Shown here: positions 1 through 64,000 of the stretch, one piece after another
Position numbering within the stretch: the stretch's first letter is position 1
Layout of the letters: each line of letters opens with the position of its first letter
Assembly (NCBI GenBank): GCA_007859835.1
Contig: SJPJ01000001.1
Location: 409,134 to 473,133 of the forward strand
From: Novipirellula herctigrandis
Lineage (GTDB): Bacteria; Planctomycetota; Planctomycetia; Pirellulales; Pirellulaceae
DNA: 64,000 nucleotides
Direction of reading: 5' to 3'
The notes under the pieces: model-generated
The model's database searches: none
What the model was told of the DNA's origin: nothing
What the model saw: only the letters and a program-made list of their open reading frames with translations
Translations under genes and position numbers: made by a program

Positions 1-546
1 GCATGCCAGCAAACTCGCTTCGTCCAACAGAGTTTGCAATTTGAATCGGCCTTCCCAAAAGCGCCCGGTACACTCGTCTTCACGATTTGCTCGTCGAGCA
101 ATGTTCTCTGCCGTACATCGCATCCACCAACTGATGTCACTGAGTCGCCGCCGTCGTTCGTCCAACACTTCGGCTTGATTGACGATCATGTCAATTTCCG
201 GCTTCGTCGGTTCCTCGGGCGACCCATCTTTCTTGCGTCGATGAGGAAACAGCCTCAGCCATCGCCTCGCCACCTCTTGATCACTCCACTGAGCAACCAC
301 ATCAGGCCGACTACGCAAAACGAGGTGCAGATGATTGCTGAGCACCGTATAGGTCAGGCAATCGACTGCGAAAATCCCCGCCAGAAACTCCAATCGATCA
401 CGAATCCAGCCACGGCGATGCTCATAGGATTGACCGGAAAACGGGTCTTCGCCACACAAGAATGCACGTCTTACACAGCGTTGAACTGCGTGGAATACCT
501 GAACTTCTGCGGGATCAGCGACTTCATAGCGTGGTTTGCGCGGCAT
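1..546 (-). CDS. RAYT/IS200-like transposase, 3' end cut by window edge
   Basis: This frame is open from an ATG at 546 to the window edge (182 codons seen, no stop). The ATG follows an AGGAGG Shine-Dalgarno. The protein begins MPRKPRYEV and carries SNHLHLVLR, with the HUH-type His-x-His at about residues 72-74, followed near the visible end by TGRFWEGRFK. These are landmarks of the REP-associated (RAYT) branch of the IS200/IS605 Y1 transposases, single-strand DNA endonucleases that act on hairpin-forming DNA. Oddly, the segment just before GRFWEGRF, where the family normally has its catalytic tyrosine, holds no Tyr; the only tyrosines in the visible part are near residues 7, 41 and 66. It may be a divergent or domesticated copy. 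Family assignment is good; activity is unknown. Confidence 0.85.
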   Translation of the reverse strand, partial: MPRKPRYEVADPAEVQVFHAVQRCVRRAFLCGEDPFSGQSYEHRRGWIRDRLEFLAGIFAVDCLTYTVLSNHLHLVLRSRPDVVAQWSDQEVARRWLRLFPHRRKKDGSPEEPTKPEIDMIVNQAEVLDERRRRLSDISWWMRCTAENIARRANREDECTGRFWEGRFKLQTLLDEASLLAC

Positions 547-806
547 AACGACCTCCTGGACAAGACTTGATGAGCGAGAATTCTAGCACGAGCAAATCCC
601 AGCAGTAAGACAATTAAAAATGGATGGCTCCCTATTTCTCCATGGCCCCTTGTTTCTCCCTCTAAATGGATGGTGCCTTTTTCCCCTCTTCTTTTCTATG
701 TTTTTGGATGGCACCTTCTTTCGCCATGGCACCTTCTTTCGCCCCCCTTCTTTCGCTCTTCTTCTTTCCTGTAAGGCAATAGCGTTTGGATGGCCCCTTC
801 TTTGTC

Positions 807-893
807 TTTCTTCGCTCTTCTTTCGCTCTTCTTTCGCTCTTCTTTCGCTCTTCTTTCGCTCTTCTTTCGCTCTTCTTTCGCTCTTCTTTCGCT
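807..893. repeat. 11-bp tandem array (TTCTTTCGCTC)
   Basis: Six perfect copies of TTCTTTCGCTC run from 818 to 883, flanked by partial copies at 807-817 and 884-893. The surrounding 620-920 is pyrimidine-rich low-complexity DNA with scattered ATGGC(A/C)CCTT words. The 11-bp period shifts the frame at each unit, so apparent reading frames through it are artefacts. No gene is supported between 547 and 1260. Confidence 0.9.
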
Positions 894-1013
894 TCTTTTC
901 GATGGCCCCTTCTTTCTGCTCTTTCTTTTTCAGTTGATTGAAAGGCCAACACGATGGCGAGTTGACACAAGGTTTCGCAGTTGATGTCCGGGCACAAATG
1001 GTAGCCCAACAAC

Positions 1014-1042
1014 GAAATAAAACGAAAGTTTCGTTTTATTTC
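1014..1042. repeat. 29-bp perfect AT-rich palindrome
   Basis: The 14-bp arm GAAATAAAACGAAA at 1014-1027 is followed by one base and its exact reverse complement at 1029-1042. A further A-rich run follows. It sits about 220 bp upstream of the small lipoprotein gene. It could be the operator of a dimeric regulator or a hairpin; the one-base centre and lack of a GC-rich stem argue against an ordinary terminator. Confidence 0.7.
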
Positions 1043-1260
1043 ATTAAAAATAGAACTTTTTGCAAAATACGCATTGGATCCTCGGTGGAAATCGCTAAGG
1101 TTAATTGTGTCGCTGTTAATGCTACTTTAAGGCCATGCATTTTTCATTGGATCGAGAGGAGGTGTCTCGGTGTGCTGAAATGCCGCGGTCGTTACGACCG
1201 GTGGTTGTCGGTTGGCCATTCAGAGCCGAATTCAAAATTCTAGAGAAAGGGGTTACGCCC

Positions 1261-1455
1261 ATGGGGCGATTCAATTCATTAACGCATCTCTGCTGCGTTG
1301 TCGCATGTCTAGTTCTATTCAGCGGATGTGGTGGTGAAACCTCGGTGCAGAAGGCGCCTGAGGGCTCGACAATCAGTCAATACTTGGCTGAAAATCCCGA
1401 CGTATTGGCGGAAGAAAATCTTGATGCTGCGGATGACGCAGAGATGGACGAGTAG
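1261..1455 (+). CDS. Small lipoprotein (64 aa)
   Basis: The protein starts MGRFNSLTHLCCVVACLVLFSGC, a short charged N-region and hydrophobic core ending in an LFSG-C lipobox with Cys at about residue 23. The mature part is about 40 residues, acidic (many Asp and Glu) with no recognised domain. The ATG was chosen because GAGAAAGGGG lies just upstream and because it gives a proper lipoprotein signal; the frame is open further upstream but that part is not signal-like. It lies 53 bp before the DUF1559 gene in the same direction. Such tiny lipoproteins commonly accompany DUF1559 genes in planctomycetes. Function is unknown. Confidence 0.75.
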   Translation: MGRFNSLTHLCCVVACLVLFSGCGGETSVQKAPEGSTISQYLAENPDVLAEENLDAADDAEMDE

Positions 1456-1508
1456 CATCTTGAACACGGTATTTTTGACTTTCATTTTCTTATTGGAGTG
1501 AGGACGAT

Positions 1509-2762
1509 ATGAGGAAGACTCGATCGAAACCAGGTTTCACACTGGTCGAATTATTGGTGGTGATTGCCATCATTGGCGTGCTCGTTGGGCTGCTGCTGCC
1601 AGCGGTGCAAGCGGCGCGTGAGGCGGCACGGCGGATGAGCTGTAGTAACAACTTCAAGCAGTTGGGGTTGGCGATACACAACTACCATTCAGCTTATAAT
1701 AGCTTGCCCATGTTCAAGGGCGGTACCGCTCGCCTGGCCGGAGCGCCGAACAGCTACCGAACCACGGCCATTGCCGGTTCTTCTGGTGGTGGCAACGACG
1801 GCCTGCAACTGAGCATCCTGGTGCCGCTGTTGCCGTTTTTTGAAGGTCAGGGATTGTGGGAGCAGATTGCAAATCCCTACTCAATCCCTGCGGGCCAACC
1901 CGGTGCCGGGCTGATCTTCGCACCGATGGGCCCTGTGCCTGCGATGGGGCTCGGGCGGCATGCCGAGAACCAGTACGATCCTTGGCTAACGAATGTCCCA
2001 ACGCTGCGTTGCCCGAGCGATCCGGGAATTGGTCTCCCGTCGCAAGGTCGTACCAACTACGGCGCCTGTTTGGGCGATGATATATTCCGTATCAACAACG
2101 GTGGTGTCAGTGCATTTGGTGTTAAGCACCCGACCCAGTTTCCGCAGGCGCGAAGCGTTTGCCGTGGAATGTTTGTCCCACGACAAGTCACCAAATTTCG
2201 TGACGTACTTGATGGACTATCCAACACGATGATGATGGGTGAGCTCATGACAGACCTAGGCGACAATGATACCCGAACCGCAACCGCGATGGCCACTGGA
2301 AACATTTATCAGATGCCCGGAGAGGCGTGCCCAACGGGTGATCCACTGCGGCCAATATTCTGGGATGCTTCGGCGGTCACACTGATTGCCGGCTCGCAGT
2401 CTCGTCGCGGGTACAAGTGGGCGAGTGCCTATCCCATCGACTCGGGGGTTGTGAACATCTTTCCCCCCAACGGTCGTGCCTGTGGGATTAGCAATGCATC
2501 TCCTGCAACATGGCGCCCCGGAATTTGGGGCACCAGCAGCCGCCACCAAGGCGGAGCCCATATCTTGATGGGTGACGGCGCGGTGAAATTCATCACCGAA
2601 TCGATCGAGGCTGGCAACCCTGCCAATGGCATGGTCCGCTGGAACGGATCATCTCCACCGGCGTTCAACACGTTCGCCTCCCCCGGTAGCATTAGCCCTT
2701 ACGGCTTGTGGGGAGCGCTTTCGACGCGAGCTTCGAAGGAGATTATCGAGGAGGAGCTATAA
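1509..2762 (+). CDS. DUF1559 family prepilin-like secreted protein (417 aa)
   Basis: The N-terminus has the type II secretion/type IV pilin cleavage and methylation motif [20 protein letters not shown] (about residues 9-28), followed by the helix [14 protein letters not shown] and the block [16 protein letters not shown]-terminal [11 protein letters not shown] matches the His-x-x-x-Gly-Asp-Gly-like motif that closes this family. DUF1559 proteins are greatly expanded in planctomycetes and are thought to be pseudopilin-like surface proteins; their exact job is not established. The ATG follows GGAGTGAGGA. The gene pairs with the lipoprotein upstream and is closed by a strong hairpin, suggesting a two-gene transcript. 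Confidence 0.93.
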
Positions 2763-2794
2763 TTCTCCTTCTGCCTAACGATTAAATTCGACAA

Positions 2795-2824
2795 CGCCGA
2801 TGGCTCACTCCCGAGCCATCGGCG
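2795..2824 (+). terminator. Intrinsic terminator after DUF1559 gene
   Basis: A perfect 12-bp stem (CGCCGATGGCTC with its complement GAGCCATCGGCG) encloses a 6-base loop and is followed by TTTCATTTTG. It begins 32 bp after the stop codon. Confidence 0.85.
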
Positions 2825-2944
2825 TTTCATTTTGCCGTGAAATTGATGGACGGTGCCGAACTCGAACCGTGACTAGAGCATCTTAAACTTCAATGTGCGT
2901 TGTACCTTAAATTGCGATTGCAGTTGATGCCATCATTTGGAGAG

Positions 2945-2994
2945 GGCCAGAAAGGGCCATCCCAGGCGATAAGGCCAGAAGGGGCCATCCCAGG
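2945..2994. repeat. Two 22-bp direct repeats, 28-bp period
   Basis: Copies at 2945-2966 and 2973-2994 differ at one base (GGCCAGAA[A/G]GGGCCATCCCAGG) and are separated by CGATAA. They lie between the DUF1559 terminator and the transposase remnant. The rest of 2825-3056 shows no gene. Confidence 0.8.
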
Positions 2995-3056
2995 GCAACT
3001 CAGTTTTTGAATCTAGATGAGAGCTTTAGTAGACCGGTTGGCTTGGTGGCGAAGGC

Positions 3057-3416
3057 TCAAAAGGCGGAGGCGATCCCATTGTGTCCCGCGTCGCGAAGAA
3101 CCGTCAGGCTGGCGTTGCGAAGGGATGCCCGACTTACCGAACCATATCCGGTGCGAGCCCGACACTTGTCTTCGCCCGTCGTCACATCGCGAACCCAGTG
3201 CAGACGATGCTCGACGCCCCAGTGGCCTCGATTGAAATCCAGAAAGTGCTTCGCATTGGCTCGATCGGGTCCCAGGCTGGTGATCGCGTGCGAGACTTCC
3301 TTGACCGGCTCATCGCCAATGATCCGCGTTCGCTCGTTGCGAATCGCTTGGGCAAAGCCTGGCCAGTCAAGAAAGCCACCGAGTCGGCTGCTGGACTGAA
3401 GGTTAAATGCACTCCG
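3057..3416 (-). pseudogene. ISAs1-family transposase, C-terminal remnant
   Basis: The frame encodes DWPGFAQAIRNERTRI and then RGHWGVEHRLHWVRDVTTGED before ending LRDAGHNGIASAF and a TGA at 3057-3059. This is the typical C-terminal end of ISAs1 (H-repeat) DDE transposases, where the Glu in HWGVEH lies in the catalytic core. Upstream it meets an in-frame TAA at 3417-3419, so about two thirds of the usual 370-residue enzyme, including the N-terminal domain and the first Asp residues, is missing. No inverted repeats could be assigned. It is a decayed insertion. Confidence 0.85.
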
Positions 3417-3549
3417 TTAATGCGACTTACCAATCCTAGGCTTCCGACAACCCAAAATCGAACAGTGAGTTGCTCTGAGTTTGATAGGTCCATGGTTGTC
3501 GCGGGTGATTCAAGGTTGGACCAACGATTTCGCGATCGACGCAAGGCCG

Positions 3550-3621
3550 GAGCCGCAAGAGGTAATTCTTCAAGTACGGATCTGTGCGGGGGCGGCTGGC
3601 AACAGCCGTTACTACCGCAAT
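3550..3621 (+). ncRNA. Group II intron 3' fragment (domains V and VI)
   Basis: Positions 3550-3582 resemble intron domain V: GAGCCG at the 5' side, an internal AAGA/TCTT stem, and TACGGATC closing the outer stem, including the catalytic AGC-type triad. Directly downstream, 3585-3619 folds as domain VI: outer stem TGCGG/CCGCA, inner stem CGGCTG/CAGCCG (3593-3598 with 3603-3608) capped by a GCAA tetraloop, and an unpaired A near 3614 as a candidate branch point. No reverse-transcriptase gene or domain I is visible upstream, so this is the stump of a truncated intron next to an IS remnant. The call is from fold and motif only. Confidence 0.55.
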
Positions 3622-3677
3622 AGGCGGTTGGAATCCGGCGATGACGCTGCGTTCATCACCGGCTAATGGCTTCCATT

Positions 3678-3703
3678 CCTTCGGGATAAACGTGTCCCGA
3701 AGG
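3678..3703 (-). terminator. Hairpin downstream of the export cluster
   Basis: CCTTCGGGA (3678-3686) pairs perfectly with TCCCGAAGG (3695-3703) around an 8-base loop. It lies 12 bp beyond the stop codon of the last minus-strand gene of the cluster. There is no strong U-tract on the minus strand, so termination is likely but not certain. Confidence 0.55.
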
Positions 3704-3714
3704 GATCACACCGA

Positions 3715-5868
3715 TTAGCCCTGACTTGGCCGCAGCAACGACTCATACCACCGATGCATTCGCACCCAGGCGAATTCGCCAATACTCACTTGCCGTAGCC
3801 CCAATATCGCGTAGCCTTGTTCTCCTGCACCTAAGTCTTGACAGGCCTCGGCCGACAGTGTGATCACGCCCCGAAATCGTGGTTCAACCAAACGCATACT
3901 TGGCTGATCGGAATCTTCCTTTTCAGTCACGGCTAATGGTCCTCCCAGGCTTGAACTCATCGCGGGGTGCGGTAGTGCGGTTGAGGCTCGCGGATCCAGT
4001 CGTTCCATTCTTCCTACCCGTGCGAGTCGACCTTTGATACGAAACCGTGTCTGATCGCCAATTTTTATCGCATCAATCTCCTCTTGACCAACGGACAGGA
4101 CGAGTTCCTTTCGCGTTTCATTCGCTACGGTCAATATCTCGGATCCCTCTTTGATGTACATGCCCGTCGATTGATGAAGGTTCCGTGCAACAATTCGACC
4201 CGCGACCGGCGCATGTACCCGTAGTCCTGCGGATTGGCGTCGAATGATGTTCAGTCGTTCTTCGATCGATTGCAAATTCCTTCTGGCGATCTGGGCCGCC
4301 GCAGCATTGTGTCTGTCGATCGCCATACGAACCTGAACTTCGCCCTGCTGATATTCAAGTTGAAGCGAGTGCAATTGGGCCTCAAGTTCGTCGTTGTGCA
4401 ACTCGACCAGCAGTTGTCCGGCCTCAACCATTTCACCATCCATGACATGGACATGATCGACAAAACCATTGACACTGCTACGAACAACCGACTGATCCGA
4501 GTAGTCAACGACGACGGGCGCATCCATCGCTCCCGGCCATGGTAGCCACAGCGAGGCCGCACCTATCACGACGACGATTGATACGCTGCAAACCAGTGCG
4601 CGAATAAACGAAGGTCGTTTTTCATGAAACCGCCGCTGAAAGTCGACAACGACTTTCCATAACGGCACAGCAAACCAACTGAAGACCCCAATGATCGCCA
4701 ACAGTAATCCTGCGCCGTGCATCAGAACCGATGCGGCAGAGACTAAAGAAACACAAACCAGCAACCGCCATACGGTACTGGCCACTCCATAACTGCAAAC
4801 GAACCAACGCCGAAAACCAAGTATTTGCAATGGACGATGTCTCTCGCCGAAAAATAGACGCGATGCGGTACCCTTTACAAAACGATTGGCGTCCGTGGCT
4901 AAATTGGGGACATTCAGTAGATCAGCAAGTATGTAGTACCCATCAAAACGCATCAACGGATTGGCATTGAACAGCAACGTGGACAGACTAGCCATCACGA
5001 TCACGTTAAATAGCAGGTGATGAGTCAACGACGAGTCGACGTTCGCCCAAGTGATCGCGGCGACCGCCGCAAGAACCAGTTCAGCATACATGCCTGAAAT
5101 GGCAACATGAATTCGTTGCCACTTTGACGGGAAACGCCAACAAGAGGTAACGTCGACATACGCCATCGGCGCAAGCAGAATAAAAATGACTCCGGTCTCA
5201 CGTACTTCGCCCCGGTGATATTTGCAGGCTAATCCATGCGCCAACTCGTGAACAACCTTCAAAACCGCCCAAGCAAGCAGCATCCACAGCCAATTGTTAG
5301 GTGCCAGCACGCCAGCGGAGCTAGCGATAAATTTCGTCCAGTTTGTGGCGGCGCAACCAACACCGAACAGAATCACAATGATTCCCACCATTGACGCTAC
5401 GGGCGACAATAACCAGCCGAATGATGGAAGCAAAGCCGCCAGTAATTGGTCCGGCGATCCCAGCGGGATCTTCATCCAGAAAGGGTTGACTCGATTCGTC
5501 AATCCGCCGCGTTGATTGTTGTTCATTTGTCGGCGAGGCGACCACACGGATTCTTGATCCGCGAGTTCGGCGATATCGTTTTCAATCACCCAGGTCGCCA
5601 CTTGAAGGCCCTGCGATTGCGTGAGTGCTTCTGCGCCTAATGTGCGGGCAGTGATCGTCAAAGCCTGAGCAACGGTCCTGGTCCCATCGAGCATCGAGAT
5701 AAACACGTACTCGGGATAGCCAATTCGAAAGAACTTTCCCGCCGCCGGCACTTCGATGTGATAGTAAGTTTCCTGGCCATGAACTTGTGGCACAAAGGTC
5801 AATTCACACGCCAACCTGATTTTTGAGCCGCTTAAATCACGTGTCGTTAAGTCTGGGACGATGGTCAT
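3715..5868 (-). CDS. M50 (site-2-type) membrane metalloprotease fused to HlyD adaptor (717 aa)
   Basis: Starting at MTIVPDL, residues 1-100 form a PqqD-like winged-helix-type region (weak call). Membrane segments follow, with zinc motif HELAH at about 207-211 and the second M50 motif NPLMRFDGYY near 305. More membrane helices run to about 430. A biotinyl/lipoyl hairpin (SSVNGFVDHVHVMDGEMVEAGQ), a coiled coil and a second lipoyl half (HAPVAGRIVARNL) then make a periplasmic adaptor. The expected role is an inner-membrane component of an exporter that may also process substrate or a partner. I chose the ATG at 5868 rather than 5892 because the latter would overlap the previous gene by 20 bp. It is the last gene of a five-gene minus-strand cluster. 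A true protease activity is inferred from the intact HExxH. Confidence 0.85.
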   Translation of the reverse strand: MTIVPDLTTRDLSGSKIRLACELTFVPQVHGQETYYHIEVPAAGKFFRIGYPEYVFISMLDGTRTVAQALTITARTLGAEALTQSQGLQVATWVIENDIAELADQESVWSPRRQMNNNQRGGLTNRVNPFWMKIPLGSPDQLLAALLPSFGWLLSPVASMVGIIVILFGVGCAATNWTKFIASSAGVLAPNNWLWMLLAWAVLKVVHELAHGLACKYHRGEVRETGVIFILLAPMAYVDVTSCWRFPSKWQRIHVAISGMYAELVLAAVAAITWANVDSSLTHHLLFNVIVMASLSTLLFNANPLMRFDGYYILADLLNVPNLATDANRFVKGTASRLFFGERHRPLQILGFRRWFVCSYGVASTVWRLLVCVSLVSAASVLMHGAGLLLAIIGVFSWFAVPLWKVVVDFQRRFHEKRPSFIRALVCSVSIVVVIGAASLWLPWPGAMDAPVVVDYSDQSVVRSSVNGFVDHVHVMDGEMVEAGQLLVELHNDELEAQLHSLQLEYQQGEVQVRMAIDRHNAAAAQIARRNLQSIEERLNIIRRQSAGLRVHAPVAGRIVARNLHQSTGMYIKEGSEILTVANETRKELVLSVGQEEIDAIKIGDQTRFRIKGRLARVGRMERLDPRASTALPHPAMSSSLGGPLAVTEKEDSDQPSMRLVEPRFRGVITLSAEACQDLGAGEQGYAILGLRQVSIGEFAWVRMHRWYESLLRPSQG

Positions 5869-5872
5869 ATTA

Positions 5873-7324
5873 TCACCAACCCAGCCACGCAATGGCGGCC
5901 GTCATCGGTCGACGAAATACGTTCCAAATCAGTGGATAACGATCCGCTTCAATCCGCGCCGTTCCCTTCATACCAGGCCGAAGGTCCATTTTGGAATCTT
6001 GCAGTCGGACTTCCGCGACAAACACGTTCTGGTCGTCGCGCACCTCGGCGCGTGGATGAACTCGCTCGATCGATGCATCAAAACGGCTAAGCGGATACGC
6101 ATCAAGTCGTACGGTGACCGCCATTCCCGCACGGACATAGGCAAACTCGTCTTCGACGATACCGACCTCGACAACCATCTCATCAAGCGGGGCTATTTCA
6201 AATAGCGTTTTCCCAACTTCCAGCGGCATACCCTCGGCATCTTTCAAATCTCCACTGACCACCACACCGGCGATCGGACTTCGGATGTCAACGTTGTGTT
6301 CGCGGTACTCAAGCAATTCAGTACGCTTTTGCAAACGGTCAACCTCATACCGTGCGACCTCTGCCTCACCCGATTTCTGCGTGGCTAAGTGTCCGGCCCG
6401 TTCCTTACTGGCACGGTGCAAATCCGCTCGAATTCCTGACAACTCCATCCTTACCTCACGGCCGTCCATCTGTGCCAACAATTGCCCCTGCTCGACAATA
6501 TCTCCTGGTTCGACGAGCGATTTAGCCAAAGAACCGGCAAAGGGTGCCGCCACGAATCTCCGCAAGACGGGTTCGACCGTGCAATCGCACTTTGCCTGAT
6601 AGTGCAACGGAAGGCATAGGATCACAGTGACAAATAAAATCGCAGCCAACAATGATAGCCGGCCCTTTTTCTTAACCCATTCTCGAGCACTCTTGATCGT
6701 CTTCTCAACCGAACCCTTTTCGGAGCGAGTCATCAATTTTAGTGCCGATGCAACGGAAGGCCCCGCTGTTTCTAAAAATTTGGTAACCGTTGTAGCGTGA
6801 ACCCCTTTTGCATTGCCAGTCACCAACCAGGCACCTCGCAATTGCCCGCTTGCATCACGTAGCGGCGCACTGACAATTGCCTCCACGTTGGCAAGCTTTG
6901 CAAATTGCCGGTGCGCAAGTTGCCCACCCGCATAGATTTCGTCGTGGCTCGGCCAACCGATGGATCCGCCAAAAGCGATACATTCCTGCAGACAGGCCTG
7001 AGCAGACCGGGCTATTTCGCCCTGTTGATCAAATGTCGCAACGCCTGAGACGGCGGTGAGCCGACATTCAATCGATGCATCGCGACACAAGCCAACAAGG
7101 ACTTGTTCGGTTGCTAGAAAGCCTTGTAATTGATCGGCAAGAACTTGACACGAGGCATGTAAGTCTTCGCTGGATTCCATTCGAGCAATTAACTCGCTCA
7201 AGGCGGCCATCTGCCTGAGTTGCTCGCGAAGCTGCGTGGTCTCTGACAAGGCGCGATGTTCACGTTGCGGAGTGACTAGCGGTACTGCATTGGCAGGTTG
7301 ATTCGGAGCATACTCGACCGTCAT
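5873..7324 (-). CDS. GAF-domain/HlyD fusion adaptor (483 aa)
   Basis: Residues about 35-200 look like a cytosolic GAF sensor domain (LSELIARMESSEDLHASCQ to a helical end), followed by a basic linker, one transmembrane segment (LSLLAAILFVTVILCLPLHYQ) and a periplasmic HlyD/membrane-fusion domain with lipoyl halves (AAPFAGSLAKSLVEPGDIVEQGQ and SPIAGVVVSGDL), a coiled coil and a beta-barrel. The start is the second of two close ATGs, because GGAGG lies 6 bases before it but abuts the first. The stop is 4 bp before the start of the M50-adaptor gene, so the two are probably co-translated. GAF domains bind small ligands or take part in dimerisation; having one on an adaptor suggests that export is gated by a cytosolic signal (inference). 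Confidence 0.85.
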   Translation of the reverse strand: MTVEYAPNQPANAVPLVTPQREHRALSETTQLREQLRQMAALSELIARMESSEDLHASCQVLADQLQGFLATEQVLVGLCRDASIECRLTAVSGVATFDQQGEIARSAQACLQECIAFGGSIGWPSHDEIYAGGQLAHRQFAKLANVEAIVSAPLRDASGQLRGAWLVTGNAKGVHATTVTKFLETAGPSVASALKLMTRSEKGSVEKTIKSAREWVKKKGRLSLLAAILFVTVILCLPLHYQAKCDCTVEPVLRRFVAAPFAGSLAKSLVEPGDIVEQGQLLAQMDGREVRMELSGIRADLHRASKERAGHLATQKSGEAEVARYEVDRLQKRTELLEYREHNVDIRSPIAGVVVSGDLKDAEGMPLEVGKTLFEIAPLDEMVVEVGIVEDEFAYVRAGMAVTVRLDAYPLSRFDASIERVHPRAEVRDDQNVFVAEVRLQDSKMDLRPGMKGTARIEADRYPLIWNVFRRPMTAAIAWLGW

Positions 7325-7355
7325 GTCCATCCTCCATTGTCATCTCGACGGGGCA

Positions 7356-8210
7356 CTACGGATGTTTTGCAGCTAGAGGTGAGTATGTATCAGCGAAGTC
7401 TAGATAACAGGTCGTACCGCAGTGAAGTCGCTCGTCAGGATTTGGCAATCGGACTCGCACACGTGTTGTACCACTTTGCGGATCGATCGTTGGCGACACG
7501 AACTCAATCGAACCGGAGGCCATATGAGTTGGGTCCATAAAGCGTACGTTAACCGCCCTCCCGACCGAAAGCTCTCTCGCTAAGTCAGCGGGAACCAAAA
7601 AGATGACCAACAACGGGTCAAGCTGGACAACGCGGACGATCACTGGATCACTCGGCAAAACCGACTCGCCACAATCTCTGAGTACCCGCGTAACCACTCC
7701 GTCGATGGGCGAACGAAGGCAGCGTTTCTCAAGTTGGACGAGTGTGCGTTCATACTCAAGTGTCTTTACTTGAAGCTCTTCTTGGATCGCTTTTAAGTTG
7801 GCTTGGGCGATTCGTCTCTTCGATTCCGCTCGATCGAGTTCTTGCGAGCTAGCATGTTTTCGTGCGATCAACTCGTTAAGTTTCTTAACAGTGATGGTTT
7901 GCTGGTGCAAATCCTCCATCGCAGACTCTAGCCGACCACGGGATTGCTTGATACTTTTCGCGATCTCAAGTGTCACTTCGAGTACCGAGTCATCCATCTG
8001 AACCAATAGCTGATTCTCGGTAACACGGTCACCTTCTTTAATGTGGATTGCTTCGACAATCCCCATTTCGGAAGCCGCGACGTCAATATCTTGATAGGGT
8101 TCCGTGAACCCTTGGATTTCAGTCGCTGGCGAGCATGACACCCAACAAACCATTGTCGCGCAGACGAAAGTCCGGCGAACGAGGCATCGAATTGAAAGCG
8201 TGGAACTCAT
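7356..8210 (-). CDS. HlyD-family periplasmic adaptor, probable lipoprotein (284 aa)
   Basis: The start MSSTLSIRCLVRRTFVCATMVCWVSC gives a signal sequence ending in a VS-C lipobox-like site; the frame is open further upstream to 8318 but that stretch is not signal-like. The mature part has a lipoyl half (GIVEAIHIKEGDRVTENQL), a long coiled-coil hairpin (about residues 90-170), the second lipoyl half (SPIDGVVTRVLRDCGESV) and a membrane-proximal barrel (PTIDPQSGTTRVRVRL). It is a standard membrane-fusion protein linking inner-membrane parts to a TolC-like channel. It ends 31 bp before the GAF-HlyD gene. Confidence 0.85.
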   Translation of the reverse strand: MSSTLSIRCLVRRTFVCATMVCWVSCSPATEIQGFTEPYQDIDVAASEMGIVEAIHIKEGDRVTENQLLVQMDDSVLEVTLEIAKSIKQSRGRLESAMEDLHQQTITVKKLNELIARKHASSQELDRAESKRRIAQANLKAIQEELQVKTLEYERTLVQLEKRCLRSPIDGVVTRVLRDCGESVLPSDPVIVRVVQLDPLLVIFLVPADLARELSVGRAVNVRFMDPTHMASGSIEFVSPTIDPQSGTTRVRVRLPNPDERLHCGTTCYLDFADTYSPLAAKHP

Positions 8211-8424
8211 CTTAAGTTTAGATTGTATCGTCGTAGAACGTGAACGAACTTCTTGACTGCACCATAGCAGCGAGTGGTAACTTTGGCTTAATGATTCGGG
8301 GGCAGATTTGATGTGCACGTCGCATCGTCATCAGTTGCCATCTGACAACATGTGGACGCAGGTGGTGTGATTCACAAACAATTCATTTCTTGCTCGATTA
8401 CATAAACTACTGCTGAAAGCTAGC

Positions 8425-10341
8425 TTACGAATCAGTCATTTGAGAAGAAAATAGTGAATCACGTGACAGGTCACTTCGGAGTAAACCGCACCGAGAAGAA
8501 TAGGCGACACGCTCAGCGGACCGCTGAATGCGGCGTACTTGGCCTGCAAAATCAATTTCTGCCTCACCATCGGAACCCGCATGGCGCTGAATCGAAGAAA
8601 TCAGCCACGATCCATAAATTTTGATCAACGGATCCTCCGCAGAAACGAAGACTTGCGTGGACCCCGGGTCGCCCTGCCTAGCACATCGACCGATGAGTTG
8701 TCTATCAACGCGTCCGGATTCACTGCACTCGCAAACAACGACATGCAACCCCCCCAGAGGCAGTGCGTCCGGACCAAGTTTGATGTCGGTCCCGCGACCT
8801 GCGAGGCTGGTAGCAATCGTAACGGCACCACGAGAACCCGCTCGACCAATAACATCGGCTTCTTCAGCATCTTGTCGGCCATTGAGAATTTGAAAATTCA
8901 AACCGCGTTCGCTCAACAAATCTGCCAGACGCTCACTGTCGGCGATACTGGTCGTACCAATTAAGATGGGGCGTTCTTGGGAGTGAATTCGCTCGACGCT
9001 ATCGGCAATCGCATTCCACTTCGTTGACAAGGTGGCAAAGAACCTTGTTGGCCAATACTCTCGCCGCGAAGGTGTCCGAAGTCGAATCGGTACAACGCGA
9101 AGGTCATAGACTTGCCGCATTTCTCGCTCGCATCCGGTTGCTGTTCCCGTCATTCCCGCTAGTCGTTCGTAGAGACGCGAAAATCGTTGGCGAGTGATTT
9201 GAGCGAGTGAGCTCTTTTCCGGTGTAATCCTCACGCCTTCTTTGGCCTCAATCGCTTGATGAAGGCCTTCGCGCCAGTTCCGATCGCTGAAGATGCGGCC
9301 CGTGCTGGGATCTACAATCTGGACTTCACCCTCATCCGTGACGACATAGGAAACGTCACGATGCAAACTCATGGCGTGTAAAGCATGTTCAACATACTCG
9401 GTCCAAGTACGCCGAAGTTGTTCAATCGGAATGCGACTCTCACCGCGGTGGATCCAAGCTCTCCCGGATTCGGTTAACTCAATACGCCCCGTTGCTGCGG
9501 CGGGTCGAAAATGTTCACCGGTTGTTAGACGATTGACCGCTTCTAGCGCAGCACGGTGCACCTCGGCGTCGTCCGCTTCGCCCTCTGCGTTCCCGCTGAG
9601 AATCAACGGCGAGGCCGCATCGTCAAGCAGCACATTGTCAGCTTCGTCAACGATGGAGTAGTACAACTCTCGCTGGATCATTGCCCCGGCACTTGGTGAG
9701 TTGCCAATGAGCGACTCGAGAGTCGCGTCTCCCAATTTGCAAGTCGCACCTTGTCGCAGCGTAAGCTGATCTCGCAAATAGTCGAATCCGAACTCAAAGC
9801 CAGTTCCATAGGTGATATCACACCGATAGGCTGCACGTTTGGATGCCGGCGACCCCTGATTATTCGGCAGGAGCCCAATACGAATGCCAAGCATTTCATA
9901 AGCGGGTTGTAAGATCTCAAAGTCACGTTCCGCTAGGTATTGATTGGTCGTCGCAACGTGAACACCGCGTCCAGTTAACGCGTGCAGAAAAGCTGCGGGT
10001 GCACACGCAAAGGTCTTTCCTTCGCCGGTCTGCATCTCGGCCACGGCACCTTTCGCCAAAGCCATTGCTGCGAGCATTTGCACATCATAAAGGTGAATGC
10101 CTCGCGTGCGGCGCAGTGCTTCGCTCGCAATTGCAAACGCCTCGCGCCGCACCGCCTCGGTATCGACCGATTCGATCTTGACTCGCGATCGAAGCTGTTC
10201 GGATTGTTCACGCAACTGTTCAATCGACAGACCTTTTAGTCGCGTTTCTACTTCGCGGATGGCAGCAACGATGTCTGTTTTCCGCGTCAAACCAGCAAAA
10301 GGAAAGATGTTTCCGCTGATGCGAGAAAGGAATTGGTTCAT
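8425..10341 (-). CDS. SecA-like ATPase lacking the C-terminal translocation domains (638 aa)
   Basis: The order of SecA motifs is clear: an N-terminal helix, Walker A QTGEGKT, the TTNQYLAERD and YGTGFEFGFDYLRD blocks, Walker B VDEADNVLLDDA, a peptide-crosslinking domain (about 230-370), DGLHQAIEAKEGV-type segment (WREGLHQAIEAKEGV), GMTGTA, then NBD2 with TSLAGRGTDI and IGRCARQGDPGS. The protein ends within the first helical-scaffold segment, without the helical wing, two-helix finger or zinc tail of the 850-900 residue housekeeping SecA. I took the ATG at 10341, which overlaps the stop of the previous gene as ATGA; a TTG six bases earlier is possible. In this cluster it is the only obvious motor. 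Whether it works with SecYEG or the adaptors is unknown. Confidence 0.9.
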   Translation of the reverse strand: MNQFLSRISGNIFPFAGLTRKTDIVAAIREVETRLKGLSIEQLREQSEQLRSRVKIESVDTEAVRREAFAIASEALRRTRGIHLYDVQMLAAMALAKGAVAEMQTGEGKTFACAPAAFLHALTGRGVHVATTNQYLAERDFEILQPAYEMLGIRIGLLPNNQGSPASKRAAYRCDITYGTGFEFGFDYLRDQLTLRQGATCKLGDATLESLIGNSPSAGAMIQRELYYSIVDEADNVLLDDAASPLILSGNAEGEADDAEVHRAALEAVNRLTTGEHFRPAAATGRIELTESGRAWIHRGESRIPIEQLRRTWTEYVEHALHAMSLHRDVSYVVTDEGEVQIVDPSTGRIFSDRNWREGLHQAIEAKEGVRITPEKSSLAQITRQRFSRLYERLAGMTGTATGCEREMRQVYDLRVVPIRLRTPSRREYWPTRFFATLSTKWNAIADSVERIHSQERPILIGTTSIADSERLADLLSERGLNFQILNGRQDAEEADVIGRAGSRGAVTIATSLAGRGTDIKLGPDALPLGGLHVVVCECSESGRVDRQLIGRCARQGDPGSTQVFVSAEDPLIKIYGSWLISSIQRHAGSDGEAEIDFAGQVRRIQRSAERVAYSSRCGLLRSDLSRDSLFSSQMTDS

Positions 10342-12314
10342 TCGCAACTCACTCGCAAAAGAGTCCCCATTTCGCGTTTGAGTCGGACGAGTGCCAAAGC
10401 GTAACTGACCTGCGCGGTAACCATACCTTGTTCATCGTCGGCGACGCGTTCCTGGGCATCAAGCAGATTCTCTAATAGCTGAGCGGCTGAATCGTTTTCG
10501 TTCGGAAGCACTCTCCATCGATCGTTAAGGTAGTTGGCCTCATTCTGGGCTGCCTGCATTGATCGATGTTTCGCCACGACTTCAAGGTAACTGGTTTGGA
10601 CTTCTCGGACGGCCACTTCGACACTTGTTAACGCTTCCTCCACCGTCAAGCTAAATTGACTCATCGCTTGATTGAGTTCCCATTGACGTCGGTTTGCCTG
10701 TGCTTTCGACGCTCGATTGCCAATTGGGATTTCAAACTGCAGTCCAACCGAATAGGAGGGCCGGCCATCCGAGAACTGATTTTCGTAAGCTCGCCCATGG
10801 TCCGATGCGGCGGCAAGCCCAGCAACATAGGTACTGGCTACCAAATCAAGCTTGGGCAAGATGTCTTTCTGGGCCACGCCAAGCTTAACCGAAGCGTTCT
10901 TAGCATCACGAATCGCCTGCGAAATATCGGGACGATTTTGTAACGCCGTGTGCAATGAGTCAGACATTGACAGCTGAACTTGCCAATACAGTGGCGACTC
11001 GATCGGCATGAGTTCTCGGTGCCCCATGTGCACTAACGCAGGATCGTTTACGAGTAGTCGTAGTTGGGATTGCCAATTACGAATACGCGTTTCCGCCCGC
11101 AGCATCTCTGATTCTCTCGTTGCGACGGCCGTTTTTGCCCGCAGCACTTGACGCTCGACAGCATCGATATCGCGGCGTCCTTCGAGATTGGCCAGTATGC
11201 TTCTGGCAGAATCAAGGAGCTTTTTGCGTTGAAGAAATTTAGCGCGTGTTTGGTACAACTCCCAATAGGCTTCCGTCACTTGCACCAAATGTTCTTGCAA
11301 TTCGCCTGCGACAGCATCACTGCTTCGGTTCCGTTGAATCCGAGCGGAGACGATTTGGCTCTCGTTATAGGCTCGACCAGCTCCACGAAGTAAGGGCTGC
11401 GTGTACTGTAGTTCCAAACGGGTTGCTCGTTGTGGATTCGGAACCAAGAAACGAGAATTGTCTTCCTCGCGTCCTAAACGCTGGTAAGCTTCGAGATTTC
11501 CGCCAAACGTGTTCTTGCGACGTAGACCAGCCTCGACGGACCAGCCTCGGTTACGATATCGCGAAGCATCCGTGCCGGTTGTCAACGTGCTTCCAATCGG
11601 ATCGTTCACATCGTCGTAAGTCGTTTCAAGAAATGCCTGCCAATCAAAGGCTGCAGACTCTTTGACAAGTTCCGATTGGCGAATTGCAGGGTCCGCCGAG
11701 ACAACACGAACGTATGATGAATACCGCAGCGCGTTGGTAGTCAAAGCAGCAATGCCAACATGTAGTGGCTCGCTGCTTGGTCCTAACGGATGCCGGACCT
11801 GCTCGTCCCACCATGGCCTATCGGAGGCCAATAAACCTGCACTCGTGTCACTCACCCACCATCGCGGCGTCTGATCAGATTCGACCCGTGATTGAAAGTC
11901 CCTCATCCACGATTGCCCCTCGCATGTTCCATTCGCGCGAACACTACGATTCGCTGCGTCCACTGCGGGCGAAGGTGGAACCACTATCCCATCGGGAAGA
12001 TTTAGGGTACTGAAACCGTCTTCCCGATCCAACAAACCCAGATCTACCGAGCTATGAAGAATTTGGTCAGACGGGGCAAAACTTTGAGAGCTTTCAAACG
12101 CCAAAACTTCTTCCCACGAGATAGCGGGATCGCCTAAAACGCTCGTATTGACATGTTTTTCGACATGCAGATTGCTTTGAACCGGAGCTTCAAAATTGGA
12201 CTGGGCGTTTAAATTCGTGCATACAGTAACAATCAACAAAAACCCAAGAGCAAGTGCTGTTGCCGTAGAACGTCCGTTTCTCCAGCCAGAAGCTGTCATT
12301 CTATTCGATTCCAT
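10338..12314 (-). CDS. TolC-family outer-membrane channel (658 aa)
   Basis: A signal sequence (TATALALGFLLIVTVCTNLNAQ) is followed by a long low-similarity stretch of about 220 residues and then two outer-membrane-efflux repeats. Their signs are TRLELQYTQPLLRGAGRAYNESQI, long alpha-helical hairpins (LQEHLVQVTEAYWELYQTRAKFLQRKKLLDSARS, and a second set near 540-640) and PIGNRASKAQANRR. The family forms trimeric outer-membrane ducts for tripartite exporters. The size is larger than the usual 450-500 because of the extra N-terminal region. Two ATGs, at 12314 and 12299, are both possible. It is the first gene of the cluster, overlapping the SecA-like gene by ATGA. Confidence 0.87.
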   Translation of the reverse strand: MESNRMTASGWRNGRSTATALALGFLLIVTVCTNLNAQSNFEAPVQSNLHVEKHVNTSVLGDPAISWEEVLAFESSQSFAPSDQILHSSVDLGLLDREDGFSTLNLPDGIVVPPSPAVDAANRSVRANGTCEGQSWMRDFQSRVESDQTPRWWVSDTSAGLLASDRPWWDEQVRHPLGPSSEPLHVGIAALTTNALRYSSYVRVVSADPAIRQSELVKESAAFDWQAFLETTYDDVNDPIGSTLTTGTDASRYRNRGWSVEAGLRRKNTFGGNLEAYQRLGREEDNSRFLVPNPQRATRLELQYTQPLLRGAGRAYNESQIVSARIQRNRSSDAVAGELQEHLVQVTEAYWELYQTRAKFLQRKKLLDSARSILANLEGRRDIDAVERQVLRAKTAVATRESEMLRAETRIRNWQSQLRLLVNDPALVHMGHRELMPIESPLYWQVQLSMSDSLHTALQNRPDISQAIRDAKNASVKLGVAQKDILPKLDLVASTYVAGLAAASDHGRAYENQFSDGRPSYSVGLQFEIPIGNRASKAQANRRQWELNQAMSQFSLTVEEALTSVEVAVREVQTSYLEVVAKHRSMQAAQNEANYLNDRWRVLPNENDSAAQLLENLLDAQERVADDEQGMVTAQVSYALALVRLKREMGTLLRVSCE

Positions 12315-12600
12315 CCTTCGTTAATTGCAGCGACATCCTTGTCGGCCGTATTGAGACTTCATCGAACGTGAATGCACTGCGACTAAAGCGTTGGCTCAAC
12401 AATCGCCCCCACCAGATCATTCGTAACAAACGGTATAGGAACGACTGGCATCACGGCATGCCCCTAAACATCGAGCTCGGGGGTCAGGCTCACGGCGTCG
12501 AAATCGTTTTCACGCCACCGATGCTACCCCAACCTGTAACGCTTCAAACTTAACAATGGGTCGCAAATCATTGGTTCGAAGATGCGGTCTATCGAGCTTC
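12315..12600. other. Intergenic region upstream of the export cluster
   Basis: No supported gene. This stretch should hold the promoter of the minus-strand five-gene cluster and the end of the GH43 transcript, but I could identify neither a convincing -35/-10 pair nor a terminator hairpin. Confidence 0.5.
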
Positions 12601-13599
12601 CTAACGACTCAAATTCGACAACACATCCTCAGCGACTTCAAACGTGCCATCAGTGAGAACGATTTCCTCAAACCATCCATCTTTGTCCATTATCAATTTT
12701 TGGAAGCAAACCTCGCGTAGGACGCCATCGGAATTGTCCGGGGAATCGAGCCGGTGGTAGGCGATGTAATCCTGGCCCTTTAACGTGAAGACGCAGTGAT
12801 GTCCGGGGCCATAGACACCAAGATTCTCATCAGTCGAAAGAATGGGACTGTTCTTGCCTTCAGTGAATGGGCCGAACGGCGCATCGCTGATCGAGTAACG
12901 AACCTTGTAAGTCTTATCGATCGCTTTGCCGTCCGAATACATGAGGTAATACTTTCCTCGCCGTTTAATCATATGCGGCCCTTCAAAGTAGTTCGGTGGC
13001 GTAATGTCTTTGGGTTCTCCAATGAATGTATGCATGTCTTTCTCAAGTTCAACAACGAGGCAATGACCATTGACCCACTCCAATCCAGACCCCCAATACA
13101 AAAAGATTCGACCGTCCTCATCGATAAATGGAGAAGCATCAATTGTGTGGACCCCCTCGTCGGCTTGCGTGAACACCATCGGTCCTTTACCCCCGGTGAT
13201 GTTCTGCCAAGGCCCAGTGGGTTTAGACGCGACGCCCGCGTAGATCTCCGAGCCGACCGATACGTACATGTAAAACCGTCCGTCTGGACCGCGGATGACT
13301 TCAGGTGCCCACACTTTGGCGGAACTTTTAGTCGGACTAACGCAAGCAGCAAGCGTGGGCCAATTCAATTTGTGCGACTGCCACGTTTTGAAGTCGACCG
13401 TGGAAAAGCAGCCAAGGTCTTCACCTCCCCAAGGATCTTTGGTCGCGTACGCGTAGATTCGGCCATCGTGAACGATAACTGATGGGTCCGCATGGAATCC
13501 TGGCAACGCTGGGTTCCGGACCGCCACATCCTCGGCCGCCAACACTCCTCCGGCCATCAGTAAAATAGTGATTGACAACAATGTATTCATGTAATTCAC
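12601..13599 (-). CDS. Secreted glycoside hydrolase family 43-like enzyme (332 aa)
   Basis: A signal peptide (TLLSITILLMAGGVLAAEDV) precedes a five-bladed-propeller GH43-type domain. NPALPGFHADPSVIVHDG carries the expected catalytic-base Asp, VWAPEVIRGPDGRFYMYVS the pKa-modulator region, and NYFEGPHMIKRRGKYYLMYS the likely general-acid Glu. Family members cut arabinan, xylan and related side chains; substrate cannot be told here. The start is taken as GTG with GGAAG 6 bases upstream; an ATG three codons later is the alternative. It stands alone, with the promoter region at 13600-13864 containing nothing else recognisable. Confidence 0.85.
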   Translation of the reverse strand: MNYMNTLLSITILLMAGGVLAAEDVAVRNPALPGFHADPSVIVHDGRIYAYATKDPWGGEDLGCFSTVDFKTWQSHKLNWPTLAACVSPTKSSAKVWAPEVIRGPDGRFYMYVSVGSEIYAGVASKPTGPWQNITGGKGPMVFTQADEGVHTIDASPFIDEDGRIFLYWGSGLEWVNGHCLVVELEKDMHTFIGEPKDITPPNYFEGPHMIKRRGKYYLMYSDGKAIDKTYKVRYSISDAPFGPFTEGKNSPILSTDENLGVYGPGHHCVFTLKGQDYIAYHRLDSPDNSDGVLREVCFQKLIMDKDGWFEEIVLTDGTFEVAEDVLSNLSR

Positions 13600-13864
13600 G
13601 AGTCACTTCCTTTGCGATTACGTTTTCGATGTTGACGGCTTCACGGGTTTTAGCAGAATTTCAGAAACCAAACACAACCAAAAGGTTCTGTTGCGTGAAC
13701 TAAAATTTGGCGCACAGCGATGAATGTTGTCTTTTGGGGAATGAGCTACTCCCATTTTCAAACTCAAATGGCTCCGTTTTTCGGTTGCAGATCAAACGCT
13801 TGGTTCACAGGGCGTTGTCCACCCTAAAATTTCAACTCGCTAGAATGTTGTTACTGTCGACAAC

Positions 13865-14450
13865 CTACGCCTGAATAGACGGCGTCTTCACCCTATCGCG
13901 AAAATCGTCAATCGGTCCTAGCGGATCTGGATGTGAACGATAAGCAAGGTGCGGTGAGACGAATGAAACCGGTGCATAGCCCCAATCGTTGTTTCCCCCG
14001 GATGGACAATCTTGCGGGTCGTAAGCAAACACTGCCAGCAACTCGACGGCATAGATTCCCAACTTTTGTAGGTAAGGAACTTTTTCGCTGGGTCCCGAAT
14101 ACGTGCCGCGAGTATCCTCGGCAACGCCAGAATTGGGGTGTTTCCCAAACCCTCAGACGTGCATTTCACAAATGATGTTTCTTGCCGAAGGACGTCGCAA
14201 CACCCCGTCGCCTTCCCAATGGTAGGCAAGCGAGTCAACAACAACGCTCTTCATCGCAGAGGCGGTATCATCACCACTGCGACTAGCAGCATCGCGTCAT
14301 AACCCTTGGCCATAACCACGCCACATCCGTATGGATCTAGCAGATCTTTCTGGTTGTCAAATCGCAGTCCGCTTGCTGGCTCCTTTGCTCCGTCCACCCG
14401 GAATCCATAAATCGGTCCTGGCTTCACACCTACAACAAAGACCTGCCATT
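13865..14450 (-). pseudogene. Glycogen-debranching (GH13, GlgX/TreX-like) pseudogene fragment
   Basis: Reading leftward, one frame gives WQVFVVGVKPGPIYGFRVDG and GLRFDNQKDLLDPYG, characteristic of the N-terminal part of isoamylase-type debranching enzymes. The reading then shifts frame between about 14340 and 14254, and the next frame gives SVVVDSLAYHWEGD, CEMHV, a TGA at 14153-14155 where the family has Arg (EMHVRGFT), then KVPYLQKLGIYAVELLAVFAYDPQD and NDWGYAPVSF, ending at a TAG at 13865-13867. The catalytic half is gone. At least one frameshift, one nonsense codon and truncations at both ends make it a pseudogene. An intact relative is at 36243-38333, but the fragment looks like a different subfamily. 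Confidence 0.88.
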
Positions 14451-14460
14451 AATGGCAGGT
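14441..14460. repeat. 20-bp perfect palindrome
   Basis: ACCTGCCATT is followed directly by its reverse complement. It lies exactly at the broken 5' edge of the debranching pseudogene and 24 bp before the 15-bp tandem array. It could be an operator, or a hairpin involved in the rearrangement that created the junction. Confidence 0.7.
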
Positions 14461-14483
14461 TCGCTACGGAATCCAAAGACAAA

Positions 14484-14573
14484 ACACGGGCCGGCTAAAC
14501 ACGGGCCGGCTAAACACGGGCCGGCTAAACACGGGCCGGCTAAACACGGGCCGGCTAAACACGGGCCGGCTAA
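14484..14573. repeat. 15-bp tandem array, six perfect copies (ACACGGGCCGGCTAA)
   Basis: Six identical 15-bp units run without spacers. Each includes GGGCCGGC, of which GCCGGC is a palindrome. It lies between the debranching pseudogene and the end of the Tyr/Gly-rich gene. Perfect identity implies recent expansion. The period of five codons gives repetitive reading frames on both strands, which I do not consider genes. It is not a CRISPR array. Confidence 0.93.
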
Positions 14574-14611
14574 GCGTCATCGACCTGATCAAACAGCTCG
14601 AGCCAGAAGAC

Positions 14612-14920
14612 TCACCAGCCAATTTGGACCGAAACACCACCGTACGACGGGTATCCATAGCCGCGATAGCTTGATCGATAATAGCTGCCATGTGTACCAA
14701 CGTTAACCGATACCGGTGCTGGATAATAAACCGGAGCGTGGTAGTAACTCATGACCGGCGCGACGTAAACGCGTTGTACAACGACCGGGGCGGGAGCGTA
14801 ATATGCGCGACGTGCTTGGCGTCGAGCGTAGCCACGACCACCGAAAGCGTCAGCATGGTCTGCCGAAAACGAAAGGGAAGCCGCGATTGCGATAACTGCG
14901 AAAAGAACAATCTTCACCAT
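14612..14920 (-). CDS. Small secreted Tyr/Gly/Pro-rich protein (102 aa)
   Basis: A clear signal peptide (MVKIVLFAVIAIAASLSFSADHADA) leads into an Arg-rich patch and then a low-complexity tail with many Tyr, Pro, Val and Gly, such as YYAPAPVVVQRVYVAPVMSYYH. The ATG has an AGGAGA ribosome site 7 bases upstream. Proteins of this look are common in planctomycetes and may belong to the cell envelope, but no function is known. It is monocistronic; its promoter must lie in the gap to the VWA gene. Confidence 0.8.
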   Translation of the reverse strand: MVKIVLFAVIAIAASLSFSADHADAFGGRGYARRQARRAYYAPAPVVVQRVYVAPVMSYYHAPVYYPAPVSVNVGTHGSYYRSSYRGYGYPSYGGVSVQIGW

Positions 14921-15309
14921 TTTGAAGTCTCCTAGGTTTTAAGGTTTAGCCAATATTAAGCTAAATAGTCGACTCCGCAACTAGAAACACCACAAAAGCC
15001 AACGGGAAATTGCCACTATTGGACTAGCTCGCATCGATCCGCTGCGCCAAAAGCGTTTCATAACGGCCCACGTTTTGCGACTAGGTGCGAAAACAACCAA
15101 AGACAAGTGGCGTAATTGTCGAGCGATCGCAACATATCTGCCTCAGTCAATCCGAAATTCAAACACTTCGGTGGTTAGCAATGGGTACAATTAAACCAAA
15201 GCCGTTCGAGAAATGTCAGCAAAATTTTTTGCGTCAAATGGAGAAGTTGGTACCGCTCAACTTCGAACCATCTAGCCCGTGCACTACCACCTTTTCGCCG
15301 AGAGATCTG
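14921..15309. other. Divergent intergenic region
   Basis: No gene supported. It separates the minus-strand Tyr-rich gene from the plus-strand VWA gene and should carry both promoters. The frame of the VWA gene stays open up to 15085, but that part lacks signal-like features. Confidence 0.5.
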
Positions 15310-16518
15310 ATGAAACGCGCTCTGAAACTTCTTCTCATTGTGACAGTTTTTGTCACCGTAAATCAACGGACCGAAAACATTGGCAATACTCAAGATCTAA
15401 CAATTACGATTGAGAAAGGCGCTAAGAAGGAATCTAATTCCACTCGCAAACCCGTTTTTTCAGGCAAGCGTCCTTCCGTCGATGTGGCCATTTTACTTGA
15501 TACGTCCAATTCGATGGACGGATTGATCGACCAAGCCAAGAGTCAGCTCTGGAATATCGTGCAGGAGTTTTCCAAGGCGAAGAGGAAGGGCAAGACTCCT
15601 CTTTTTCGTGTCTCGGTATTTGAATATGGAAACTCCGGCTTGCCCGCCCGCGAAGGCTATATCCGCCAAGTGGTGCAGCTTACCGATGATCTCGACAAAG
15701 TCTCTGAGACACTTTTTTCTTTAAGCACCAACGGCGGCGACGAATACTGCGGCGCGGTGATCCATGAAGCCGTCAAACGGCTCGATTGGAGCAACGAACC
15801 GAATGCTTATAAAGCAATATTCATCGCAGGCAACGAACCTTTCACTCAAGGATCTATCGACTACCGATCGGCTTGCAAAAAAGCCATCGGTGCTGGCATC
15901 GTGGTGAATACCATTCATTGTGGTGACTATCGGCAAGGCGTCAAAGGCAAATGGAAAGAAGGTGCCGATTTAGCAGAGGGTGAGTACCTGAACATCGATC
16001 AAGACAAAACGGTCGTTCACATCAAGTGCCCTCAAGACAAAGTAATCATTGAATTGAATACCGAGTTGAACAAGACCTATCTCTGGTACGGTTCAAAGTC
16101 AACTCGAGAAGCCTACGCAACGAATCAAGCCGTTCAAGATTCGAATGCCAGCAGCTTCGGCGGGCTCAGCAGTCGCGCCGCAACCAAGTCCGGCGCCCTC
16201 TATCGCAATGTCGGTCGCGACCTAGTCGATACGTATGATGAAAACAAAGAGTCAATCTTAGAACTGAAGGATGCCGACTTGCCCGAAGAAATGCACAACC
16301 TGTCTGCTGACGAACGACTAAAGAAAATCAAAGCGATGTCAAAACGTCGGGCAGAAATCAAGTCCAAAATGGCAATGGTTGCCAAAGAGCGTCAAGCCTA
16401 TATCGATGCCGAGAAAGCCAAGTTAGCAAAAGAATCCGGGGCAACCACTTTGGGAGACGCAGTCTCTGCCGCTGTTCAAAAACAGCTGAAAGAATCTGGA
16501 TTCGACCTGAAAAAATAG
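15310..16518 (+). CDS. Secreted von Willebrand factor A domain protein (402 aa)
   Basis: From MKRALKLLLIVTVFVTV, an export signal, the protein enters a VWA domain at about residue 56. DTSNSMD (about 64-70) is the DxSxS metal-ion-dependent adhesion site. The later TNGGDEYCGAVIHEAV and FIAGNEPFTQG supply the other MIDAS-type residues. The C-terminal 120 residues are helical and rich in Lys, Glu and Ala. VWA domains mediate metal-dependent protein binding. I chose the ATG at 15310 for its signal peptide and GAGA upstream. There is no partner gene (such as a MoxR ATPase) next to it, so its process is unknown. Confidence 0.82.
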   Translation: MKRALKLLLIVTVFVTVNQRTENIGNTQDLTITIEKGAKKESNSTRKPVFSGKRPSVDVAILLDTSNSMDGLIDQAKSQLWNIVQEFSKAKRKGKTPLFRVSVFEYGNSGLPAREGYIRQVVQLTDDLDKVSETLFSLSTNGGDEYCGAVIHEAVKRLDWSNEPNAYKAIFIAGNEPFTQGSIDYRSACKKAIGAGIVVNTIHCGDYRQGVKGKWKEGADLAEGEYLNIDQDKTVVHIKCPQDKVIIELNTELNKTYLWYGSKSTREAYATNQAVQDSNASSFGGLSSRAATKSGALYRNVGRDLVDTYDENKESILELKDADLPEEMHNLSADERLKKIKAMSKRRAEIKSKMAMVAKERQAYIDAEKAKLAKESGATTLGDAVSAAVQKQLKESGFDLKK

Positions 16519-16737
16519 TGACATTGCATCAACAATATTCAATCCAATAGCCATCGTGGTCCAAGTAATTGAGTCGTCTTCGCGCTTGCTTCGCTAAACG
16601 GGTCAGCCGTAGCAAAGGATCGCATTGACGGTTCCTACATCGACATGGGGGTTGGCCGAGACGATTCGCATCAATAAAGTCGATCGCAGACGCCTACGAA
16701 TGTCGCTAGAAATGGAAAATTGGAAACGCAGATTCTG

Positions 16738-17646
16738 TTAGCGTAATACACCGTCAACCGGTTCGATCTTCTCTGGTAACTCGGTCTCGCCCAGCATTTG
16801 CCGAATATTGATTTCGACGGTTCTCGATAAGGCCAGCGTCGGTGTATCCGATGGCCGATTGCTGAAGGGATCCTGCAAATATTTGGCAACCTGATCGATT
16901 AGAAGGAATCCAAACGACAGCGAAAGAGATAGAAAAATCAGTACAGGCGCGGGAACGTGCACAAGTCCGAATGGCAAAAACATGACAAAGCCATAGATAA
17001 GGCCGTGAACCATACGGCCATACGATGCGGGAAACGGAGTATTGTTGATCCGCTCGCAACCGCCCATCGCATTCGTTAGACGAGTCAAAGTTCTTTCAAG
17101 CTCGACGAACTGATAGGGATCAAGCTGATGACTGTCGGACAGTTCGCGTAACTCCATCGCTTGGCGTTGCAAAAGATCGTTGGGGACATTGTGGCTGAGA
17201 CGATAACCATCGATTTCTACAAGGTCGATCAAATCATGCAGCCCCGCGATCGGATCTTGTCCTCGCAGATCGCGACTCAATGCATAACACCACGCAGACT
17301 GGCGAAGGGCCATCCGTTGTAGCTTTGCTTGGTATGCATTCGGATCATCGCCCGACTTGGAAAACGCACTGAGTTGGCGAACCCACGTGCGTGAATCGTT
17401 CACGATCGCACCCCACAAGGTTCTCGCTTCCCACCATCGGTCGTAACTCGAGTTTGTGCGAAAGGCTAATAACAAACCGATCACAGTACCCAGTACGGAC
17501 AAGATCGCTATTGGAAAATCAAATGCTTCGAGGTGGTAACGCAGGTCGACCCATGAAACAAGCAACACATACCCAAGAATGGGCAGCATAGGCAGCCTGA
17601 CTTCCCCTATCACTCGCCAAACCAACCTAGAGGAATCCGTAATCAT
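16738..17646 (-). CDS. Bestrophin-family chloride-channel-like protein (302 aa)
   Basis: The stretch LLLAFRTNSSYDRWWEARTLWGAIVNDSRTW is the signature of bacterial bestrophins (YneE/RFP-TM family), which form pentameric anion or cation channels in the inner membrane. Two hydrophobic helices lie near the N-terminus and two near 210-250 (YGRMVHGLIYGFVMFLPFG). The start at ATG 17646 gives the usual length of about 300. It stands alone, in the opposite direction to the VWA gene and 112 bp downstream of the end of the RND pump gene. Confidence 0.88.
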   Translation of the reverse strand: MITDSSRLVWRVIGEVRLPMLPILGYVLLVSWVDLRYHLEAFDFPIAILSVLGTVIGLLLAFRTNSSYDRWWEARTLWGAIVNDSRTWVRQLSAFSKSGDDPNAYQAKLQRMALRQSAWCYALSRDLRGQDPIAGLHDLIDLVEIDGYRLSHNVPNDLLQRQAMELRELSDSHQLDPYQFVELERTLTRLTNAMGGCERINNTPFPASYGRMVHGLIYGFVMFLPFGLVHVPAPVLIFLSLSLSFGFLLIDQVAKYLQDPFSNRPSDTPTLALSRTVEINIRQMLGETELPEKIEPVDGVLR

Positions 17647-17758
17647 TGGTCACTCTTTAACACAGTCCCATTGTCAACATCATTCTCGCCTTGGAAAAAC
17701 ACGTCGGCTGCTTTGGAAATTCGTCAGATGTTTTTGAAATTGGAAAACGAAACACGTC

Positions 17759-20700
17759 CTACTCGGCCGACTCATCCTTAACGTCACCTGTTTCCAGCGG
17801 GGATGGAGTCTCCGCCGCAGCTGAAACGGCTGGCTTTTCCTTTCGCCACTCGGCGAGTCGTTGGAAGACAACGAAGAAAGAAGGGACGAACAAGAGTGAG
17901 AAGACCGTTGCTGCAATCATCCCACCGACAACGGCGTTGCCGACGGATTGGCGACTCGCTGCTCCCGCACCGGTTGCAATTAGAAGTGGAAGGAAGCCAA
18001 GAATAGACGAGAATGCGGTCATAAGAATGGCACGAAAACGCATCGTCGCAGCGTTGAATGCCGCATCGCCGATGGAAACGCCCTTGCGTCTCTCTTCGCT
18101 GGCAAACTCCACGATCAAAATTGCATTTTTACTGGCCAATGCGACCAACAGCACGATTCCGATCTGCGTGTAAGTGTCGTTTGGCATGCCACGAACCACG
18201 AGTGCAAGGACAACGCCGAGCACCGCCAACGGCACGACGGCGATCACCGCAGCGGGGCTAGTCCAGCTTTCGTATTGCGCGGCTAGAACGAGGAATACCG
18301 CGACGACCGCTAACAAGAACACGGTCGCTTGACCGCTACCCGCCAGTTTTTCTTGAAACGAGATCCCTGTCCAGGCGTGACCGAATCCGGGCGACATCCG
18401 CGAATCAGCCATTTGCTCCATCAGATTTAATGCTTCTCCGGAACTTGTGCCTGGTGCAGCCGCGCCATTGATCGCGGCACTGGGATACAAGTTGTATCGC
18501 CGTACCACCGAAGGTCCGAAGTTTTCTTTTACGTCAACGATCGCACCTAGTGGAACCATCTGTCCCGTATTATCACGCACATCCAAATCCGCAATGTCAT
18601 CCGCTGAGGCGCGGAACTCGGCCTCCGATTGAACGCGAACTTGGTAGGAGCGATTGTTGTAGGTGAAGTCGTTAACGTACGCCGAGCCAAGGTAAGCTTG
18701 CAGCGTGCCAAACACGGTTTCCAAAGGCACGTTCATGTTCTTTGCCTTCACACGATCGACATCCGCGAACAACTGCGGCGCGTTGGCCCGAAACGCAGAG
18801 TTCAATCCCGATAAACGACTTTGAGCATTCCCGGCGTTGGCAAGATCGTCCGCCGTTGCCTGCAATGATGCGTATCCCCCGCCACCTTGGTCGAGTACCT
18901 CCAATTGAAAACCGCCAGCCGCTCCGAGGCCGTCGATCGCCGGGGGCGCAAACGCAAACACCACCCCGCTTTGGATCTTACTGAATCGCTGCTGTAAGTT
19001 TGCCTGGATCGCAGCCAGACTTTTATCCGAATCGGTTCGTTCGTCCCACGGCTCCAAGATGATGATCGACAAACCTAGGTTCGATCCAGCATAGCCACCC
19101 AGCAATGAGTATCCGGCAATCGATAGGTTGTTCGAAATTCCTGGGACTTCGCTATAAACCTCTTCCAATTGCCGCATCACGGCTCGCGTCCGTTCGGCGG
19201 AAGCAGAATCAGGCATTTGCACGTTAACGAACAAGTATCCCTGATCTTCATCCGGCACAAATCCGGTTGGCAGTGAGGAAAAACCGACGCCCGTGCTGCC
19301 AACCAAAGCCACGTAAGCCACCATCACCATTAGCACCAAACGCACGAACCATCGGATCACGAACCCGTACGCCGTAGTCGATGCGTCAAATCCTCGGTTG
19401 AACCAACGAAAACCAATGAAGGACGACTCTTTGGGGGCTCGCAGAATCAGTCCACACAACGCGGGGCTAAGCGTCAGCGCGTTGAGTGTGCTGATCAGAA
19501 CGGCACCTGAGATCGTCAACGCAAATTGACGGAAAAGTTGGCCAGTAATTCCCCCCATGAATGCGCTGGGAACAAACACAGCAAGCAAAACGAGTGTCGT
19601 TGCAATCACCGGCCCCGTGATTTCCGACATCGCTTTGACAGCCGCGTCTTTCGGACTCAGGCCATTAGCAAGATGCCGCGTCGTATTCTCGACAACAACA
19701 ATCGCATCATCCACAACAATCCCGATTGCCAAAACGATCGCGAAGAGCGACAGCATGTTGATTGAAAAGCCGATCATATTCATGATCGCAAAGGTACCAA
19801 TCAACGAAACGGGGATCGCCACAACGGGAATGATTGTCGCCCGCCAATCTTGCAGGAAGACGTAGATCACTAGAACCACCAACAACACTGCGATCATGAG
19901 CGTGTTGTAGACTTCTGCTATGGATGCTTCCACAAAAAGCGTTGTGTCGAACCCAACCACGTACTGCAGTCCGTCCGGCCAATTGTTGCTCGCGCTGAGC
20001 TGCTTCATTTTTTCTCGTACCAATTCCGCGGTCGTGATCGCGTTGGCATCGGGAAGCTGGTAGATCGCGATGGATGCGGAAGGTTGCCCATTGAATCGCG
20101 AATCAAACGTATAATCTTTCCCCCCCAACTCGACACGTGCAACATCCTTCACTCGCAACGCGCGTCCATCACTGGCCGTAGTGATGATAATGTCTTCGAA
20201 CTCCTCTTTGGTCGCTAATCGCCCGCGTGCACTGACAGTCAACTGATAAGCGGTTCCCTCGGGCGCAGGCGGTCCGCCGACTTGGCCGGCGGCGACTTGC
20301 ACGTTCTGTTCACGGATGGCGGCAACAACGTCGGCGGTCGTCAAACTCCGTTGTTTGAGCTTGCGCGGGTCCAGCCAGATTCGCATGCTGTAGTCACCGG
20401 TACCAAACACTTGAACCTCGCCGACTCCACCCACGCGGCTAAGTTCGTCCTTGACCGTTAGCGCGTAGTTGCTCAGGAAGAGGTCGTCATAGTCGCCCTC
20501 GGGTGAAGTCAAGGCAATGAATTGAAGAATTTGCGTCGATTGTTTCTTTGTCGTAATTCCCTGAGAACGAACCTCGGAGGGCAATTGGGATTCAGCAATG
20601 GCGACTCGGTTCTGGACCAGTACGGACGCGATGTCGGTATCCGTCCCCACTTCGAATGTCACCGTTAACTTGTAGCTCCCATCGTCCGAGCTGTTCGATG

Positions 20701-20935
20701 ACATGTAGATCATGCCTTCGACGCCGTTGACTTGTTGTTCGATCGGCGTCGCAACCGTATCGGCGATCGTGCGAGCATCCCCGCCCGGATAGACTGCCGA
20801 GACGCTAACGGTTGGTGGCGCAATCGGCGGGAATTTGGCAACCGGCAACGATCCGAACGACACGATCCCCGCGATCACAATAATGATGGAGATTACCGAG
20901 GCGAAAATCGGGCGATAAATAAAGAAGCGTGACAT
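17759..20935 (-). CDS. HAE1-type RND multidrug efflux pump (1058 aa)
   Basis: From [23 protein letters not shown], the length and 12-helix pattern match AcrB/MexB. The TM4 proton-relay pair is present in [18 protein letters not shown], and [32 protein letters not shown] and [15 protein letters not shown] are typical HAE1 blocks. It is a proton-driven pump in the inner membrane for drugs, dyes or lipophilic compounds. The frame stays open upstream to 21154, but this start restores the conserved N-terminus and leaves 22 bp after the adaptor gene. The C-terminus is acidic ([10 protein letters not shown]). No outer-membrane channel is linked. Confidence 0.93.
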
Positions 20936-20957
20936 CAGGTGATTGCATTCTTTCGAT

Positions 20958-22292
20958 TCAGTCGACTTCGGAAGGACTCGTCGCACTGACGTCAGTAGCA
21001 ACGTCAGGCAGATCATCAGCAGGCGAGAATCCTCGCAGCAGTGTTTGCTCGTCAACCTCAAGTTTCTTGTCGATCGGATTGACTTCCAAGCCAGGTCTTG
21101 CTCGTTGGATTCCATCGACGACAACGCGGGATTCAAGGGCGAGCCCCTTTTCAATCACGGTCCAACCACTGATTGTTTCGCCAACCGTGACGCCAACACG
21201 TTCCACTTTTCGCTTGGCATTCACAACCAACACGTAGTGGCCTTGTTGGTCGCGAAGTACGGCGTACTCTGGAATCAGCATCGACTCGACCGAATTGCCA
21301 CCCGGCATACGAACCATCACAAACAATCCCGGCAGAAGCGAGTCGTCACGGTTGTCAAATTGGGCACGTAGTCGAAGGGTTCCTGTACCCGCATCCACTC
21401 CTTGCTGGTCGACATATTCCAGCACCCCTTCGAAGGGGAAGCCTGCATCGAATTCGCGTTGCAGAAAAACCTTCGTTGTGCCCCAATCGGTTTCGGCGGG
21501 CTTCTCGCCAGCCTGTAAATCCGCTTTTTTCTCTTTCATGAATCGAAGCAAGTCACGATCACTGATGCTGAAGTTCGCGAACACTTGGCTCCGATTGACG
21601 ACCGCCGCCAATTTTGCACCGTCTTCGACAAGATTGCCTTGCTTGATATCCGTTGGCGAGATCCGACCACGAATCGGCGCTTGGACGGTCGTGTAGTCTA
21701 GATCCAATTGTGCTTGGGCGAGACTCGCAACGCTCTGTCCCTTCGCCGCGAGCGCTGCTTCTACGTTCGCTTTCGCAGATTCCAAGGCAGCCAAAGCAGC
21801 TTCATTTTCGGCAGTCGCGGTATCAAACTCTGCCTGCGAACCAGCATTCTGGCTGAGAAGCTGCTTCGCGCGTTCAAAATCCTTATCCGTCTTTCTCGCT
21901 TTCGCCTCCGCCGTTTTCACCACTGCGTTGGCAACGCTGATAGCGGCTTCGGCAGCGGCAACTTCCGCCGTAGCTGAGTTCACCGACGCTTGGTACTGAG
22001 TCGATTCGATTTTGTACAGAACATCACCCCTGGTGACTTCTTGTCCAGCTTTAAATTCAACCGATTCGACAAATCCCCGAACGCGAGCCCGAACGTCAGC
22101 TTCATCTACCGCTTCGATGACACCGTTTTCCTCCAAAAATGGCGTGATCAATCGCTGAAGGGGCTGAGACACCGTCACGTCCGGCGGTGGTGGCGGCACA
22201 TAGTCATTTTCCGACGACTTACAGCCGATTACACCGGAACCCCATACCACAATCAAAAGGACAATGAACGCATCCGATTTTAAGATTCTCAT
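20958..22292 (-). CDS. RND periplasmic adaptor lipoprotein (444 aa)
   Basis: A lipoprotein signal ([13 protein letters not shown], lipobox IG-C at about residue 24) is followed by a Pro-rich stretch, lipoyl half [21 protein letters not shown], a long Ala/Glu/Lys coiled-coil hairpin (about 105-190), the second half [18 protein letters not shown], a barrel and a membrane-proximal domain. This is the AcrA/MexA type. It precedes the pump gene by 22 bp and is certainly its partner. The pair probably borrows a TolC-like channel from elsewhere. Confidence 0.92.
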
Positions 22293-22634
22293 CGTTCCTT
22301 GCCCTGCGATTTCATACGTGCGTTAGTCAGTAAGAGTGTAGATTCATTGGCAAGACCAACTTCATAACACAGATCGCTATTTGACCAAAAACCGCGATGT
22401 CCGTAAAGCAACACAAAATTGGAGATGGCAAATCACTCTTGCAACGTGGGGGATCAGCGGCACGGCGGTAGCCGCCAATTCGTGCTGCAAAACTTGGCCC
22501 GCTGGCGCCGTACCGCCCACAACGACCAACCGTGCAGATTGAAAACGGATTTGCCCTGCTGCCGATTTCGTTCAATCAAATCGATTGATCTATTCGACTC
22601 GTAATCTCTCGCATATAGTAGAGCAAATCTTTTG
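22293..22634. other. Divergent control region between two efflux loci
   Basis: No gene supported. It separates the minus-strand HAE1 operon from the plus-strand metal-efflux locus. It contains TCAATC-AAATC-GATTGA (near 22572-22588), a short inverted repeat that could bind a dimeric regulator, and a TATAGT-like hexamer at 22614. No repressor gene lies nearby, and I do not assign a firm promoter. Confidence 0.4.
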
Positions 22635-22673
22635 AGGAATATTTGACCAGGAATATTTGACCAGGAATATTTT
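22635..22673. repeat. 14-bp direct repeats in the leader of the metal-efflux locus
   Basis: AGGAATATTTGACC occurs at 22635-22648 and 22649-22662, with a partial third copy (AGGAATATTTT) from 22663. The repeats end about a dozen bases before the start codon of the His-rich gene, just upstream of its AAGGA ribosome site, so they lie in the probable 5' leader and may be regulatory. Confidence 0.75.
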
Positions 22674-22684
22674 CCAAGGAAACA

Positions 22685-23143
22685 ATGAACCGTTTCGTCT
22701 CGCTACTTCTGCTTCCGATGTTCATGCTGGGGCAAACCTTGCCTCATTCGCATGCGGGGAGCAACGTGCGCGAACCGGACGATCATTCATTGCGCCCCCA
22801 TGTTCACATCACTCATTCGCATCATGACCATCATGGCGGTCACGAACATGGGCATCAGCACGATGCGGAGGAGTTTTCCGTAGGCGGTTTTGGGGATCTG
22901 TCTCCTTTCGCTAACCACGATGACGACGCCGTCTATTTCGCGACTTCGGCCGTTTCAACCAACCGAGTCCTTGTGGCATCGCAATCGGATTGGTTAAGGA
23001 TGTTGGCACTGTCGCCCCCTTCTGCTTTGTCGCCTTCTATCGTGACCGTTAGCGATCTCTGCTGTTGTTCGCGGATAAGCGATCCGCCTGATCGGTACTC
23101 TGCGCTACCGGTCTATCTTCTCACCGCCTCTTTGCGTCTGTAG
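22685..23143 (+). CDS. Secreted His-rich protein, likely metal-binding (152 aa)
   Basis: A signal sequence (MNRFVSLLLLPMFMLGQTLPHSHA) is followed by a dense His cluster, HVHITHSHHDHHGGHEHGHQHD (about residues 38-60), and an otherwise unremarkable C-terminal part with a CCC run near 125. No domain is recognised. AAGGA precedes the ATG. It heads a gene group with a CusB-like adaptor and a CusA/CzcA-like pump, so a periplasmic metal-buffering or sensing role is likely. Which metal cannot be read from sequence; zinc, copper, cobalt or nickel all fit. Confidence 0.8.
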   Translation: MNRFVSLLLLPMFMLGQTLPHSHAGSNVREPDDHSLRPHVHITHSHHDHHGGHEHGHQHDAEEFSVGGFGDLSPFANHDDDAVYFATSAVSTNRVLVASQSDWLRMLALSPPSALSPSIVTVSDLCCCSRISDPPDRYSALPVYLLTASLRL

Positions 23144-23285
23144 CCCACGGGTTGGAGTTCTTTCCAACATTTCTGCAAGATTTGTCCTGCGCCGCCTTCG
23201 TGGTGGATTTTCCAGACATTCTGTGTGTTCGGAATCCAAGCAAAGCGGGCCACGCTCTGTCCCAACTTATCAAAAAATGCGACCC

Positions 23286-24671
23286 ATGAAACCTGGATTG
23301 AAAAGTCTCATCGGCCCTGTTGTGGTGCTCCTTGTTCTGGCCGCGATTTGGCAATTTCGGAATCCGTTGTTTCCTCGTCACGAACAGTCCCCACCGAATG
23401 CCTCGCTGAGCCAAAGCAACGGCCTTACAGAAAAGCAGGCCATCTTGGAGATCACCGCTCAAGCACGAAAAAACCTTGGTCTGGTTGCCAAGCCTGCTCG
23501 CCCCCAATCATTCTGGCGAACCGTCTTGATTCCCGGTGAAATTGCCGATCGGCCGGGTTTGTCCGACCGTGGTGTGACCTCGCCCGCAGTGGGAATCGTT
23601 ACCCAAATCCACGCGTTCCCCGGCGACACGCTGCAGCCAGCCGAACCAATCTTCACGCTTAAACTGTTTAGTGAATACTTGCAAAACACTCAGTCGGAGT
23701 TCTTTCAAGCGACTCGCGAAGCCGAACTGGTCCAGCAACAGATCGCCCGACTCTCGGATGCGGCAATTCGCGGGGCCGTCGCAGAGAGCCGGTTGATCGA
23801 GCTACGAAATCAACTGGCCCGTCAAACAACATTGATTCAATCTCACCGGCAAGATTTGTTAACACGCGGACTCACTCCCGAGCAAATTCAACAAGTTGCT
23901 GGCGGACACTTCGTCTCTACGATCAAGGTCAAGGCCCCACCTGCATTGCCGCAACAAGCGACTGTCGCCGATAACACGATAGGCGGCGCCGAAAACGGCA
24001 TCGCGTATGAAGTCCAGGAACTCAATGTCGAATTGGGCCAACAAGTTCAGGCGGGGCAATTGCTCGGAAAGCTATCGAACCACCGGGCACTTTACATTGT
24101 TGGCCATGCATTCAAACGTGAAGCTCCCTTCTTAGAATTGGCGGCGCAGGAACGACGCACGATCAACGTCGAATTTGCTGAAGATCAGGACGAGCATTGG
24201 CCTGAGATGGATCAAGCACTTCATTTACGTCACATGGCAAACTCGATTGATTCGACGAGCCGCACGTTTGACTTTTTTATCCCATTAGTCAATCAAAGTC
24301 GAACATACCAACAAGGCGATGAAACCTTCCTTGTGTGGCGATTCCGACCCGGCCAACGAACGCGATTGCACGTGCCGGTCGAGTTGTACGAGGATGTGTT
24401 TGTTTTGCCGGCCGAGGCGGTCGTTCATGAAGGGCCTGAGGCGTACGTGTTTCGCCAAAACGGTGACTTGTTCAAACGATTGCCGGTGCATGTGTTGTAC
24501 GAAGATCGTCAATCCGCAGTGATCCACAACGATGGCAGCATCGCCGTGGGAAGCTATTTGGCACAGAGTGCCGCCGCATCGCTTAACCGCGTATTAAAAG
24601 CCCAATCCGCGAGCGGCCAACAGCCTGGGGTTCACGTTCATGCCGACGGGACTAGCCATGCGGCTCACTAA
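23286..24671 (+). CDS. CusB/CzcB-like efflux adaptor (461 aa)
   Basis: From MKPGLKSLIGPVVVLLVLAAIWQF, an N-terminal membrane anchor, the protein shows a lipoyl half (SPAVGIVTQIHAFPGDTLQPAE), a helical hairpin (about 130-210), the second half ELNVELGQQVQAGQLLGKL and a barrel (FIPLVNQSRTYQQGD, LHVPVELYEDVFVLPAEAVVHEG). The very C-terminus, VHVHADGTSHAAH, is His-rich, a hint of metal binding. It is the periplasmic linker of a heavy-metal RND system. The start has poor ribosome-site support; an in-frame ATG three codons earlier (23277) is equally possible. Confidence 0.85.
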   Translation: MKPGLKSLIGPVVVLLVLAAIWQFRNPLFPRHEQSPPNASLSQSNGLTEKQAILEITAQARKNLGLVAKPARPQSFWRTVLIPGEIADRPGLSDRGVTSPAVGIVTQIHAFPGDTLQPAEPIFTLKLFSEYLQNTQSEFFQATREAELVQQQIARLSDAAIRGAVAESRLIELRNQLARQTTLIQSHRQDLLTRGLTPEQIQQVAGGHFVSTIKVKAPPALPQQATVADNTIGGAENGIAYEVQELNVELGQQVQAGQLLGKLSNHRALYIVGHAFKREAPFLELAAQERRTINVEFAEDQDEHWPEMDQALHLRHMANSIDSTSRTFDFFIPLVNQSRTYQQGDETFLVWRFRPGQRTRLHVPVELYEDVFVLPAEAVVHEGPEAYVFRQNGDLFKRLPVHVLYEDRQSAVIHNDGSIAVGSYLAQSAAASLNRVLKAQSASGQQPGVHVHADGTSHAAH

Positions 24672-24839
24672 CCCAGACTAGATTAACGATTCGAAGAATC
24701 TGTACTCCTTGTCGGAAGGCAATGGATAAACAAAGCGGACCTAAGCAAGCCAATCTGATCGAAAAATGGAGATTAATCATGCTCCATTGCAGGTCAAATC
24801 GCATATCTTCAATCGAAAATCCATAGCCAACAATTCACA

Positions 24840-27800
24840 ATGCTAAATTCCATCATTCGTTTATCGCTTCGCTACCGCATGCTTGTCGTCGTGGTCAGCT
24901 TGATGGTACTCGTCTACGGCAGCTACCTGGCAACAGAACTTCCTATCGACGTCTTTCCGGACCTTGACCGACCGCGAGTTGTCTTGATCACCGAGTGTCC
25001 TGGGTTGGCAACCGAGGAGGTCGAAACGCTTGTCACACAGCCGATTGAAATTGCGCTGTTGGGTGCAAACGGCGTCCAGGCGGTACGAAGCCAGACAACC
25101 GCTGGTTTGAACGTTATCTACATCGAGTTCGACTGGTCAACCGAAATTCGCGCTGCCAGGCAAACCGTCCAAGAACGATTGGCAACACTCGAAGGAGTTT
25201 TCCCCGCGAACATCCGGCCTCAGATGACACCGCCTGCCTCGATCATGGGACAAATTGTCGTTGCAGGGATCTATCGTCAAACCGGTCCCACGGGCGGCCA
25301 ATTAGCTCCAATCAAAAAAACGCCGATGATGGCCGAACTTGTCTGCGATGAAAATGGTATCTCGCAAGTACTCGCCTGGAAGGTAACTGACCGCCATGCG
25401 CCCCAGACATGGAAACCGGTGGAGGTCGATGAGTTGCAGTGGAACAGCGGCACCGCGCCCATTTCGTGTAACTCGATTGCCGAATCTGCGAATGCGAACT
25501 TGATCATCGGCGGTACCGACTATGCCGCAACGTTCCTCTCGCAGGATCGCCAGAACCGCGAATTGCGAACGGTCACCGATTGGGTCATTCGTCCTCGACT
25601 GCTAAAGACAACGGGTATTGCAGAAGTCTTCATGCAAGGCGGCGACCGTAAACAATATCAAATCCTGATTAACCCAACCGCACTGCTAGAGTACAACGTC
25701 ACTCTACAGGATGTCGAGCGCGCACTGGGTGAGAGCAACATCAACACCAGCGGAGGCTTTGCCGTCACTGGCGAAACGGAGCGACCGATCCGGATTCTTG
25801 GGCGACTCGGACCAGACGCGCGCGTGGTCCTAGATGATCTGAGAAAGATTCCCGTTCGCAATCATCCTCGCCGTCCGGTTCTACTAGAACAAGTGGCTCG
25901 CGTCACCGAAGGGTCGCAATTCAAACGCGGCGATGGCAGCGTCAATGGCCGCATGGGAATCGTGTTCACGGTCGTCAAGCAACCGCACGTGGACACTCGC
26001 GACTTAACAAATCGAGTTGTCGATGCATTCGCGGAAGTCGAAGCGTCCCTTCCCGCTGACGTGGTCGTTAATGCTGAACTTTTCCAGCTCCGTAATTTCA
26101 TTGATCGTGGAATCTACAATGTTGCCGAAGCGATCGCCATCGGGGCCGTTTTGGTCGTGATCGTGTTGTTTTTATTCCTACTCAATTTTCGCACGACGTT
26201 CATCACGTTGACTGCAATCCCCCTCTCACTGGTCTTAACCACGATCGTCTTTCGGCTAATGGGCTGGTTTACCGGCAGTGAGCTCTCGATCAATGTAATG
26301 ACGCTCGGCGGCATCGCGGTAGCGATGGGTGAATTGGTTGACGATGCGATTGTGGACGTTGAAAATATTTTTCGACGCCTACAAGAAAACAATCGGTTGC
26401 CGGCCGAGAAACGAAAAACGCCCCTTGTGATTGTCTACGAGGCAAGCATGGAGATTCGCAGTTCCATTTTGTTTGGAACTGCCGTGGTCATCTTGGCATT
26501 CTTACCTCTGTTTGCCCTGACTGGCGTCGAAGGCCGATTGTTTTCACCACTCGGATTGGCTTACATCGTTTCGATTTTGGCGTCTTTCTTAGTGTCAATG
26601 ACCGTGACCCCCGTGCTGTCCTACTATCTGTTGCCCCAATCGCAAGCAGCGCATCGCGAACGCGACGGTTGGCTTCTACGGATTCTCAAGCGGACGGCAT
26701 CTGTCCTGATCCGAATCAGTATGGCCATACCACAATCGTTGCTACTCATTTCGTGGCTCGGCGTCGCCATTGCGGCGTGGCAATTGGCTGGGCTAGGCCG
26801 GGACTTCTTACCGCCATTTGATGAAGGCAGTGTCCAGGTCAACGTGACGTTGCCGCCGGGTTCTTCGCTCGATGCTTCCAACCAAGTATGCGGCGCCATT
26901 GACGCCGTCTTTCGAGAAAAGCGGGTAAGTGCGTCGAACCCTAACGGCGATATCCTGCACTTCGTGCGACGGACCGGTCGAGCCGAAATGGACGAACATG
27001 CTTCGCCCGTGAATGTTGGTGAATACATTTTAAGCATGAATCCGGCACTCAAACGAAATCGCGAGCAAGTCATCTCGGGACTTCTGAATCGACTCCGAAA
27101 CGAGGCCCCCGGTGTGGACATCGAAGTCCAACAACCGCTCGCGCACCTGATCAGCCACATGGTCTCGGGCGTCTATGCCCAAATTGCCATCAAAATCTAC
27201 GGCGATGACCTTAACACGCTTCAACAACTTGCCGAGCAGGCGAAGGCGACGATCCAGGAAGTTCCTGGAATTACGCCTCCCGTGGTCGAACCAATCCGGC
27301 AAACCGCGGAATTGCATATCCAGCTCCGATCAGACGATTTGGCGTTCTATGGGCTTACCCGCGCCTACGTTGCCAATATCTTGCAAACTGCGCTACAAGG
27401 CGAAGTCGTCTCGCAGGTTCTCGAAGGTCAACGCCGATTTGATCTTCTGATTCGCTTAGAAGAAGAATATCGCACGGACTACAAGAATCTCGGCCGACTG
27501 CGAATCGACTTGCCAAGCGACGATGACCATAAAAGTCGCGGGCAAATTGAACTGCGGGAAGTTGCCGATATTAGCGAAGGCACTGGACCGAATGCGGTGA
27601 ATCGTGAAAATGCGCGACGTCGAATTGTGATACGCTGCAACACGGATAGCCGGGATTTGGCCAGCGCGGTCGAGGAAATCAAACAGAAACTCGACCAACA
27701 AGTCACGATGCCGGTTGGATACTTCATCGAGTACGGCGGTCAATTTGAGAGCCAGCAGCGAGCGACAAGACTGATCATGATCTTAGCAGCCGTTTCGGTT

Positions 27801-28307
27801 ATGGGAATGTTCTTGGTGCTCATGCTGATCTTTCCGTCGTTCCGAATCGTTCTACAAATCCTCAATGCCTTACCGACCGCATTTATCGGTGGCGTGGTCG
27901 CGTTGGTGATTACCCAACAAAGCTTAACCGTGGCTAGTCTTGTTGGTTTCATTTCACTCGGCGGTATCGCAGTACGAAATGGTATTTTATTGGTGACACA
28001 TTACTTTCATTTGATGAAAAAGGAGGGCGAGGAGTATTCGCAAGCGATGATCTTACGCGGCAGTCTCGAACGACTTGCGCCGGTGTTGATGACAGCGATT
28101 ACTGCAGGAATGGGCCTGTTGCCGTTGGTCCTTGGTGGCCAAGAGCCAGGACGAGAAATTCTTTACCCCGTCGCCACAGTCATACTCGGTGGGTTGATTA
28201 CATCAACGTTCTGTGAGTTCCTCATTCACCCTGGACTGTTTTGGAGATTCAGTGGAAAGGACGCCGCCCACCTAACACAATTAACCGACTCGGAGAACGG
28301 CATGTAG
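24840..28307 (+). CDS. Heavy-metal (CusA/CzcA-like, HME) RND efflux pump (1155 aa)
   Basis: The N-terminus ([52 protein letters not shown]) and TM4 motif [18 protein letters not shown] are those of HME-RND pumps, which carry metal ions across the envelope using protons. At 1155 residues it is about 100 longer than CusA; the extra piece lies at about 145-250 (from [13 protein letters not shown] to GGTDYAATF), inside the first porter region. It follows the adaptor by 168 bp. The His-rich lipoprotein gene comes next, and no channel protein of the CusC type is present. Confidence 0.92.
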   Translation: [1155 protein letters not shown]

Positions 28308-28419
28308 TCGCTTCAGCAGAACGATACGATATGCGTTAACAGACCTTTACACATTACCTCGAAAGCGGATTGAATTCCGCTCTTCACATTCTTTACGCCT
28401 AGCCTTCAAAAGGAAACCA

Positions 28420-28947
28420 ATGAAATTCACAAAAGCAATCTTCGCTCTTGTGGCAACCGTCACTTTCATCAGCTTTACCGGTTGCAAACAAGAATCTGTC
28501 ACATCAACCAGTCCGAACACCACGACTGCAAATGACCATGGGCATGATCACGCGGATGGCGAAGGAGGGCATTCGCACGCGGCACACGGAGCCGGACCTC
28601 ACGATGGAACCGTTGCCGATTGGGGTGGCGGAAAATTCCACGTCGAATTCACTGTCGATCACGACAAACAACAAGCAACCGTGTACATCCTCGGAGCCGA
28701 CCAAAAGACGGCAGTGTCGATTGACGCTGAAGAAATTGAGCTCAGCATCACAAACCCCGAAATGCAAGTTGTCTTGAAAGCAGATTCACAAGAAGGCGAT
28801 ACCGACGGCAAAGCATCGCGTTTTGTGGGAACGCATCAGAAACTCGGGGTTGTTCAAGAATACGCTGGAACATTGACCGGCGTCGTCGACGGCACACCTT
28901 ACACGGGTGAATTCGCCGAACAAGCACACGTAGGGCACGAACACTAA
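28420..28947 (+). CDS. His-rich lipoprotein of the metal-efflux locus (175 aa)
   Basis: A lipoprotein signal (MKFTKAIFALVATVTFISFTGC, lipobox TG-C) precedes a His/Asp/Gly-rich segment (DHGHDHADGEGG, HSHAAHGAGPHDG) and a beta-rich domain (FHVEFTVDHDKQQATVYILG...). The last residues, AHVGHEH, are again His-rich. It resembles the N-terminal metal-binding pieces found with CzcB/CusB adaptors in planctomycetes. It is expected on the outer or inner membrane facing the periplasm, supplying or sensing metal for the pump. It ends the locus ahead of a hairpin. Confidence 0.83.
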   Translation: MKFTKAIFALVATVTFISFTGCKQESVTSTSPNTTTANDHGHDHADGEGGHSHAAHGAGPHDGTVADWGGGKFHVEFTVDHDKQQATVYILGADQKTAVSIDAEEIELSITNPEMQVVLKADSQEGDTDGKASRFVGTHQKLGVVQEYAGTLTGVVDGTPYTGEFAEQAHVGHEH

Positions 28948-28962
28948 CGCAAACGTTGCTTG

Positions 28963-28996
28963 ACACGGCAAACTGGCAACACGCTGTTTGCCGTGT
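28963..28996 (+). terminator. Hairpin after the metal-efflux locus
   Basis: ACACGGCAAAC (28963-28973) pairs perfectly with GTTTGCCGTGT (28986-28996) around a 12-base loop and is followed by TTGTC. It lies 15 bp after the stop of the His-rich lipoprotein gene. Confidence 0.7.
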
Positions 28997-29037
28997 TTGT
29001 CAAAACTTGCAAACGATAGCGAAGCGTTTGAACCGCC

Positions 29038-30264
29038 GTGAATCAAAACCTCAAGCTCTATCCGTACTTCCAAGCCTGTGCTTCCCTGCACTTTTGGCTG
29101 CCGGTCTTTTTTCTGTATTTTGTCTCAATCTTGTCTGTGCGAGAAGTGCTGGTACTTGAGGCTATTTACTACTGGGCCGTGGTGACGCTTGAAGTCCCGT
29201 CAGGATACTTTTCCGACCGGATCGGACGGCGGCCCACACTTCTGATTGCGGGCGCAGCTTGGACGGTCGCGTACCTGCTATTCGCATCGAGCCAGACATT
29301 CACATCTTTCGCGATTGCCCAAATCTTGCTTGCGGTTGGAATGGCATTCCGATCAGGTACGGATTCTTCGCTCCTCTATGACTCGTTGAAAGCAGCAGAC
29401 CGAGTAGAAGAAATTGGCTTCTTCGAAGCTCTCGGGCAAAGCTATGGTTTCTATGCAACCGCGTTTGCGGCGTTAACAGGAGGAATTCTGTCAGGAATCG
29501 ACCTGCGTTTCGCGTATGGACTCTCCGCAATCGGCAGTATTCTCGCGGTTCGAATTGCATGGCGGATGACCGAGCCTCCGCGTCCGCACAAAGAGAGCGA
29601 GATGGGCTTCGCAAACCAATTGTTGCATTGCGTCAAACGGCTCAAAAATCGGACGCTGCTTTGGATATTTATGTTCGTCCTTAGTATCACCGTTTTCAAT
29701 CATGTTCCTTATGAGTTCTTCCAACCTTACCTCGATCTTGTCATGCAGCAAACGGGCCTTGGCTCAAACCATGGATACGAAATAACACCGGTCGTTACAA
29801 GCTTGCACGTCGCTTTGACAATGATGGTCGCTGGATGGGGAAGCCGACGAGCGATCCTGTTGCAACAAAAACTAGGCGTAAAAGGGGCGCTGTTAGCGAC
29901 ACTGTTACTACAGGCAATACTAATGGGCTTAATGAGCTGGATCGTTCACCCCGTGGTCGCTGCCTTGTTGCTTTTCCGAAGCATACCCCGAGCACTCATG
30001 ACGCCAATCATCAATGCGACGGTGCACCCGCGTCTCAACAGCGGGCTACGAGCAACGTTTCTGTCACTTCAAAGTTTTGCAGGACGAATTTGCTTTGGGA
30101 CGGCACTCCTCATTTCCTCAACGTTTACAGATGAGGTACAATGCTTAACCGGAGAAACACTCTCGAGTATCCTGATGGCCTATACATTAGCATCCGGAGT
30201 GGTCTTTATTGGCCTTGCAACATTGAATATCTCGTCGCCGTCGAAACCCGATGAAAAACCGTAG
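29038..30264 (+). CDS. Major facilitator superfamily transporter (408 aa)
   Basis: About twelve hydrophobic helices are evident. The loop after TM2 carries PSGYFSDRIGRRPTL, the MFS motif A (G-x-x-x-D-R-x-G-R-R). A central cytoplasmic loop with charged residues (RMTEPPRPHKESEMGF) divides the halves. The start is a GTG at 29038. Substrate is unknown; the TLEVPSG helix and general look place it among small-molecule or drug-type antiporters. It follows the metal-efflux terminator by only 41 bp but is probably a separate unit. Confidence 0.85.
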   Translation: MNQNLKLYPYFQACASLHFWLPVFFLYFVSILSVREVLVLEAIYYWAVVTLEVPSGYFSDRIGRRPTLLIAGAAWTVAYLLFASSQTFTSFAIAQILLAVGMAFRSGTDSSLLYDSLKAADRVEEIGFFEALGQSYGFYATAFAALTGGILSGIDLRFAYGLSAIGSILAVRIAWRMTEPPRPHKESEMGFANQLLHCVKRLKNRTLLWIFMFVLSITVFNHVPYEFFQPYLDLVMQQTGLGSNHGYEITPVVTSLHVALTMMVAGWGSRRAILLQQKLGVKGALLATLLLQAILMGLMSWIVHPVVAALLLFRSIPRALMTPIINATVHPRLNSGLRATFLSLQSFAGRICFGTALLISSTFTDEVQCLTGETLSSILMAYTLASGVVFIGLATLNISSPSKPDEKP

Positions 30265-30406
30265 GAATCGTAACTAACACTCATTTCTTTTCAACGGGGC
30301 AATCCGGAGGTTTCAGCAGTATGATCGCGTGTGGCTGCCTGGTGATTGATCACATTCTCTTTCTAAAGTATCAAACCATTTACTCGAACGGAAAGCGGTA
30401 AGAAAG

Positions 30407-30655
30407 ATGGACATGCTCCTTGGAATTTTGGCGATGGCCGTCATTGGCGCCGGCATTGTCGGTTGGCTCTGGATCACCGTCATGGCCTTTAGCGAAGGCG
30501 AAACGCTTTGGGGAGTGGGCTGCCTGATCATTTCCCCGCTATGCCTCATCTATGGTTTCCTGAACTTCCACGAGTTAAAGATTCCGTTCTTTATGCTCCT
30601 CATTGGCATTGTCGGGCGGATCGGACTTGGCCTTCTCGCGATGGGCTTGGGATAG
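30407..30655 (+). CDS. Small integral membrane protein (82 aa)
   Basis: Three hydrophobic helices are seen: LLGILAMAVIGAGIVGWLWITVMAF, LWGVGCLIISPLCLIYGFLNF and FFMLLIGIVGRIGLGLLAMGL. A ribosome site (AGCGGTAAGAAAG) precedes the ATG. No family function is recognised; similar short membrane proteins recur in planctomycetes. Confidence 0.65.
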   Translation: MDMLLGILAMAVIGAGIVGWLWITVMAFSEGETLWGVGCLIISPLCLIYGFLNFHELKIPFFMLLIGIVGRIGLGLLAMGLG

Positions 30656-31441
30656 CCGGATTGCATCCCACTGGAATTTCCTCTCCCAAAGTCTTGTTTG
30701 ATACGTTTTGCATGTTGCGATTCTTTGTGGACCTTTGAGGACTTGCTACGCCTGCACACAAAGGTGTCCTTCGCTATCGATTTGTAACCTTCGGTTGCAT
30801 GAAGAAGTCACCGGATTCGACATCGTTTTTGACTACTCCCAACCCAAATTGGGCGTGGCTCGGGTGCTGGGAAACGTTACATGGTTTCCGATACGGTCAA
30901 GCACCGAACGCTTAGCTCCGTCGTCTTCCCGCAACTTAAAAAGTACCGAACGGTTCCATTGCTTTGTGCCCGTACATTCGTTTGCAAATGATTACAGCCG
31001 ATATGGGCGAGACAACACAGGTCATCACGCGAACGCGATGCGTGTTGGATTGCGATTGCGAAGCGGTATCCACTACACTTTGAAAGCGCGCTGCGCCTTT
31101 TCTGTTGCGCAAAAAGTGGGAATTTTTCTTAAACTTTTTATGACCAACAAAATTTATCACGACACTTTGACGCAGCGATAAGAATCGCCTCGATTGCAAG
31201 TGACTACCACTGCTTTGGTCGCTAAGTTTGTTAATAGTCAGACCCGCAACGAGCGATAGACGTTCACTCCATCTGGCAGTACACCCAACATCATGTCGTA
31301 AGATGTTGAATAAGCAATCAAGCCACTTGAGTTTTGCTTTTTTGCTATGCCAAGTTACTTGGGCTTCGTCGCATAGCGGCTCAAAAAACAATGGTCGGTG
31401 TTTATATTGGTTCATCACGCTTTGGGGAAGCGAGTAAACCT
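30656..31441. other. Long intergenic region, no gene seen
   Basis: Reading frames here are short and lack signals, motifs or ribosome sites. An AT-rich stretch near 31105-31160 (AATTTTTCTTAAACTTTTTATG) could be part of a promoter for the CAP-dockerin gene. The frame of that gene is open from 31334, but the recognised secretion tag starts at 31442. Confidence 0.5.
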
Positions 31442-32962
31442 ATGGTCAATACGGTGTTTCCAACACACAGGCTCACGCGAACTCGCGGACGGCTGCAAAT
31501 CGAACCACTCGAGCCGCGTCGTTTTTTGGCGGCCGATTACGAGTTGAAACAGGCTGCGATCGAGGTTTCGCCAGCAGAACAATTGATGATTGAATTGGTG
31601 AACCAAGCACGAGCCAGCCCTCTGAGTGAGGCGGAGCGACTCGATATTGCTCTCAATGATGACTTGGATCCCAACCAAATTTCGAGTGTGCCAAAACAAC
31701 CCCTTGCGCCCGACGCCTCGCTTGGGCGTGCAGCGGAATTGCATTCACAAAGCATGATTTTGCGTGACGACTATGATCATATCACTCCCGACAATATCAC
31801 TCCTTGGGATCGGGCGGAATCGCAAGGATACGAACGTGCCATCGCTGAGAACATTGCGTTGAATTGGCTTAGCGACGGTGACGTCCAAGCGGTCGTCCAA
31901 CAGGCCCACGACATGCTTTTTCGCAGTGCTGGGCACCGTGCAAATTTGATGGTCGACCGGGCTGCGGAAGTCGGCGTTGGGATCGAACAAAACAGTGTCG
32001 CCGACAATGACTTTCCTGCGTGGCGATCTGTGCTAACGACGCAAATGTTCGGCTCCGCTCGTTCTACGCCCGCAATCACGGGTGTGGTTTATACCGATTC
32101 GGTCATCGACGACAACTTCTATTCAATCGGTGAAGGTCATTTAGGAGTCCGCATCGAAGCGAGTAACGACCGAGGGCAAACGTACTGGATCATGACGGGA
32201 GATACTGGCGGCTATGCGCTTCGTGTCCCTGAAGACTTCTACACGATCGTGGCCATCGACAAAGCGGGTGAGCGCTATGCCGATCGCGGCCGCGTCGTCG
32301 TGGGATCGGAGAATGTCAAATTGGCTATCGTTGCTGACCACTGGTCGCAGCTTAACGAAACGCCAGATCCTGATCTGGATGCCCGCTGCGATACGAACCA
32401 AGATGGTAGTGTGACGGCAGCGGATGCGTTAATCATCATCAACCATTTGTCGACGACCGACGCACCATTTGAAGTGCGAATGGACGCGAATCGTGACGGG
32501 CGGAACACCGCTAGCGATGCTTTGATGGTGATCAATGAGTTGGATCAAACAGTGGCCAATGCAGAGATCGATCTGTTCCTCGATGCGGAACGATTTGCGG
32601 AAGTGACCGAAGATTCGTTGACGCTAGTCCCGGATCTTTTCATCCCCACTCCTGCGGTGAGCGAAATCGGGCCGGAGTCGTGGCAAGCCGTCGAAGGGAC
32701 AAACAATCAATTTGATTTGCGTAGCGTTGACGAAGCGGAGTCCGCACTTGGCTATCAGATCGTGCTCCGGGATCGAAGATGGATCGTTGAATATCGCGCC
32801 ACCGAAACAGGCGATGTTGTCTATACAGGCCACATCTTAACGAGCGATTACTCGGCAGACGCGGATCGTTTCAACGACTCCTGGGACGAGCTTAACCGGG
32901 AGTATGAACAAGCGGTAGACGATGCAAACGCAGCGTTAACCGTCGATCGGGCTTTTGCCTGA
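31442..32962 (+). CDS. Secreted CAP-domain protein with dockerin-type repeats (506 aa)
   Basis: From MVNTVFPTHRLTRTRGRLQIEPLEPRRFLAADY, residues 17-29 are the LEPRR-FLA tag that marks many planctomycete exported proteins. Residues about 40-205 form a CAP/SCP domain: HSQSMILRDDYDHITPDNITPWDRAESQGY, AENIALNW and SAGHRANLM. A middle beta domain follows. Two dockerin-I-type calcium loops, DTNQDGSVTAADALIIINHL and DANRDGRNTASDALMVINEL, lie at about 315-370. Then comes an uncharacterised acidic tail. CAP proteins are secreted and of varied function. No cohesin is seen in the window, so the dockerin may serve another attachment. Confidence 0.85.
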   Translation: MVNTVFPTHRLTRTRGRLQIEPLEPRRFLAADYELKQAAIEVSPAEQLMIELVNQARASPLSEAERLDIALNDDLDPNQISSVPKQPLAPDASLGRAAELHSQSMILRDDYDHITPDNITPWDRAESQGYERAIAENIALNWLSDGDVQAVVQQAHDMLFRSAGHRANLMVDRAAEVGVGIEQNSVADNDFPAWRSVLTTQMFGSARSTPAITGVVYTDSVIDDNFYSIGEGHLGVRIEASNDRGQTYWIMTGDTGGYALRVPEDFYTIVAIDKAGERYADRGRVVVGSENVKLAIVADHWSQLNETPDPDLDARCDTNQDGSVTAADALIIINHLSTTDAPFEVRMDANRDGRNTASDALMVINELDQTVANAEIDLFLDAERFAEVTEDSLTLVPDLFIPTPAVSEIGPESWQAVEGTNNQFDLRSVDEAESALGYQIVLRDRRWIVEYRATETGDVVYTGHILTSDYSADADRFNDSWDELNREYEQAVDDANAALTVDRAFA

Positions 32963-33187
32963 ATCGAGTTAACTCGTTGCAACGAACCACTTTTATGACA
33001 GAAAAGACAAAGGAGTTAGAAATCGATTGTCCTGCGAATGGAGCGACCGATCATAAAAGTTCGAACAAGTTTTTTATTTTTACTTGCGTGAAGTATTGAA
33101 TCGCGTGGAAGTGCTAGGCGAGCGTTCCGCAGTCGACGACTCAGCGTGGCAAGCGATTCGAGCAACAAGGTTTTTTAAGGGGCAAGC

Positions 33188-34432
33188 GTGTCTGACGACC
33201 ATCTTCAATCGACTGCATTGTCAGTCCTGCTTGGCGTAACCCATGAAGGTTGCCCCGAACAACGACACGTCTATTTGCAGCAATTTTGCGAAACTTACTC
33301 TAAGCCGTTAGTCACCTTCCTGACGGTGAATGAGCTCTGTTCAAGTGAGATGGCAGAGGATTTGGTTCAAGATTTCTGGCTCCATAAAATGATTGAACCG
33401 GCTCCGGACCAAACGTTGGTTGCCAAATACCTTACGGTTCGCCAAAACGACCCTCAGGCATCATTTCGAGCCTACCTCTGCGAATCCTTGACAAACGACG
33501 TCGATGGCTACCAGCCGTCACATGCGGCCAAGGAACAACAGCCGATACAGCGACTCGATGCGAATGATCTTGACCGAGCGATTGGCGTAACGGACCACCA
33601 ATCGTTCGACTTCGTATGGGCGAATTACCTGCTCGAAAATGTGCTTTGGAAGGTCAGGAAAGAATGCCTCCTTAATGGGCATGACTTGAAATGGAAAATC
33701 TTTTTGAGGCTCTTTCTCAGTCCAAAATCGCCCGATGAGCCACGTCAAACTTACTCGGACTTGGCCGGACAGTTTGGGATTCGCAGCACGAAAGAGATCG
33801 GGAACGCATGGATCACCGTAAAACGAATGTTCGTGCGTAATTTCAACAGTGTGGTTCGAGACTATTTGCCAGCGAATTCCGTCGAAGAAAGCATTTCCGA
33901 TGCGAAACAGGAAGTCAAATCGATGCTGTTCGAACTCAGTTCGTCCGGACGCCTGTGGCTTTACACCGAAGATTGGGAACTTGATTCCGAACCAAGTCCG
34001 TCTTCGGCCAAAACATCGCAGTTTTCCGCAAGTCATCTGTTTCGGACTCGTCGAGATTTCGAATTCGGGTGGCGTGACTTTCTTGGTCAACCCTTGAGTG
34101 AATCACTAGGGCTTGATGCGAAGCCTTGGAACCATTTGACATTCGCCTCGCTGCTGAAAAATCCCGCCTTGCGTCTGAAACAACTCTCCGAACTTCATAA
34201 GCGATCGAAACAACTTGGACGTCGAACCGATTTGCAATCTCCGGAAGAGTTCCTCTATCCAATCGGCTTCTACGCGATCGTCTATTTTGTTGCCATTGCC
34301 ATCGCGAAGTCGAACCATGGGGCTGATATTTCTTCGCACACAGCACAACAATTGTCGCGCCGCACTAAAACTGTCGCTGATTCATCATGGATTGATGAAG
34401 ACAGCAGGCAATGGCTCGACCGTTTGCTTTAA
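33188..34432 (+). CDS. ECF-like sigma factor with long C-terminal extension (414 aa)
   Basis: Residues 25-75 (RHVYLQQFCETYSKPLVTFLTV...MAEDLVQDFWLHKMI) resemble sigma region 2, and about 185-215 (TYSDLAGQFGIRSTKEIGNAWITVKRMF) a degenerate region 4 as seen in planctomycete ECF-type sigma factors. The last 190 residues have a possible membrane helix (YPIGFYAIVYFVAIAIAKS, about 358-376). The GTG start follows AAGGGG. These factors often sit by protein kinases in planctomycetes; none is here. The extension could tether or sense. No anti-sigma gene is adjacent. The sigma call is moderate. Confidence 0.65.
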   Translation: MSDDHLQSTALSVLLGVTHEGCPEQRHVYLQQFCETYSKPLVTFLTVNELCSSEMAEDLVQDFWLHKMIEPAPDQTLVAKYLTVRQNDPQASFRAYLCESLTNDVDGYQPSHAAKEQQPIQRLDANDLDRAIGVTDHQSFDFVWANYLLENVLWKVRKECLLNGHDLKWKIFLRLFLSPKSPDEPRQTYSDLAGQFGIRSTKEIGNAWITVKRMFVRNFNSVVRDYLPANSVEESISDAKQEVKSMLFELSSSGRLWLYTEDWELDSEPSPSSAKTSQFSASHLFRTRRDFEFGWRDFLGQPLSESLGLDAKPWNHLTFASLLKNPALRLKQLSELHKRSKQLGRRTDLQSPEEFLYPIGFYAIVYFVAIAIAKSNHGADISSHTAQQLSRRTKTVADSSWIDEDSRQWLDRLL

Positions 34433-34443
34433 ATACCGTCAAC

Positions 34444-34481
34444 AAACGGCTCGCGGCAATTCAAACGACTCGCGGCAATTC
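34444..34481. repeat. 19-bp tandem duplication
   Basis: AAACG(G/A)CTCGCGGCAATTC occurs twice back to back (34444-34462 and 34463-34481), differing at one base, in the short gap between the sigma-factor gene and the convergent purM gene. Confidence 0.8.
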
Positions 34482-34538
34482 GGCGCCGAGTATCAGGCCA
34501 ACCGCTGCTCTGACGCAGCCCGAGCGTTGAACGACTAC

Positions 34539-35600
34539 TCAGCTTTCGTAGCGAACTTTTCCGGTACCCGCAGCGATTTTGCCGATGGGTTGACAGCCGA
34601 TGCCACTGGATTCGATCTTGGCACAAATGCTGTCGGCATAAAACTCACTAACCACTAGCGCCATTCCGATGCCCATGTTGAAAACGCGACGCATTTCGGA
34701 CGCTTCAATTTTACCGGTCGATTGAAGCCATTTGTAGATCGTCGGCAATTCCCAACTCGTTGAATCAATCACCGCATCGACGGAGTTAGGCAAAATGCGA
34801 TCCAAGTTCTCTTCGATTCCACCACCAGTGATGTGGGCGATGCCATGCAAAACTTGTTTCACTCGATAGTGCGTTTGGACGGACCGAATCGCTCGAACGT
34901 AGATTTGCGTGGGTTGAAGACAGACATCTCCCAAGGTTCGTCCATCAAATTCGCTGGGCGCATCGTCCCAACTCATCCCTGCATCGGAGATCACTTTACG
35001 AACAAGTGAAAAGCCGTTGCTGTGCAATCCACTCGACGTGAGCCCGAGAACGACGTCCCCTTGGGCAATCAAATGGCCATCGATCAGTTTCTTTTTCTCG
35101 ACCACCCCGACGGCGAAACCGGCCAAGTCATAGTCGTCGATCGCATACATGTCGGGCATGATCGCGGTTTCGCCACCAAGTAGCGCCATATCGCCTTGGA
35201 CGCAACCATCACTAATTCCTTGCACGATTCGTTCTAGTCGGGCTGGGTCGTCTCTGCCCATCGCCACATAATCGAGAAAAAACAAGGGTTCACCACCGGT
35301 GCAAATCAAATCGTTGACGCACATTGCGACTAAATCGATGCCAACCGTATCGTGCCGCTCGGTTTGCTGGGCGATTTTCAATTTTGTGCCAACGCCGTCG
35401 GTGCCGCTGATTAGAACCGGTTCTTGGTAATTGCGGGCAAAAAGCTTGCCGGCAAAATCCAATTGGAAAAGCCCTGCAAACCCTCCGTCACTGGGGATTA
35501 CACGGGGACTAAACGTGCGATGCATCAATCGTGGCAATCGACGCATCGATTCAGCATAAACGTCAAGGTCGACGCCAGCATCTTTGTAAGTAGCAGCCAT
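34539..35600 (-). CDS. purM: Phosphoribosylformylglycinamidine cyclo-ligase
   Basis: AIR synthetase, the fifth step of purine synthesis, closes the imidazole ring of FGAM with [12 protein letters not shown] at the N-terminus, [15 protein letters not shown], the [19 protein letters not shown] block, [18 protein letters not shown] and [16 protein letters not shown] are hallmarks; [13 protein letters not shown] and RVFNMGIGM follow. At 353 residues it is normal length. ATG 35600 begins [10 protein letters not shown], as in the family. It is monocistronic, convergent with the sigma-factor gene. Confidence 0.97.
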
Positions 35601-36242
35601 CAGTAGGATGAAGGGGGTTTATCGAGAAAAAGAAGTGATGTAATTCAAATGGAGGCGTGCAAAGGGCATTTTGTACTTTGACACGTTTTTGACGCGCTGT
35701 GCAGGCACTATCATTGCGTTTTTATCATGACGCGGAGACCCCTCCGTGGGTAGCGGTGCATGTTTTACACAAAATCAGCAATTAATGGCAGAATCTTCGC
35801 CTTGTCTGTCACAGCCGGTTTCTGGCGCTGCTCGCCCACCGATGAGTTCGCTATGCTTTAGGTTGTTTAATCCTAACCTTTTCACCAAATCTCCTGGGAG
35901 GTTTCTCTGTTACCAAGTCGCTAGACGTTGCGGCGCACGCTTCAAGCCTCAGAAAAATCGGCGGACCCAGGGCTTTAGCGGGCATCGACCAAACCGAGTG
36001 GTAGGTTTGTTTCGTTGGAGGTGAAATTCAGGCCGCAATCTTTCCATTGCAGTGTCATCTCCTACTACAACCCAATACTCGAAAACGCTTTAACCCGCAT
36101 CCAACGCAACTGCCGATAACTCGGTTTGTCACCCATCCTGATTCACAGGCGTCATTGGGGACGGCAAGTCGACGGTCGATCACGGCTGAGGCGTTCACTT
36201 GCCATTGAAGGCGTCTGGCACTCACGAAGAGGAACCTGCAAC
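35601..36242. other. Divergent intergenic region, no gene seen
   Basis: About 640 bp lie between purM (minus) and the debranching gene (plus). TTGACAC (35678) and TTGACG (35689) hexamers are present but have no well-spaced -10. The frame of the debranching gene is open from 36126, but its family start and ribosome site are at 36243. Confidence 0.5.
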
Positions 36243-38333
36243 ATGCTCATGAAACAGCCGTGCCCCGATCTGCACTTTACCTATCAGATGCCTTATGGCT
36301 CTGCGCTGCAGGACACTGGCGTTCAGTTTTCCGTTTTTAGTCGTTCCGCGACGAGCATGCGGCTGTTGTTATACAACAAGATGAACGACTTAGAACCGTC
36401 CGAAGTCATCGAATTCGACCCCAATGACCATCGCCGCGGCGACGTGTGGAGTATGCACGTACCGGGGCTCGCTCATGGGCAACTTTACCATTACCAGGCC
36501 AGCGGCCCTTGGGACCCCGATCATGGGCACCGTTTTGACGCCGCAGCGCGTTTGATCGATCCCTACGCACAAGCGCTCGCGGGTACCTTTCAAAAGAGTA
36601 CCGACGGCGTCGTTCGACCGCCCAAATGTGTCGTTATCGATGACACATTTGATTGGGAAGGGGATCGGCATCTGCGTCACGATGTCAGCGAATCGGTCAT
36701 CTACGAGATGCATGTGCGTGGATTCACCAAGAGCCGAACGGCCAAGGTGAAGGCATCGGGCAGCTACCTCGGTGTGATCGAGAAGATTCCTTACCTAAAA
36801 TCGCTTGGCATTACGGCAGTCGAGCTAATGCCGGTGAATGAATTTCCAATTCGCAACCCATTGGGCGAAAAATTGGATCGGCCCAATTACTGGGGCTACG
36901 ACCCGATGGCGTTCTTCGCGCCACATCGTGGCTACGCTCACGGTAAAAAGCCAGGTTCGCAAGTCAATGAATTCAAACAAATGGTCAAAGCACTGCATCA
37001 AGCAGGCATCGAAGTCATCCTCGATGTTGTCTTTAACCACACGTGCGAAGGAAACGAGAACGGCCCAACGTTGTCGTTCAAAGGGCTTGAGAACCAAATT
37101 TACTACATCCTTAGCGAGGGCAAACATTACTGCAACTACTCGGGTTGCGGCAACACTCTCAATGGCAACCATCCGGTCGTCCGCGAGATGATTTTCCACT
37201 GCTTGCGACACTGGGTCTACAACTACCATGTCGATGGGTTCCGTTTCGACTTGGCCAGTATCCTCAGTCGCGACCGATCGGGAAATTTGATTCCGAACCC
37301 ACCGATGGTCGAATTGATTGCCGAAGACCCGTTGCTCGCGAACACGAAAATCATCGCCGAAGCATGGGACGCCGCTGGTGCATACCAAGTCGGTTCCTTC
37401 GGAAACCATCGCTGGGCGGAGTGGAACGGTCGTTATCGTGACGATGTCCGAGGTTTTTGGCGTGGCGATGGCGGTACATTAGGAGCATTGGCGACGCGGC
37501 TTGCCGGCAGTAGCGACCTTTACGAGCACGCCGGACGTCCGCCACACTGCAGCATCAACTTCATCACCAGCCACGACGGCTTTACGATGAACGATCTGGT
37601 CTCGTACAAAGACAAACGAAACCTTGCCAACGGCGAGAATAATTGTGACGGCGACAACCACAACATTAGTGACAACTATGGAGCGGAAGGCCCGACAAGA
37701 AAAAAAGCCGTTCGCACGGTAAGAAATCGTCAAGTCCGCAACATGATGTCGACGCTGCTGTTAAGCCAAGGCGTTCCGATGCTTGTCTCGGGTGACGAAA
37801 TTCGCCGGACTCAGCGCGGTAACAACAATGCCTATTGCCAAGACAGCGACATCAGTTGGTTCGATTGGCGATTGGTCGAAAAGAATTCCGACATGTTTCG
37901 CTTTGTCCAAGCGTTGATCGCGTTCCGGCGTGAACAACCGACGGTAAGGCGAGAGCATTTCCTAACCGGGAAACCAGTGGATGGCCGAAAAATCCCCGAC
38001 GTTTCCTGGTATTCGCCTGCTGGAACGCCCTTGGATTGGGGACAACACGCGTTGTCGATGGTAGCGTACATCGCAGCCCCAAGCCGAGTGGACGATCCCG
38101 AAGGTCTCGGCCGCGACATGGTGATGATGTTCAACAGCACCGGACAAGATCGAGAGTTCATGATGCCGGAAATGGGTCGTGGAATCAAATGGAACTTGTT
38201 CATCAACACGGCTGGTGAATCGCCCGAGGATATCTATCCGGATCTCGATGGCCCGATGCCCCCGAGCAGTCGGTTAGTGGACGTACCCTGTCATTCGCTC
38301 AAGGTTTACGTGAGCCAACGCGAACCGTTTTAA
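36243..38333 (+). CDS. glgX: Glycogen-debranching isoamylase-type enzyme (GH13, 696 aa)
   Basis: The N-terminal CBM48-type domain (GVQFSVFSRSATSMRLLLYN, LAHGQLYHYQASGPWDPDHGHRFD) leads to a GH13 TIM barrel. ILDVVFNHT, DGFRFDLASILSRD (nucleophile Asp), AEAWDAAG (acid/base Glu) and ITSHDGFTMND (transition-state Asp) are all intact. It hydrolyses alpha-1,6 branches of glycogen or limit dextrins in the cytoplasm. MLMKQPCPDL is the start, with GAGG upstream. No glycogen synthesis genes adjoin it. A broken relative lies at 13865-14450. GlgX versus isoamylase/TreX cannot be fully separated here. Confidence 0.92.
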   Translation: MLMKQPCPDLHFTYQMPYGSALQDTGVQFSVFSRSATSMRLLLYNKMNDLEPSEVIEFDPNDHRRGDVWSMHVPGLAHGQLYHYQASGPWDPDHGHRFDAAARLIDPYAQALAGTFQKSTDGVVRPPKCVVIDDTFDWEGDRHLRHDVSESVIYEMHVRGFTKSRTAKVKASGSYLGVIEKIPYLKSLGITAVELMPVNEFPIRNPLGEKLDRPNYWGYDPMAFFAPHRGYAHGKKPGSQVNEFKQMVKALHQAGIEVILDVVFNHTCEGNENGPTLSFKGLENQIYYILSEGKHYCNYSGCGNTLNGNHPVVREMIFHCLRHWVYNYHVDGFRFDLASILSRDRSGNLIPNPPMVELIAEDPLLANTKIIAEAWDAAGAYQVGSFGNHRWAEWNGRYRDDVRGFWRGDGGTLGALATRLAGSSDLYEHAGRPPHCSINFITSHDGFTMNDLVSYKDKRNLANGENNCDGDNHNISDNYGAEGPTRKKAVRTVRNRQVRNMMSTLLLSQGVPMLVSGDEIRRTQRGNNNAYCQDSDISWFDWRLVEKNSDMFRFVQALIAFRREQPTVRREHFLTGKPVDGRKIPDVSWYSPAGTPLDWGQHALSMVAYIAAPSRVDDPEGLGRDMVMMFNSTGQDREFMMPEMGRGIKWNLFINTAGESPEDIYPDLDGPMPPSSRLVDVPCHSLKVYVSQREPF

Positions 38334-38401
38334 TCGCGGTGGATCACGGTCCCAATCGCGGACCGCAAAGAGTAGCCCCGGGGCGTTCACAGCAACCCCC
38401 C

Positions 38402-38490
38402 GTGGCAAAAGCCCGGTGGCATAAGCTTGGTGGCATAAGCTTGGCGGCAAAAGCCCGGTGGCATAAGCTTGGTGTCAAGAACTTGGTGGG
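38402..38490. repeat. 14-bp degenerate tandem array
   Basis: Six 14-bp units follow one another, of types GTGGCATAAGCTTG (three exact copies), G(T/C)GGCAAAAGCCCG (two) and GTGTCAAGAACTTG (one), ending in GTGGG. Alternation of two unit types suggests duplication of a 28- or 42-bp block. It sits between the convergent debranching and aminotransferase genes. Confidence 0.9.
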
Positions 38491-38589
38491 CGAATGCTCG
38501 CTGCGGGGCGGTCCATCACCAGCCAACCTGTTCGCCCAAAACACGCCCACCAGCCGCCCGCTTTCGGCCAGCCAACTCAGCACAGGGCG

Positions 38590-39876
38590 TTACGCGGACG
38601 TCGGTGCTGTTGTCGGTGACAAACACTTGCCGATTTGGCGAACCGCTTGTCGGAGTCGTTGCTCGTTTTCGACTAACGACATCCGGAGAAACCCTTCACC
38701 TGCTTGACCGAAACCGCTGCCGGGACTCACCGCGACGTTGCCCTCTTCTAAGAGTTTCAGGGCAAAGTCCATCGTCCCCATCGACGATTTCCAAGGCTCA
38801 GGAATTTCTGCCCAGACAAACATGCCCGCTTTGGGCGGTGTCACCTTCCAACCCAATCGTTTCAGACTGGTAACCAAAACGTCGCGTCGGCTTTGATAGA
38901 TCCGCGATTGTCTTGCAACACTCGCTTCGGTATCGCGCAAGGCCACGATCGAAGCGATTTGGATCGCCTGAAACATTCCGTAGTCGTAATAGCCTTTGAC
39001 GGTACCGAGGGCGCGAATCATTTCCGAGTTCCCTGCACAAAAACCGACTCGCCATCCCGCCATGTTGTAGCCTTTGCTCATCGTCGTAAATTCAACGCCA
39101 ACGTCTTTCGCGCCGGGTGCCGCCAGGAAACTGGGGGGGTGATATCCGTCGAACGCAACGTCGGCATAGGCAAAATCGTGAATCACCATAAACCCGTATT
39201 TCTTCGCTAACCGGACCACTTCGACAAAGAAGTCGGGCTCGACCACCGCCGAAGATGGGTTGTGCGGATAGTTCACGATCAAAACTTTGGGCGTTGGTGC
39301 CATGTGCTCGCAGGTGTAGGCGACGTTTTGCAGAAAACGCTCGGAGTCAGCAACATCGAGCGCGACCACGTTGCCGCTAGCCAAAATCACGCCATACATG
39401 TGAACCGGAAAATAGGGGGCTGGGATGATCGCCGTATCACCTGGCCCCATCAGTGCCAAACACATGTGCGAAAACCCCTCCTTGCTTCCCAGACATGCCA
39501 TCACTTCGAGTTCCGGATCGAGCCGCACACCGTATTGGCGGTAGTATTTACTTGCGACTTCGCGGCGTAGATTGGAGATTCCGTTGGATTTGCTATAGCC
39601 ATGGTTGCTCGGGTCAGCCGCAGCGTCGGCGAGCTTTTGAATCACGCTCGGATCAGGTGGGTCCGATGGATTCCCCATCCCCAAGTCGATCACGTCGTCT
39701 CCGGCTCGACGTTTTTGATAAAGCGAGTTGTTGATCCGCCCAAACATATAGGGCGGTAAGCGGTCGACACGCGAAGCAAATTTGATCTCGAACGGCTTCG
39801 GAACCGGGTCAGTCGTCAGCGGATCGATTGCCGGAGCATCGATGTTAGGCGTATCCGAATTGAAAGGTTGACTCAT
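38590..39876 (-). CDS. alaC: AlaC-like glutamate-pyruvate aminotransferase (428 aa)
   Basis: A fold-type I PLP aminotransferase. [76 protein letters not shown] and [16 protein letters not shown] (PLP Lys in SKGYN) closely follow E. coli AlaC. It makes alanine from pyruvate with glutamate. A related activity on LL-2,6-diaminopimelate (DapL-type) is the main alternative. The start [10 protein letters not shown] at 39876 was chosen because the open frame upstream (to 40005) has no family similarity and runs through the neighbouring control region. Confidence 0.85.
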
Positions 39877-40068
39877 AGTTGCGACGCCAAAAGGGAAAAC
39901 CGAAGAGACAGATCTACCGAGTATTGTCGACAAGACACGCAAACCCGCCCAGGGGTTATCGGCTGGATTCTCAGAACAAACGCAAAACGAAAGCATTGTG
40001 ACCACTTCGATTCACGAGCGTTGTCTGCTATCCTTTTCAGGAATTTGGAACCGGTCAGTCCTTTTCTT

Positions 40069-40104
40069 GCTTGATCGCCAAGGAATGCTTGATCGCCAAG
40101 GAAG
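40069..40104. repeat. 18-bp tandem duplication upstream of carB
   Basis: GCTTGATCGCCAAGGAAT at 40069-40086 is repeated at 40087-40104 with only the last base changed. It lies 48 bp before the carB start, in its likely leader. Confidence 0.8.
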
Positions 40105-40151
40105 ACGCTCCTAAACACCTGTTTCTCCCTCACTAACCCGGAATTGCCTCC

Positions 40152-43100
40152 GTGCCCCGTCGAGACGATATCAAGAAAATTCTGCTAATCGGAAGCGGCC
40201 CCATTATTATTGGCCAAGCTTGCGAATTCGATTACTCAGGGACTCAGGCCTGTAAAGCGCTACGAGAAGAGGGCTACGAGGTCGTGTTGGTGAACAGCAA
40301 TCCAGCCACGATCATGACCGATCCGAATACGGCCGATGGAACTTACATCGAACCGTTGACCTGGCAAATGGTCGAAAAAATCATCGAAAAGGAACGCCCC
40401 GACGCCCTACTGCCAACTCTGGGTGGGCAAACCGGCCTTAACGTTGCAATGGACCTCCAAGCCAACGGGGTACTGGAAAAATACGGCGTCGAAATGATTG
40501 CCGCCAACGCCAAGGTGATAGCCAAGGCAGAGGAGCGTGAACAATTCAAAGAGGCTATGGAAAAAATTGGCTTGGACGTCTGCAAAGGCCGCACCGTCAA
40601 GACGCTCGAACAAGCACGAAGCGTTCTTAGCGAAGTTGGCTTGCCAGCCGTCGTGCGTCCCAGTTTTACGATGGGCGGTTCGGGATCAGCAATCGCTTAC
40701 AACCGAAACGAGTTCGATGGTCTCGTCCAAAACGGGCTCGACCAATCGCCCGTGACCGAAGTGTTGATCGAAGAATCGATCATCGGATGGAAAGAGTATG
40801 AGATGGAAGTGGTCCGTGATCGCGAAGACAACTGCGTGATCATTTGTAGCATCGAAAATTTTGATGCGATGGGCGTCCACACCGGTGACTCCATCACGGT
40901 CGCACCCGCTCAAACGTTAACGGACAAAGAATACCAACGGATGCGAGACGCGTCGCTCGCGGTAATCCGCGAAATTGGCGTCGAAACCGGCGGCAGTAAC
41001 ATCCAATTTGCAATCGAACCGAACACCGGTCGCATGATCGTGATCGAAATGAACCCGCGGGTCAGCCGCTCAAGTGCGTTGGCGAGTAAGGCAACTGGAT
41101 TCCCCATTGCAAAGATCGCTGCCAAACTTGCCGTTGGCTACCTGCTCTGGGAATTGCCAAACGACATCACCCAAAAAACCAAAGCCTGTTTCGAACCGAC
41201 TATCGACTACGTCGTAACCAAAATGCCTCGGTTCGCGTTTGAAAAATTCCCCGAAGCCGACGCGACTTTGACGACGCAAATGAAGAGCGTTGGTGAGACG
41301 ATGGCGATCGGGCGAACGTTTAAAGAGTCGATGCAAAAAGCGATGCGAGGTTTGGAAGTCGGCGCTTTTGGTTTCGGTAGTGATAACCGCGACGCATGGG
41401 GCACCGACGCCCAACCCGATGACCACACCATCCGCGCGAAACTCAGCACCCCCGGCGCCGAACGCATTTTCTATATTCGCTACGCGATGAAAGCGGGAAT
41501 GTCGATTGACGAAATATTCGAATTGACCCGCATCGACCGATGGTTCCTTGACCAATTGATCCAAATCGTCGAGCAGGAAAACGAACTTCTGAAACTCGGC
41601 TCGCTCGCCAACCTGACTCATAAGCAAATGTGGGAAGCCAAACGCAACGGTTTCTCGGATCGCCAACTTGCCAAAATCACGTCATCGACCGAATTGAAGG
41701 TCCGGGCAACACGATTGGAAATGGGCATCAAGCCGGTCTACAAGAGTGTGGATACCTGTGCGGCCGAATTCGAAGCCTATACGCCCTACTACTACAGCAC
41801 TTACGAACAAGAAGACGAACTGCCAACAAAGACGGACAAGAAGCGGATCATCATTCTGGGCGGCGGACCAAACCGAATCGGACAAGGCATCGAGTTCGAC
41901 TATTGTTGTTGTCACGCCAGTTTCGCTCTTCGCGAAATCGGAGTTGAAAGTGTGATGGTCAATAGCAACCCGGAAACGGTCAGTACCGACTATGACACGT
42001 CGGACCTGCTGTTCTTTGAACCTTTGACGATCGAAGATGTGCTTAACATCTGTGATGCAATCAAGCCCGATGGTGTGATCGCTCAATTTGGAGGCCAAAC
42101 GCCATTGAATCTGGCTCGCGGACTCAAAGACGCCGGCGTGCCGATCATCGGAACGAGTGTCGAGACGATCGAGGCGGCCGAAGACCGTGAATTGTTCCAA
42201 CAATTGATCGAAGAACTTGGCCTACGCCAACCGCCCAGCGGAATTGCGCGTAACATGGACGAAGCACGCCGAGAAGTGCAGAAGATTGGTTACCCCGCAT
42301 TGGTCCGGCCAAGCTTTGTGCTCGGTGGCCGGGCCATGGAAATTTGCTACGACCAATCCCAATTCGATCGCTACGTGGCGGAAGCGTTCATCGTCGCCGA
42401 TGGACAACCGGTCTTGATCGACCACTTCCTTGAAGATGCCACCGAGGTCGACGTTGACGCAGTCGCCGATGGTACCGATTGCGTGATTATGGGCATCATG
42501 GAACATATCGAAGAAGCTGGCGTCCACTCCGGTGACTCCGCGTGTGCGATACCGCCCTTCAGTTTGACGCAACCGATTTTGGCCGAGATCCGCGAAGCGA
42601 CCAAAAAGCTAGCCGACCGTTTACAGGTAATCGGCTTGATGAACATCCAATATGCCATCAAGTTGGTGGAAGGTATCCCGACCTTATACATCCTGGAAGT
42701 CAATCCTCGGGCTAGCCGAACCGTTCCCTTTGTGGCTAAGGCAACGGGCGTAGCGGTCGCCAATATCGCGACAAAAGTGATGACAGGCATGACGTTAAAG
42801 GAGATGGGCGTCACAACGGAACCGATTCCGCGTCACGTTTCCATCAAAGAAAGTGTCTTCCCATTCCGCAAATTCGCTGGTGTCGACATCGTTCTCGGAC
42901 CCGAAATGCGGAGCACTGGCGAGGTGATGGGTATCAGCGAAAAGTTCTCGGTCGCTTTCGCCAAAAGCCAACTCGCGGCCGGCACCGTATTGCCAGAATC
43001 AGGCAACGTTTTCATCAGCCTTGCACCGCGGCACAAGGATTCGGTGGCCTCGCTCGGTCGCAGCCTCGCGGATCTTGGATTCCAATTGTTGGCCACCAGC

Positions 43101-43400
43101 GGTACCGCACAGAAATTGAGGGATGCTGGTGTAGCGGTGACTCAAGTGAAGAAGATTGCCGAGGGGCATCCGAACTTGATTGACCATTTGAAGAACGGCG
43201 AAGTGCAATTGATCGTCAACACGCCAAGCGGCAAAGGTGCACGAACCGACGAGGGCAAAATTCGCGCCGCGGCGGTCCAGTGCGGCGTGCCTTGTATCAC
43301 AACCGTCGCAGCAGCCGAAGCGGCAGCCCGCGCAATGGAGGCGATGCGAGAAGGACCGCTACAAGTCGAATCGCTGCAAAACCGTTACGCAAATTCGTAA
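40152..43400 (+). CDS. carB: Carbamoyl-phosphate synthase large subunit (1082 aa)
   Basis: [30 protein letters not shown] begins the first ATP-grasp half; the second half repeats it as [24 protein letters not shown] at about 560. [23 protein letters not shown] and [23 protein letters not shown] are the paired ATP-binding signatures. The last 140 residues form the MGS-type allosteric domain. It makes carbamoyl phosphate from bicarbonate, glutamine-derived ammonia and 2 ATP, for arginine and pyrimidines. The start is GTG. Full length (E. coli 1073). carA is not in the window. Confidence 0.97.
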
Positions 43401-43483
43401 GCTTTGCGGATGGTAGGTTTGCGAATGGTTGCCTGGCGTGGGGCTAAAGGCGACATCATGAAATCCCAATAGAGAAAATACGA

Positions 43484-44962
43484 ATGTCCGACGAACCTTC
43501 GGTTTCCGAATCGGGAGCCAATGAAAATCCCGCTTCCAACGACGCGGTAGATAAGTTTACATACGGGCCAGCGGATTTTAAATTGCTCGTCGTCGACAAC
43601 GAAGCGGCTCACGCGCGGGCGATGTCCGAAAGCTTAGAGAAGGTTGGCTACCAATGTGATGTCGCCACAAGCGGTCCGGAAGCAGCCAAGAAGATCGAAC
43701 GCGATACGTTTGACATCATCATCACCGACATGGTGATGAATGACGTCGATGGCATGAAGATCTTGGAGCTTGCCAATAAGCAATTGCCCGATTGCGAGGT
43801 CGTGATGGTAACCGGACACGCAACGGTCCCCATCGCCGTCGAAGCGATGCAACTTGGTGCCTTTAACTTTCTCGAAAAACCGATCACTCCCAATCGACTC
43901 CGAGCGATTGTTGAAAAGGCAGCGGACGCGGTCTCGCTACGGCGTCAAAACACCGAATTGATGCAACGGCTCGATGAGCGGTTTGGCTTTGAAGGGATCA
44001 TCTACACCAGTGATACGATGCAGAAGGTGATTGATCGATTGCGACGAATCGCAGCGACCGATGCGACCGTCTTGATCACTGGCGAAAGTGGTACCGGCAA
44101 AGAGATGTTCGCCCAAGCCATTCACCAAAACAGCCCAAGACGAAACAAACGCATCGTTGCTCTGAACACTCGGGCAGTGTCTGAAAATTTGGTAGAAAGC
44201 GAATTATTTGGTCACGTGAAAGGTTCGTTCACCGACGCCGTCGCTGACCGTATCGGCGCCTTCCAATATGCTAACGGTGGAACGTTATTTTTGGACGAAG
44301 TCGGCGACATGCCGATGAGCACTCAGATTAAATTGCTGCGAGTGCTCGAAGAGAGTCAAATCACTCGTGTTGGCGACAACAAACCAATCAAGGTGAATGT
44401 CCGCTTGATATCGGCCACCAACCGCCCGCTCGAAGAAATGATCGCGGCTGGAACGTTTCGCAACGACCTATATTTTCGACTCAAAGTCGTCACGGTTGAA
44501 TTGCCTCCTTTGCGAGAACGACGCGACGATGTGATCGCATTGATGGATCACTTCCGCAAGATATTTTTACGACGACATGACAAAGCAAACGCTCATTTCA
44601 CCCCCGCGGTGACGAAGCGATTTTATGCTTATGATTGGCCAGGAAACGTCCGTCAACTTCGCAACTTTGTCGAAACGATGGTCGTGCTCGATACCGATGG
44701 CTCGCTCGACATCGATGATTTGCCACCCGAATTGCTCGACGAAACGGCGTCCGAAGAAGCAGAAAAGATCGTTGGCGATATTGGTGGGCCGTCCAACTTG
44801 GTTGGCAAACCATTGAGCGTAATCGAGCGTTGGGCGATCGAAGAAACGCTCAAACTTACCGGTGGCAACCGCGAACAAGCTGCCGAAGTGCTCGACATCG
44901 GAGCCCGCACCCTCTACCGCCGTCTCGACCAATACAAGAAGGACGAGGACGGCGAAGAGTGA
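43484..44962 (+). CDS. NtrC-type sigma-54 response regulator (492 aa)
   Basis: The receiver (about 30-150) has acceptor Asp in IIITDMVMNDVDG, and T and K in VTGHAT and LEKPI. The AAA+ domain (about 170-400) has Walker A GESGTGKE, the sigma-54 loop as GSFTDA instead of the canonical GAFTGA, Walker B GGTLFLDEVGDM, and YFRLKVV..LPPLRER. A Fis-type HTH (LKLTGGNREQAAEVLDIGARTLYRRL) closes it. It would activate sigma-54 promoters. No histidine kinase is next to it. The N-terminal 28 residues are a disordered-looking extension. It lies 83 bp after carB. Confidence 0.93.
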   Translation: MSDEPSVSESGANENPASNDAVDKFTYGPADFKLLVVDNEAAHARAMSESLEKVGYQCDVATSGPEAAKKIERDTFDIIITDMVMNDVDGMKILELANKQLPDCEVVMVTGHATVPIAVEAMQLGAFNFLEKPITPNRLRAIVEKAADAVSLRRQNTELMQRLDERFGFEGIIYTSDTMQKVIDRLRRIAATDATVLITGESGTGKEMFAQAIHQNSPRRNKRIVALNTRAVSENLVESELFGHVKGSFTDAVADRIGAFQYANGGTLFLDEVGDMPMSTQIKLLRVLEESQITRVGDNKPIKVNVRLISATNRPLEEMIAAGTFRNDLYFRLKVVTVELPPLRERRDDVIALMDHFRKIFLRRHDKANAHFTPAVTKRFYAYDWPGNVRQLRNFVETMVVLDTDGSLDIDDLPPELLDETASEEAEKIVGDIGGPSNLVGKPLSVIERWAIEETLKLTGGNREQAAEVLDIGARTLYRRLDQYKKDEDGEE

Positions 44963-44968
44963 AATTCA

Positions 44969-44989
44969 GATGACCATTCCATGGTCATC
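44969..44989. terminator. Bidirectional hairpin between convergent genes
   Basis: GATGACCAT and ATGGTCATC form a perfect 9-bp stem with a 3-base loop, 6 bp after the response-regulator stop and 12 bp beyond the trxB stop. There is no clear U-tract, so it is a probable, not proven, terminator. Confidence 0.5.
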
Positions 44990-45001
44990 CAGCTGACTCG
45001 C

Positions 45002-46072
45002 TTACCCTTCCATTTCGGCGAGGTACCGCTCAGCATCCAACGCGGCCATGCATCCGGTCCCGGATGAGGTAATCGCTTGGCGATAATAATCGTCTGCGAC
45101 ATCGCCTGCTGCAAACACGCCCTTTACGCTTGTGTTGGTGCGGAACGATTTGCTCCATTGGATGTAGCCTTCTTCGTTCATCTCGACGGCGTCATCGAGG
45201 AACCGAGTGTTGGGCGTGTGCCCAATGGCGACGAACATGCCGCCGACAGCCAACTCGCGTTTCGATCCATCCACCGTGCTCTTCAATCGCAGCGAATTGA
45301 CCATTTTGTCGTCTCCAAGAACCTCATCGACGACCGTATTCCAAAGCACTTCGATTTTGGGATGATTCAAGGCACGGTCCTGCATCACCTGAGAAGCACG
45401 CATTTGATCGCGGCGGAGAATCATGTAGATCGTCGCCGCGTTTTTCAAATTCGCTAGATAGGTTGCCTCTTCCACCGCCGAGTCACCCCCGCCAATCACC
45501 GCCAACGGTTTGCCGCGGTAAATCGGCAGCGCTCCATCACAAACCGCACACGCACTGACGCCCTTATTCTTGTACGCTTCTTCGCTTTCGAGCCCGAGAT
45601 AATTTGCACGTGCGCCGGTAGCGATAATGACAGTTTGCGTCTGGACCGAGTCGCCGCTACCGCTATGGAGCACATGATGTTTGCCTGAGAAGTCAACACT
45701 GACGATATCGTCACTGACCACTCGGGTGCCGAAGTTGAGGGCTTGCTGTTTCATCAACTCCATCAACTCCACCCCTTGAACGGCATAGTGCGGTTGGCCC
45801 TCTTTTTCGTGTCCCTGAGGAACCATCGGCAAATTCCAATGGCGATCTTTGTCCACAGCGGACTCGACAAACGCTCGAATATTGCCCGCTGGAAAACCGG
45901 CGTAATTTTCTACTTCGGTCGTGAATGCCAATTGGCCTAGTGGGATCATCTCTGGGCGAACGGTTCCTTCATACACCACAGGGTCCAAATTGGCGCGAGC
46001 CGCATAGATCGCTGCTGACCAACCTGCTGGTCCACTGCCAATGATAACCGTTTTTTCGATATTATCGCCCAC
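45002..46072 (-). CDS. trxB: Thioredoxin reductase (356 aa)
   Basis: The N-terminal FAD-binding site [18 protein letters not shown], the redox-active CAVCDG (two Cys), NADPH site [16 protein letters not shown], and C-terminal [32 protein letters not shown] are present. It passes electrons from NADPH to thioredoxin in the cytoplasm. It is about 35 residues longer than E. coli TrxB, the extra lying near residues 70-95 ([25 protein letters not shown]). The start is GTG. It is divergent from cstA. Confidence 0.95.
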
Positions 46073-46200
46073 GTCAAAATCCTACTTTCGTTCGTTATTG
46101 AAGCCGTTTCACACTTAGCAATTCGCAGTATGTGTTAAACTATTTTTCGGTATTATAGGACGGTACCATTCTTCTACTACTACAGGCAATCCCTGAATTC

Positions 46201-48042
46201 ATGAGCACTCTATTTGTTGCACTCGCCTCGCTGATCGGCTTTGTGGTTGCCTACAACACCTACGGCCGTTGGCTTGCGACCCGTCTTTTCGGGCTCAGCA
46301 AAGACGCCATCGTCCCGAGTCACGCTTTGCGGGACGATGTGGACTTTATCCCGACACGTCGCTCCGTCATTTTCGGACACCATTTCACCAGCATCGCAGG
46401 AACTGGGCCGATCGTCGGTCCCGCATTAGCCGTTTTCTGGGGGTGGCTACCGGCACTATTGTGGGTAGTGTTTGGTTCGATTTTGATCGGCGGAGTGCAT
46501 GACATGGCCGCATTGGTGATCTCGCTACGCAATCGTGGCCAAACGATTGGCGAAACCGCAGGACGCTTGGTTTCCCCCCGCGCCAAAATACTATTTTTAA
46601 CCGTGTTGGCGTTGGCCCTTTCGATTGTCCTCGCGGTTTTTGGTCTTGTGATCGCGATCATCTTTGCGATTTACCCCGAGTCGGTGTTGAGCGTTTGGAT
46701 TGCGATGCCGGTAGCAATCGGAATTGGCATTTGGGTCTATCAACAGGGCGGACATTTGCTCGTCCCAAGCTTGATCGGATTGTTGGTTTTATATGGTGCC
46801 GTCTACGTAGGAGCCTATCTATTCCCAATCGAATTGGCGGCAAACGAATCGGGTTTCTTTACGCCGGTCGTGGTTTGGACGCTCTTGCTCTTGGTCTATG
46901 CCTTCGCCGCGTCGGTGTTACCCGTGTGGTTACTGCTGCAACCACGCGACTATATCAACAGCCACCAACTTTATATCGCATTGGGGCTATTGATCATCGG
47001 ACTTATGGTCGCGTCGGTGACCGGCAAAGCCGACCTCGTCGCTTCCGCACCCGCTATCGCAGACGCGGCGAGCGTGCCAGCAGACGCACCACCGATCTTG
47101 CCTTTCTTGTTCATCACGATTGCCTGCGGCGCTTGCAGCGGATTCCATTGCTTGGTCAGCAGCGGTACGACGAGCAAACAAATCGATTGTGAAACCGATG
47201 CACAAGCGGTCGGCTATGGTGCAATGTTGCTCGAAGGGGCATTGGCCGTATTGGTCATCTTGGCGTGTTGCGCCGGAGTCGGCATGGGCCCCGTCAAACG
47301 AACCACCGTCGACGGAGTTGGCGAGTATGCCAATGTGGTCGGCCAGAACGGCGAAGCGATCACGGGGAACGCAGCTTGGCGAACCTATTACCGATCGACG
47401 CGAGCTGACGGAACCCCAGGAGGATGGAGGGATCACAAATTGCCGCAAAAGTTGGCGGCGTTCATTGACGGCGGCGCTAACTTTTTGTCGATCCTCGGTT
47501 TACCATTGAAGTTTGCGATTGCAATCATGGCAGTACTGGTTGCTTGCTTCGCCGCGACTACGCTCGACACTGCGACCAGGCTCCAACGTTACGTGTTGCA
47601 AGAACTCGGCCATTCGCTGCACATCCGGCCGATGACCAACAAATATGTGGCAACCGGTTTCGCAGTCGCCGTCGCCGGCACGGTCGCACTCGGAGTGGGG
47701 GACAAACCCGGTACCGGCGGGATGGTACTTTGGCCTCTGTTTGGCGCGACCAATCAATTGCTCGCTGGGTTGGCGTTAATGGTGGCGTTGTTCTACTTGG
47801 TTCGACTTCGCAAACCGCTCGCCTTTGTGGCGATTCCGATGATATTCATGTTGGTCATGCCTGCTTGGGCAATGACTTACGATTTGATTTTTAATTGGAT
47901 CCCCGACCGGAGTTGGACATTGATCCTGTTTGGTTTTGGGATTTTGGGGCTACAAGCATGGATGGTGGTCGAGGGTGTTTCCATGTGGCGATCCGCAGCA
48001 AAACAGCTCGATTTGGAAGTCCCAGAGAAACCGGCAAATTGA
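46201..48042 (+). CDS. cstA: Carbon starvation protein CstA-family transporter (613 aa)
   Basis: A polytopic membrane protein beginning with TYGRWLATRLFGL, then VPSHALRDDVDFIPTRRSVIFGHHFTSIAGTGPIVGPALAVFWGW and GSILIGGVHDMAALVISLRN, highly characteristic of the CstA/BtsT (YjiY) family. These take up pyruvate or peptides on nutrient shortage. Its length, 613, is between short and E. coli (701) forms. No strong ribosome site is seen before the ATG. It is followed 123 bp later by trpS on the same strand. Confidence 0.9.
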   Translation: MSTLFVALASLIGFVVAYNTYGRWLATRLFGLSKDAIVPSHALRDDVDFIPTRRSVIFGHHFTSIAGTGPIVGPALAVFWGWLPALLWVVFGSILIGGVHDMAALVISLRNRGQTIGETAGRLVSPRAKILFLTVLALALSIVLAVFGLVIAIIFAIYPESVLSVWIAMPVAIGIGIWVYQQGGHLLVPSLIGLLVLYGAVYVGAYLFPIELAANESGFFTPVVVWTLLLLVYAFAASVLPVWLLLQPRDYINSHQLYIALGLLIIGLMVASVTGKADLVASAPAIADAASVPADAPPILPFLFITIACGACSGFHCLVSSGTTSKQIDCETDAQAVGYGAMLLEGALAVLVILACCAGVGMGPVKRTTVDGVGEYANVVGQNGEAITGNAAWRTYYRSTRADGTPGGWRDHKLPQKLAAFIDGGANFLSILGLPLKFAIAIMAVLVACFAATTLDTATRLQRYVLQELGHSLHIRPMTNKYVATGFAVAVAGTVALGVGDKPGTGGMVLWPLFGATNQLLAGLALMVALFYLVRLRKPLAFVAIPMIFMLVMPAWAMTYDLIFNWIPDRSWTLILFGFGILGLQAWMVVEGVSMWRSAAKQLDLEVPEKPAN

Positions 48043-48165
48043 AGGTGATGCCGTTTTCTATGGTCTGTACCCCGAATCACTAATGGTTCACAATATCGCC
48101 TTTCGCTGAGCGAACGACGACTCAACAATCACTCCCGAACAACCTCTTGATCTAGGTTCCCGTCC

Positions 48166-49128
48166 ATGCGTGTTCTTTCCGGTATCCAACCGACCGGTCG
48201 CCCCCATTGGGGAAACTTTTTTGGTGCAATCCATCAATACATTGATTTACAAGAAGAGAACGACGGTTTCTATTTCATCGCCGATCTACATGCGTTGACA
48301 ACCGTACGCGAAGCAGCGGAACTGCGCCAAAACACGCTCAACGCCGCGCTTGATCTATTGGCTCTGGGGCTCGATCCAAAGAAGGCGACTTTGTTTGTTC
48401 AATCGCATGTCCCCGAGGTGAGCGAATTGACTTGGCTACTGATGACCGGGACACCAATGGGATTGCTCGAACGATGCCATGCATACAAAGAAAAGAAAGC
48501 CAAGGGGATGACGGCGGATGCTGGGCTATTCACGTATCCAGTGTTAATGGCATCCGATATTTTGGCGTATGATTCCGAGATCGTGCCCGTTGGCCAAGAC
48601 CAAGTTCAGCATATTGAAGTCTGCCGCGATTTGGCGGGCAGCTTCAACCACACGTTCGGAGAGACGTTTGTCCTGCCCAACGCTAAGACGCTCGATCATG
48701 GTGCCAAAGTCCCCGGGACGGACGGCGAAAAGATGAGCAAAAGCTATGACAATACGCTTCCCTTGTTTGGAAATGTGAAGCAAATTCGCAAACAAATCAT
48801 GCGAATCACAACCGATAGCCGCGCGATGGAAGATCCCAAAGAACCCGAGCAGGATCATTTGTTCCAGCTTTATCGTTTGTTCTCCAGCAAGGACGACGTC
48901 GACAAGATGGCAGCAATGTACCGACGCGGCGGATTTGGATATGGCGAAGTGAAGAAGGCAGTCGCTGAGGCGAGCGAAACTTACTTTGCCGAGGCGCGAA
49001 GTCGCCGTGAAGAACTCGAAGCGAATCTGGATTATGTCCACGAAGTGCTGCGTGACGGTGCCGTTCGAGCGAGAGAAGTCGCAGCGAAAGTGCTCCGTCG
49101 CGCCCAAACCGCCTGTGGTTTGCGGTAA
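48166..49128 (+). CDS. trpS: Tryptophanyl-tRNA synthetase (320 aa)
   Basis: A class I synthetase: [18 protein letters not shown] contains the HIGH-equivalent HWGN, and [21 protein letters not shown] has KMSKS. The tryptophan-pocket block ([34 protein letters not shown]) is intact. The length of 320 is typical. It charges tRNA-Trp. Confidence 0.97.
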
Positions 49129-49398
49129 ACTAGAAGTGGTCACGCTATGATTGACCGCGCCATGTTAGCGTCCGGTTTCCTGCGCGGAACCTGTTGAAAT
49201 CGCGGGCTCGCATGCAATGGTTGATGGCGTGTTCGTCGAAATTGAATTTAGGAATTGAGGACGCAGCAATCGTCGTCAAGACGTTCGCTGATTCTCTGAG
49301 CAGGCCGAAACGATTGACGAGTTTCGCTACCCTAAAGTGATGAGTTGACGAAGCACTAGTACTGTCTCCTGAAACTTCCTTCTGGTGATAACAAACGT

Positions 49399-49785
49399 AT
49401 GGCGATCCTTGGAATCGGTACCGAAATTGTCGAATGTGTTCGCATCGCAAAGATGATCGAGACGCATGGCGAGCAGTTTCTGGAACGAGCCTACACGCCA
49501 AACGAAATCGAATACTGTGTAAAAACCGCGGACACGACCCAGCACTTCGCCACTCGTTGGGCGGCAAAAGAAGCGACGATGAAAGCTCTGCGGTGCCGTC
49601 ATCAGGGCGTTCGATGGACAGACATTGAAATCAACGTTTCGGCGGCCGAAGGACCTTCGATCTCACTATCAGGTGCTGCATCGCTTTGGGCTGAACACCG
49701 CGGAATCGAAAAAATACACATATCACTCGGAGCATGCCGTACTCACGCGACTGCTTACGTGATCGCCTCGGATGAAATGGATTGA
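49399..49785 (+). CDS. acpS: Holo-acyl-carrier-protein synthase (128 aa)
   Basis: MAILGIGTEIVECVRI begins the fold; FATRWAAKEATMKAL carries the conserved W-A-x-K-E-A motif, whose Glu binds magnesium. The other metal ligand, usually Asp in GTDIVE, is Glu here (GTEIVE). The enzyme transfers phosphopantetheine from CoA to acyl carrier protein. It lies 6 bp before the symporter gene, so the two are probably co-transcribed. The length is normal. Confidence 0.93.
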   Translation: MAILGIGTEIVECVRIAKMIETHGEQFLERAYTPNEIEYCVKTADTTQHFATRWAAKEATMKALRCRHQGVRWTDIEINVSAAEGPSISLSGAASLWAEHRGIEKIHISLGACRTHATAYVIASDEMD

Positions 49786-49791
49786 CGCTTT

Positions 49792-51288
49792 ATGCTTCGC
49801 CTAGCACTGCACTGGCAAATTCTGATTGGGATGTTGGTTGGTTCGATTATCGGCATTTCACTTAATGCAACCTGCTCTAGTAAAACCGTCCAATTGACTG
49901 CCGAAGATGGTTTGCCAACGGGCGTATCCACGGCCGAAGTGATCGATTCGAGTTCGTCGACAATCATTCGCTATACCGACAAGGACGGTACGACGACCGA
50001 GCGAACGGTTGACCCGGTTTCACAAGCCGAAGGTGTTTTTGCATCGATCGACACGTTGGAGACCGCGGACCCTGTTGCCGTTAGGATTTATTTAACGCAC
50101 GGCAAGAGCACGGCAAAACGAATTGGTGATTGGTTTGCAAGACTCGGCGGTTTGTTTCTACGGATGTTACAAATGGTTGCAGTCCCGTTGATTGTCACAT
50201 CGTTGACCACGGGCGTCATTGGCCTTGGATCGTCCGAAGGAATTGGCCGCATGTTCCGCCGTACCGTTCTTTACTATTTAGCCACAAGTATGTTGGCGAT
50301 TGGTACCGGTTTGCTTGCGGTCAACCTCGTTCGGCCTGGACTTCGAGTCGGGCAGGTCGAGAACGTCAATGTCCCTTCAACTGAATCCGAATCGCTTGTC
50401 GACGTACTGTTCCATCAACTTGAAGCGATGATTCCGGCCAACCCGCTTGGTGCTTTCGTTTCGCCGAATTACCTTTCGATCATCGCGTTTACGATTGCGT
50501 TTGCGTTGTTCTCGATTTCGGTTGGTGGACGCACCAAAGAATTTGTTGGCGATTTAGCGACCGCCGGCTTTGAAGTGATGATGGCGATGACGATGGCGAT
50601 CATTCGATTGGCGCCAATTGGGGTGTTTTTCTTGATCGCCGCAGTAACGGCAACTCAAGGGGTCGGTGTGTTCGGTTCATTGGCATGGTACGTCGTGGCC
50701 GTTTCGTTAGCACTTGGATGCCATGCCTGCGTGACGCTGCCATTGATTTTGAGATTCGTCGCCAAGCGAAGCCCGTTGGAATTTGCCAAACAAATGTCGC
50801 CGGCGTTATTAACCGCGTTTAGTAGCGCCAGCAGCAATGGCACGTTGCCGCTGACCATGTCCAGTGTCGAAGAACGTGCCGGGATTAGCAATCGAACCGG
50901 CTCATTCGTTTTACCCCTCGGGGCGACGATCAATATGGACGGCACGGCACTCTACGAAGCAGTCGCGGTGTTGTTTATCGCCCAACTGCATTTTGGATTC
51001 AATTTGCCCTTCAGCCAGCAGATCATCGTGGCGTTGACCGCATTGCTAGCCAGTGTCGGAGCGGCAGGCATTCCCCATGCAGGGCTTGTAATGATGTCGA
51101 TCATTTTGCACGCCGTTGGGCTTCCGATCGAAATGCAGGGAGTGATTTTAGCCGTCGACCGCGTCCTCGACATGGCCCGTACAGCGGTGAATGTATGGAG
51201 CGATTCGTGCGGATGTGCTGTTATTGAAACGCTCGAAGCACGCGATGCGATAAACGCGTCATACCGAGAACAGCAGCTCAATTCGTGA
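49792..51288 (+). CDS. Dicarboxylate/amino-acid:cation symporter (SDF/DAACS, 498 aa)
   Basis: The C-terminal half shows the family signature: AFSSASSNGTLPLTMSSVEE (serine-rich re-entrant loop), NRTGSFVLPLGATINMDGTALYEAV and ASVGAAGIPHAGLVMMSIIL. The family (GltP, DctA) moves glutamate, aspartate or C4-dicarboxylates with Na+ or H+. An unusual feature is about 90 extra residues between the first and second membrane helices (SKTVQLTAEDGLPTGV to LTHGKSTAKRIGD), polar and likely periplasmic. Substrate cannot be fixed by eye. Confidence 0.9.
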   Translation: MLRLALHWQILIGMLVGSIIGISLNATCSSKTVQLTAEDGLPTGVSTAEVIDSSSSTIIRYTDKDGTTTERTVDPVSQAEGVFASIDTLETADPVAVRIYLTHGKSTAKRIGDWFARLGGLFLRMLQMVAVPLIVTSLTTGVIGLGSSEGIGRMFRRTVLYYLATSMLAIGTGLLAVNLVRPGLRVGQVENVNVPSTESESLVDVLFHQLEAMIPANPLGAFVSPNYLSIIAFTIAFALFSISVGGRTKEFVGDLATAGFEVMMAMTMAIIRLAPIGVFFLIAAVTATQGVGVFGSLAWYVVAVSLALGCHACVTLPLILRFVAKRSPLEFAKQMSPALLTAFSSASSNGTLPLTMSSVEERAGISNRTGSFVLPLGATINMDGTALYEAVAVLFIAQLHFGFNLPFSQQIIVALTALLASVGAAGIPHAGLVMMSIILHAVGLPIEMQGVILAVDRVLDMARTAVNVWSDSCGCAVIETLEARDAINASYREQQLNS

Positions 51289-51509
51289 CATTGATGGCTG
51301 TCGAACCTTATCGCCGTTTCGAAGCAATGCTTTTGGTGTGGGCTGCATAACCGCTATAATGGCCCTGTTCGTCAAGTTCGTTGCGTTTCCATTTGCAGGA
51401 ATTCGCAATGTTGACTCGGGTTCGGCATTTCGGATGCTACACTGGGCGGAGTTGCTCTGGTTCTTCTGTTCAAGATCCAGAACGATCCGCGACTATTCTT
51501 GAATATTGA

Positions 51510-52802
51510 ATGCACCTACAATCTTTTCTACTCGTTATCGTTTCGCTTAGCTGTGGCTCTCTTCCACCGGGCGAAGTGCCATTTCCGCGGTCGATTCTTG
51601 CCACGGTCGGAATGGTAACTGCTTGGTGGATTCTGTGTCACGTCGCTGCGCGGACGACCGCTCGCCAAGTAGCAGCCGATCGAATTGATCCTATCGACGG
51701 AGCACGCTGGCTCGAAAAACAACTCGAAATTTTTCGTTGGCTCGCGATCGGTGTCGTTGTGATGTGTTTAGGCGGATTTGGTTTGGCCGCCAATCTTGAT
51801 ACCGCCACAGGTCCGTTGGGCAGCATCATTCAGAAGTCGATGTTCTTGCAATCGTTCGTATTACTGCTTCCGGCCGTCGCGTTATCAGCGGCAAGTTGGT
51901 CGGCCGAACATCGCTACGGCGTTTTGATGGGCTATGTCGATCATGGCGTCAAGAACCACCTTGCTTCAATCGTGCAATCGTTTCGCGGTTCCATGGCATG
52001 GCTAATTGTGCCGATCCTGGTACTACTAGGACTAGCTGATGGGATCACACAATTGCCACTGAGCGAAACCCAGGCGGCAATCACCATGGTCGTTCTTTCG
52101 CTTCTGTTCGTTTGCGCCGGTTTGCCTTGGCTGATTTCACGTGTATTCAAAACATCGCCAATGGACCCAGCGTCACAAACGTGGATCCACTCGCTGCTGA
52201 CCGCGACAGGCCTTCGTCGAACAAAAATCGCTCGCTGGCAAACCGGTGGCAACGCGTTCAATGCTCTGATCACGGGTTTTGTTCCGCCAATCCGCACATT
52301 GTTGTTGTCCGATCGATTGCTGGACGAATTGCCACGCGAACAAATTGCAATGGTGGTGCTACACGAGGCTGCTCATTTGCGTCGCCGTCACATGCCCATT
52401 CGAATGGTTGCAATCCTACCGGCTTGGGGCATCGGCACTCTCATCACTTACGCCGCTGGCAATGCGTCTTGGGGAACAACTGCTGGCAGTATTGCCGGGA
52501 TCGTGCTAACCATGGCAATATTGCGTCTTGTGGCCTATCGGACCGAGTTCGACGCCGATGTTCAAGCGTGCCGCTTGGCAGAACAAATTGCGCATCTCGT
52601 CGAGGACGTTCCCTCCGATTATGATGCCGCGTCACGAGCACTCAGTGATGCCTTACTTCGCGTCACGGCCGATCATCCGGAAACACGGCGTCGTACGTGG
52701 CTTCACCCGGGCGTCGTGGATCGCATTGACTTTGTGCGTCGCAATCGGATTGCACCAAAAATAAATAGTAGCACAGCGGGAACCATTGCAAACCCAGCGT
52801 AG
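51510..52802 (+). CDS. Membrane-bound M48-like zinc metalloprotease (430 aa)
   Basis: About six hydrophobic segments are followed by the zinc motif HEAAH (in MVVLHEAAHLRRRHMP, near residue 289) and the third ligand in RTEFDADVQACRLA (Glu, about 346), as in HtpX/CAAX-protease-type M48 peptidases. Such enzymes sit in the inner membrane and act in protein quality control. The N-terminal membrane domain is less conserved. The last 33 codons overlap the end of the convergent membrane-protein gene at 52703. It is probably monocistronic. Confidence 0.85.
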   Translation: MHLQSFLLVIVSLSCGSLPPGEVPFPRSILATVGMVTAWWILCHVAARTTARQVAADRIDPIDGARWLEKQLEIFRWLAIGVVVMCLGGFGLAANLDTATGPLGSIIQKSMFLQSFVLLLPAVALSAASWSAEHRYGVLMGYVDHGVKNHLASIVQSFRGSMAWLIVPILVLLGLADGITQLPLSETQAAITMVVLSLLFVCAGLPWLISRVFKTSPMDPASQTWIHSLLTATGLRRTKIARWQTGGNAFNALITGFVPPIRTLLLSDRLLDELPREQIAMVVLHEAAHLRRRHMPIRMVAILPAWGIGTLITYAAGNASWGTTAGSIAGIVLTMAILRLVAYRTEFDADVQACRLAEQIAHLVEDVPSDYDAASRALSDALLRVTADHPETRRRTWLHPGVVDRIDFVRRNRIAPKINSSTAGTIANPA

Positions 52803-53149
52803 GCATGGATCGAAACGAGCAAATGCATCGATTCGGTTGATGCGACGGGCAACATACAAACGAATACGGTCACAATCGCCAACAAACCGGTTACGACCGT
52901 CGCCCAGAAGCCGATATTTTCTAATTGGCTGGCCGAGCCGACAGCCTCACCGATGCAAAACGTTCGCATCAGCCACAGCACGGCTAACGCCGGAAGCACA
53001 AATACCAAAACGCCACTGGCCATCATATGGACCAACAACGTGTTCCCCATCAAATGAGAGCCCCACAGGACCGGCAGCGCCGTTAATGTTAGAACAGCAA
53101 CACTGGCCACCAGACCAAGCAGGCAAATTCGTTCGGCGAGTTTTATCAT
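52703..53149 (-). CDS. Four-helix membrane protein linked to heptahaem cytochrome (148 aa)
   Basis: Four hydrophobic helices are visible (from ICLLGLVASVAVLTLTALPVLW, LLVHMMASGVLVFVLPALAVLWL, FWATVVTGLLAIVTVFVCML and LLVSIHAYAGFAMVPAVLLFIF). His residues occur within or near helices 2 and 4 (LLVHMM, VSIHAY), which would suit haem b ligation, as in small cytochrome b subunits; this is inference. It lies 141 bp downstream of the multihaem cytochrome on the same strand and may be its quinol-oxidising membrane anchor. Its 3' end overlaps the M48 gene by 100 bp on the other strand. Confidence 0.65.
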   Translation of the reverse strand: MIKLAERICLLGLVASVAVLTLTALPVLWGSHLMGNTLLVHMMASGVLVFVLPALAVLWLMRTFCIGEAVGSASQLENIGFWATVVTGLLAIVTVFVCMLPVASTESMHLLVSIHAYAGFAMVPAVLLFIFGAIRLRRTKSMRSTTPG

Positions 53150-53290
53150 GAGGATTCTCTATCAATGCGATTAATTAGAAAGATGCTGACCTTCTACTGA
53201 GCAAATTTCAAAAACCAGATCGCTAGCTGCGATTCGTTTATCTGAAAAACATGGCAGTGGTTTACAAAGGCTCAACCACATTTTCAAAGC

Positions 53291-55537
53291 CTACGTAACG
53301 TTATTGCGACGATTGACCAAATTGGATGCAAGTGTGCCGATTCCAATCAACAAGGTGACACAGAGCACACCAATTGATCCTGCGATCAAGAATTTAAACA
53401 ACTTTCGACCGCCAAAAAGTTGGTTCCATAGCAACACTTGATTCGCGGAAGTTCCACGAACCTCTGCCATCGTGATCGCTGGCGTTTGGTCGGGCCCCGG
53501 ACCAACGGATTGCAACGTCGAATCGAAAATCACCGATCCATCGCTGTGACATTCTAAACATCCGCCAACGCCAAGCGACCATCCAGCCGGACGGACGCTG
53601 TGAGCAAGAGGCCAACTAACCATTTCGACCGCTTCAGAATTTTTGAGCTCGTTGGCGTCCATTTTTTCCAGGGATTCACCATCGGCAGCTAGCCGATAGA
53701 TAAACCCGCTTGAAACATAGACCGCTTGCTCGGCCTCGAGGGTGTCTTGCAGTCCCACTAGCGTTGCTGCCACTTTTTCGTTGAACAATTTTTCGCCAGC
53801 CACTTTTTGCGCAGCTGCCACTTTCGTCGCTTCCTCATCGGTCCATTCGTGTTCGCGAACGGATGATCGCTCTTCGCCAAGTACTTCCTTTAGCTCCGTT
53901 CGACTCAGTTGCGGTGTTACGAGTTCTTCGACAAACCCTTTGCGGACCCGAAGCGATTTGCGGGTCAGATCGTAGATCATTGATGGATCAATCGGCGTCA
54001 GAGCGCCGTCCACAACGGTTCCCCAAAATGCTGGCCATACCGCTCGTTGCGGGTATATTTTCCCGTCATCGTCGAGCCCATAGACGGGCGCGATTATGCG
54101 AGGCAACTCCTGGCCACTACGATGTTCTTTGACACCGAGTCCATGGGCAAAACTGGTCATCATTCCAATCGCTTCGCCACGTGAAATGGGGCCGCTGTGG
54201 CAAGCGGTACAAGCGAGTCGCTCGAAATGCACCGCAGGAAGCCCCGCATGCTCGGGCATTGGCGAACCGAGTCGGCCCGCTCGCGATGGAATCGCCGTTT
54301 CTCGAATGGACAATTCGACTTCTTGGTCGTTTCCAATGTGTTCAGGGCCAATGTGTTCCGGGCCAATGTGTTCAGGGCCAATGTGTTCAGGGCCAATGTG
54401 ACAACCGACGCAAGTCAATGTGTCCATAGCGACACGCACCGATGGATCGTCGTATTGGTCGCTTTCTCCTTCAAACCCGCGGACGATATTGTGATCGATT
54501 CCATTGCGATGACAATCGGAACATTGCATCCCCGCACGCAAGTGGACGTCTTGATCATGAATCCATCGAGACTCGATGCCATGCTCATCGACGGTCCTTT
54601 GACTGTGACATTGGAAACAGGCGTTGTTGGACGGATGACGTATCAAATCCATAAACACGGTTCCGTCCGGCGAAAACCGCCGAGCGTCGTATGTGACTTT
54701 TGGCAGCTTCGCTTGAATCGCTTCATCATCGGGGTCGGACCCATCCTTGATCCTCGACACATTGCCATCGATCGTCCCCAGTCGCAATCCTGCGGTCGCA
54801 GACCACGCGAAGTTCTCGTCGTCGATCGCGTCGCGACGAGCGTTGAAGTCATACACACTCGGGCTGGCATGACAAACCATGCAATCGATCTGTAGCACGC
54901 CACTCAATTTCCATCGTTCCGAGCGCGGATCATCAACAGCGGCAACCGATTCTTCGTTATTCTCTTCGCCATTGTCTTCTTCGCCATTGTCTTCTTCGCC
55001 CACCGCCGGAGTTTGATTAGCAGCAACACCACCACCTGGGATACGCCCGCCGAATTGGTGAGTCATTTCCCACGGCGAAACACCAAGATCGTTCGGATTA
55101 AACAAACCCTTCGAATCTCGGTAGGAAAGCGGCAATTGGGTTCCCGTTCGTGGTTCGGTCCAAATCCAAGGTTCGCCGCGCCGTCCGTCATTCGTACCAG
55201 GCAAAAACGCGTTGAAATGCCAACCGTGCGAAATCGTTTCGTAATCATGACACCGACCGCACGTCATCAACGGTGAATAGGGGGTTTCCGATTCCGCGGT
55301 GATCTTTTTATTGTCGTAGTCATACAAATCAATATGGTGCATCATCCGTGTGTCGCTGTCTGCACGCGAAAAACGGCTGTCGGCTGCATCACCATCGGTC
55401 GAAATCCCAACCGCGACGCACACAAATGCAACGCTTTGAAAGATAACAAATGGCAACTTTTTAGCCGGGAATCGTCGCTTGCTGCAAGAAACAGAACGGG
55501 ACGGAAAAAAGCATCGAAGGAAAGGAGAGGTGAGCAT
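53291..55537 (-). CDS. Heptahaem cytochrome c, membrane-anchored (748 aa)
   Basis: An N-terminal export signal (FVIFQSVAFVCVAVGIS) is followed by seven CxxCH haem sites: CGRCH (about 93), CMVCH, CFQCH, CSDCH, CVGCH, CTACH and CLECH. Just after CVGCH, GPEHI is repeated four times in tandem, and near residue 180 EEDNG is repeated. The C-terminus has one membrane helix (FLIAGSIGVLCVTLLIGIGTLAS) and a basic tail, so it is anchored with most of it in the periplasm. Role: electron transfer; partner and substrate unknown. No close resemblance to nitrite or hydroxylamine reductases was evident. Confidence 0.85.
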   Translation of the reverse strand: MLTSPFLRCFFPSRSVSCSKRRFPAKKLPFVIFQSVAFVCVAVGISTDGDAADSRFSRADSDTRMMHHIDLYDYDNKKITAESETPYSPLMTCGRCHDYETISHGWHFNAFLPGTNDGRRGEPWIWTEPRTGTQLPLSYRDSKGLFNPNDLGVSPWEMTHQFGGRIPGGGVAANQTPAVGEEDNGEEDNGEENNEESVAAVDDPRSERWKLSGVLQIDCMVCHASPSVYDFNARRDAIDDENFAWSATAGLRLGTIDGNVSRIKDGSDPDDEAIQAKLPKVTYDARRFSPDGTVFMDLIRHPSNNACFQCHSQRTVDEHGIESRWIHDQDVHLRAGMQCSDCHRNGIDHNIVRGFEGESDQYDDPSVRVAMDTLTCVGCHIGPEHIGPEHIGPEHIGPEHIGNDQEVELSIRETAIPSRAGRLGSPMPEHAGLPAVHFERLACTACHSGPISRGEAIGMMTSFAHGLGVKEHRSGQELPRIIAPVYGLDDDGKIYPQRAVWPAFWGTVVDGALTPIDPSMIYDLTRKSLRVRKGFVEELVTPQLSRTELKEVLGEERSSVREHEWTDEEATKVAAAQKVAGEKLFNEKVAATLVGLQDTLEAEQAVYVSSGFIYRLAADGESLEKMDANELKNSEAVEMVSWPLAHSVRPAGWSLGVGGCLECHSDGSVIFDSTLQSVGPGPDQTPAITMAEVRGTSANQVLLWNQLFGGRKLFKFLIAGSIGVLCVTLLIGIGTLASNLVNRRNNVT
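54333..54400. repeat. In-frame 15-bp tandem array in cytochrome gene
   Basis: Four and a half copies of CCAATGTGTTC(A/C)GGG run in frame (minus strand), encoding repeated GPEHI directly after the CVGCH haem motif. It is 15 bp like the array at 14484. Another 15-bp repeat coding for EEDNG lies near 54965-55000 in the same gene. Confidence 0.9.
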
Positions 55538-55628
55538 CGGCTTAGGACGGGTTCACGGGTTGTCGAGTCAGTATCATAATGACCGGGCGAGACACAGTTT
55601 ATAAACCATTTTCAATAGGGAAGCGACC

Positions 55629-56144
55629 ATGGGTAGATCAGGTGTTATCACGTTTAAGGGCAATCCAATGCATTTGGAAGGAGCCGATTTGGCAGTCGGA
55701 TCCACTGCGCCAGCGTTCACGGTTCATTACGCCGAAGCCGGCATTCAAACGCTGACACTCAACGACTTAAAGGGCAAACCTTCGATCATCAGCGTCGTGC
55801 CAAGCTTGGACACAGCGGTTTGTGCAATTCAAACCAAGCGGTTCAATGAAGAGCTTGGCGTCATGGGGGACAAAATCAATGCCGTGACGATTAGCCGCGA
55901 CCTACCGTTTGCGCAAGCACGGTTTTGTGGTGCCGAGGACGTCAAGATGCGAGCGGCGAGCGATTACCAAACGCACGCTTTCGGCACAGATTACGGAGTC
56001 ACGATCGAAGAACTGAAGCTACTAACCCGAGCCGTGATCGTGTTAGATAAGGATGGTGTGGTCAGCTACAAGGAAATCGTTCCCGAAGTGACGGACGAAC
56101 CGAACTATGCCGCCGCACTTGATGCGTTGAAGAAATTGGTGTAG
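55629..56144 (+). CDS. tpx: Thiol peroxidase, Tpx-type peroxiredoxin (171 aa)
   Basis: VITFKGNPMHLEG, GSTAPAFTVHYAE, then SVVPSLDTAVCAIQTKRFN with the peroxidatic Cys, and FCGAEDVKMRAAS with the resolving Cys, define Tpx. It reduces hydroperoxides, with thioredoxin as electron donor; trxB elsewhere in the window fits. A good GGAAGC ribosome site precedes the ATG. Its stop is only 4 bp from the end of the convergent coiled-coil gene. Confidence 0.95.
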   Translation: MGRSGVITFKGNPMHLEGADLAVGSTAPAFTVHYAEAGIQTLTLNDLKGKPSIISVVPSLDTAVCAIQTKRFNEELGVMGDKINAVTISRDLPFAQARFCGAEDVKMRAASDYQTHAFGTDYGVTIEELKLLTRAVIVLDKDGVVSYKEIVPEVTDEPNYAAALDALKKLV

Positions 56145-56148
56145 CCGT

Positions 56149-56640
56149 CTAATCGCTCTGTTTCGCTTCTTCGGCGTACAAACGCAGTTGATGAATTAGC
56201 GAGCTCAATTCACGAGCGGCTTCGGGCAAGACCGTTTCACTATGGTTTCCGACATCCGCTAACGGACCGAAAAGATCGTCGCATGCCTTACTCACTTCGG
56301 CTGCGACGGATCGGATCGCTCGGCGTTTTTCATCACAAAGCCGGACACGACGTTCGGCTTTTTTGACTCGCGCGGCCGCTTCGGTCGCGGCGGGTCGATC
56401 TGCCGCGCGAACGGCTGCTCGCTTATTTGCCAAATTGTCTCGCGCCTCGTTGAGTTCCCGCTCGGCCAATTCGCTTTCATGTCGCCAATACGCGGGCTGT
56501 GTGCTAGTGAAGTACTCTTGTGTCCGATGAACGTAAGACCGAATTTCTTGCAGCGTCTTATCCATGTCTGCTGCAAAACGGACGACGCCCGAATGTAAAG
56601 CGACTAAGGAATCGATGTTCCGCACATTGCTAGTAGCCAT
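56149..56640 (-). CDS. Coiled-coil protein paired with WXG100-like gene (163 aa)
   Basis: No known domain. The protein is almost wholly helical: ADMDKTLQEIRSYVHRTQEYF, a long Ala/Glu/Arg coiled coil (SELAERELNEARDNLANKRAAVRAADRPAATEAAARVKKAERRVRLCDEKRR) and a C-terminal helix (LSSLIHQLRLYAEEAKQ). There is no signal peptide. It begins 22 bp downstream of the WXG100-like gene, on the same strand, so the two very likely act together, possibly as a secreted or cytosolic helical complex. Confidence 0.7.
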   Translation of the reverse strand: MATSNVRNIDSLVALHSGVVRFAADMDKTLQEIRSYVHRTQEYFTSTQPAYWRHESELAERELNEARDNLANKRAAVRAADRPAATEAAARVKKAERRVRLCDEKRRAIRSVAAEVSKACDDLFGPLADVGNHSETVLPEAARELSSLIHQLRLYAEEAKQSD

Positions 56641-56662
56641 TTTGCCAAATCCACTCGAACCG

Positions 56663-56932
56663 TTAACGGCCTAAGTACGCGTCAAGTTGTTCCGCTTTTC
56701 GCATTAAGTAGGGAACGTGCTCTTCGGTTGCCTTAATCAACTTCGAAAACTGACGTAACTGCACCGTAAACTCGTCCGCAAATTTTCGCTGTTGTTCGTC
56801 ACGCCACGTCTGTTCAAGTTGATTCATTTGCGAGGCAAGCGACGCGGAATTTTGCTTCATTTCTTCCGCGAAGCGATGCAAATGGGCCGCGAATTGACGA
56901 AGATGATCAGGATCTGCAACCGCTTTACTCAT
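56663..56932 (-). CDS. WXG100/ESAT-6-like small helical protein (89 aa)
   Basis: From MSKAVADPDHLRQF, the protein reads as two helices with a Trp at the turn (LEQTWRDEQQRKFADEF, W at about 43), the length, layout and position expected for the WXG100 superfamily, although the residue after the Trp-x is Asp instead of Gly. In actinobacteria and firmicutes such proteins are type VII secretion substrates; in planctomycetes their route is unclear. The ATG at 56932 was preferred to one at 56983 because it gives the family length. No EccC/EssC ATPase is in the window. Confidence 0.6.
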   Translation of the reverse strand: MSKAVADPDHLRQFAAHLHRFAEEMKQNSASLASQMNQLEQTWRDEQQRKFADEFTVQLRQFSKLIKATEEHVPYLMRKAEQLDAYLGR

Positions 56933-57046
56933 GGTTTCAATTTGGTTGAGGGGATCGGGCGCGAACGACATACGTTGGTGCACAGGCGCAGGCCGCCAAA
57001 CTCGTTTGAACGTCTATCGGCCACACACCAACATGCTCCCGCTAGT

Positions 57047-58273
57047 TTACCATAGCTTCGACAAATCGGGGGACAACGTCCGCGTTTGGTGCGTCAAAGC
57101 CGCGTTCAGTAGCTCGATCGCCAAACGTGATTCAAGCGTCACTCCGGCTCGAACACCGACGCATGGATCGTGACGCCCCTTTTGTAATTCAAAGTCGATT
57201 TCTTCTAGATTTTTCCGAACGGATTTTTGCGGCAAATTGATCGTCGACGTTGGTTTGAAGCCGACGTGAATCACGATCGGCATCCCCGTGGTAATCCCGC
57301 CGATCATTCCTCCGTGACTGTTGCGAACGTATCCGGTCTTTCGAATGGGATCGTTATTTTCGCTGCCAAACCGCTCAACCACATCACGCCCCGCGCCCAC
57401 CTCCACCGATTCGGCGGCGTTCAAGCCACCTAGTGAACCCATCAACCGAAGCTTCAAACTCTGGTAGAGCGGATCACCAACAAGCGGCGGTACATTCACT
57501 GCGACCACTTCAACGAGTGCCCCGACCGAATCCCCTTTCATCCGGGTTTGTTTGATCAACTCCGCCGCTTCTTCGGCAAATTCCTCGTCAATCGATTGGA
57601 TCGTCGCATCCGCCAACGCAGCCTCGATTTCCTTCAAACTTTCCTTGTCGGTGACGCCCGCAAGTCGTGACGCAAGCGACTGCTTTGCCTTCAGTGAGCC
57701 TACCTGCGAGATCGAGCTCAAAATCACGGTCCCAAAATTCTCGTTCAGGACCGCCCGCGCGATCGAGCCACCGATCACATCCGAGATTGTCACCCGGTAA
57801 CTCGATCGACCACCGCCTCGGACATCTACAAACCCCTTCGACTGATGAAATTTTACTAAATCCGTATGTCCGGGGCGTACTTCGCCGGCGGCCCCTGTTA
57901 ACTGAGTATAGTCCCCGGATTTTTTGGAAGTCGATAAAACGATCGCTGCGATCGGTTCGCCGGTGGTAAAGCCGACTTCGTACCCTTCACTCTCAAAGCT
58001 CGCATCGTCGACGTTGACCGTCACCTTGGCTCCGCTCAACAACTGATCGGTGTCGTCTTGGTACAGTCCGGACAAGAAGACGACTTTGTCTTTCTCGTTT
58101 CGCGGTGTGCCATGGCGGTTACCTCCCGGTCGACGCCGGTCGAGAAAGCGTTGCACATCGGCGCGTCGAATGAGTTGGCCCGGCGGACATCCGAACACGA
58201 TGGTCGTCACGGCGGGGCCATGCGATTCGCCAGCGCCGGCGACGCCGAACAGGGGGCCTCCAAGAATTTCCAT
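57047..58273 (-). CDS. aroC: Chorismate synthase (408 aa)
   Basis: The last shikimate-pathway enzyme turns EPSP into chorismate, needing reduced FMN. Signatures GESHGPAVTTIV, GHTDLVKFHQSKGFVDVRGGGRSS and GRHDPCVGVR are intact. At 408 it is some 40 residues longer than E. coli AroC, the extra lying in about 190-240 (KAKQSLASRLAGVTDKES...), partly helical. It lies 78 bp after folD on the same strand and 114 bp before the WXG100-like gene, so all four genes may share a transcript. Confidence 0.97.
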   Translation of the reverse strand: MEILGGPLFGVAGAGESHGPAVTTIVFGCPPGQLIRRADVQRFLDRRRPGGNRHGTPRNEKDKVVFLSGLYQDDTDQLLSGAKVTVNVDDASFESEGYEVGFTTGEPIAAIVLSTSKKSGDYTQLTGAAGEVRPGHTDLVKFHQSKGFVDVRGGGRSSYRVTISDVIGGSIARAVLNENFGTVILSSISQVGSLKAKQSLASRLAGVTDKESLKEIEAALADATIQSIDEEFAEEAAELIKQTRMKGDSVGALVEVVAVNVPPLVGDPLYQSLKLRLMGSLGGLNAAESVEVGAGRDVVERFGSENNDPIRKTGYVRNSHGGMIGGITTGMPIVIHVGFKPTSTINLPQKSVRKNLEEIDFELQKGRHDPCVGVRAGVTLESRLAIELLNAALTHQTRTLSPDLSKLW

Positions 58274-58351
58274 TCGTCTGATCTCGTTCGTTTTCAGTGG
58301 TTTGAGTTCATTGTCGCCTTCGGCTCCGCAAAAAGCGATTTCCAGCGGCGA

Positions 58352-59254
58352 CTATTCGCTTTGCAATTTCGCAGCCATCACCGTGTTGTGCAGCAGCATC
58401 GCAATCGTCAGCGGACCGACACCACCCGGGACCGGCGTAATCGCGGATGCGACTTCGCTCGCTTCGTCGAATGCGACATCGCCAACCAACCGGTCGCCAA
58501 CGCGATTAATACCGACATCGATTACCACCGCGCCCGGTTTGATCATATTGCCTTTGACCATTTCCGGAACTCCGACTGCTGCGATCAAGCAATCAGCGGT
58601 TCGACAAACGCCCGCCAAATCATCCGTACGGCTATGGGCGATGGTTACCGTTGCGTTGGCGACATCGCGTCCGCAGCTGCCATCGCGTTGAGCCAACATC
58701 ATCGCCATTGGCTTGCCCACGATGTCGCTACGACCGACAACGACCACGTTCTTGCCCGCCACCGAAATATTCTCGCGATGTAAAAGTTGGATAATTCCAT
58801 GCGGGGTGCAGGGCAAAAATCGTGGCCGGCCTTGCATCAATAGCCCCACGTTGACAGGCGAAAAACAGTCGACATCCTTTAACGGATCAATCGCATCGAG
58901 GACGGCACGTTCGTTAAACCCGGCTCCTGCGTTGCCATTTTTCGGCAACGGTAATTGGACCAAAATCCCATTGACCGACGGGTCCTCGTTTAACTGGGCA
59001 ACCAAATCCATCAGATCTTTCTGGGTCGATTCGGCTGGTAGTCGGTGGGTCCGGCCCTCGATTCCCGCCTTTTCACAAGCTCGCTGCTTGTTTCGCACAT
59101 AGACTTTGCTGGCTGGATCTTCGCCTACTAAAACGGCCACTAGGCACGGTCGAAACGGTTGGCCCGTCGAAACAGCCGTCGCCTTGACATCTTGAGCGAC
59201 TTCCTCGCGGATTTCTGCGGCGATTCGTTTTCCGTCCAGTAATTTTGCGGTCAT
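58352..59254 (-). CDS. folD: Bifunctional methylenetetrahydrofolate dehydrogenase/cyclohydrolase
   Basis: KLLDGKRIAAEIREEV, VGEDPASKVYVRNKQRACEKAGI (active-site Tyr and Lys), GILVQLPLPK, DVDCFSPVNVG, PCTPHGIIQLL, VVVGRSDIVGKPMAMML and TPVPGGVGPLTIAMLLHNT are all FolD landmarks. It interconverts 5,10-methylene-, methenyl- and 10-formyl-THF with NADP+. ATG 59254 follows GGAGC. Length 300. It is divergent from cysI. Confidence 0.97.
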   Translation of the reverse strand: MTAKLLDGKRIAAEIREEVAQDVKATAVSTGQPFRPCLVAVLVGEDPASKVYVRNKQRACEKAGIEGRTHRLPAESTQKDLMDLVAQLNEDPSVNGILVQLPLPKNGNAGAGFNERAVLDAIDPLKDVDCFSPVNVGLLMQGRPRFLPCTPHGIIQLLHRENISVAGKNVVVVGRSDIVGKPMAMMLAQRDGSCGRDVANATVTIAHSRTDDLAGVCRTADCLIAAVGVPEMVKGNMIKPGAVVIDVGINRVGDRLVGDVAFDEASEVASAITPVPGGVGPLTIAMLLHNTVMAAKLQSE

Positions 59255-59375
59255 TTTAGCTCCGGCTTGTCGTCTCGATCAGGCTAATGCGGCTTCAATT
59301 AGAACGCCATAGTGGCAATTCAGCTTGATTGTTATAGTAAATACGTGCCCGAAAGTATTCGGGGCTAGTTGCACA

Positions 59376-59409
59376 CTGGGATTCTACCAACTCTGGGATT
59401 CTACCAACT
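59376..59409. repeat. 17-bp tandem duplication upstream of cysI
   Basis: CTGGGATTCTACCAACT occurs twice without a gap (59376-59392, 59393-59409), followed by CTGG. It lies 52 bp upstream of the cysI start in the probable promoter/leader. Confidence 0.85.
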
Positions 59410-59461
59410 CTGGTCCATCCTCAAATTACGCTACACGAAATCACACAGGATTTGTGTCTCG

Positions 59462-61174
59462 ATGTCTACCGATACACCTAAATTACATGCCAATGAAGCC
59501 CTCAAAGAGGAAAGCCGCTTTCTCCGAGGAACCATCAAAGAAGAATTGGCCGAACCGACCGACCAATTCAACAAAGGCAACCTGCAACTATTGAAGTTCC
59601 ACGGAACCTACCAACAAGACGACCGTGACGTCCGTGTTGCCAACAAAAAAACAGGCGGCGGAAAAGCGTATTCGATGATGGTTCGCTGTCGAATTCCGGG
59701 TGGTCGAATCACGTCGGACCAACTGCTCTCGCAATTGGATCTATGCGACGAACTGGGCAACGCGACTTTGAAGATCACCACGCGGCAAACGTTGCAATTG
59801 CATGCGATCAAGAAGGACGATTTGCGTCAAGCAATCCACCGCATCAACGAAGTCCAGTTGTCAACATTGGCGGCGTGCGGCGATGTAAACCGAAACATCA
59901 TGTGCTGCCCTGCCAAACGTGTCGACGGCGTTCACGCGGAACTTGAAAAACTGACCGATGAGTTAACGGTCGCCTTGGCTCCTGCCACACCTGCCTATCA
60001 CGAACTATGGGTGGCCGATCCCGATTCAGGTGAAAAGACACTCGAAGGGGGCGGGCCAGTGGTCGAGCCTCTGTACGGGCCACGCTACTTGCCTCGAAAA
60101 TTCAAAGTCGGTATCGCTCTACCCGAAGACAACTGCATCGACATCTACACCCAAGATCTGGGCTTTTTGGCTGTTGTCCGCGATGGAAAGGTGATTGGGT
60201 ATAACGTCTTGGTCGGTGGCGGTATGGGAACCACCCCTTCTGCGAAAAAGACATTCCCAGCGTTAGCGAAACGGATGGCGTTCGCTCGCCCCGATCAAGC
60301 AATCGAAGTGGCGAAAGCAGTTTTGAAGGTGCAAAGGGATTACGGAAATCGCCAAGACCGCAAAGTCGCTCGGATGAAATACCTGATTGCAAATTGGGGT
60401 ATCACCAAGTTTCGTCGCGCAGTGGAAGAATACTTCGGTGAACCGCTCGCCGATTGTACCGAAGACGACGTACACGGGTTCGATGACCACATGGGTTGGC
60501 AGGAACAAGGTGATGGAAAATGGTCCTACGGACTGAACATTGAAAACGGCCGACTCTATGACAACGAGAACCACCAACTAAAAGCAGCCCTTCGAGCGGT
60601 ATGCAACGAGTTCAAGACAGAACTTCGCATGACCGGCCACCAAAGCATTATTGTGACGGATATCGAAGCAGGTGACAAAGAGAAGCTGATCTCGTTGATC
60701 AAGCAAAATCACACACCGACTACCGAAGAAACCAGCACCGTGCGGCGTTGGTCGATGGCTTGCGTCGCGCTGCCGACCTGCGGCTTGGCGATTACCGAAA
60801 GCGAGCGCCGGTTGCCGTCGATTATCGACGAATTGGAACAGCCACTTGCGAAACTCGGGTTGGACAAAGAGCGGTTCACGTTGCGGATGACCGGATGCCC
60901 CAACGGGTGCGCCCGACCTTACAACGCCGACTTAGCCTTGGTCGGTAAAGCAGTCGGCAAGTACACGCTATTTGCGGGCGGTGGATTTCTAGGGCACCGG
61001 CTCGCATTCATCTACAAGGACGCCGTACCCGATGATGTTGTTGTAGACGAATTGATTGCCATCTTTGCCGCGTTCAAAGCCAATCGGGAAGCAGACGAAT
61101 CATTGGGCGATTTCTGTGCACGCGTCGGCCGTGATGATCTGGAAACGCTGGCGAATGCGGCACCCCGTCCGTAA
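59462..61174 (+). CDS. cysI: Sulfite reductase haemoprotein subunit (570 aa)
   Basis: Residues 20-75 (ESRFLRGTIKEEL..FNKGNLQLLKFHGTYQQDDRD) closely follow E. coli CysI. ATLKITTRQTLQLHAI is a sirohaem-contact region. The 4Fe-4S Cys residues are in CVALPTCGLA and TGCPNGCARP. It reduces sulfite to sulfide for cysteine synthesis; flavoprotein CysJ is not nearby, so the donor may be ferredoxin. I started at MSTDTPKL because the upstream frame (to 59369) crosses the tandem duplication and lacks similarity. Confidence 0.93.
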   Translation: MSTDTPKLHANEALKEESRFLRGTIKEELAEPTDQFNKGNLQLLKFHGTYQQDDRDVRVANKKTGGGKAYSMMVRCRIPGGRITSDQLLSQLDLCDELGNATLKITTRQTLQLHAIKKDDLRQAIHRINEVQLSTLAACGDVNRNIMCCPAKRVDGVHAELEKLTDELTVALAPATPAYHELWVADPDSGEKTLEGGGPVVEPLYGPRYLPRKFKVGIALPEDNCIDIYTQDLGFLAVVRDGKVIGYNVLVGGGMGTTPSAKKTFPALAKRMAFARPDQAIEVAKAVLKVQRDYGNRQDRKVARMKYLIANWGITKFRRAVEEYFGEPLADCTEDDVHGFDDHMGWQEQGDGKWSYGLNIENGRLYDNENHQLKAALRAVCNEFKTELRMTGHQSIIVTDIEAGDKEKLISLIKQNHTPTTEETSTVRRWSMACVALPTCGLAITESERRLPSIIDELEQPLAKLGLDKERFTLRMTGCPNGCARPYNADLALVGKAVGKYTLFAGGGFLGHRLAFIYKDAVPDDVVVDELIAIFAAFKANREADESLGDFCARVGRDDLETLANAAPRP

Positions 61175-61478
61175 ACGAGACCTCGCCGTAAAGTAGACAC
61201 CGTCAAACATGGCTCACCGCCACGGCGAACGGTCTCCGGCCAGTCTTGTTGTTTTTTGACCTGTGTTGTTATTCTTTAACTTGTCTTGTTGTTTGGAAGC
61301 AGAAGCGGACATCCAGGGCAAGTAAAATGTTTGGATTGGGGACTCTTAGTAACCCGGCGCGCTGCCCCATTTGCAGACTTCGTGGTTTGAAAAACAGAAT
61401 TGCCCTGAACGGACATCTTGCGCCGTTCCGCTAGTGGTTGTTCCGATGTATAATCGGGCTTGCTCGACGACTGTGGTC

Positions 61479-63824
61479 ATGGTCTTTCGATTCCCCTCCC
61501 CTTTAGCCGGTTTCCCGCCGAATATTCTGTTGTCCAAGAACCCCCCTCACGCAAAGAAATCGCTACCAATCGCCCGCCTTGTCGTCGCTGGCATTACCGT
61601 TCTTGTTGGTGCCTTGGTTTTTGGCGATTACTGGTCGGCTGAACCACTGGGGATTGAGCCCAGCTATGTCGGTCGTGCCGCTTGTATCGATTGCCACCAA
61701 GAGGAGTCGGAACTTTACGCCGGCTCGGACCACGACTTGGCAATGGACCTCGCTACCGAAGAAACGGTCCTCGGCGATTTCAACGACGTGACGTTTGAAC
61801 ATGATGGGCTTGTCAATCGCCTGTTCCGCGACGGTGACCGCTTTATGGTGCGAACCGAAGGCGAAGATGGCGAAATGCATGACTTCCACGTCAAGTACGT
61901 GTTCGGAATCCGGCCACTGCAAAACTACATGGTCGAATTCGACCGCGAAGAAGGGCAAAGTGAAGACGAAGTCGCTCGCGTCCAAGTACTGCGGATCACC
62001 TGGGACACCGAAAACAAAGAATGGTTCTATCTCCGTCCGCCGGATGTCCCTGAAAAGCTAGAGCCTAACGACCCGTTACATTGGACCGGAATTGCTCAAC
62101 GATGGCAGACAATGTGTGCTGAATGTCATTCGACAAATTTGCAAGAAAAATTTGATCCCTCAACCGCTCACTATCACACTACCTATTCCGAAATTGACGT
62201 CAGCTGCGAAGCCTGCCACGGTCCCGGCAGTTTGCATGTGGATTTAGCGAATCGGAATTCGATATTCTGGGACCGAAACTACGGTTATGGGCTTGTCAAG
62301 CTAAAGGTCGAGAGCACCCAACCCCAAATACAAACCTGTGCGCCATGCCACAGCCGGCGAGGTGTCCTGGACGAACGTTTTCGACCCGGCGACAATTACC
62401 ACGACTTCTTTAACCTCGAACGACTGCAACCATCAACCTACTACGACGATGGACAAATCAAAGACGAAGTCTACGTATACGGTTCGTTCATCCAAAGCAA
62501 AATGTATCACCAAGCGGTTCGTTGCACCGATTGCCACGACCCGCACTCGCTTAAACTAAAGCACTCCGGCAACGAGACTTGCACCTCGTGTCACCAACAT
62601 GCCGCCGGCAAATACGATGTGCCGTCGCACCATCATCACGAACCGGGGACGCCTGGTGCAATGTGCGTTGATTGCCATATGCCCGAAACGCGGTACATGG
62701 CGATCGACCCGCGGCGTGACCATAGCATGCGAGTCCCCAGACCCGATTTGTCGGTCAAAATTGGCACGCCCAATTCGTGTAGCGGATGCCATGTCGAAGA
62801 TCGCAAAGAGAAACTGCCCGAGGAGCTACAAGCAACGTTCGACGAGTATGCGGATTGGATATTGACCGCTAGCGAAGGCAACGAAACCGTCGCCAAACTT
62901 ATCGCTGAAACCGATAAGTGGTGTGACGATGCCTGCGTGGAATGGTACGGAAAAGAGCGTTTGACTCCACCCCATTTTGGAGAGACCATCGCAGCGTTCC
63001 GGCGTGGTGAGCCTGATTCGGTCAAAGCAATGGTGCGTTTGATTGGGCAATCGAATGAATTAGCACCCGAAATCGCTCGAGCAACGGCGCTAGCGGAACT
63101 GGGACAAGCGGGTGTTCCTGAGGCGCTCGGTAAAGCAAACCAGATCGTCACCGCCGAACGAGCCCAAACCAACTCGGTGCATCCTTTGGTTCTCGCTGCC
63201 GCGATTGGTATCTACGAAGTCGCGCGACCCCAGCAAGTGATTCAAGATTTGTTCCCGTTGATCGACCATCCAACCAGACTAATTCGGACCGAAACGATTC
63301 GTGTCATCATCTCGTCGGGAGCATTTCGTGAATTAGCGGGATCACGTCGAACGCAAGTTGAATTGGCTAGCGAACAGGTGCGTGATTCGATGATGGTTGC
63401 GGCGGATCGAGGCGGAGCCCACATGGGATGGGCGATCCTATTGGAACAACAGGGACGCACCGACGAAGCGGTCGAAGCCTATGAAACCGCAATTCGCGTT
63501 GAGCCTCTTGCGACCGGTGCACGATCCAATTTGGCAGCGTTATTAGAAGGTTTGGCTCCGCGATCGCCGGGCGAAAAAGGCATGCAAATGATGATGCGAG
63601 CGGAACAATTGCGTCGAGAAGAATTGCCGCTGTTCGCCCGTGATGCAAAAGTGGCTCCGAACAATGCATTCGTTCAATACCGGTACGGCTTGTCCCTGTA
63701 TTTGAGCGGAGACATGGATGCCGCGCTCGAGCATTTGCAAAAGGCCGCTGACCTTGAACCCGAAACCGAGCAATACCAAACCGCCGTCCGCTTGATCAAA
63801 GAAAAAATGGAGTCGGACAAGTAG
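61479..63824 (+). CDS. Octahaem cytochrome c with TPR-like tail (about 781 aa)
   Basis: After an N-terminal membrane segment (LVVAGITVLVGALVFG) come eight CxxCH sites: CIDCH, CAECH, CEACH, CAPCH, CTDCH, CTSCH, CVDCH and CSGCH, with the His-rich SHHHHEP between the sixth and seventh. From about residue 500 the protein is haem-free and helical, with HEAT-like helices and TPR units (GWAILLEQQGRTDEAVEAYETAIRVEP, YGLSLYLSGDMDAALEHLQKAADLEP). It is likely periplasmic and membrane-tethered, handling electrons within a complex. The start is uncertain: ATGs at 61446 and 61479 are both possible, with weak ribosome sites. The gap from cysI is about 300 bp. Confidence 0.83.
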   Translation: MVFRFPSPLAGFPPNILLSKNPPHAKKSLPIARLVVAGITVLVGALVFGDYWSAEPLGIEPSYVGRAACIDCHQEESELYAGSDHDLAMDLATEETVLGDFNDVTFEHDGLVNRLFRDGDRFMVRTEGEDGEMHDFHVKYVFGIRPLQNYMVEFDREEGQSEDEVARVQVLRITWDTENKEWFYLRPPDVPEKLEPNDPLHWTGIAQRWQTMCAECHSTNLQEKFDPSTAHYHTTYSEIDVSCEACHGPGSLHVDLANRNSIFWDRNYGYGLVKLKVESTQPQIQTCAPCHSRRGVLDERFRPGDNYHDFFNLERLQPSTYYDDGQIKDEVYVYGSFIQSKMYHQAVRCTDCHDPHSLKLKHSGNETCTSCHQHAAGKYDVPSHHHHEPGTPGAMCVDCHMPETRYMAIDPRRDHSMRVPRPDLSVKIGTPNSCSGCHVEDRKEKLPEELQATFDEYADWILTASEGNETVAKLIAETDKWCDDACVEWYGKERLTPPHFGETIAAFRRGEPDSVKAMVRLIGQSNELAPEIARATALAELGQAGVPEALGKANQIVTAERAQTNSVHPLVLAAAIGIYEVARPQQVIQDLFPLIDHPTRLIRTETIRVIISSGAFRELAGSRRTQVELASEQVRDSMMVAADRGGAHMGWAILLEQQGRTDEAVEAYETAIRVEPLATGARSNLAALLEGLAPRSPGEKGMQMMMRAEQLRREELPLFARDAKVAPNNAFVQYRYGLSLYLSGDMDAALEHLQKAADLEPETEQYQTAVRLIKEKMESDK

Positions 63825-63887
63825 TCCACTCACCAATCGACCAGCGACATCTGGCCGCGTCCGATTCCAAATTGATGGTTCTAATTC

Positions 63888-63927
63888 GCAGAGCCCTTTC
63901 AAGCAGAGCCCTTTCAAGCAGGCCCTT
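63888..63927. repeat. 15-bp tandem duplication at window end
   Basis: GCAGAGCCCTTTCAA occurs twice (63888-63902, 63903-63917), followed by GCAGGCCCTT. It lies just beyond the cytochrome gene. The remaining bases to 64000 show no gene. Confidence 0.8.
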
Positions 63928-64000
63928 AAACATTAGGCCGCGTACGCCAAGCCCATGCTCTCGTTGCATGATGCTTGATCGCAGTCTCTTGAAGGTACCC

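What the first reader, a model, noticed from the sequence alone, without database searches (positions are those of the whole stretch)
3715..12314. Tripartite-exporter-like cluster with a SecA-type ATPase as its only evident motor
Five minus-strand genes in order encode a TolC-like channel, a SecA-like ATPase, an HlyD lipoprotein, a GAF-HlyD fusion and an M50-HlyD fusion. ATGA overlaps and gaps of 4-31 bp tie most of them together, although the gap after the SecA-like gene is about 214 bp. Known tripartite systems use an ABC, RND or MFS pump; none is here. Three adaptors and a SecA relative suggest a new way to drive substrate across both membranes, perhaps with intramembrane cleavage. This is the strongest candidate for an undescribed system in the window.
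Basis: partly seen in the sequence, partly recalled or inferred. Interest (0 to 1): 0.88.

Follow-up and report, generated by a model that had tools for sequence, protein, structure and literature searches.

The report
SecA-linked exporter for giant proteins
This five-gene cluster belongs to a known but uncharacterised type I-like secretion locus that carries a shortened SecA motor instead of the usual pump; comparing many genomes ties it to very large surface-type proteins with a short shared N-terminal tag, which gives it its first likely cargo.

Summary
The five genes are as described, and a second complete copy in the same order lies elsewhere in the genome. The cluster is not undescribed: Kamneva et al. 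2015 (PMC4452313) reported it and proposed the same motor swap, with no cargo named. The SecA-like protein keeps its ATPase motifs but stops just after the second nucleotide-binding domain. New here: the exporter travels with giant LEPR-XLL / DUF4347 proteins in two phyla. In Planctomycetota 41 of 42 genomes with such proteins carry M50-HlyD, against 40 of 301 others; in a proteobacterial sample 46 of 48 against 36 of 241, with at least 36 of 75 LEPR-XLL genes within 12 kb of it. Relatives of the M50-HlyD protein have a PqqD-like domain (13 of 26) and its protease residues are invariant, suggesting a leader-reading, leader-cutting exporter. Against SecA as sole motor: four planctomycetes picked for low SecA counts have cargo and exporter but only long, canonical SecA, and an E. 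coli plasmid version shows no SecA in the stretch read. Cargo assignment is strong; mechanism is inferred.

The parts
10338..12314 (-). TolC/OEP outer-membrane channel gene, 658 aa, with an N-terminal hydrophobic segment
   Evidence: (PF02321)
8425..10341 (-). truncated SecA-like ATPase gene (ATG start; ORF opens at TTG 10347): NBD1, PPXD, NBD2; ends about 40 residues into the part that aligns with the start of the scaffold domain
10012..10026 (-). Walker A GEGKT of the SecA-like protein, invariant in 22 of 22 aligned SecA proteins
9247..9567 (-). preprotein cross-linking domain (PF01043) kept in the SecA-like protein
7356..8210 (-). HlyD-type periplasmic adaptor gene (ATG start; ORF opens at GTG 8318)
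5873..7330 (-). GAF-HlyD gene: N-terminal region (GAF matched in 12 of 21 family members, not in this one), one membrane segment, adaptor arm
6593..6670 (-). single hydrophobic segment of the GAF-HlyD protein
3715..5868 (-). PqqD-like/M50/HlyD fusion gene (ATG start; ORF opens at TTG 5892)
5563..5823 (-). PqqD-like N-terminal domain, candidate leader reader
   Evidence: PqqD matched in 13 of 26 members at E up to 1, best 1e-7; not in the window protein itself; secondary structure of the model
5236..5250 (-). HExxH zinc-protease motif; H215, E216 and H219 invariant in 26 of 26
4939..4968 (-). second M50 motif NANPLMRFDG; N309, N311, D317 and G318 invariant in 26 of 26
4534..5442 (-). membrane region of the M50 domain, eight hydrophobic segments by hydropathy
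3793..4530 (-). periplasmic HlyD arm; the whole model matches MacA, MexA and AcrA type adaptors

Best explanation
The cluster is one of two complete copies in this planctomycete of the 'secondary SecA / type I-like' locus of Kamneva et al. 2015. Most likely it is an exporter for giant surface proteins that carry a short N-terminal leader with the motif LExR-phi-phi-x-A (the LEPR-XLL domain), often followed by DUF4347. Proposed mechanism: the PqqD-like domain of the M50-HlyD protein recognises the leader on the cytoplasmic side; the truncated SecA-like ATPase pushes the unfolded chain; the multi-spanning M50-HlyD, with GAF-HlyD as sensor and partner, forms the inner-membrane port and may cut the leader; the HlyD adaptors and the TolC channel carry the chain out. 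Shown: gene content, conservation, invariant catalytic residues, truncation of SecA, statistical and physical linkage to the giants, and no Sec-like hydrophobic stretch by simple hydropathy in 35 of 38 tagged N-termini. Inferred: that the giants are the cargo, leader reading, leader cleavage, the pore, and the motor role.
For: Linkage to cargo, 343-genome Planctomycetota sample: LEPR-XLL 30 of 31 with M50-HlyD, strong DUF4347 (E <= 2.3e-20) 14 of 14, union 41 of 42 against 40 of 301; 16 of 16 LEPR-XLL families are among the 31 exporter-positive of 96 families. Proteobacterial sample of 289: 46 of 48 against 36 of 241, and at least 36 of 75 LEPR-XLL genes within 12 kb of M50-HlyD (rough chance upper bound 2.3). 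28 of 36 exporter-bearing genomes from non-planctomycete groups have LEPR-XLL (36 of the 80 loci, some already known to have the tag next door). Motif beside the exporter: 32 of 1316 ORFs in 116 loci fetched for M50-HlyD, 0.8 expected by shuffling; among ORFs of 800 aa or more 22 of 106, 0.07 expected (pattern relaxed after inspection). Named example: Methylosinus sp. C49 plasmid, giant gene with LEPRVLLNA (NF012209, E 8e-8), DUF3467, GAF-HlyD, PqqD-M50-HlyD, SecA-like, adaptor, TolC. Motor: ATPase residues invariant in 22 of 22; SecA-like gene within 10 kb in 62 of 116 loci and beside M50-HlyD in four proteobacterial genomes picked from the best hits. Protease residues invariant in 26 of 26. 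PqqD matched in 13 of 26.
Against: G155, G005, G094 and G126 have cargo and exporter but only one SecA, of canonical length (picked for low SecA counts). The 'two or more SecA' counts are too high, since the two matches in G094 and G126 are pieces of one gene. 54 of 116 M50-HlyD loci lack a SecA-like gene within 10 kb (some end early). The E. coli plasmid version shows none in the annotated stretch. 40 of 81 exporter-positive planctomycete genomes show no cargo by the two models. RTX repeats, a mark of ordinary type I cargo, occur in the C-terminal parts of two of four plasmid giants beside this exporter (10 and 6 nonapeptides), and one Vibrio LEPR-XLL giant is reported with C-terminal RTX and serralysin domains (passage of PMC10868602). 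One plasmid giant has no tag at its annotated start. No cargo gene lies in the window; its cargo would have to be among the six LEPR-XLL genes elsewhere in the genome. Eleven genomes with weak DUF4347 hits show no association (4 of 11). Three of 38 tagged N-termini carry a membrane-type helix.
Confidence: 0.6

Rival explanations
1. Same exporter and same giant cargo, but the chain crosses the inner membrane through SecYEG driven by housekeeping SecA, with the SecA-like protein only an accessory (chaperone, targeting or regulation); the HlyD/TolC parts finish export across the outer membrane.
For: Four genomes with cargo and exporter have only a canonical-length SecA (picked for low SecA counts). 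The SecA-like protein lacks the scaffold/two-helix-finger region that canonical SecA uses on SecYEG (the role of the finger is recalled) but keeps the preprotein cross-linking domain.
Against: 35 of 38 tagged N-termini have no Sec-like hydrophobic stretch (hydropathy only); the SecA-like ATPase residues are invariant and the gene is on the same strand as M50-HlyD in 59 of 62 loci.
Confidence: 0.22
2. The cluster exports a peptide or small molecule, like RiPP systems with PqqD and M50 parts, and the giants are linked only through a shared surface lifestyle.
For: The best NCBIfam match of the M50 protein is the daptide maturation protease (167.8 bits, below its cut-off of 300); PqqD domain in relatives.
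Against: At least 36 of 75 LEPR-XLL genes lie within 12 kb of M50-HlyD, 21 of them 1.0-2.9 kb away; co-occurrence holds in two phyla. Short precursor genes were not searched for.
Confidence: 0.1
3. The TolC/HlyD/M50/GAF set belongs to an ordinary efflux complex powered by an unlinked RND or ABC pump (for example the RND pump at 17759-22292), and SecA is a passenger.
For: An AcrB-type pump with its own adaptor lies 5.4 kb away; an ABC-2 type pair lies next to the second copy on the other strand.
Against: RND genes in 3 and ABC genes in 5 of 116 loci; SecA-like genes in 62 of 116.
Confidence: 0.05

Closest known systems
Secondary SecA_DEAD / type I-like locus of Kamneva, Poudel & Ward 2015 (PLoS One 10:e0129066, PMC4452313)
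   Same: Same gene families: SecA_DEAD without SecA_SW, GAF-HlyD, M50-HlyD, HlyD, sometimes OEP; no ABC gene; same proposal that SecA supplies energy and M50 the pore.
   Different: Their main text names no cargo and does not hold the words PqqD, cadherin, adhesin or cargo (supplements not read). The link to LEPR-XLL/DUF4347 giants, the PqqD-like domain and the exporters without SecA-like gene are added here.
Type I secretion system (HlyB/HlyD/TolC; Lap-type for giant adhesins, recalled)
   Same: HlyD adaptors plus TolC channel; giant repetitive proteins; RTX repeats in two of four plasmid cargos.
   Different: No ABC transporter in the cluster; shared tag at the N-terminus; 0 of 21 complete tagged ORFs have three or more RTX nonapeptides.
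SecA2 systems of Gram-positive bacteria
   Same: A second SecA dedicated to special surface proteins (recalled); the best solved matches by sequence are SecA2 chains 6t4h_A and 6sxh_A.
   Different: Those chains are 781-786 aa; the scaffold/wing part is missing here, and the partners are HlyD/TolC.
RiPP maturation M50 proteases with PqqD-like leader readers (daptide, YydH/LiaK)
   Same: M50 part related to the daptide and YydH/LiaK proteases below their cut-offs; PqqD folds read leader peptides in RiPP enzymes (recalled).
   Different: Fused to an HlyD arm and linked to giant proteins instead of short peptides.

Membership tests
Kamneva 2015 secondary SecA locus | SecA_DEAD protein lacking all or most of SecA_SW | tested here: met
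Kamneva 2015 secondary SecA locus | adjacent GAF-HlyD, M50-HlyD and HlyD genes, OEP gene in some | tested here: met
   GAF by family relation only
Kamneva 2015 secondary SecA locus | SecA-like protein falls in the secondary-SecA clade of a SecA tree | not tested
   no tree built here; identity 36-47% to 18 cluster-linked SecA-like proteins, 37% to the genome's canonical SecA
Type I secretion system | HlyD-type adaptor and TolC-type channel | tested here: met
Type I secretion system | ABC transporter in the locus | tested here: not met
   none in the window cluster; ABC within 10 kb in 5 of 116 related loci (one ABC query)
Type I secretion system | RTX repeats in the cargo | tested here: inconclusive
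   0 of 21 complete tagged ORFs; but 10 and 6 nonapeptides in two of four plasmid giants and a Vibrio case in print
SecA2 systems | second SecA with intact ATPase motifs | tested here: met
SecA2 systems | scaffold/wing domain | tested here: not met
RiPP-type leader-reading M50 protein | PqqD-like domain | tested here: inconclusive
   13 of 26 family members at E up to 1 (best 1e-7), not the window protein itself; plasmid relatives match; the domain's fold was not searched on its own
Active M50 protease | HExxH plus second metal-ligand Asp | tested here: met
   invariant in 26 of 26

The most novel reading that the evidence does not exclude
A separate class of secretion system for giant proteins: an N-terminal LExR-phi-phi-x-A leader is read by a PqqD domain, cut by a fused M50 protease, and a chain of up to more than 10,000 residues is pushed in one step through a membrane port, HlyD ring and TolC by a SecA-derived motor that no longer needs SecYEG, with no ABC pump.
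Probability: 0.4. Interest if true: 0.88.

Novelty: new member of a known kind. Interest (0 to 1): 0.64.

Why it matters
Bacterial genomes hold frames of 5,000 to nearly 20,000 codons that start with this tag (largest seen: 19,427), and how such proteins leave the cell is unclear. LEPR-XLL was named in only two papers found, without a role in export in the passage I saw. Tying the tag to an exporter found in at least two phyla makes the function of a locus known since 2015 testable, and asks whether a SecA-derived motor can work without SecYEG.

Tried and rejected
Rejected: 'undescribed system' (Kamneva 2015). Rejected: an ABC or RND pump as a conserved part (5 and 3 of 116 loci). Not claimed: that the window copy serves a particular giant; no tagged ORF was found in the window, and four DUF4347 and six LEPR-XLL genes lie elsewhere in the genome. 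DUF4347 alone as cargo mark: weak hits (11 genomes) showed no association. The motif patterns were shaped while I looked at the loci, the relaxed one more than the strict one (23 of 1394 ORFs, 0.6 expected), so the NCBIfam model counts are the untuned evidence. One search mixed in loci fetched for the motif and is not used. A background of 87 ORFs from four stretches gave one relaxed hit, in L006. The fold search of the M50-HlyD model showed only adaptors or chains of tripartite pumps in its best 50 rows, so it says nothing on the PqqD part. The orphan SecA-like genes in L006 and L008 have no exporter in the 20 kb read. I first wrote that the cargo lacks RTX repeats; a check of four plasmid giants showed them in two, so that row is now inconclusive.

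Sampling limits: the 116 loci are 36 that I picked from the hits, before the tag was searched for, plus the best 80 of 554. SecA-like lengths include fragments and one frame of 1240 codons. The 38 N-termini and the 21 ORFs include loci fetched for the tag or for DUF4347. The M50-HlyD list was cut, so 36 of 75 is a lower bound; gene ends there are estimated from open-frame lengths, and which gene fills the gap was not checked. Proteobacterial M50-HlyD counts use a query from L147 at E <= 1e-20. The 36 genomes leave out four non-planctomycete loci (L100, L123, L155, L161). Genomes were picked, not sampled. Fisher tests ignore kinship; family counts address it only in Planctomycetota. MFS pumps were not searched for.

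Papers: PMC4452313 read in parts 1-5 of 7 plus a word search (supplements not read); PMC8277102, PMC10868602 and PMC8262886 as passages; all others only as search listings. That the cargo link is not in print rests on searches, which cover open-licence papers only.
Full report
What is there. Pfam and NCBIfam support TolC/OEP, SecA-like, HlyD, an HlyD protein with an extra N-terminal part, and an M50-HlyD fusion. A GAF domain is not called in the window's own protein but is in 12 of 21 aligned family members. The genome carries five SecA_DEAD genes: one canonical SecA of 1238 aa with wing and scaffold, and four short ones without a SecA_SW match. One of these is in a second complete five-gene cluster in the same order on another contig (L007); two are orphans. 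A third M50-HlyD set, with TolC, HlyD and GAF-HlyD but no SecA beside it, lies at C1:1.78 Mb (L044).

Already described. [quoted passage not shown] They left cargo and function open (supplements not read). The window cluster meets their gene-content definition.

Anatomy. The 21 short SecA proteins aligned match canonical SecA through NBD1, PPXD and NBD2 and then stop about 40 residues on; Walker A GEGKT, the DExD box, AGRGxDI and GRxxRxGxxG are invariant over all 22. The ATPase is expected to work, but the two-helix finger, wing and C-terminal linker are gone. The M50-HlyD protein has an N-terminal domain that Pfam calls PqqD in 13 of 26 members (best E 1e-7), eight hydrophobic segments, an HExxH and a second Asp-Gly motif invariant in 26 of 26, and a periplasmic arm that matches MacA/MexA/AcrA type adaptors in the predicted model (mean pLDDT 84).

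Linkage of SecA. In 116 loci fetched by an M50-HlyD match, a SecA-like gene lies within 10 kb in 62 (38 of the 70 with at least 6 kb on both sides), on the same strand in 59 of 62; GAF-HlyD in 98, HlyD in 78, TolC in 32, RND in 3, ABC in 5.

The cargo. Next to the second cluster copy a divergent gene of 3971 codons starts with LEPRILFSA and a DUF4347 domain. In 343 Planctomycetota genomes, M50-HlyD (E <= 1e-20) is in 81, LEPR-XLL (NF012209) in 31, strong DUF4347 in 14. Thirty of 31 LEPR-XLL genomes and 14 of 14 strong DUF4347 genomes carry M50-HlyD; union 41 of 42 against 40 of 301 (p = 3.5e-29, kinship ignored). Eleven genomes with weak DUF4347 hits show nothing (4 of 11). By family, 16 of 16 LEPR-XLL families are among the 31 exporter-positive of 96, and in complete genomes it is 25 of 26 against 32 of 155. 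Eleven of 22 strong DUF4347 genes lie within 15 kb of an M50-HlyD gene, 0.24 expected. A sample of 289 genomes from the phylum of a gammaproteobacterial hit gave 46 of 48 against 36 of 241 (p = 3e-28), with at least 36 of 75 LEPR-XLL genes within 12 kb, 21 of these 1.0-2.9 kb away, and frames up to 19,427 codons. Twenty-eight of 36 exporter-bearing genomes picked from Verrucomicrobia, Proteobacteria and others have LEPR-XLL.

The tag. Beside the exporter the N-terminal motif reads LExR-phi-phi-x-A. With a strict pattern 23 of 1394 ORFs match (0.6 expected by shuffling); with a relaxed one 32 of 1316 (0.8 expected), and 22 of 106 ORFs of at least 800 aa (0.07 expected). In the alignment of 25 DUF4347 proteins the E is invariant and L, R and A nearly so. 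Thirty-five of 38 tagged N-termini lack a strong hydrophobic stretch; three have one. Three cargo proteins scanned carry cadherin, Ig, lectin, laminin-G or Calx-beta domains. RTX nonapeptides are rare in the tagged ORFs of the loci (0 of 21 complete ones have three or more) but present in the C-terminal parts of two of four plasmid giants. DUF4347 has an invariant His and Cys and a predicted caspase-like fold (150 of 235 residues at pLDDT 90 or more; best solved match 9qpe_G, itself a DUF4347 protein, then caspases), so it may be a protease that processes its own protein; this is inference. PA0256, a Pseudomonas protein with DUF4347, is called a putative antibacterial type VI toxin in PMC8262886 (passage).

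Named examples. Methylosinus sp. C49 plasmid pMSC49a has a giant gene (8,847 aa, LEPR-XLL E 8e-8), DUF3467, GAF-HlyD, PqqD-M50-HlyD, SecA-like, adaptor and TolC in one direction. Pseudosulfitobacter pDSM107133_a has a 12,737-aa Ig protein (LEPR-XLL E 7e-9) before DUF3467, GAF-HlyD, PqqD-M50 and SecA-like. An Alisedimentitalea plasmid has an 8.1 kaa 'calcium-binding protein' with RTX repeats and no tag at its annotated start, before GAF-HlyD, PqqD-M50-HlyD and SecA-like. An E. coli plasmid has a 4,459-aa protein with the variant tag LESRQLFDG (by eye; NF012209 does not match) and DUF4347 (E 2.7e-18), then TolC, two HlyD proteins and M50-HlyD, without SecA in the stretch read.

Against SecA as the motor. 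G155, G005, G094 and G126, picked because one search suggested few SecA genes, have cargo and exporter but only one SecA of canonical length. In G397, G665, G521 and G384, picked from the best proteobacterial hits, a short SecA is directly beside M50-HlyD. So the short SecA is a frequent, not universal, part; housekeeping SecA may serve elsewhere.

Verdict. My own odds: cargo link about 0.85; SecA as motor where present about 0.6; leader reading and cutting by PqqD-M50 about 0.4.

Noticed in passing
window 17759-22292 (-): Complete AcrB-type RND pump with its own adaptor, 5.4 kb from the cluster; RND genes beside only 3 of 116 related loci.
   Followed up: partly
L007:12567-13271 and alignment A2: DUF4347 looks like a caspase-like cysteine protease: invariant His and Cys in 25 of 25, model matches 9qpe_G, caspase-7 and legumain; also a sequence match to chain 11xu_A1.
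   Followed up: partly
G439:C115:112865: A LEPR-XLL open frame of 19,427 codons in a proteobacterial genome; several others of 10,000-15,000 codons.
   Followed up: no
L185, L189 (E. coli plasmid NZ_CP081770.1): Enterobacterial plasmids carry a relative with no SecA in the stretch read: 4,459-aa Ig protein with a LExR-like tag and DUF4347, TolC, two HlyD proteins and M50-HlyD.
   Followed up: partly
L006:9993-12155 and L008:8633-10375: Two orphan short SecA genes in the window's genome with no exporter in the 20 kb read; L006 has a LExR-tagged ORF with an LTD domain (and a sub-threshold PA14) 6.6 kb away, L008 a Ser/Thr kinase next door.
   Followed up: partly
L183:9421-9762 and L184:11696-12016: A small DUF3467 gene sits between the giant gene and the GAF-HlyD gene in two alphaproteobacterial plasmids; possible chaperone or adaptor.
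   Followed up: no
L072, L074, L075: Some planctomycete tagged proteins have a membrane-type helix before the LExR motif.
   Followed up: no
window 662-1012 (-): Low-complexity frame that reads as repeated KKSERRAKEER.
   Followed up: no
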